Shown here: positions 1-22,544 of the stretch, piece by piece
Layout of the letters: the number at the start of each line of letters is the position of its first letter
Numbering within the stretch: the stretch's first letter is position 1
Virus record (IMG/VR): IMGVR_UViG_3300000553_000362
Coordinates: 1 to 22,544 of that record
Reading direction: 5' to 3' (one strand)
Source of the DNA: a virus
Length of the DNA: 22,544 nucleotides
The notes under the pieces: model-generated
The model's database searches: none
The model's input: the letters and a program-made list of their open reading frames with translations, nothing else
Told to the model about the DNA's origin: nothing
Program-made: the position numbers and the translations under genes

Positions 1-205
1 CCAGCTCGTGGGCCAGCAGCCAAGAAATACGCAACAGCCCACCCCGCATGGGCAGGATAACCACCGGCGGGATAGGTGACTCGCCTGCCACGAACAAGGC
101 GCCATCACCGATTTCAGCATGTAGGATGGCCGCCCCGGTGGCCTCAATGGCGAGGGCCAGGTCTTCCTCTGTAGGGTAGCGACGACCGTACCAACTCGGA
201 TTCAT
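1..205 (-). CDS. ImmA/IrrE-type metallopeptidase (N-terminal part, runs off the left edge)
   Basis: Reading leftward from the ATG at 205-203, 68 codons are open to the window edge. The product begins MNPSWYGRRYPTEEDLALAI and ends in WLLAHEL (His66-Glu67-Leu68), the first half of a HELxH zinc-binding motif preceded by hydrophobic residues, as in ImmA/IrrE peptidases. The ATG overlaps the stop codon of the upstream repressor gene (ATGA), so the two are co-transcribed and translationally coupled. In known ImmR/ImmA pairs the peptidase cleaves the phage or ICE repressor after DNA damage and triggers induction. That role is inferred here from the pairing and the half motif; the second His and downstream Glu ligands lie outside the window. 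Confidence 0.75.
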   Translation of the reverse strand, partial: MNPSWYGRRYPTEEDLALAIEATGAAILHAEIGDGALFVAGESPIPPVVILPMRGGLLRISWLLAHEL

Positions 206-603
206 TTGCCAAGAATGCCATCCGAGAAGGCTTTCCACACCTGGAACCCGGCCTGTTTTTGGGCGTCCGTCATCTTGGCCAGATCCACACCCATCGTCTT
301 GAGCATGAACCGGTCGAAGTCCGAATGTTCCGGACCTGAGCCCTCTACCAGTGAGCCCGGGTCATCTGCCAATTCGGTGATGCTCATGCCCAGAACCTCA
401 GAGGCCTTCTGGACCAGGTCCAGGCTTGGAGACACGCGCTTGTCGTATAGCAGACCATGAAGGTGACTGGGGCTGACATCCAGCAGGGGGGCCATCTCAT
501 CAGGGGAAAGCCCATGGGCCTTGCGGTAAGCCAGGACTGCGGCCTTGAACCGGGGACGCTGGGGCCATGTGTTCATTTCGACAGCGTCGTAGGGGATCGA
601 CAT
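202..603 (-). CDS. XRE-family phage repressor (ImmR/CI-like)
   Basis: From the ATG at 603 the product is 133 aa. Residues about 18-72 form an XRE/CI-type helix-turn-helix (RFKAAVLAYRKAHGLSPDEM, then DVSPSHLHGLL). The C-terminal part (about 90-133) is short and has no LexA/CI-type serine peptidase domain, so self-cleavage is unlikely. This fits control by the downstream ImmA-like protease. The frame is open further upstream to 840, but that longer start would run through the operator and antisense to the Cro gene, so 603 is preferred; the ATG at 576 is an alternative. The product probably represses both promoters at 622-660 to maintain lysogeny. Assignment as master repressor rests on the divergent arrangement with a Cro-like gene. 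Confidence 0.85.
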   Translation of the reverse strand: MSIPYDAVEMNTWPQRPRFKAAVLAYRKAHGLSPDEMAPLLDVSPSHLHGLLYDKRVSPSLDLVQKASEVLGMSITELADDPGSLVEGSGPEHSDFDRFMLKTMGVDLAKMTDAQKQAGFQVWKAFSDGILGK

Positions 604-623
604 CTCGGCAATTTCGTTTCCCC

Positions 624-657
624 TTGACTTTATCGTGTCGCATACGACACTTGTCCC
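624..657. promoter_or_regulatory. Overlapping face-to-face promoters of the immunity switch
   Basis: Leftward: a -35-like GGGACA (652-657 on the minus strand), a 17-nt spacer and a -10-like GATAAA (629-634) would drive the repressor gene. Rightward: a -35-like TTGACT (624-629) and a weak -10 GACACT (646-651) would start transcription near 658, at the ATG of the Cro-like gene. The operator at 635-650 lies in the leftward spacer and touches the rightward -10. Boxes were picked by eye; the leftward pair is the better match. Confidence 0.4.
635..650. promoter_or_regulatory. Palindromic operator of the repressor/Cro switch
   Basis: GTGTCG-CATA-CGACAC is a perfect inverted repeat with 6-bp arms and a 4-bp centre. 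It lies in the 54-bp gap between the divergent repressor and Cro-like genes and overlaps both candidate promoters. Size and symmetry suit a dimeric HTH repressor. Only one clear copy is seen here, unlike the three-site operators of lambda. Confidence 0.6.
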
Positions 658-879
658 ATGGCACGTCATTCTCACCCCTTCCAGGAAACGGTTACCGATT
701 TGGCCGCTCACCTTGGCGTAGGCCGTGGGCATCTGTCTGAAGTCCTGAACGGAACTGCGAGGCCTTCGGGTGTCTTGGCGTTCCAGATTGAGGAAGCCAC
801 CGGAGGCCAAATCCGGGCGGTCGATCTCCTGAGGGTTCACAGAACCCCTCCGCCATCACCGCTCGACAGGGCCTCCTGA
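658..879 (+). CDS. Cro/YdaS-like DNA-binding protein
   Basis: A 73-aa protein divergent from the repressor. Residues about 11-32 (TVTDLAAHLGVGRGHLSEVL) form a helix-turn-helix, followed by NGTARPSGVLAFQIEEATGG and IRAVDLL, the typical order of YdaS/Cro-type regulators. It is expected to bind the shared operator and antagonise the repressor, favouring lytic growth. No Shine-Dalgarno sequence is visible before the ATG at 658, and the best rightward promoter would place the transcript start at about the ATG, so a leaderless mRNA is possible. The stop codon overlaps the next ATG (TGATG). Confidence 0.75.
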   Translation: MARHSHPFQETVTDLAAHLGVGRGHLSEVLNGTARPSGVLAFQIEEATGGQIRAVDLLRVHRTPPPSPLDRAS

Positions 880-1085
880 TGGCCGCCTATCCACGGCATC
901 ACGCCTCCGCCGCGCTTCAGCGTGGGGATGCGCAGTTCCAGCGCCACGCGCAGGTGCCGCGGCCCGAATCTCCGCAGCTGCTCCAGCGTGAGCATCGCAA
1001 CCGCTTCACCCGCACTTCCTGCAATTTCCTCGACCTGGCTGCCCCCGGGACCGAGGCCTCCTGCGCCCGGATCAGATTCCGCTGA
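879..1085 (+). CDS. Small ORF downstream of cro, unknown product
   Basis: A 68-aa reading frame coupled to the Cro-like gene by a TGATG overlap. Its third codon positions are mostly G or C, as in real genes of this window, whereas the competing plus-strand frame through the same stretch is not supported. The product is rich in Arg, Gln and Ala, with no recognisable domain or membrane segment. Its stop codon lies inside the right arm of a perfect 12-bp hairpin (1064-1093), so it may be a leader ORF whose translation controls read-through. It could instead be non-coding leader sequence. Confidence 0.4.
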   Translation: MAAYPRHHASAALQRGDAQFQRHAQVPRPESPQLLQREHRNRFTRTSCNFLDLAAPGTEASCARIRFR

Positions 1086-1101
1086 TCCGGGCGTTCCTCT
1101 T
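1064..1101 (+). terminator. Perfect 12-bp hairpin, candidate terminator/attenuator
   Basis: CGCCCGGATCAG (1064-1075), a 6-nt loop (1076-1081) and CTGATCCGGGCG (1082-1093) form a perfect stem, followed by the pyrimidine-rich TTCCTCTT rather than a pure T tract. It lies between the Cro-proximal genes and the CII-like gene and overlaps the stop codon (1083-1085) of the small ORF, so a terminating ribosome would hinder its folding. Confidence 0.55.
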
Positions 1102-1128
1102 CCACCCGAAAAATCCAAGGACTTCACC

Positions 1129-1620
1129 ATGGATCCAAATATCGCGGGCAGTGCGACACAAGGCCAGTCCCGACCCATTGACCCGTTGAAAACCAAGTCG
1201 AAAGCCCGTCTCCGGCTCGAGCTGGAGGCATCCGGCATTCCCCAGAAGGCACTGGCCTACGGGATCCTCACCACCGAACCCCTCCTGAGCCGCATCCTGG
1301 CGGATCACTGCCCTGACGATCTGCCCTCCTACAAAATCCCCGCCGTCACGCGCGAGCTGGGCCCGGGCTACATGCAGTGGATGGCCCTGCAGTGCGGCGG
1401 CGTCTATCACCACGGCGAGTGCCCCGCGGTGCACCAACCCGTGCCCGTGCTCATCGGCCTGCTAGCTCGGCAGAGCGGGAACACCCTCCAGCAGCTCATC
1501 CAGGACCTCTCTGATCGGGTGTGGACCCCCCGCGAGCGCCAGGCGGAGATCCCAGGCTTGAGGAAGCTGCTGGGCATCGTGGAGGCCCTCATCAGCGAGG
1601 CAGAAGGCGGTGATTCATGA
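1129..1620 (+). CDS. CII-like phage regulatory protein (putative)
   Basis: A 163-aa protein starting at the ATG at 1129, which has a good ribosome site (AAGGA at 1117-1121, 7 nt away). The frame is open back to 922 but the upstream part has poor coding character. Residues about 25-62 (KARLRLELEASGIPQKALAY and following) look like a helix-turn-helix. The segment DDLPSYKIPAVTRELG is followed by a Trp/Met/Gly-rich stretch, resembling the layout of the Phage_CP76/CII family of transcriptional regulators. Position between cro and the replication gene is where lambdoid phages keep cII. The family call is from pattern and position only. Confidence 0.5.
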   Translation: MDPNIAGSATQGQSRPIDPLKTKSKARLRLELEASGIPQKALAYGILTTEPLLSRILADHCPDDLPSYKIPAVTRELGPGYMQWMALQCGGVYHHGECPAVHQPVPVLIGLLARQSGNTLQQLIQDLSDRVWTPRERQAEIPGLRKLLGIVEALISEAEGGDS

Positions 1621-1811
1621 CCGCGCCGAACCCAAGGTGTCCCATCTGCCAAGGCCGAGGGTGGTTCGAGACCGGCCTTTTCGAGCTGGAAGATGACCCC
1701 CAGCCGTGCCCAGATTGCAATCCTGTGCGTCCCCTGCGGCGGTCTGACTTCCTGCTGATCTGCACTCTCATCGCCATGATGTTCGGTTTGGCAGTGTGGG
1801 GTGGTCGATGA
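1617..1811 (+). CDS. Small zinc-ribbon membrane protein
   Basis: A 64-aa protein whose ATG overlaps the previous stop (ATGA). Two Cys pairs, C8-x2-C11 in CPICQGRG and C31-x2-C34 in CPDC, form a DnaJ-type (CxxCxGxG) zinc ribbon. Residues about 44-61 (DFLLICTLIAMMFGLAVWG) are a single transmembrane helix, with the short C-terminus WGGR after it. The zinc ribbon should sit in the cytoplasm. No known function; small membrane proteins of this kind are common in phage early regions. Confidence 0.65.
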   Translation: MTAPNPRCPICQGRGWFETGLFELEDDPQPCPDCNPVRPLRRSDFLLICTLIAMMFGLAVWGGR

Positions 1812-1975
1812 GCGCCGCCGCCCGCATCAAGTTCGAAAACATCCTCGAGCTCGCCAAGTACGCCTTCATGTCCGGGACGCCTGATGGGATGGCCCGGGCC
1901 GAGGAGCACCTAAAGGAAGCCCAGACCATCGTGGCCTTCGAGCGCCAGACCGCAACGGCGGGGGCGCCCTCATGA
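1808..1975 (+). CDS. Small hypothetical protein, 55 aa
   Basis: The ATG overlaps the preceding stop (ATGA), and its own TGA (1973-1975) overlaps the ATG of the primase gene, so it fills the gap exactly. The product begins MSAAARIKFENILELAKYAF, followed by a predicted helix AEEHLKEAQTIVAFERQT. It is mostly alpha-helical with no cysteine. G/C-rich third codon positions and perfect junctions support a real gene. No family recognised. Confidence 0.6.
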   Translation: MSAAARIKFENILELAKYAFMSGTPDGMARAEEHLKEAQTIVAFERQTATAGAPS

Positions 1976-4362
1976 ACCACGCGCTCGTTTGCCCCTACTG
2001 CGACCGCTCGGATGCCATCGGCGCCAAGGACGAGCCCCGGTTCTACCGAGACGGCCGGCTGCTGGCGACCTGCTTCCACGGCCATGAAGGCACCGGCAAG
2101 AAAGTCTTCGACGCGGAGACCGGCGCCAAGGTCCAGAACGCGGACCTCGAGCCCTGGGAGGTTCTCTACCGCCTAGCGGAGCCCAACGGCGCCCGCGGCT
2201 TCGGCGCTGAGTTCCTCGCCCAGCGCTGCGGGGTCTACGTGGTCACCCAGGAGGTGGCCGCACGCGCCGGCTGCCCAGTGCCTAACGAAAAGGACGTGCT
2301 CCGAGCTGAGAAGGACGGCGGGGCGGTCACCATCGCACCCCTCTTCAACGGTCCCAAGATGTCTGGCCTCGAGGCCCGCATCGTGGAGACCGGGCCCAGC
2401 ATCAAGGTCACCAAGTGGACGCGCACCATCGGCCAGGAGGGCGTGTTCATCGCCAACCCTGGCGTCCAGCCACAGGTGGCCATCGTCTTCGAGGGCACCT
2501 GGGACGCCATTGCCGCGGCCTGGGATTGCTTCCAGGAAGACGAGATGGACCGCTACGCCTTCCTGTCCATCAAGGCGGGCACCAGCGCCCAGCTGCTCGG
2601 CGCCGTCCTCAAGGCTCACTTCCCAGGCATCCCGGCCCTGCTCATCACTGACCAGGACAGCTCCGGCAAGGGCGCCCGGCCCCGCATGGCGAAGGCTGGC
2701 GTGGCCTACCCCGCCATCCTGAAGGGCGTGGGCAGCGCGAAGGACTACCGGGACGCGGATCCCAAGCTGCGCCGCGCCGCCCTCCTGGAAGCCATCGAGC
2801 AGGCCCTGCAGGCGCCAGACCCCAGCACGGATTCAGGAGACTCGAAGTTCGCCAGGCGTGCCCTCGAGGGTGCCTACCGCGCCAAGTCCAGCGGCATGCG
2901 GGACCTCGAGGCCTGGCGGTTCGGCCAGCGCTGCGCGGGGATCTGCAAGCCGAACCCCGCCAAGGCCACCGCCTTCGCCGTCCGGGCCAAGTTCAACAAC
3001 CGCCCCGCGGTGCCGGAGGGCCAGCGCGAGTTCAAGGTCTTCATCACCCACCCGGAGATGCGCCGGATCCAGGGGGACTACCCCGACCTGGCCGCGGCGA
3101 TCCTGGCCGGCGCCACCGAATCCCCCATGTCCCCCGAGTGGGCTCCCCCTGTCTTCCTCCCGGAGACCGGTGCGCACTGGACCACCATCCCCAAAGAGGA
3201 CCGGAAGGCCTACGCCACGGCCCACGGCTGGGAACCATGGGACGGCCAGGACATCGGTGTCTTCGTCCAGGAAGACCTGCACGATGTGCTGGAGGCCATC
3301 GGGAACGCCTACCACTACGTGATCATCCCCGGCGCGCCGGCGGCCGAGACCGGGATCCGGGTGGCAGCCGTCGCCTTCGCCACGGCGCTCTGCGGCCTTC
3401 GGGCCCAGGAGCTGGGCCAGTCCGCCAAGCCCACGGGGTTCAACCCGGGGACCTGGTTCTATGGAGGGCCCGCCACCGGGAAAGGCACCGCCGCCAAGAT
3501 CACCGCCGCTGCCGTGAGCGGAGAGACCCGGACCTATGGTTCCCAGCGGTTTGGGGGGGAGAAGGAGACGGGCTGGCTCACGGAGTCCGCACTGCATCTC
3601 CCCATCGTGTTCAAGGACGAGCTGGACCAGTATCTGGACCGCTCCGCCTCGGAGGACCTGAAAGCCTTCCTGGGGGGCGAGGCCCTGCAGCGCCGGAAGG
3701 CCTACGGCATGGACATGACCCTCTACCCCCGGCCAGTGGTCTTCAGCACGAACGAGATCAAGATCAACCCGGAGGACGAGGCCACCAAGGAACGCATCAT
3801 CCTGGTGGAGCTGCAGCCGAACCCCATGGCCTCGAAGTTCCAGCGGAACAACGCCTTCGAGCACTTTCACGAGTGGCTGACCGCCGGCGGGGCCCTACGC
3901 CTCCACCGGGTGACCGTGCACCTTTACGGCGCCTTCCGGCAGCTGCAGATCGGAGACGTGAAGTTCACACGCTCGGCGGTCTTCGATGCGGCGATGCTCC
4001 ACGTCTGCAAGGTCATGGACCTGGACGCCGCGGCCATCATGTCTCCCTCCGAGGCCAACAAGGAGGCCGCCATCCTCCGGGGTGCGCCCTGGTATCAGTC
4101 CATCTCGGACTACGTTCAATACGACTTGCAGGGCTCCCTGGAATTCTCCATGAAGGCCCTGGACCTGTGGGGCATCCGAGCCGAGGACGAGAGCCAGAAG
4201 CGGAAGCTCAGACGCTACCTGGATGGCTTCCGGGCTGCTGCGAAGGAACACGGGGGCGCTCTGACGGTCCTGGGCTATGCCGTGGACATCCCACCCTTCC
4301 ATTCCAATGCCCAGAACACCCTCATCCGCTTCAAAAAGGTGATCCATGCCGAAGCGTCCTGA
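1972..4362 (+). CDS. Bifunctional TOPRIM primase / SF3 (D5/P4-type) replicative helicase
   Basis: A 796-aa replication protein. An N-terminal zinc ribbon has C7-x2-C10 and C34-x-H36-x-H38. A TOPRIM domain at about 168-265 carries the Glu of IVFEGTWDAI (E174) and the D-x-D of LLITDQDSSGKG (D227, D229). The C-terminal half is a superfamily-3 ATPase: Walker A GGPATGKGT (about 498-506), Walker B LPIVFKDELD (544-552), then GGEALQRRK and the sensor-like FSTNEIKIN (about 591-599), ending in KERIILVEL. This is the domain order of phage P4 alpha-like or D5-like initiator primase-helicases, which recognise and unwind an origin and prime synthesis. The iteron region immediately downstream is its natural target (inference). 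The start overlaps the previous gene (ATGA). Confidence 0.9.
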   Translation: MNHALVCPYCDRSDAIGAKDEPRFYRDGRLLATCFHGHEGTGKKVFDAETGAKVQNADLEPWEVLYRLAEPNGARGFGAEFLAQRCGVYVVTQEVAARAGCPVPNEKDVLRAEKDGGAVTIAPLFNGPKMSGLEARIVETGPSIKVTKWTRTIGQEGVFIANPGVQPQVAIVFEGTWDAIAAAWDCFQEDEMDRYAFLSIKAGTSAQLLGAVLKAHFPGIPALLITDQDSSGKGARPRMAKAGVAYPAILKGVGSAKDYRDADPKLRRAALLEAIEQALQAPDPSTDSGDSKFARRALEGAYRAKSSGMRDLEAWRFGQRCAGICKPNPAKATAFAVRAKFNNRPAVPEGQREFKVFITHPEMRRIQGDYPDLAAAILAGATESPMSPEWAPPVFLPETGAHWTTIPKEDRKAYATAHGWEPWDGQDIGVFVQEDLHDVLEAIGNAYHYVIIPGAPAAETGIRVAAVAFATALCGLRAQELGQSAKPTGFNPGTWFYGGPATGKGTAAKITAAAVSGETRTYGSQRFGGEKETGWLTESALHLPIVFKDELDQYLDRSASEDLKAFLGGEALQRRKAYGMDMTLYPRPVVFSTNEIKINPEDEATKERIILVELQPNPMASKFQRNNAFEHFHEWLTAGGALRLHRVTVHLYGAFRQLQIGDVKFTRSAVFDAAMLHVCKVMDLDAAAIMSPSEANKEAAILRGAPWYQSISDYVQYDLQGSLEFSMKALDLWGIRAEDESQKRKLRRYLDGFRAAAKEHGGALTVLGYAVDIPPFHSNAQNTLIRFKKVIHAEAS

Positions 4363-4438
4363 TGTCCGTGTCCGGGGTGGTGTCCGGATTTTTCCGTTGA
4401 AATCATTGACAACGGACACCCGGACACCGCGGACATCT

Positions 4439-4462
4439 CGCGCGCGCGCGTGTGTATGTATG
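4439..4462. other. 24-bp alternating pyrimidine-purine tract (Z-DNA-prone)
   Basis: Six CG dinucleotides (4439-4450) run directly into TGTGTATGTATG (4451-4462), giving 24 bases of unbroken pyrimidine-purine alternation. Such tracts favour left-handed DNA under negative supercoiling. It lies between the first and second groups of the iteron array. Confidence 0.6.
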
Positions 4463-4547
4463 AAGAGACCCCCCATAGACACTCTCTCTTATAAAAACCC
4501 AACCCCCTTACCCCCCTTAAGTGATGTCCGTTTGTCCGTCCCTTACT

Positions 4548-4557
4548 CCCACGTGGG
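4548..4557. repeat. 10-bp perfect palindrome in the iteron region
   Basis: CCCACGTGGG lies between the two-forward and two-reverse iterons, at the centre of that potential hairpin. It may be a protein-binding site or simply part of the dyad. Confidence 0.45.
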
Positions 4558-4656
4558 TTTGACCCCGGACATACATCCGGACACGGCTATAGGGCGATGT
4601 CCGTTTGTAGCAATCATGCGGGTTCTAGCCCGGACATCCATAGATTCGAGGTTCGC

Positions 4657-5262
4657 ATGAGCCGCATGGCCCAGCAGCACACTCAGCAGCAGCACCAGCA
4701 CATCCCCTTCGGCATCGGCGTGGTCCTCGACGGCCGCCCCAAGCGCAAGGGCCCCAAGCCAGAGGCCAAGCTCCAGAAGGCCCTCATCGAATATCTCAAG
4801 CTCCTACCTTGGGTCGCCAAGGTGAACCGGCATAACGTGGGCCAGGCCATGATGGGCGCTCGACCAGGGTTTGCAGGCCGACCGGTCTACTTCAGCGAGC
4901 GGGGCCACTCGGACCTCAGCATCGAGGTTCGCAATGACCCTCGGGTGATCTGGATCGAAACCAAGGCGCCCGGCGCCAGGCCCTCTGGGCGGGCTCAGGC
5001 GGCCCACTGGGAGGAGCAGGAGGGGTTCCTTGCCCGGAAGCGTGCCTCAGGCCATCCAGCGTTCTTCTGCAGCGCTGGGGAGATCCTCCGCACCGAACTG
5101 ACCCGGGCCGGTCTCCCGGCGCCCTCAGTGGCCCAGCTGGCTGCCGAGATGGCCTCCAGGAAGGTCCACCCCTCCACCATCGCCGCCTTCACCCGCCGGA
5201 TGCGCCTGGCCTTCTTTGAGGTGCCCTTAGCGAAGAAGCCGACTGCCAAGGCGGTCGCATGA
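4657..5262 (+). CDS. VRR-NUC domain nuclease
   Basis: A 201-aa protein. The ATG at 4657 is chosen because GAGG (4648-4651) lies 5 nt upstream; the frame is open to an ATG at 4597, but that start lies inside the iteron array. Residues about 36-128 match the VRR-NUC (PD-(D/E)xK) fold: helix EAKLQKALIEYLKLL, then GHSDL (D86), WIETKAP (E101, K103) and SGRAQ (Q114), with a hydrophobic strand PAFFC. An N-terminal Gln/His-rich stretch (6-15) and a C-terminal 65-residue helical extension flank it. VRR-NUC proteins in phages act as stand-alone nucleases of replication, recombination or junction processing. The role here is inferred from the motif and its place after the replication gene. Confidence 0.8.
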   Translation: MSRMAQQHTQQQHQHIPFGIGVVLDGRPKRKGPKPEAKLQKALIEYLKLLPWVAKVNRHNVGQAMMGARPGFAGRPVYFSERGHSDLSIEVRNDPRVIWIETKAPGARPSGRAQAAHWEEQEGFLARKRASGHPAFFCSAGEILRTELTRAGLPAPSVAQLAAEMASRKVHPSTIAAFTRRMRLAFFEVPLAKKPTAKAVA

Positions 5263-5432
5263 GCATGGGCCTTCAGATCACCCGCTTCCAGGCCTACCTC
5301 CTCGCCGGCGCCTACCTTCCTGGCGACTCTCACCTGCCTCCCCTTGGCCACCAGGCCGCGCAGGTCGCATGGAATCACACCGTGGTTGATCCGATCAGCC
5401 AGCGCGTCTCCCTGGCCTGGGAGGCCGCATGA
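5259..5432 (+). CDS. Small hypothetical protein, 57 aa
   Basis: Starts in an ATGA overlap with the nuclease stop and ends in an ATGA overlap with the next small gene. The product begins MSMGLQITRFQAYLLAGAYL and contains two Trp and two His in VAWNHTVVDPISQRVSLAWE. No family recognised. Exact tiling between neighbours is the main support. Confidence 0.5.
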   Translation: MSMGLQITRFQAYLLAGAYLPGDSHLPPLGHQAAQVAWNHTVVDPISQRVSLAWEAA

Positions 5433-5521
5433 GGCGCGCACCGCTCCGCCTCTGGCTCGTGGCCATCGTGGTCACGCTGACCGCTGCCCACTACTGGGGC
5501 AAGATCTGGGGGCACCGATGA
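5429..5521 (+). CDS. Tiny single-span membrane peptide, 30 aa
   Basis: MRRAPLRLWL followed by VAIVVTLTAAHYW and a basic end: a positively charged N-terminus, one hydrophobic span (about 8-23) and a short tail GKIWGHR. It is linked by ATGA overlaps at both ends (5429-5432 and 5518-5521). Function unknown. It is short enough to be chance, but the overlaps fit the local pattern. Confidence 0.4.
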   Translation: MRRAPLRLWLVAIVVTLTAAHYWGKIWGHR

Positions 5522-5835
5522 GCGGCACAGTGCCGAAAAGTGCCGTAAAACGTCAGCAGCCCAAGGGGGGCAGCCGGAAAGGCAAGCCGAACAAAGTCAC
5601 CAAAGCACTGAAAGACATGATCTTGGGCGCTCTGGATGACGCTGGGGGTCAGGAATACCTCAAGCGCCAGGCGCGGAAGCGGAACCCGGCCCCGTTCATG
5701 GCACTGGTCGGGAAGGTTCTCCCCATGCAGATCACGGGCGAGGACGGCGGGCCCCTGCAGATCCAGCAGATCAAGGCCATGAGCGATGAGCAGCTGAAGG
5801 CCCTGATTCAGAAGATTGCTGGGGTCGCCAAGTGA
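5518..5835 (+). CDS. Terminase small subunit (putative)
   Basis: A 105-aa protein directly before the large terminase gene. The N-terminus is basic (SAVKRQQPKGGSRKGKPNKV), followed by helices KALKDMILGALDDAGGQEYL and RKRNPAPFMALVGKVLPMQI. This is the layout of small-terminase-like proteins with a GxPKG..NK lead-in. The C-terminus (SDEQLKALIQKIAGVAK) is helical. It would recognise pac or cos DNA and deliver it to TerL. It is short for a P22-type small subunit (about 160 aa) and has no clear helix-turn-helix, so the call depends on gene position. The start overlaps the previous stop (ATGA); the upstream open frame to 5344 overlaps other genes and is not used. Confidence 0.6.
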   Translation: MSGTVPKSAVKRQQPKGGSRKGKPNKVTKALKDMILGALDDAGGQEYLKRQARKRNPAPFMALVGKVLPMQITGEDGGPLQIQQIKAMSDEQLKALIQKIAGVAK

Positions 5836-7346
5836 CCGTGACCCGAGAGGACCTCGAACTGGCCGCTCTGGCGGTGATGGAGCTCGAGCAGCGCGCTAAG
5901 CGCTGGAAACCCTATCCTGGGCCGCAGACCCTCGCGCTGGAGTGCCAGGCCGACATCCTGTTCTACGGGGGCGCCGCTGGAGGCGGCAAGACGGACCTCC
6001 TGCTGGGCACGGCCCGGTACCAGCACAGCCGGTCCATCATTTTCCGCCGGGTGTTCCCGTCGCTGCAGGGCATCATCGACCGATCGAAGGAGATCTACAC
6101 CCAGGCTGGAGACGGCAGCTTGGACGACTTCAACACCGGCCACAGCCGCTGGAACCTGCAGGACTGCATGATCCGGTTCGGCTCCATGCAGTACGACGCT
6201 GATGTCACGGACCACCAGGGCCAGCCCTATGACCTCTACGGGTTCGATGAGATCACTGAGTTCTCGGAGAAGCAGTTCCGGTTCGTCACGGGCTGGAACC
6301 GCACCACGAAGGATGGACAGCGCTGCCGGGTGATCTGCACTGGCAACCCGCCCACAGACTCAGACGGTGAGTGGGTTCTCCAGTTCTGGGGGCCCTGGCT
6401 GGACCCGAACCACCCGAACCCGGCCCTCCCGGGCGAGTTGCGCTTCTACACCACCATCGAGGGCAAGGACGTGGAGTGCCCGAATGGTGATCCGGTTGAG
6501 GTGGACGGTGAGATGGTGCAGCCGCTCTCCCGGACGTTCATCCCTGCGAAGGTCCAGGACAACCCTGCTCTGATGCAATCCGGCTACATTGCCCGGCTGC
6601 AGGCCCTGCCGGAGCCCCTGCGCTCGAAGATGCTCTATGGCGACTTCCAAGCCGGCCGGGAGGACAACGCCTACCAGGTGATCCCCAGCGCCTGGGTTGA
6701 GGCTGCCATGGAGCGCTGGAAGATCACGCCTAAGCCCAAGGCGGCCATGACCTCCATCGGTGTGGATGTGGCCCGCGGCGGCAAGGACAAGACGAGTCTG
6801 GCGCCCCGCTACCTGAACTGGTTCGACAAGGTGAGGACATTCCCCGGAACAGACACACCAGACGGCCAGAGCACGGCTATGCAGGTGCTGCTGGTGATCC
6901 GGGACAAGGCCCAGGCCGTGGTGGATGTGATTGGCGTGGGCAGCTCGGCCTATGACGCCCTGGATGGGAACGAGATGGTGACTCGCGTCCCCTACAATGG
7001 CTCAGCCTCGAGCTACAAGAAGGACAAGTCCGGCACCCTGAGCTTCGTCAATAAGCGGGCCGAGGATCACTGGATGCTGCGGGAGGCCCTGGACCCGGCC
7101 AACCAGGAGGAGATCTGCCTCCCACCCGATCCCGAGCTGAAGGCTGACCTCTGCGCCCCGCGCTGGACGCCCAAGAAGAACGGGATCCAGGTCGAGAGCA
7201 AGGAAGACATCAAGAAGCGAATCGGCCGCAGCCCTGACAAGGGCGACGCCGTGATCATGGCCGCCTCAGCAGACATCCAGGTCCCCAAGAAGGCCACGGC
7301 CGGCCCCGTGGTCATTCCTCAAACCCCTCAAGCGTGGATGGCCTAA
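5832..7346 (+). CDS. terL: Terminase large subunit
   Basis: A 504-aa packaging motor, close to the length of P22 gp2. The ATPase domain has Walker A GGAAGGGKT (residues 46-54) and Walker B DLYGFDE (134-140), then a coupling-type CTGNPP motif. The C-terminal RNase-H-like nuclease shows its acidic residues in SIGVDVARGG (D312), VVDVIGVGS (D365) and DKGDAVIMA (D472). It translocates DNA into the prohead through the portal and cuts concatemers. Translation begins at the GTG at 5832, overlapping the preceding stop (GTGA); GTG at 5838 is a possible alternative. Confidence 0.95.
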   Translation: MTVTREDLELAALAVMELEQRAKRWKPYPGPQTLALECQADILFYGGAAGGGKTDLLLGTARYQHSRSIIFRRVFPSLQGIIDRSKEIYTQAGDGSLDDFNTGHSRWNLQDCMIRFGSMQYDADVTDHQGQPYDLYGFDEITEFSEKQFRFVTGWNRTTKDGQRCRVICTGNPPTDSDGEWVLQFWGPWLDPNHPNPALPGELRFYTTIEGKDVECPNGDPVEVDGEMVQPLSRTFIPAKVQDNPALMQSGYIARLQALPEPLRSKMLYGDFQAGREDNAYQVIPSAWVEAAMERWKITPKPKAAMTSIGVDVARGGKDKTSLAPRYLNWFDKVRTFPGTDTPDGQSTAMQVLLVIRDKAQAVVDVIGVGSSAYDALDGNEMVTRVPYNGSASSYKKDKSGTLSFVNKRAEDHWMLREALDPANQEEICLPPDPELKADLCAPRWTPKKNGIQVESKEDIKKRIGRSPDKGDAVIMAASADIQVPKKATAGPVVIPQTPQAWMA

Positions 7347-7391
7347 CGCCGTCCCTCAACCGGGCCGTCGCGCCCATCTCTGGAGTTCACC

Positions 7392-7553
7392 ATGAAGAAG
7401 AAAGAAAGCGCCAAGCAGTCCGGATCTGCCCGTAAGACCGCGGCAGACAAGGCAACCATCGCCTCCAAGCCCGGCACCGGTGGCAACACCAAGGCCATCG
7501 GAAAGCAGATCGGCGGCAAGGGCACGGGCGGAGCGGGGGGGAAGAAATGCTGA
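7392..7553 (+). CDS. Small Lys/Gly-rich basic protein, 53 aa
   Basis: ATG at 7392 is preceded by GGAG (7382-7385) at good spacing. The product starts MKKKESAKQSGSARKTAADK and ends in a Gly/Lys-rich segment (GGKGTGGAGGKKC). It is strongly basic, low in complexity and probably disordered, so it may bind nucleic acid. The following gene overlaps its 3' end out of frame (ATG at 7547). No family recognised. Confidence 0.6.
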   Translation: MKKKESAKQSGSARKTAADKATIASKPGTGGNTKAIGKQIGGKGTGGAGGKKC

Positions 7554-7681
7554 GCCACCTCCTCACCCTCACGGTCGGCCTCGTCCTGGGTGTCATCGCT
7601 GGCGCCCTGATCTGGCGCAAGAACGCCGCTGCCATCACTGCTGAGGCCGCCAAGATCGCTGCGTTGAAGGCCAAGCTCTGA
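7547..7681 (+). CDS. Small single-span membrane protein, 44 aa
   Basis: MLSHLLTLTVGLVLGVIAGA forms one transmembrane helix (about 3-22), followed by WRKN and a short Ala-rich amphipathic helix (TAEAAKIAALKAKL). The start overlaps the end of the previous gene by 7 bases, and the stop overlaps the next start (TGATG). It resembles the many tiny membrane proteins in phage accessory regions; a lysis-accessory role is possible but unsupported. Confidence 0.5.
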   Translation: MLSHLLTLTVGLVLGVIAGALIWRKNAAAITAEAAKIAALKAKL

Positions 7682-7908
7682 TGGCCAAGACTCGCAGCTC
7701 ACCCAAAGGCAAAGGCATGGGCGCCACGATGCCCATGCCCGAATCAGAGCGCCAGAGCCTGCGCATCGAGAAGATCGACAACGGCTACCTGGCCCATCAC
7801 AGCACTGAAGGGCCGAAGGGCTACCAGACGAAGACCGTCTTCCACGCCAAGAAGCCGGTCGTGAACGTCTCAGCGGACGTTCCGAAGGCCAAGCGGGGCT
7901 CCAAGTGA
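7681..7908 (+). CDS. Hypothetical protein, 75 aa
   Basis: Starts in a TGATG overlap and ends in a GTGA overlap with the KTSC gene. A basic N-terminus (MAKTRSSPKGKGMGATMPMP) precedes a short beta-type domain (SLRIEKIDNGYLAHHSTEGP, then GYQTKTVFHAKKP) and a basic end. The middle resembles small phage proteins of unknown function that start with IEKxxNGYxV; no role can be given. Confidence 0.6.
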   Translation: MAKTRSSPKGKGMGATMPMPESERQSLRIEKIDNGYLAHHSTEGPKGYQTKTVFHAKKPVVNVSADVPKAKRGSK

Positions 7909-8123
7909 AGTTCCACCCCCTCACCTCGTCCAACCTCCAGGCCGTGGCTTATGACCCCACGAGCCGCGTCCTGGAGGTGAAGTTCCACGGTGGTAATCAC
8001 TACCGCTACCACGATGTGGACCCGAAGACCCACGAGGCCCTGCTGAGCGCTGAATCGGCGGGGAAGTACTTCGGGGCTCACATCCGAGGCAAGCACCGCC
8101 ACGAAGAGGTAAAGAAGCCGTGA
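7905..8123 (+). CDS. KTSC-domain protein
   Basis: A 72-aa protein starting at GTG (GTGA overlap). It fits the KTSC domain along its whole length: SSNLQAVAYDPTSRVLEVKF, then HGGNHYRYHDVDP, then ALLSAESAGKYFGAHIRGKH. KTSC domains occur alone in phages or fused to lysyl-tRNA synthetase- or nuclease-like proteins. They are thought to bind nucleic acid, but no biochemical role is established. Confidence 0.8.
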   Translation: MKFHPLTSSNLQAVAYDPTSRVLEVKFHGGNHYRYHDVDPKTHEALLSAESAGKYFGAHIRGKHRHEEVKKP

Positions 8124-8329
8124 CCAAGGATTCGGGAGAGCCCATGCAGCAGGAGTGGATCAGCACCGGCAAAGCAGCCAGGATCTTGGGCTATTCGCCA
8201 GACCACTTCCGAGAGAAGTTCGCTGGGCTCATCCCGAGCCACCGGCCTGAGGGCTGTCACACACGCTGGCTGGAGTCCGCGGTGCGTGAGCTGGCCCAGG
8301 AGCCGGTGAGGATGCCGGAGGCTGGGTGA
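8120..8329 (+). CDS. Small HTH/excisionase-like DNA-binding protein (putative)
   Basis: A 69-aa product from a GTG in a GTGA overlap. The ATG at 8144, just after GGGAGAG (8134-8140), is a strong alternative start giving 61 aa. The segment EWISTGKAARILGYSPDHFR resembles the MerR/AlpA/excisionase winged-helix lead-in (xWxTxxEAAxxLGxSxxxxR). The rest (CHTRWLESAVRELAQEP) could be the second helix that reads DNA. It may be a late regulator or recombination directionality factor; context does not decide. Confidence 0.55.
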   Translation: MTKDSGEPMQQEWISTGKAARILGYSPDHFREKFAGLIPSHRPEGCHTRWLESAVRELAQEPVRMPEAG

Positions 8330-8568
8330 CGCGCCCCCGGCGTAAGCCTTACACGGCGGCCGGCATCAAGCGCGTTCCCTGTGCTCGGTGCGGGGCTCCT
8401 GGGGTTCACCAGTGGCAAATTTGCTCGGATGGGAACCAGTTCAGGGCCCTCTGTGTGGCCTGTGACATCGCCCTGAACCGCCTGGTGCTCAAGTGGGTGG
8501 GTTTCCCTGACTGGCGAGCGAAAGCAGCCGCCTATGCGGAGAAATCGCGCCGTCCGGACACCAAATAA
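8326..8568 (+). CDS. Zinc-ribbon protein of unknown function, 80 aa
   Basis: Starts at GTG in a GTGA overlap. The cysteine pattern is C19-x2-C22, H28, C33 and C43-x2-C46 (PCARCGAPGVHQWQIC, then LCVACD), suggesting a two-part zinc site. It is followed by a helix (IALNRLVLKWVGFPDW) and a basic end. The pattern looks like a conserved phage protein family, but I know no function for it. It is the last gene before a 180-bp non-coding spacer. Confidence 0.65.
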   Translation: MTRPRRKPYTAAGIKRVPCARCGAPGVHQWQICSDGNQFRALCVACDIALNRLVLKWVGFPDWRAKAAAYAEKSRRPDTK

Positions 8569-8570
8569 AT

Positions 8571-8597
8571 CCGGGATTTCCGGGATTTCCGGGATAT
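8571..8597. repeat. Three tandem 9-bp repeats
   Basis: CCGGGATTT (8571-8579), CCGGGATTT (8580-8588) and CCGGGATAT (8589-8597) lie head to tail immediately after the zinc-ribbon gene and before a hairpin. They may be a protein-binding site for control of the lysis cassette, or slippage-generated sequence. Confidence 0.6.
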
Positions 8598-8598
8598 C

Positions 8599-8622
8599 AG
8601 GGGGCCATTGATGGCCTCCTTG
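8599..8622 (+). terminator. Hairpin, candidate terminator before the lysis cassette
   Basis: A 9-bp stem (8599-8607 with 8612-8620, one G-T pair) closed by a TTGA loop: AGGGGGCCA-TTGA-TGGCCTCCT. It has no long T tract, so termination may be partial or Rho-assisted. Confidence 0.4.
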
Positions 8623-8640
8623 TCACGTGCGCATGACGCT

Positions 8641-8660
8641 TGAAGCCGGGGGAGGCTTCA
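8641..8660 (+). other. Perfect 7-bp hairpin in the lysis-cassette leader
   Basis: TGAAGCC (8641-8647), loop GGGGGA and GGCTTCA (8654-8660). The remaining leader to 8748 also holds GGGCC-TT-GGCCC (8701-8712). I see no convincing promoter in 8569-8748, though control elements for the lysis genes would be expected here. Confidence 0.45.
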
Positions 8661-8748
8661 CCTTGTCGAAGCGGGCGCGGGATAAGCATTCGAGTGCCCA
8701 GGGCCTTGGCCCAATTTCCGAAGGCCTCCCCGCCTATCAGGTGCTGCG

Positions 8749-9147
8749 GTGAATCTCAACTTCGAGATCTCCACCGGCACCATTACCCAGGATGACGGGA
8801 CGGTCATCACAGACCAGGCCTTCGCCGGGAATGACTCGCGGCCAGAGGTGAACCCCGAGCACATCCAGGGCCGGAACAACCCCGAGCACTGCGACCTGCA
8901 CAACATCGGGCCGCTGCCGCCCGGAGTCTACAAATTTGGGCCGTGGCACACGCACCCGGGGCTTGGCCCCCACTGCGCTGCGCTGACTCAGATCGAAGGC
9001 GAGACCTACGGGCGCTCTGCGTTCTACATGCACGGCGCCTCATCCACTGACCCGCTCAACTCCTCTGAAGGCTGCGTGGTGGTGCCCCATGATCCGCGCT
9101 GCGCCATTGAGGCCATGGATCCTGACACGCTGACGGTGACGGAATGA
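8749..9147 (+). CDS. Tlde1/DUF2778-like L,D-transpeptidase-fold peptidoglycan enzyme, probable endolysin
   Basis: A 132-aa protein from GTG 8749, with AGGTG at 8739-8743. Two hallmarks of the Tlde1 (DUF2778) family are visible: a GPLPPGVYKFGP turn (about 54-65) and the catalytic block FYMHGASSTD (His95) with SSEGC (Cys109), an L,D-transpeptidase-like His/Cys pair. Members act on peptidoglycan stem peptides as L,D-carboxypeptidases or by exchange; the best studied are type VI secretion toxins. No signal peptide is seen, so release would need a holin. No lysozyme, amidase or transglycosylase gene lies nearby, and the gene heads a block with holin and spanin candidates. I infer it is this phage's lysis enzyme; a virion-associated or superinfection role is possible. 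Confidence 0.7.
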   Translation: MNLNFEISTGTITQDDGTVITDQAFAGNDSRPEVNPEHIQGRNNPEHCDLHNIGPLPPGVYKFGPWHTHPGLGPHCAALTQIEGETYGRSAFYMHGASSTDPLNSSEGCVVVPHDPRCAIEAMDPDTLTVTE

Positions 9148-9350
9148 GCGGATCCCGGCGTAAGTACCGGGATCTTCCCCCCAGGGGAGAGTCAACCCCG
9201 CAGCCATTCGAGACGCCGATCCCGCTTCCCCAGGTGAAGTGCAGCCCACAGAGCATGGAGCAGCTGGCTGGAGCTCAGATGCTGCTGGCTGAAGTCGTCC
9301 AGAAGCTCACCAAGCGGGTTGAAGACCTGGAAAAGCAGGTGGCCGCATGA
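9144..9350 (+). CDS. Small coiled-coil protein, 68 aa
   Basis: Starts in an ATGA overlap with the Tlde1-like gene and ends in an ATGA overlap with the next. The first half is Pro/Arg-rich (RDLPPRGESTPQPFETPIPL). The second half is a heptad-type helix (AQMLLAEVVQKLTKRVEDLE). There is no signal or membrane segment. It could be a partner of the lysis enzyme or a structural accessory; unknown. Confidence 0.55.
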   Translation: MSGSRRKYRDLPPRGESTPQPFETPIPLPQVKCSPQSMEQLAGAQMLLAEVVQKLTKRVEDLEKQVAA

Positions 9351-9589
9351 GCGACCAGCCCAGCTTCCTCCAGAAGATGACCACCGGTCTGGACAACTAC
9401 ACGCCTGACATCGGGCGGTGGTCGTGGCTGCTCTGCACCGCTTCAGTGCTCGCCCATGATGCGTGGCAACTTGCCCACCAGGTCCGCGTGGATGTGAAGG
9501 ACCTGGCCATCGCCCTGAGCGCCATCGCCGCGGCCCACGGCATCGCCCTGGGCGCCAAGGCGAAGACCGAACCCAAGGGGGAAGCATGA
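9347..9589 (+). CDS. Holin-like membrane protein (putative)
   Basis: An 80-aa protein with two hydrophobic stretches: about 25-43 (WSWLLCTASVLAHDAWQLA) and about 53-69 (LAIALSAIAAAHGIALG). They are separated by a short charged loop (HQVRVDVKD), and the C-terminus is charged (KAKTEPKGEA). Size, two spans and a position between a peptidoglycan enzyme and an Rz-like spanin fit a holin. The spans are only moderately hydrophobic and no holin family is recognised with certainty. Coupled by ATGA on both sides. Confidence 0.5.
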   Translation: MSDQPSFLQKMTTGLDNYTPDIGRWSWLLCTASVLAHDAWQLAHQVRVDVKDLAIALSAIAAAHGIALGAKAKTEPKGEA

Positions 9590-10200
9590 CCTTTACCCCA
9601 TGGAAGGTCCTCGCCGGGGCGGTTGCAGCCATGCTGCTGGCCTATGGCGCGTTCACAGCCTTCCAGCACTACCACCAGGCACAGGGAACCAAGGACGAAC
9701 AGCAGGCGCAGGTCTTCAAGGGAGAGGCGAATGCCCATCAGACCCAGGCCCAGGCATCGGATGCGAAGGTGGCAGACCTCCAGGCCAAGGTGGACGCACA
9801 AGTGCAGGATCTGGGCAAGCTCCAGAAAGAACGTGATGGCCTACTCCGAAAGCTGGCGGCCAAGGTGCCCGCGGTGCCCGGCAGTCCTGATCTGGAGCCT
9901 GCCGGTGGAACCGGGCCAGCGCCTGTGGATGATCCCAATGATCAGGTCATCGCAAAGGATGCTGAGGTCATAGCCCAGCAGGGGTTTGTGATCCAGAGCC
10001 AGAAGATCGAGATTCTGCAGCTGACCGAGAGTCGGGACCAGTGGAAGGCCACGGCGGACCTGCGCGAGAAGCAGGCGATGGCTCAGGAAGCAGCCACGGC
10101 CGCATGGAAGAAGGCTGTCACCGAGAGCCGGTGGAGAGGCCGTGTTGAGGGATTTGTCGCTGGAGTTGCCTCCGGCTATGTGGCGGGGAGGCTTCATTGA
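9586..10200 (+). CDS. Rz-like i-spanin (putative)
   Basis: A 204-aa protein from the ATG at 9586 (ATGA overlap); the frame is open back to 9463 but that part overlaps the holin-like gene. An N-terminal membrane anchor (about 7-24, KVLAGAVAAMLLAYGAFT) is followed by a long helical periplasmic region with heptads (about 35-90, including KVADLQAKVDAQVQDLGKLQ). Then come a Pro/Gly linker (95-120) and a second coiled coil (about 125-180). This topology is typical of Rz inner-membrane spanins, which fuse inner and outer membranes at lysis. A weaker hydrophobic C-terminus (VEGFVAGVASGYVAG) is unusual for Rz. No nested Rz1 lipoprotein gene was identified. Confidence 0.55.
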   Translation: MTFTPWKVLAGAVAAMLLAYGAFTAFQHYHQAQGTKDEQQAQVFKGEANAHQTQAQASDAKVADLQAKVDAQVQDLGKLQKERDGLLRKLAAKVPAVPGSPDLEPAGGTGPAPVDDPNDQVIAKDAEVIAQQGFVIQSQKIEILQLTESRDQWKATADLREKQAMAQEAATAAWKKAVTESRWRGRVEGFVAGVASGYVAGRLH

Positions 10201-10466
10201 ATGACGCGACTCAGAACCTGATCCTAGAGTGGCTGGTGGGGGGTCTGGTCACAGTCCTGCTCATGGTCGTGGCCTTCATGGCGAAGCGATGGTTCGACCA
10301 CGTAGACAGCCTCCAGGGTTCGATGGACCAGCTCAGGGAAAGCATTCTCGGCTTGTCCGAGAAGTTCGTAACCCAGGTCCAGCACGACAAGGACATTGAG
10401 GCCCTGCGCCTCTTCGGGCGCCGCACCACGGACCACTGTCCTGTGGAGGGTTGCCCCTACGAGTAG
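10197..10466 (+). CDS. Small membrane protein with coiled coil, possible second holin
   Basis: An 89-aa product starting at TTG 10197 (TTGA overlap with the spanin stop), supported by a strong ribosome site GGGGAGG a few bases upstream. The N-terminal transmembrane helix is about 9-29 (LILEWLVGGLVTVLLMVVAF), then FMAKRWFDHV. A coiled coil (about 36-70) and a C-terminal CPVEGC Cys pair follow. The layout recalls XhlA-like holin accessory proteins. The frame stays open for 31 further codons beyond the TAG stop. Confidence 0.6.
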   Translation: MNDATQNLILEWLVGGLVTVLLMVVAFMAKRWFDHVDSLQGSMDQLRESILGLSEKFVTQVQHDKDIEALRLFGRRTTDHCPVEGCPYE

Positions 10467-10580
10467 ACAGCGGGCGGTCAATTCACCCTGACGGGTTCTG
10501 GTGCCAAGAGCCTCCAGGCCCTCATCGAAGCCTCGAAAAAAGAAGGTCCACGCCAACCCTGACCAGGAAAGGACTCTCCC
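10467..10580 (+). other. Gap before the structural genes: in-frame extension past TAG, then ribosome site
   Basis: After the TAG at 10464-10466 the same frame runs 31 codons to TGA at 10560-10562. The translation includes GQFTLTGSGAKSLQALIEAS and KKEGPRQP, with no usable start codon of its own. It could be a read-through tail, the remnant of a longer protein, or chance. The rest holds the ribosome site AGGAAAGGA for the next gene. No promoter or terminator is obvious. Confidence 0.3.
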
Positions 10581-11045
10581 ATGATCCTCATGAATACAAG
10601 CAATGTCGCAGGCGCCCCTGGATACCGGCCTGACCTTTGTGTCGGGTCTCTGGCCAACCTGGCCACGAGCGGATCCACCACTCAGGTCTTCGACCTGGAC
10701 CACGAGAACTACCTGAACCCGACCATGGGCCCGGGCGTGAACCAGGCCAATCAGCGCGGGTGGCGAAAGATCTGCACGGTGCTGCTGGCCCTTGCCAATG
10801 GCGTGGATTCGACCTCCGGGACCATCAAGGTCTTCTTCAGCGATGACGGCACGGCCACCAACCAGGTGCCCGGGATGGCCTCCTACAACAACGCGGGCGG
10901 CCCGCTGACCTACTCCGCTGCCCTTTCCGGGGCCTGTATGCAGCTGCTGGTGCCCAAGCGCTTCATGCGCGTGGTCATCACGAACGGTTCCACCGCGGCG
11001 CAGGGCGCCACCACCTCGCTCCAGGTCTCCACGATGGACATGTAA
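10581..11045 (+). CDS. Hypothetical beta-rich protein, possible virion component, 154 aa
   Basis: ATG at 10581 follows the purine-rich AGGAAAGGA; ATG at 10590 is an alternative. The product is rich in Gly, Ser, Thr and Asn, with predicted beta strands (TIKVFFSDDGT, then CMQLLVPKRFMRVVITNG, then TTSLQVSTMDM), like small capsid decoration or stabilising proteins. It lies directly before the portal gene and has no membrane segment. Family not recognised. Confidence 0.6.
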   Translation: MILMNTSNVAGAPGYRPDLCVGSLANLATSGSTTQVFDLDHENYLNPTMGPGVNQANQRGWRKICTVLLALANGVDSTSGTIKVFFSDDGTATNQVPGMASYNNAGGPLTYSAALSGACMQLLVPKRFMRVVITNGSTAAQGATTSLQVSTMDM

Positions 11046-11048
11046 GCC

Positions 11049-13229
11049 ATGGCGAACCAGCACACGAAAGCGCGTGACGAGAAGCAGCGGATGGAAGACA
11101 AGCTGCTGGAAATCTCGCGTCAGCGTTTCCATGCTGCGCAGGACGCCGAAAACGACATGCGCATTGAGTTCGTCACGGACTTGAAGTTCCGGGCGGGCGA
11201 CCAGTGGCCAGATGCCATCAAGACGCTGCGGGACTCCCAGAAGAAGCCCTGCCTCACGGTCAACCGGCTCCAGCAGTTCGAGAAGCAGGTCACGAACCAG
11301 ATGCGCCAGGCCCGTCCCTCCATCGAGGTCTCCCCGGCATCGGACGGCGCGGACCAGGAGACGGCGGAGATCATCCAGGGCCTCATCCGGCACATCGAGT
11401 ACGACAGCAACGCCGAAGTGGCCTACGAGCGTGCCGGGACCAGTGTGGTCCGTGGCGGCCTTGGGTTCTGGCGCGTGCTGCCTGAGTACGAGGACGAGAA
11501 GAGCTTCAACCAGGTCCTGAAGATCCGGAGCATCCGGGACGCCATGATGGTCTCCATCGACCCGGCCTCCCAGGAGCCGGATGGCTCGGACATGAAGTGG
11601 GGCTTCATCTACGAGGACCTGCCGAAGGATGAGTTCGAGGATGCCTACCCCAAGGCTTCCAGCTCCAGCGTGGAGGGCTTTGAGGCTCTGAGCGCTGCTG
11701 CCCCGGAATGGCTGAACGGAAGCCAGATCCGTGTGGCGGAGCACTACTGGCTCGAGTTCAAGGACAGCTGGATCTATGAAACCAGGGCCGGCAAGGTCGT
11801 GGAGGAGGAGCCCAAGGAATTCAAGCGCAAGCGGCTCGTGAAGAAGCCACAGCTGCGCTGGATGAAGCAGACCGGGGTCGAGATCCTGGAAGGCCCCATC
11901 GATCTGCCTGGGATGTATGTCCCCATCATCCCGGTCTACGGTGATGAGATCGTGGTGGACGGCAAGGTCGTCCATGAGGGCATCATCCGCAACGCTCGGG
12001 ACAGCGTGCGCATGTCCAACTACTGGGCCTCCAAGGAGGCTGAGGCCATTGCCCTGGCCCCCAAGGCGCCCTTCATCATGGCGGAGGGCCAGGCGGAGGG
12101 CCACGAGGCTGAGTGGGCCTCGGCGAACAATGACGACCGCGCCTACCTGACCTACAAACCCACCACCCTGAACGAGCACCTGGTGCCCGCCCCTCAGCGA
12201 AACGTGGTGGAGCCGGCGATCCAGGCCATCAGCCACGCCCGCCTGATGTGCATCGAGGACCTGAAGGCCATCACCGGCATCTTCGACCCGTCCCTGGGCA
12301 ACCGGGACGCGGCCCAGTCTGGCATCGCCATCCGGAGCCTGCAGAGCCAGGGGAACAATGCCAACTTCCACTTCGTGGACAACCAGCATCGGTCCATCCG
12401 GCACACCGGCCGGATCATCGTGGACCTGCTGCCCTACTACTACGACACGGAGCAGGTGGTCCGAATCGTGGGCGACGATGGCGATTCGAAGATGGTCACC
12501 ATCAACGGGCCCTCCGGAGAGAAGGACCCGAAGACGGGCGAGGAGAAGATCTACGACCTGACCACTGGTAAGTACCACGTGGTGCTGTCGGCAGGGGCCT
12601 CCTACGCCACGAAGCGCCAGGAAGAGGCGGCCTTCATGGAGAAGGCCATGCAGGCGTGGCCGCAGGTCATGCAGTTGGCTGGTGATCTGTTCTTCCGGGC
12701 GCAGGACTCCCCGGGTGCAGAAGCCATTGCGGATCGCCTCAAGAAGGCCCTCCCGCCCCAGCTGCAGGACCAGGACCCGAACGATCCCAACGGCGGCCAG
12801 CCCCAGATTCCCCCGAAGGTCCAGCAGCAGATGGAGCAGGCCAAGGGAATGATCGAGCAGCTCACCCAGCACCTGCACGCCGCAATGGACCAGGTGGAGC
12901 AGTTGAAGAGCGGGGACGCCACCAAGATCCAGATCGCGGCCATGCAGGAGGAGACCAAGCGCCTGATCGCCCTGCTCACCACCGGTTCGAAAACGGCTCA
13001 GGTGGAGCTCCAGCACACCATCGGCGTCCTGGACGCCCAGGCTGACCGGGACCACCAGATGGCCCTGGCGCAGATGCCGCCCCAGCAGGCCCAGCCAGGC
13101 CAGCCACAGGCAGGCCCCGACCCGTCCCAACAGAGTTTGATCCCGTCACCCCAAGCCTCCAGTGGATCGCCCGCAGGCCCGGCCCAGGTTGACCCCATGA
13201 GCGCTGGCGCCATCGCCGGTCAGGAGTAG
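11049..13229 (+). CDS. P22-type portal protein
   Basis: A 726-aa protein, essentially the length of P22 gp1 (725 aa). The N-terminal region (LEISRQRFHAAQDAENDMRI, then DLKFRAGDQWP, KKPCLTVNRLQQFEKQVTNQ and MRQARPSIEV) is the usual start of the P22 portal family. The core has GGLGFWRVLPEY and ITGIFDPSLGNRDAAQSGIA. From about 570 the protein is Gln-rich and helical, as in the C-terminal barrel of P22 portal, ending in a Pro/Gln/Ser tail. The dodecameric ring forms the DNA channel at one capsid vertex and docks terminase, then gp4. The ATG lies 3 bases after the previous stop with no strong ribosome site, suggesting translational re-initiation. Confidence 0.92.
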   Translation: MANQHTKARDEKQRMEDKLLEISRQRFHAAQDAENDMRIEFVTDLKFRAGDQWPDAIKTLRDSQKKPCLTVNRLQQFEKQVTNQMRQARPSIEVSPASDGADQETAEIIQGLIRHIEYDSNAEVAYERAGTSVVRGGLGFWRVLPEYEDEKSFNQVLKIRSIRDAMMVSIDPASQEPDGSDMKWGFIYEDLPKDEFEDAYPKASSSSVEGFEALSAAAPEWLNGSQIRVAEHYWLEFKDSWIYETRAGKVVEEEPKEFKRKRLVKKPQLRWMKQTGVEILEGPIDLPGMYVPIIPVYGDEIVVDGKVVHEGIIRNARDSVRMSNYWASKEAEAIALAPKAPFIMAEGQAEGHEAEWASANNDDRAYLTYKPTTLNEHLVPAPQRNVVEPAIQAISHARLMCIEDLKAITGIFDPSLGNRDAAQSGIAIRSLQSQGNNANFHFVDNQHRSIRHTGRIIVDLLPYYYDTEQVVRIVGDDGDSKMVTINGPSGEKDPKTGEEKIYDLTTGKYHVVLSAGASYATKRQEEAAFMEKAMQAWPQVMQLAGDLFFRAQDSPGAEAIADRLKKALPPQLQDQDPNDPNGGQPQIPPKVQQQMEQAKGMIEQLTQHLHAAMDQVEQLKSGDATKIQIAAMQEETKRLIALLTTGSKTAQVELQHTIGVLDAQADRDHQMALAQMPPQQAQPGQPQAGPDPSQQSLIPSPQASSGSPAGPAQVDPMSAGAIAGQE

Positions 13230-13231
13230 AC

Positions 13232-14161
13232 ATGCCCGAAGTCACCGAAACACCTGCAGTGCAGACGTTCACACCCGAAGAAGAGGCCCGCTACGCGAGG
13301 TGGGGCCTGGGTGTGCAAGGCGATGGCGAACCCAAGGTTGCGCCCGTTGCCACGGAGGAGCCTGCCAACACCACCGAGGAGACCACGGAGGAGGTCGATG
13401 AGACCACCACTGAGGACGAATCCGAAGGTGGCGAGGCCGAGCAGCCTCACAAGAAAAAGAGCGGCGTGCAGCGCCTCAAGGAGAAGAATCGGCTGGCTGA
13501 TGAGGCGCGAATCCGCGCTGAAGAGCGGGCCCGAATCGCCGAAGAGCGCCTCTCCGCCCTGGAGACGGGCAAGAAGCCGGAAGAGCCCAAGCCAGCCACC
13601 AGCACCCCTGCTGTGGTTGGGAAGCTCCCCAAGCCGGACATCAACACCTGGACCGGGACCCATGACGAATACCTGGAAGCGCGAGACGCATGGCTGCTGA
13701 GCGAGTTTGAGGCGAAGCAGGAGGCCAAGGCTCAGGAAGCCAAGGTCCAGGCGGAGCGCCAGACCAAGGCTCAGACCTGGGCCGAGAAGGTCACGGCGGC
13801 CAAGGCCAAGTATTCCGACCTCGACCAGGTGCTCAACGTGCCCTTCGCTACCCCTGCCATGCAGGAGGTCATCGTGGACTCCGAAAACGGCGTGGACGTG
13901 GCCTACTTCCTCGCCAAGAACCTGGATGAGGCCCGGCGCATTGCTGCGCTCCCTCCGCTGGCTGTTGCGCGGGAGCTCGGAAAGCTGGAGGCCCGGTTCG
14001 CTGCGGCCGCCACGACCGAGAAGCCCGTTGTTGCGGCTCGCACCACCCAGGCACCACCCCCGCCCACGCCCGTTGGCGCCCGCGGGGTCTCCACCGTCGA
14101 TGAATCAAAGATGAGCGATGCGGAGTGGGAAAGGCACCGACGCACCACACGCACTCGCTAG
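13232..14161 (+). CDS. Scaffolding protein (P22 gp8-like)
   Basis: A 309-aa protein, like P22 gp8 in size (303 aa) and in position between portal and coat. Residues 33-70 are very acidic and Thr-rich. Helices 78-113 and 145-192 are highly charged and coiled-coil-like. A more conserved region (about 193-256: KYSDLDQVLNVPF, DVAYFLAKNLDEARRIAALP) resembles phage scaffolds. The C-terminus ends in RHRRTTRTR, a basic tail matching the known coat-binding role of the basic C-terminus of P22 scaffold. It directs coat assembly into procapsids and then leaves. Confidence 0.8.
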   Translation: MPEVTETPAVQTFTPEEEARYARWGLGVQGDGEPKVAPVATEEPANTTEETTEEVDETTTEDESEGGEAEQPHKKKSGVQRLKEKNRLADEARIRAEERARIAEERLSALETGKKPEEPKPATSTPAVVGKLPKPDINTWTGTHDEYLEARDAWLLSEFEAKQEAKAQEAKVQAERQTKAQTWAEKVTAAKAKYSDLDQVLNVPFATPAMQEVIVDSENGVDVAYFLAKNLDEARRIAALPPLAVARELGKLEARFAAAATTEKPVVAARTTQAPPPPTPVGARGVSTVDESKMSDAEWERHRRTTRTR

Positions 14162-14212
14162 ACCCTCAAACCCTCCTTTGCCGGATAACCACCGGCCCCT
14201 CGGAGAACTGCA

Positions 14213-15445
14213 ATGGCCAATACCATTCTCACCCACCAAATCATCGCCCGCGAAGCCGCGGCGATGTTCCAGGAAGCCACCCCGTTCATCTCCCGCATCA
14301 ACCGCAAGCGCGAGCGCGACTTCGGCAAGGAGAGCGCGGGCTACGGCATCGGTCAGACCGTGACCGTGAAGATCCCCCCCGCGTCCCAGGTGTTCGCCGG
14401 TAGCCAGTTCGCCGGCGGCGGCAGCGCCCCGGACCAGGTGGAGCAGTCCGTCAGCCTGACCGTGAACAACCAGCTGCACGTGCCCCTGGCGTTCACGGCC
14501 GTCCAGAAAGCGATGTACCTCACCGAGTTCAAGGACCGCTTCCTCAAGCCCGCGATCCAGACCCTCGCCAGCCAGGTGCAGTACAACATGCTGCTCCAGG
14601 GCTACCGCAGCGTGGCCAACACCGTGGGCCTCGCTGGCTCCATCCCCACCTCCATGCTCACCTACGGCCAGGCCCGGGCCAAGCTGGAGAACTCCCTGGC
14701 CCCTGACAGCGACCGCACGCTGCTCTTCAGCTCGGACGCCAACCTGAACCTGGTGGACGCCTCCAAGGGCCTCCTGAACCCCACCAAGGAAGTTCAGGAC
14801 ATGTTCTACAAGGGCTACATCGGCGCCGCGAACGACATGGAGTTCTTCGAGTGCCAGTCGCTGCCCGTGCACACCCTGGGCAACCAGGTGGCCTTCACCA
14901 TCAACGGCGCCTCCCAGTCCGGCAGCACGCTGAACATCGGCGGTCTGACCAACACCAACGTCCTGAAGGCCGGGACCGTCTTCACCATCCCTGGCGTCTA
15001 CGCCGTGCACCCGCTGCTCGGCACGCCCTACCCCTACCTCCGCCAGTTCGTGATCACCGCGGACCTCACAGCCGCCGGCACGACGGGCGCCATCAGCATC
15101 TACCCCCCGATCAACTGGGGCGTGGGTTCTGGTGGCTCCGCCTCCATGACCGCCCTGCCCACCGTGAGCGCGGCCCCCGGCAACGGCGCCACCGTTGTCC
15201 TCCTGGGCTCCGTGAGCACCGGCTACCGGCAGAACCTGGCCTTCCAGCGCGATGCCTTCGCCGCGGCCTTCGTGCCCCTGCCCGTGCTCGCCAGCACCGA
15301 GGGCTACACCTTCACCACGGACGACTTCAGCATCCGCGTCATGACCGGTGGTGACTTCGTGAACGACCTGGAGCGCACCCGCATCGACGTGCTCTGGGGC
15401 ATGGGCACCATCCGACCCGATCACGCCTGCAGGATCACCGAGTAG
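14213..15445 (+). CDS. Major capsid protein (P22 coat-like)
   Basis: A 410-aa protein, near the length of P22 gp5 (430 aa). It opens MANTILTHQIIAREAAAMFQ, and the stretch YGIGQTVTVKIPP followed by QSVSLTVNNQLHVPLAFT is the typical beginning of the P22 coat family (HK97 fold). Later parts include FFECQSLPVHTLGNQ and a Gly/Ser/Thr-rich inserted domain (about 230-340). Ribosome site CGGAG lies upstream of ATG 14213. G/C-rich, strongly biased codons suit very high expression. A strong terminator follows directly. Confidence 0.93.
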   Translation: MANTILTHQIIAREAAAMFQEATPFISRINRKRERDFGKESAGYGIGQTVTVKIPPASQVFAGSQFAGGGSAPDQVEQSVSLTVNNQLHVPLAFTAVQKAMYLTEFKDRFLKPAIQTLASQVQYNMLLQGYRSVANTVGLAGSIPTSMLTYGQARAKLENSLAPDSDRTLLFSSDANLNLVDASKGLLNPTKEVQDMFYKGYIGAANDMEFFECQSLPVHTLGNQVAFTINGASQSGSTLNIGGLTNTNVLKAGTVFTIPGVYAVHPLLGTPYPYLRQFVITADLTAAGTTGAISIYPPINWGVGSGGSASMTALPTVSAAPGNGATVVLLGSVSTGYRQNLAFQRDAFAAAFVPLPVLASTEGYTFTTDDFSIRVMTGGDFVNDLERTRIDVLWGMGTIRPDHACRITE

Positions 15446-15459
15446 TCCAACCCCAACCG

Positions 15460-15490
15460 CCCGGGGGCTTCGGCCCCTGGGCCTCCTTTT
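15460..15490 (+). terminator. Rho-independent terminator after the coat gene
   Basis: A 9-bp stem (15460-15468 with 15473-15481, one G-T pair) is closed by a C(TTCG)G tetraloop and followed by CCTCCTTTT. It is the strongest terminator in the window. It should lower transcription of the neck and tail genes relative to coat. The GGAG after the T tract serves as ribosome site of the next gene. Confidence 0.8.
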
Positions 15491-15499
15491 GGAGCATCC

Positions 15500-15829
15500 A
15501 TGTCCGTCACCATGCAGGATGGCAACGTGAAGGGGATCTGGGTGGTCGGACTGACCATTTCGCCCTCCATCGTTGCCGCCAACACCACGGCTGAGCAGAC
15601 CTTCCCGTTGCTCGGCCTGCAGCTCACCGACTTCATCACCGACATCATCAAGCCCACTACCCAGGCGGGCCTGGGCATCGTCGGCTACCGGATCAGCGCG
15701 CTCGACCAGATCGCCATCACCTTCAGCAACAACACCGGCGCTGGCATCACCCCCACCGCGAGCGAGGTCTACAAGGTCGGGATCACCCGGCCTGATGGCG
15801 TCACGCTCCCCACTTCTCTGCCGAGGTAG
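15500..15829 (+). CDS. Hypothetical small virion-region protein, 109 aa
   Basis: Start MSVTMQDGNVKGIWVVGLTI at ATG 15500, with GGAG upstream. Beta-rich, with hydrophobic Thr/Ser/Asn-rich segments (LGIVGYRISALDQIAITFSN) and no membrane helix. Position right after the coat gene and composition suggest a capsid decoration or completion protein. No family recognised. Confidence 0.6.
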   Translation: MSVTMQDGNVKGIWVVGLTISPSIVAANTTAEQTFPLLGLQLTDFITDIIKPTTQAGLGIVGYRISALDQIAITFSNNTGAGITPTASEVYKVGITRPDGVTLPTSLPR

Positions 15830-15832
15830 CCC

Positions 15833-16087
15833 ATGGCTTTTGTCGAATTCCCGAAGTGGCTCTACAAGAACGGCGTCTGCGCCCAGGTGGCCAACGACCG
15901 GGACGAACAGGAGACCCTGCTGGCTGAGGGCTTCGAACTGCCGCCCTCCACCGAAGCGCCCCCCGCGCCCTGCGATGGCTGCGCTGAACGAGAGGCCAAG
16001 ATCGCTGACCTCGAAGCCCAGCTGGCCGCGCTCGTCACCAAGCGCAGCAAGAAGGCCCCCGCTGAACCCGAAGTCTCCGCGGAGTAG
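15833..16087 (+). CDS. Small hypothetical protein with C-terminal coiled coil, 84 aa
   Basis: ATG 15833 lies 3 bases after the previous stop. The N-terminus MAFVEFPKWLYK, then VCAQVANDRDEQETLLAEGF, resembles a small phage protein type carrying an FPKWLY motif and a residue-number-like xxGW/F segment. A CDGC Cys pair (about 47-50) follows. The C-terminus is a coiled coil (EAKIADLEAQLAALVTKRSK) with a Pro/Glu tail. Function unknown; such genes commonly sit between coat and head-completion genes. Confidence 0.6.
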   Translation: MAFVEFPKWLYKNGVCAQVANDRDEQETLLAEGFELPPSTEAPPAPCDGCAEREAKIADLEAQLAALVTKRSKKAPAEPEVSAE

Positions 16088-16090
16088 CCC

Positions 16091-16816
16091 ATGGCCACCG
16101 TCATCGTCAAGGATGTCATCAGCGCCTCGCTTCGGCTCATCAACTGCCTAAGTGTGGGGGACACCCTTGACGCTGACACGGCCAACAATGCGCTTTATGC
16201 CCTGAATGACATGATCGACGGGTGGAACCTTGAACCCCTGATGATCTGGACCATCGACCAGCAGACGTTCAACCTGACCCCCGGGAAGCGCGACTACCAG
16301 CTAGGCCCTACCGCAGTCTCCCCGGATTGGACGGCCACGCGCCCGGTGATCGTCAACGGGGTCAACGTGACCATCGCGGGCATGGACTACCAGCTGGATG
16401 AGTTGGGGGATGACGAGTGGGAGGCCATCGGACTCAAGGGCCTCGGCTCCAGCATCCCGACCAGCTTCCACAACCACGGGGACTGGCCCAACACCGTGAT
16501 TGCCATCTGGCCCGTGCCCGGCGCGGCCTATCCCGTCACCCTCTACGTCGAACAGAACATCCCCTCCTTCGCCACGATCAATGACACGGTGAGCTTGCCC
16601 CCCGGCTATGCCGAGGCGATCCGCTACGGCCTGGCTGAGCGCCTGGCCATCGAGCTCCAGCGACCGCTCGACCCGGTGATCACGGAAGCGGCCACCGCGA
16701 TGAAGGCCAAGATCAAGCGGATCAACCAAGGCCCGGCGCCCCTGCTCAAGTGCGATGACGCGATCCTTGGTGGCCCGCGCTGGGGTTCCCTGAGTGATTT
16801 CCTCGGAGGGCGCTGA
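16091..16816 (+). CDS. Head completion / tail adaptor protein (P22 gp4-like)
   Basis: A 241-aa protein starting MATVIVKDVISASLRLINCL. The segment ADTANNALYALNDMIDGWNL, followed by IWTIDQQTFNLTPGKRDYQL, is the recognisable opening of gp4-family packaged-DNA stabilisation proteins. Helices near the C-terminus (PGYAEAIRYGLAERLAIEL) also fit. It is longer than P22 gp4 (166 aa). In P22, gp4 binds the portal ring after packaging and receives gp10. Position directly before the gp10-like gene supports this; the two genes overlap (TGATG). Confidence 0.75.
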   Translation: MATVIVKDVISASLRLINCLSVGDTLDADTANNALYALNDMIDGWNLEPLMIWTIDQQTFNLTPGKRDYQLGPTAVSPDWTATRPVIVNGVNVTIAGMDYQLDELGDDEWEAIGLKGLGSSIPTSFHNHGDWPNTVIAIWPVPGAAYPVTLYVEQNIPSFATINDTVSLPPGYAEAIRYGLAERLAIELQRPLDPVITEAATAMKAKIKRINQGPAPLLKCDDAILGGPRWGSLSDFLGGR

Positions 16817-18264
16817 TGCCGAGGCTGCAGGGATTCATCGGTGGCACGTACCAGCTGCAGAGCGTGGGTGCGGATTGCCAGCGGTGCGTCAACCTGTTCC
16901 CTCAGATCAACGAGCAACGCACGGCGGGGAACGGGGAGATCGGAGTTCTGCTCCGGGTTCCTGGGAAGAGTCTACTGGGGACCATCGGGACTGGGCCCAT
17001 CCGTGGGACCTACGTGGCCACGAACGGGAACTTCTATGTGGTCTCTGGGAGTGGGCTCTACCAGGTCAACACGAACCGGACGGGGACCCTCCTCGGGGTG
17101 CTTTCCACGGGTACCGGGCGGGTTCAGTTCCAGGACAACGGCGTCCAGATGGTGATCACCGATGGGGTTGGCTACGTCCTGACCTTCCTCGGAAATGGGT
17201 TCAAGACGCTGGCAGGGACCACTGGCTGGCTCGGCTCCAACTGCGCGGCCTACCTGGACCAGTGGGGGATCTTCGCCCAGCCGGGCACGAACATCTTCTA
17301 CACCTCGAATCAGCTGGACATGGGCACCTACAACGGCCTGAACGTGGCCTACAAGGCCGGGTTCAACGATCCCATCGTCTCCATCATCTCGGACAAGGGG
17401 AACGTCTGGCTCCTGGGCCGGGAGACCTCGGAGATCTGGTACAACGCCCAGAACCCGCCTCCGGGCATCGTCCTGAGCCGGATCCCGGGCTCCCTGCTCC
17501 AGATCGGCTGCTGCAGCCCTCACAGCCCTCAGGCCCTGATGAACAGCATCATCTGGCTGGGGGACGGGAAGCACGGCGCCGGCGTGGTCTGGCAGGCCAC
17601 CGGATACGCCCCGAACCGGATCAGCACCCACGCGGTGGAGCAGGCCCTGCAGTCCTACGGCTATGCGAACCTCCAGCAGGCCACGGCCTGGTCCTATCAA
17701 CAGGACGGGCACGGGTTCTACTGCCTGAACGTCCCTGGTGCCCCCGTGACCTGGGTCTTCGACGTGGTGACGGGGCAGTGGCACGAGCGGGCTGCCCTGG
17801 TGGCCGGCCAGGATGCCCGGGACGCCTCGGACTGCCACGCCTGGTTCAACGGCCAGCACGTGGTGGGCGACTACCAGACGGGCAACCTCTACGCTCTCGA
17901 CAAGACGAACTTCACGGACAATGCGAACCCTCGCCGGTGGCTGCGCCGCAGCCCGCACCTCACCCAGGATATGTCCTGGCTCTTCTGTGATTCCGTTCAG
18001 TTGGACATGGAAGTGGGCACCGGCCTGGATGGGTCTGGTCAGGGCATCAAGCCTCAGGTGATGCTCCGCTACTCCGATGACCTCGGGAAGACCTGGTCCC
18101 GTGAGCTGTGGCGGAATGCGGGCGCCCTCGGGCAGTACCGAACCCGCGTTCTGTGGCGCGGTCTGGGCCGGTTCAGGAGCCGGGTTTTCGAGGTGAGCGG
18201 AACCGATCCGGTGTCCGTCTCTCTCTTTGGGCTCGAGCTTGGCGTCACGCCGGGCACGCCATGA
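16816..18264 (+). CDS. Packaged DNA stabilisation protein / tail hub (P22 gp10-like)
   Basis: A 482-aa protein, close to P22 gp10 (472 aa). It starts MPRLQGFIGGTYQLQSVGAD and has the family motif CVNLFPQI (about 24-31), then an extended beta-rich body with repeating strand-turn units (GNFYVVSGSGLYQVN, VQMVITDGVGYVL). Its C-terminus includes RYSDDLGKTWSRELWR and RFRSRVFEVSGTDPV. In P22, gp10 forms the hexameric hub closing the neck below gp4. The start is coupled to gp4-like by a TGATG overlap. Confidence 0.85.
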   Translation: MPRLQGFIGGTYQLQSVGADCQRCVNLFPQINEQRTAGNGEIGVLLRVPGKSLLGTIGTGPIRGTYVATNGNFYVVSGSGLYQVNTNRTGTLLGVLSTGTGRVQFQDNGVQMVITDGVGYVLTFLGNGFKTLAGTTGWLGSNCAAYLDQWGIFAQPGTNIFYTSNQLDMGTYNGLNVAYKAGFNDPIVSIISDKGNVWLLGRETSEIWYNAQNPPPGIVLSRIPGSLLQIGCCSPHSPQALMNSIIWLGDGKHGAGVVWQATGYAPNRISTHAVEQALQSYGYANLQQATAWSYQQDGHGFYCLNVPGAPVTWVFDVVTGQWHERAALVAGQDARDASDCHAWFNGQHVVGDYQTGNLYALDKTNFTDNANPRRWLRRSPHLTQDMSWLFCDSVQLDMEVGTGLDGSGQGIKPQVMLRYSDDLGKTWSRELWRNAGALGQYRTRVLWRGLGRFRSRVFEVSGTDPVSVSLFGLELGVTPGTP

Positions 18265-19070
18265 ACCTCATCCAACAGAAGTCCCTCGCGCCCTTCCCCC
18301 TGCAGTCTGCGGGGGACATGCAATCCCCCATGGTGCAGTGGTACATGCAGAGCCTTGTTCCCCGGGTGGAGAACAGCCTGCAGTCCGTCTCTCTCACCGG
18401 GGATGTGACGGGCAGCGGTAGTGCCTCCTTCACGGTCACCATCGCTCCAGGCGCCGTGACCCTCGGGAAGATGGCCCCACTCGCTCCGGTGACCCTGCTG
18501 GGGAACAGTGGCGCGTCAGCAGCAACACCCCAGGCCCTCACGGGGCCCCAGGTGACGGCCCTGTTGTCAGTCTTCACCCCGACAAAGCAGGGCCTCGTGC
18601 CTGCGTCCGGGGGTGGGACGACCAACTTCCAGCGGGCTGATGGAGCGTGGGCAGCTCCTCAGGCTGGCGGCCCTGCTGGCGGAGACCTGTCCGGAACCTA
18701 CCCGAACCCCGGCGTGGCTGCTGTCATGGGGAAGGCCATCCCGGCGCTTGCCACGGGTAACCTGCGCTACACCGGCGCGGCCTGGTCCTTCGACGCCACG
18801 GTCTACGCCCAGGACTCTGCGGTGGTGCACAACACCGGCACGGAGATCATCGGCGGGGCAAAGACCCTCAGCACGGCTCCCACGGCCCCGGCCTACAAGG
18901 TGAGCACCGTGCAGGTGTTGGGCGCCCAGCAGTCGGGCATCGGTGCCACGCTCAGCGCCTACACCCTCTCGGGAACCTACGCCACAGATCTGGCCAAGCT
19001 CCAGGCCCTCTACAACCAGATGATCGTCCTCGTGGCGGCCCTGAAGACTCACGGGATGGTGGCCACATGA
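18261..19070 (+). CDS. Short tail-fibre-like protein, 269 aa
   Basis: ATG 18261 overlaps the stop of the gp10-like gene (ATGA); the longer open frame back to 18108 lies inside that gene. Fibre-type sequence signatures are clear: SLTGDVTGSGSASFTVTIAP, GLVPASGGGTTNFQRADGAW and GGDLSGTYPNPGVA (about 140-153). All are common in phage tail-fibre shafts and linkers. The C-terminus is a helical stretch (DLAKLQALYNQMIVLVAALK). No enzymatic depolymerase domain is present. At only 269 aa it may be a fibre segment, a needle-like plug or an adaptor rather than the main receptor-binding protein. Confidence 0.65.
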   Translation: MNLIQQKSLAPFPLQSAGDMQSPMVQWYMQSLVPRVENSLQSVSLTGDVTGSGSASFTVTIAPGAVTLGKMAPLAPVTLLGNSGASAATPQALTGPQVTALLSVFTPTKQGLVPASGGGTTNFQRADGAWAAPQAGGPAGGDLSGTYPNPGVAAVMGKAIPALATGNLRYTGAAWSFDATVYAQDSAVVHNTGTEIIGGAKTLSTAPTAPAYKVSTVQVLGAQQSGIGATLSAYTLSGTYATDLAKLQALYNQMIVLVAALKTHGMVAT

Positions 19071-19900
19071 TCACCCACCTCGTCAGCCAGGCCGGATACG
19101 GCGTGCAGGACCACTCCCCGGAGCAGGTCCGAGGAGCGATCTTGGGCGCTGAGGCTGTCATGCGGACGATGCCCCAGGTGGAGATAGAGCCCATCCATAC
19201 CTTCGCCAAGGGCCTCTACAGCCGAACCATCCTGGTCCCCAAGGGCATGCGGATCACCGGAAAGGTGCACAAGCAGGACGACCTGCAGATCATGGTCTCT
19301 GGTGACATGTCCATCCTCACCGATGAGGGGGTCTACAAGCGGCTGCAGGGCTACCACCAATTCAAGAGCAAGGCCGGGACCAAGCAGATCGGCGTGGCCC
19401 ACGAAGATACCCTCTGGGTCACCGTGCACGCCACGGAGAGCACCGATCTTGACGAGCTGGAGCAGTTGCTCTTCGAGGACGAGCCCAAGGTTCTGGACTT
19501 CAAGACTGGCAAGCCCATGGAAGCCTGTGTGGACTATCACCGGATGCTGGCCGAGGTCGGGATCCCCCATGAGACCGCCTGGGCTCAGTCCATCCATGAG
19601 GGTGATCGGCGCGATGTGGACCTCCCGGGCGTCACCCTGGGGCCCTCTCCGATCCACGGGACAGGTGTCTTCGCCACCCAGGACTTCTGGCCTGAAGACC
19701 CCATCGGTATGGCCCGGATTGATGGCCTCCGAACGCAGCTTGGCCGCTACACGAACCACAGCCACGAACCCAACGCCCTGATGGTGCTGGAGGACGGGCA
19801 GATCTACCTGAAGGCGCTGGCGCAGATCCGCGAAGGCGAGGAAATCACCACGGATTATCGAGCATCACTCGCACTTTCAGGAATCAAGGGGGTTCTATGA
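19067..19900 (+). CDS. Cupin-like plus SET-domain fusion, putative protein lysine methyltransferase
   Basis: A 277-aa two-part protein. Residues about 40-122 look like a cupin barrel (HTFAKGLYSRTILVPKG, HKQDDLQIMVSGDMSILTDE, then TLWVTVHATES), with scattered His. Residues about 188-264 match the SET domain: IHGTGVFA (196-203), the knot motif RYTNHSHEPNA (227-237) where NHSCxPN is usual, and REGEEITTDY (255-264) with the catalytic-type Tyr264. SET enzymes methylate lysines with S-adenosylmethionine. The region between the first two SET motifs is very short. The gene is coupled by ATGA to the fibre gene upstream and the ejection gene downstream, so the protein is probably made with the virion. 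Substrate unknown. Confidence 0.75.
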   Translation: MITHLVSQAGYGVQDHSPEQVRGAILGAEAVMRTMPQVEIEPIHTFAKGLYSRTILVPKGMRITGKVHKQDDLQIMVSGDMSILTDEGVYKRLQGYHQFKSKAGTKQIGVAHEDTLWVTVHATESTDLDELEQLLFEDEPKVLDFKTGKPMEACVDYHRMLAEVGIPHETAWAQSIHEGDRRDVDLPGVTLGPSPIHGTGVFATQDFWPEDPIGMARIDGLRTQLGRYTNHSHEPNALMVLEDGQIYLKALAQIREGEEITTDYRASLALSGIKGVL

Positions 19901-20670
19901 GCGGCATTGCTACCGCAGTCATCGGCGGGGCTGTCATCGGGGCAGTGGTCTCCAGCAACAACACCAACAAGGCCGTGAACGCCCAGACCAACGCTGCGAA
20001 TCAGGCGAACCAGACGCAGTGGGGCATGTACAACCAGAACCGGGAGGACCTGGCCCCGTGGCGAAATGCCGGGGCGCAGGCTCTGGGCCAGCTTCAGACC
20101 ACGCTTGGCCAGGGGTTCAAGTTCGATCCGAACTCTGACCCCGGTTTTCAGTTCCGCATGCAGCAGGGCCAGGACGCGATCAACCGTGCTACCGCGAACC
20201 GTGGCGGCATCCTGGCGGGTTCGACGCTCGGAAGCCTCGCGCAGTACTCCCAGGGGCTCGGGAGCCAGGAATACCAGAACGCCTTCGGGCGCTACCAGGC
20301 CAACATCGGCAACCTGCAGAGCCTGGCGGGCCTCGGGATCAATTCGGCGGCCACCACGGCATCTCTCGGCGCAGGCGCAGCGAACAACGTCAGCGGCAAC
20401 CTCATGAACATGGGCAACGGCCAGGCCGGGGCCTACCTTGCGAATTCGAACATGCTCACCGGCACTCTGAACAACATGGGCAACCAGTTCATGAACTACA
20501 ACATGATGCAGAACATGGGCAACCAGGGGCTCTACTCCATGGGCGGCCCGGGTGCGAATAGTGCCTACCCCTGGGCGAACATGAGCGGAAACGTCGGAAT
20601 GACCGGCAACGGGGGCTGGGCTGCGCAGACCGGAACCGGAAGTGCCGGCACTGACGGATGGGGGTTCTGA
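19897..20670 (+). CDS. DNA ejection/transfer protein (P22 gp7/gp20 type)
   Basis: A 257-aa protein. A Gly-zipper-like hydrophobic N-terminus (SGIATAVIGGAVIGAVVSS) precedes helix TNAANQANQTQWGMYNQNRE. Then comes the conserved block DPGFQFRMQQGQDAINRATA, followed by GGILAGSTLGSLAQYSQGLG and EYQNAFGRYQANIGNLQSLA (about 82-146), typical of phage ejection proteins. The C-terminal 100 residues are Gly/Asn/Met-rich and low in complexity. Such proteins leave the capsid with the DNA and form a channel in the host envelope. Ribosome site AAGGGGG lies close to ATG 19897, which overlaps the preceding stop. Confidence 0.75.
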   Translation: MSGIATAVIGGAVIGAVVSSNNTNKAVNAQTNAANQANQTQWGMYNQNREDLAPWRNAGAQALGQLQTTLGQGFKFDPNSDPGFQFRMQQGQDAINRATANRGGILAGSTLGSLAQYSQGLGSQEYQNAFGRYQANIGNLQSLAGLGINSAATTASLGAGAANNVSGNLMNMGNGQAGAYLANSNMLTGTLNNMGNQFMNYNMMQNMGNQGLYSMGGPGANSAYPWANMSGNVGMTGNGGWAAQTGTGSAGTDGWGF

Positions 20671-20671
20671 G

Positions 20672-22471
20672 ATGACCGACTTCGGCAGCATCTACAGCAT
20701 GGCGAACCGCCCCACCGTGGCGCCTGAGAACCCCATGGACGCCTACGGGAAGGCGCTCAGCATTCAGAATATGGGGCAGCAGGTCCAGCAGGGCCAGATG
20801 CAGACCCAGCAGATGCAGCAGCAGCTGCAGGATGCCCAGGAGCTGCGCGACACCATCAAGCAGGCTTCAGCGGCCGGCCAGAACCCCATCCAGGCGGTGG
20901 CCAAGCTGGGAAGCCCTTCCGCTCAGAACTGGATGAAGCAGTACACCGAGATGTCGATGAACCAGACGAAGCTCAGCAAGGAGCAGTTCGACCTGGCCAA
21001 TGCCCATCTCTCAAAGGTGGGCGGAGACATCATCACGGCCTCACAGCAGCCGGGCGCCACGCCCCAGGCCGTGGGCCAGCTCATCGCGTCTCACATGCAC
21101 CAGGGGAACATCCCTCCGGAGCAAGCGCAGCAGCTCATCTCAAGCCTACCTCAGGACCCCACTCAGCTCCCCACCTGGGGCATGGCACAGGGGGCGCAGC
21201 TTGGAGCATCCAAGGACCTGCTGAGCATGTTCACGCCTGCGGTTCACATGGTGGACACCGGGACTGCGACGCAGCCGGTAGGCATCACTGCCGCCACTGG
21301 GAAGGTCCAGAACATCGGCGCGCCCATCGACAAGAGCCCCGGCGCCAGCGAGATCACCAAGGAGCTCCAGGACTACAACAACAGCCTTCCCGGGGATCAG
21401 GAAGTGGGCGTCAACGATCCGGGCTTCATCAAGTGGCACAACCAGATGCACCCGAAGGCATTCATGCAGCCTGCACCCGGTGGGTTCGGTGGCAGCGGCA
21501 CGCCCGGAGGCACCCCGGGAGCCGGCGCCTCTGCTCCAGCCACGCCCGGCCAGGGCCCTGACCTCAGTGCCCTCCCCGCGAACGTCCGGAACACCATCCA
21601 GGCCCTGGGAGAGTACCGGACGCCTCCTTCCCAGGCTCTGCCACGCGGCAAGGAGAAGATGGCCTACGTCAACGCCCTGCACCAGTACTACCCCGGATGG
21701 AATGAGAACGACGCCGAAGAGGCCCACAAGTGGATCAAGGGCCTCGCGGACAACTCCCCCAGCTCGGTGGGCGGCCAGGTCCAGACCATCAACAACGTGG
21801 GCGAGCACATGGGCATCATGCTCGACGCCTCGCAGAATATCGGCGGCTATGACGGCGTGGCCGGTGTGGCGAACACGCCCATCATGGCGGCGAAGCGGGC
21901 CGCGAAGGACGTTGACCTGATCAACTGGGACAACGGCGTGAAGTACCTGCAGGGTGAGGGCGCCAAGCTCATCAAGGCGGGCCTCACGACCGAGGGCGAG
22001 CTCAACTCCATGATCCACGACCTGGACGCGGCCAAGGGCCCTGCTGGGCGCGCAGCGGCCCTCTGGACGGCTGCGGACTTCATGATGGGGAAGATCCGAA
22101 CCTTCGAGCTGCGCAACCAGCAGATCATGGGCAACCAGGCCCCGGTGGACCCAAAGACCGGCCAGCCGCTGGGCCTGATGACCCCCCTGGCTCAGCAGAA
22201 CTTCGCCCGCGCCTTCCAGGCTGCGGGGAAGGAAGCGCCTCAGTTCAACCCTCCCGCCAGCCCTCTCGGGAACACCCGTACGGCCATGGCCAACCGGTGG
22301 AACCCCGGCACGGTCCAGCCCGCAGGCCAGCCCACCGCCCCAGTGCAGCCTCAGGCCTCGGCAGTGCCCAACCTGACCAACTTCCATACCAATCCTCAGA
22401 CCGGGCAGCGCATCGGACAGAACGCCTCTGGCGCCTGGGTGGATGCGGCCACCGGCAAACCGGTCCAGTGA
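20672..22471 (+). CDS. Large internal virion / ejection protein, 599 aa
   Basis: ATG 20672 lies one base after the previous stop, with a G-rich ribosome site about 10 nt upstream; the frame is open to 20642 inside the previous gene. Residues about 33-62 are a Gln-rich coiled coil (GQQVQQGQMQTQQMQQQLQD). A Gly/Pro/Ala linker near residues 270-295 (PGGFGGSGTPGGTPGAG) separates it from a helical C-terminal half (EKMAYVNALHQYYPGW, NNVGEHMGIMLDASQNIGGY). The tail is Pro/Gln-rich and ends GQNASGAWVDAATGKPVQ. Size, composition and position fit the second ejection protein (P22 gp20 type); sequence alone does not prove it. Confidence 0.6.
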   Translation: MTDFGSIYSMANRPTVAPENPMDAYGKALSIQNMGQQVQQGQMQTQQMQQQLQDAQELRDTIKQASAAGQNPIQAVAKLGSPSAQNWMKQYTEMSMNQTKLSKEQFDLANAHLSKVGGDIITASQQPGATPQAVGQLIASHMHQGNIPPEQAQQLISSLPQDPTQLPTWGMAQGAQLGASKDLLSMFTPAVHMVDTGTATQPVGITAATGKVQNIGAPIDKSPGASEITKELQDYNNSLPGDQEVGVNDPGFIKWHNQMHPKAFMQPAPGGFGGSGTPGGTPGAGASAPATPGQGPDLSALPANVRNTIQALGEYRTPPSQALPRGKEKMAYVNALHQYYPGWNENDAEEAHKWIKGLADNSPSSVGGQVQTINNVGEHMGIMLDASQNIGGYDGVAGVANTPIMAAKRAAKDVDLINWDNGVKYLQGEGAKLIKAGLTTEGELNSMIHDLDAAKGPAGRAAALWTAADFMMGKIRTFELRNQQIMGNQAPVDPKTGQPLGLMTPLAQQNFARAFQAAGKEAPQFNPPASPLGNTRTAMANRWNPGTVQPAGQPTAPVQPQASAVPNLTNFHTNPQTGQRIGQNASGAWVDAATGKPVQ

Positions 22472-22479
22472 GGTGACGC

Positions 22480-22544
22480 ATGCCGATTAATCCGCCTCCT
22501 GGATTCATGCCTGAAGCACCTGCTGCCACTGGGGCAGTCGTTAT
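22480..22544 (+). CDS. Start of a further virion gene (partial, runs off the right edge)
   Basis: ATG 22480 follows GAGGTGA and lies 8 bases after the previous stop. The 21 visible codons read MPINPPPGFMPEAPAATGAV and one further Val. A Pro-rich start of this kind is common in large ejection proteins, and P22 order predicts a gp16-like ejection protein here. Too short to identify. Confidence 0.6.
   Translation, partial: MPINPPPGFMPEAPAATGAVV

Follow-up and report, generated by a model that had tools for sequence, protein, structure and literature searches.

The short repeats that directly follow a primase-helicase gene in the 22,544-nucleotide stretch analysed here (IMG/VR virus record IMGVR_UViG_3300000553_000362, positions 1 to 22,544; hereafter the window) are best read, by analogy, as a replication origin of the kind found in SaPI and PICI elements and in phage Sfi21, in which the initiator gene is followed immediately by an iteron origin. 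In the full model, the array would be the origin and the 796-aa product of the upstream gene its initiator, opening would involve two helicase hexamers, and a pyrimidine-purine tract between the two halves of the array would assist; we put the probability of this model at roughly 0.85. What appeared as an odd repeat cluster can thus be predicted to be a phage origin, and many other viral contigs show much the same architecture.

Layout of the array and its conservation

Twelve exact copies of TGTCCG/CGGACA lie between positions 4363 and 4636 in the order +++---++--+-, exactly as counted in the first-pass annotation (Table 1). The arrangement described there, groups of three, two and one forward sites each answered by as many reverse sites, is correct as an order, but it is better read as six sites, an 89-bp gap (4436-4524) between the sixth and the seventh iteron, and six further sites, which matches the norm of six sites per side in the phage clade described below. 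Each half contains three inward and three outward sites, a mixed orientation that is unusual.

Table 1. Features of the array region and its flanking genes (window coordinates).
Feature	Position	Strand	Remarks
796-aa primase-helicase, proposed initiator	1972..4362	+	Zinc ribbon, Toprim and SF3 motifs in order
Left half-array, six TGTCCG iterons	4363..4435		+ 4363, 4369, 4381; - 4413, 4421, 4430; kept in L003
Perfect 24-bp alternating pyrimidine-purine (YR) tract, CGCGCGCGCGCGTGTGTATGTATG	4439..4462		Z-DNA-prone
AT-richer, G-poor rest of gap	4463..4524		Presumed melting region
Right half-array, six TGTCCG iterons	4525..4636		+ 4525, 4533; - 4566, 4578; + 4598; - 4631
201-aa probable VRR-NUC-type nuclease	4657..5262	+	PHROG 93 endonuclease, E=4.3e-5; directly after array

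The whole window holds 24 of these hexamers, compared with about 15 expected from shuffles, which corresponds to one per ~1.5 kb here and not to one per 2 kb as first assumed. The remaining 12 copies are scattered singletons across the other 22 kb; two that had been cited at 8565 and 18211 are real but start at 8555 and 18212. Since the shuffles give about 15 hexamers in all and every outside copy is single, the 22.5-kb window contains no second TGTCCG cluster, as the hexamer count proposed earlier as a check now shows. Any other hexamer reaches at most six copies per 280 bp of the window, and the best hexamer cluster in 50 third-order Markov simulations had eight copies.

The array fits tightly between its neighbouring genes. 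The TGA stop codon of the helicase gene (4360-4362) abuts the first TGTCCG, and the last iteron ends 20 bp 5' of the start of the nuclease gene. This start is preceded by GAGG, as judged by eye, and with it the array stays non-coding, as originally claimed. A possible in-frame ATG further upstream in the nuclease gene (4597) would overlap the last two iterons and looks non-functional, as does a 104-aa open reading frame that runs through the array (4346-4660).

The gap itself is composed of two unequal parts. The first-pass description of the array did not include the YR tract, which is the longest in the window (the runner-up has 12 bp) and whose length was reached in none of 300 shuffles. 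Without the tract, the gap has a GC content of 48% vs 65% for the window. Position 4451 is the start of the 60-mer with the lowest GC content in the window (43%), although the next lowest value, outside the array, is close to it (45%).

Only one IMG/VR contig (loci L003, L055, L222, and L223) encodes a close relative of the 796-aa protein; none was found in the phage collection searched. The L003 helicase is 83% identical over the part available, and the array recurs 3' of it at the same place, the outcome of a comparison with homologous primase-helicase genes that the first-pass annotation had recommended. In L003, each of the twelve sites can be recognised in its position, none with more than one mismatch, and this includes the right half-array. 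Between L003 and the window, 68 of the 72 iteron bases are identical (94%), vs 115 of the 201 spacer bases (57%; Fisher p=3e-10). The L003 YR tract is also 24 bp long and differs from that of the window at seven positions, all of them transitions, whereas the rest of the array region has accumulated 42 transitions and 41 transversions. Because every substitution in the tract preserves the alternation, selection appears, from this pair of sequences, to act on the alternating pattern.

Recurrence of the layout behind helicase genes

Viral contigs were surveyed from two directions. In an array-first pattern scan with a scrambled hexamer as control, at least eight copies in 300 bp were present in 64 of 100 TGTCCG stretches vs 1 of 116 scrambled-hexamer stretches. 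A helicase-primase gene lies just 5' of many of these TGTCCG arrays, with D5_N/DUF5906 SF3 helicases in one group and PrimPol plus RecA-like (AAA_25) helicases in another; since the loci were retrieved via the hexamer, they establish an association and not its frequency. The second group (L031:6643-6751, L012, L033, L083, and many others) carries a compact TGTCCG array of ~108 bp in the order ++-++---, the first site of which abuts the stop codon of the PrimPol plus AAA_25 (RepA-like, non-SF3) helicase gene; no long YR tract is evident there by eye. That TGTCCG also follows a helicase of unrelated type points to convergence or to a DNA-binding domain common to both types.

The helicase-first search was blind to arrays, although the alignment used as query was built from phages with TGTCCG arrays, and yielded 46 non-redundant SF3/D5 viral loci of roughly at least 35% identity. 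In forty of these, the 600 bp downstream of the stop codon contain a hexamer repeated at least seven times, as do 22 of 1558 background windows. A YR tract of 15 bp or more occurs within the first 450 bp of 38 loci and in 34 of 5069 background windows. Both sets of background windows were drawn from the same loci, are mostly coding, and do not represent matched intergenic controls. In 40 of the 46, the tract exceeds that in every other 450-bp window of the locus. The iteron sets of the 39 loci with both features flank the tract and mostly face it, and the median gap between them is 89 bp, as in the window. Outside the tract, this gap has a GC content of 33% vs 55% for the locus (p=2.6e-8, a value that overstates independence because the loci are related), and the tract itself 63%. 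The iterons constitute a graded family (TGTCCGGG, GGTCCGGG, GGTCAGGG, GGTCAAGG, GTCCAGGT), and those in the 46-locus set are often related to TGTCCGGG.

A close match to the window comes from a clade of phages with Toprim plus D5/DUF5906 proteins (L270-L324), in which two iteron sets likewise enclose a gap of ~89 bp that combines AT-rich DNA with a long YR tract. Its top clade shares the TGTCCG iteron and has a median of six sites on the left and six on the right. The window was found independently and encodes a remote helicase, yet it agrees with this clade in its iteron core, the number of sites per side, the length and AT-richness of the gap, and the tract. What characterises the clade, namely at least 12 bp of YR alternation within an iteron gap of ~80-110 bp 3' of an SF3 helicase, is present here as 24 bp in 89 bp. 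It differs in site orientation: the halves of the clade arrays are mostly inward-facing (+++-++ followed by --+---), with five inward sites and one outward site as the commonest layout per half, whereas those of the window are mixed. L320 (helicase end at 4512) has the longest tract, 45 bp of perfect YR alternation inside the iteron gap.

Phage loci with less than 30% identity (L325-L349) are mostly without long tracts, and several have AT-rich TATATA runs instead; the tract thus characterises only some members of the SF3 family. Among the Desulfobacterota genomes sampled, several DUF5906 genes (L242, L256, L257, L258, L261, and L267) are directly followed by YR tracts of 20-38 bp, with iteron counts mostly near background except at L242. 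At four of these loci (L267, L256, L257, and L258), perfect tracts of 26-38 bp lie within ~20-50 bp after D5_N/DUF5906 genes and hexamer iterons are weak or absent; the iterons there may be longer or degenerate. A genome scan with the class A helicases gave matches in two Desulfuromonadales metagenome-assembled genomes only.

Several named phages also carry iterons just 3' of a primase-helicase gene: Mycobacterium phage Taquito (L231:2800-3100; nine copies of ATGTCCCC), Lactobacillus phage CL2 (L232:2490-3030; seven copies of TGTGACGGAT), Idiomarinaceae phage 1N2-2 (L239:2530-2850; eleven copies of TGTACC), and Streptococcus phage Javan465 (L226:2700-3150; six copies of GGTAAC). These sites are likely origins, although the stretches fetched contain no such annotation. 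No clear array was seen at this place in the phages Heather, e270.1, 13VV501A, Adumb2043, Pondi, GB2A, 1.030.O, Carrot, and R9Y2, which encode an SF3 or RepA-like helicase.

Other functions considered for the array

The alternative that fares best, while still improbable, is an accessory cis site resembling crr of phage P4, which the primase-helicase would bind and replication would require while the true start lies elsewhere. The P4 alpha gene likewise encodes a primase-helicase fusion and is followed, after a terminator, by the cis-required crr with its mixed-orientation iterons, the separate P4 ori, with its type 1 repeats, being ~4.5 kb away; furthermore, the window is a fragment, so that there could be another array beyond its ends. 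However, the 22.5 kb at hand contain no second TGTCCG cluster, and the array has neither the two 120-bp direct repeats of crr (the longest repeated words detected within it are 12-mers) nor its GGTGAACA-type iterons. The YR tract of crr measures only 7 bp vs 24 bp here, and in Sfi21 and the PICI elements the site in this position is the origin itself. GC skew, which had also been proposed as a check, shows no switch at the array but is uninformative on this 22.5-kb fragment.

The genes to the right of the array bring a packaging function into consideration. The window encodes a large terminase (start at 5832), portal, scaffold, and major head protein; it therefore represents part of a phage with its own structural set. 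A 132-aa protein with a Pfam Tlde1 match (8749-9147; E=1.5e-8) is encoded by this phage in addition to its structural gene block. A pac or cos site with boxes for the small terminase subunit would be consistent with the distance of ~1.2 kb between the array and the large terminase gene, but we regard it as very unlikely: among the 46 loci, the array tracks the helicase (3' of it in 40), whereas the gene that comes next differs between loci (VRR-NUC, minor tail/neck protein, or unknown), with Pfam VRR_NUC found in the same-place gene of L003 and of Lactobacillus phage CL2. Moreover, the long tracts also occur 3' of DUF5906 genes in bacterial genomes, at one locus near a serine recombinase.

The idea that the repeats are operators bound by a repressor or regulator of the phage deserves about as little credence. 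The repeats are indeed short, inverted, and intergenic, and an HTH repressor-like gene is located at 202-840, but TGTCCG is absent from the vicinity of this gene and of its divergent neighbour (the copy least distant from them lies at 1869), two sets of six sites around a gap with AT-rich DNA and a YR tract would be an unusual operator layout, and the same layout recurs behind SF3 helicases. Autoregulation of the initiator via the array would be compatible with the origin reading as well.

Least probable of all is that nested hairpins in a structured RNA or cruciform form the functional unit. In the fold check proposed at the outset, the array of the window does fold far better than shuffles (DNA z -5.7, RNA z -5.2), but the best fold of L003 is different and much weaker (z -2.5) despite the kept iterons, the left-arm changes of its module 1 face an unchanged right arm and are uncompensated, and inverted copies of any binding site yield such folds automatically. 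As the iterons are kept in L003 and the hairpins are not, the conserved unit is the site as duplex DNA. Of the first-pass suggestion of an origin made of nested hairpins that the Toprim-SF3 protein recognises, the hairpins are thus given up. An iteron array of origin type that belongs with the upstream gene is supported by the recurrence of this location behind SF3 helicases of many phages, and work on SaPI Rep and Cch2 supplies the mechanism.

The proposed initiator and related origins

The 796-aa protein starts with a CHC2-like zinc ribbon (from C7), followed by Toprim motifs (EG..D at ~175 and DQD at ~227) and SF3 motifs (Walker A GGPATGKGT at 498, Walker B IVFKDEL at 545, and motif C VVFSTN at 589). 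No match emerged when profiles were compared using the narrow class A alignment, whereas hhalign against 30 diverse D5/DUF5906 helicases matched residues 494-615, the SF3 core alone (E=4.4e-5, probability 69%). PHROG 1156 DNA primase also matches the protein (E=5.6e-5), and a Pfam VapE-like match (0.0014) falls under the cut-off. A PDB sequence search with the window protein gave no match, and an AlphaFold model from a two-row alignment was discarded (pLDDT 31). Judged by sequence, the putative initiator appears only remotely similar to the well-matched D5 clade. Members of that clade end in Pox_D5/RFX winged-helix matches, which makes this C-terminal part a plausible candidate for their iteron reader; in the 796-aa protein, such a domain is hypothetical. 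Iteron distance correlates about equally with helicase C-terminal and core identity (Spearman -0.46 and -0.47), so that these correlations do not single out the iteron-binding domain.

Based on the parallels with SaPI Rep and Cch2, the PICI elements, and Sfi21, we propose that the Toprim-SF3 protein binds both sets of six sites, melts the gap, and loads there. It would recognise TGTCCG as duplex DNA, probably via its C-terminal domain, and the six sites on each side of the gap would position two SF3 hexamers; the site number is consistent with two hexameric helicases. Together, these would melt the AT-richer stretch, load on both strands, and travel outwards, while the Toprim half primes. The YR tract may absorb negative supercoiling and so aid opening, either through flexible YR steps or through a flip to Z-DNA with junction opening beside the AT-rich stretch. 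A more specific proposal for SF3-helicase phage origins, that a GC-rich YR tract, conserved in its pattern and not in its sequence, acts as a dedicated element sensitive to supercoiling, flips to left-handed Z-DNA beside an AT-rich stretch, and gates opening between two six-site landing pads for the hexamers, is tentative, and we consider it more doubtful than the model as a whole.

An iteron origin of this type is already known. Searches of open-licence PMC papers turned up no description of a conserved, GC-rich tract prone to Z-DNA, of conservation at the level of its pattern, or of six sites on either side of an 89-bp gap, and nothing relevant on iterons combined with Z-DNA; the novelty of these features is provisional, as subscription papers, such as those on the SaPIbov1 origin, lie outside this scope. 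In a DNA unwinding element, one would not expect a GC-rich tract within a gap that is otherwise AT-rich, and its presence makes a role of Z-DNA at prokaryotic origins directly testable. The layout also provides a rule for finding origins: directly 3' of an SF3 primase-helicase gene, two groups of about six iterons each should enclose a gap of ~89 bp in which AT-rich DNA accompanies a long YR tract.

Among known systems, the SaPI/PICI origins offer one of the closest parallels. PICI origins lie 3' of the initiator gene and consist of two sets of iterons that flank an AT-rich region which may melt (PMC6092414). As in these elements, the window has its site directly 3' of a primase/helicase-type initiator gene (the first iteron follows the stop codon ending at 4362), short iteron sets on both sides of an AT-rich region (six each around 4436-4524), and an initiator of the SF3/D5 kind (motifs in order, with the hhalign match given above). 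It differs in being a phage with terminase, portal, scaffold, and capsid genes, while a PICI is a satellite that lacks a structural gene set and depends on a phage, and in its 24-bp GC-rich YR tract, of which the available text makes no mention for SaPI/PICI origins.

A related mechanism is described for SaPI Rep and SCCmec Cch2, whose C-terminal domain binds iterons directly downstream of their own gene; binding by Cch2 is unaffected by removal of the inverted repeats and abolished by removal of the direct repeats (PMC7581432). Like the window, SCCmec combines a D5-type initiator helicase with short direct repeats immediately downstream of its gene, but its origin has three 5-nt iterons and no array of six sites on each side (PMC7581432). 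Among phages, Streptococcus thermophilus phage Sfi21 (NC_000872) has an annotated, non-coding origin of 302 bp directly 3' of a putative primase gene, with AGTAAC repeats around an AT-rich stretch. It shares this arrangement with the window and differs in its AT-rich genome, its iteron, and its tract, which consists of only 9 bp (ATATATATA).
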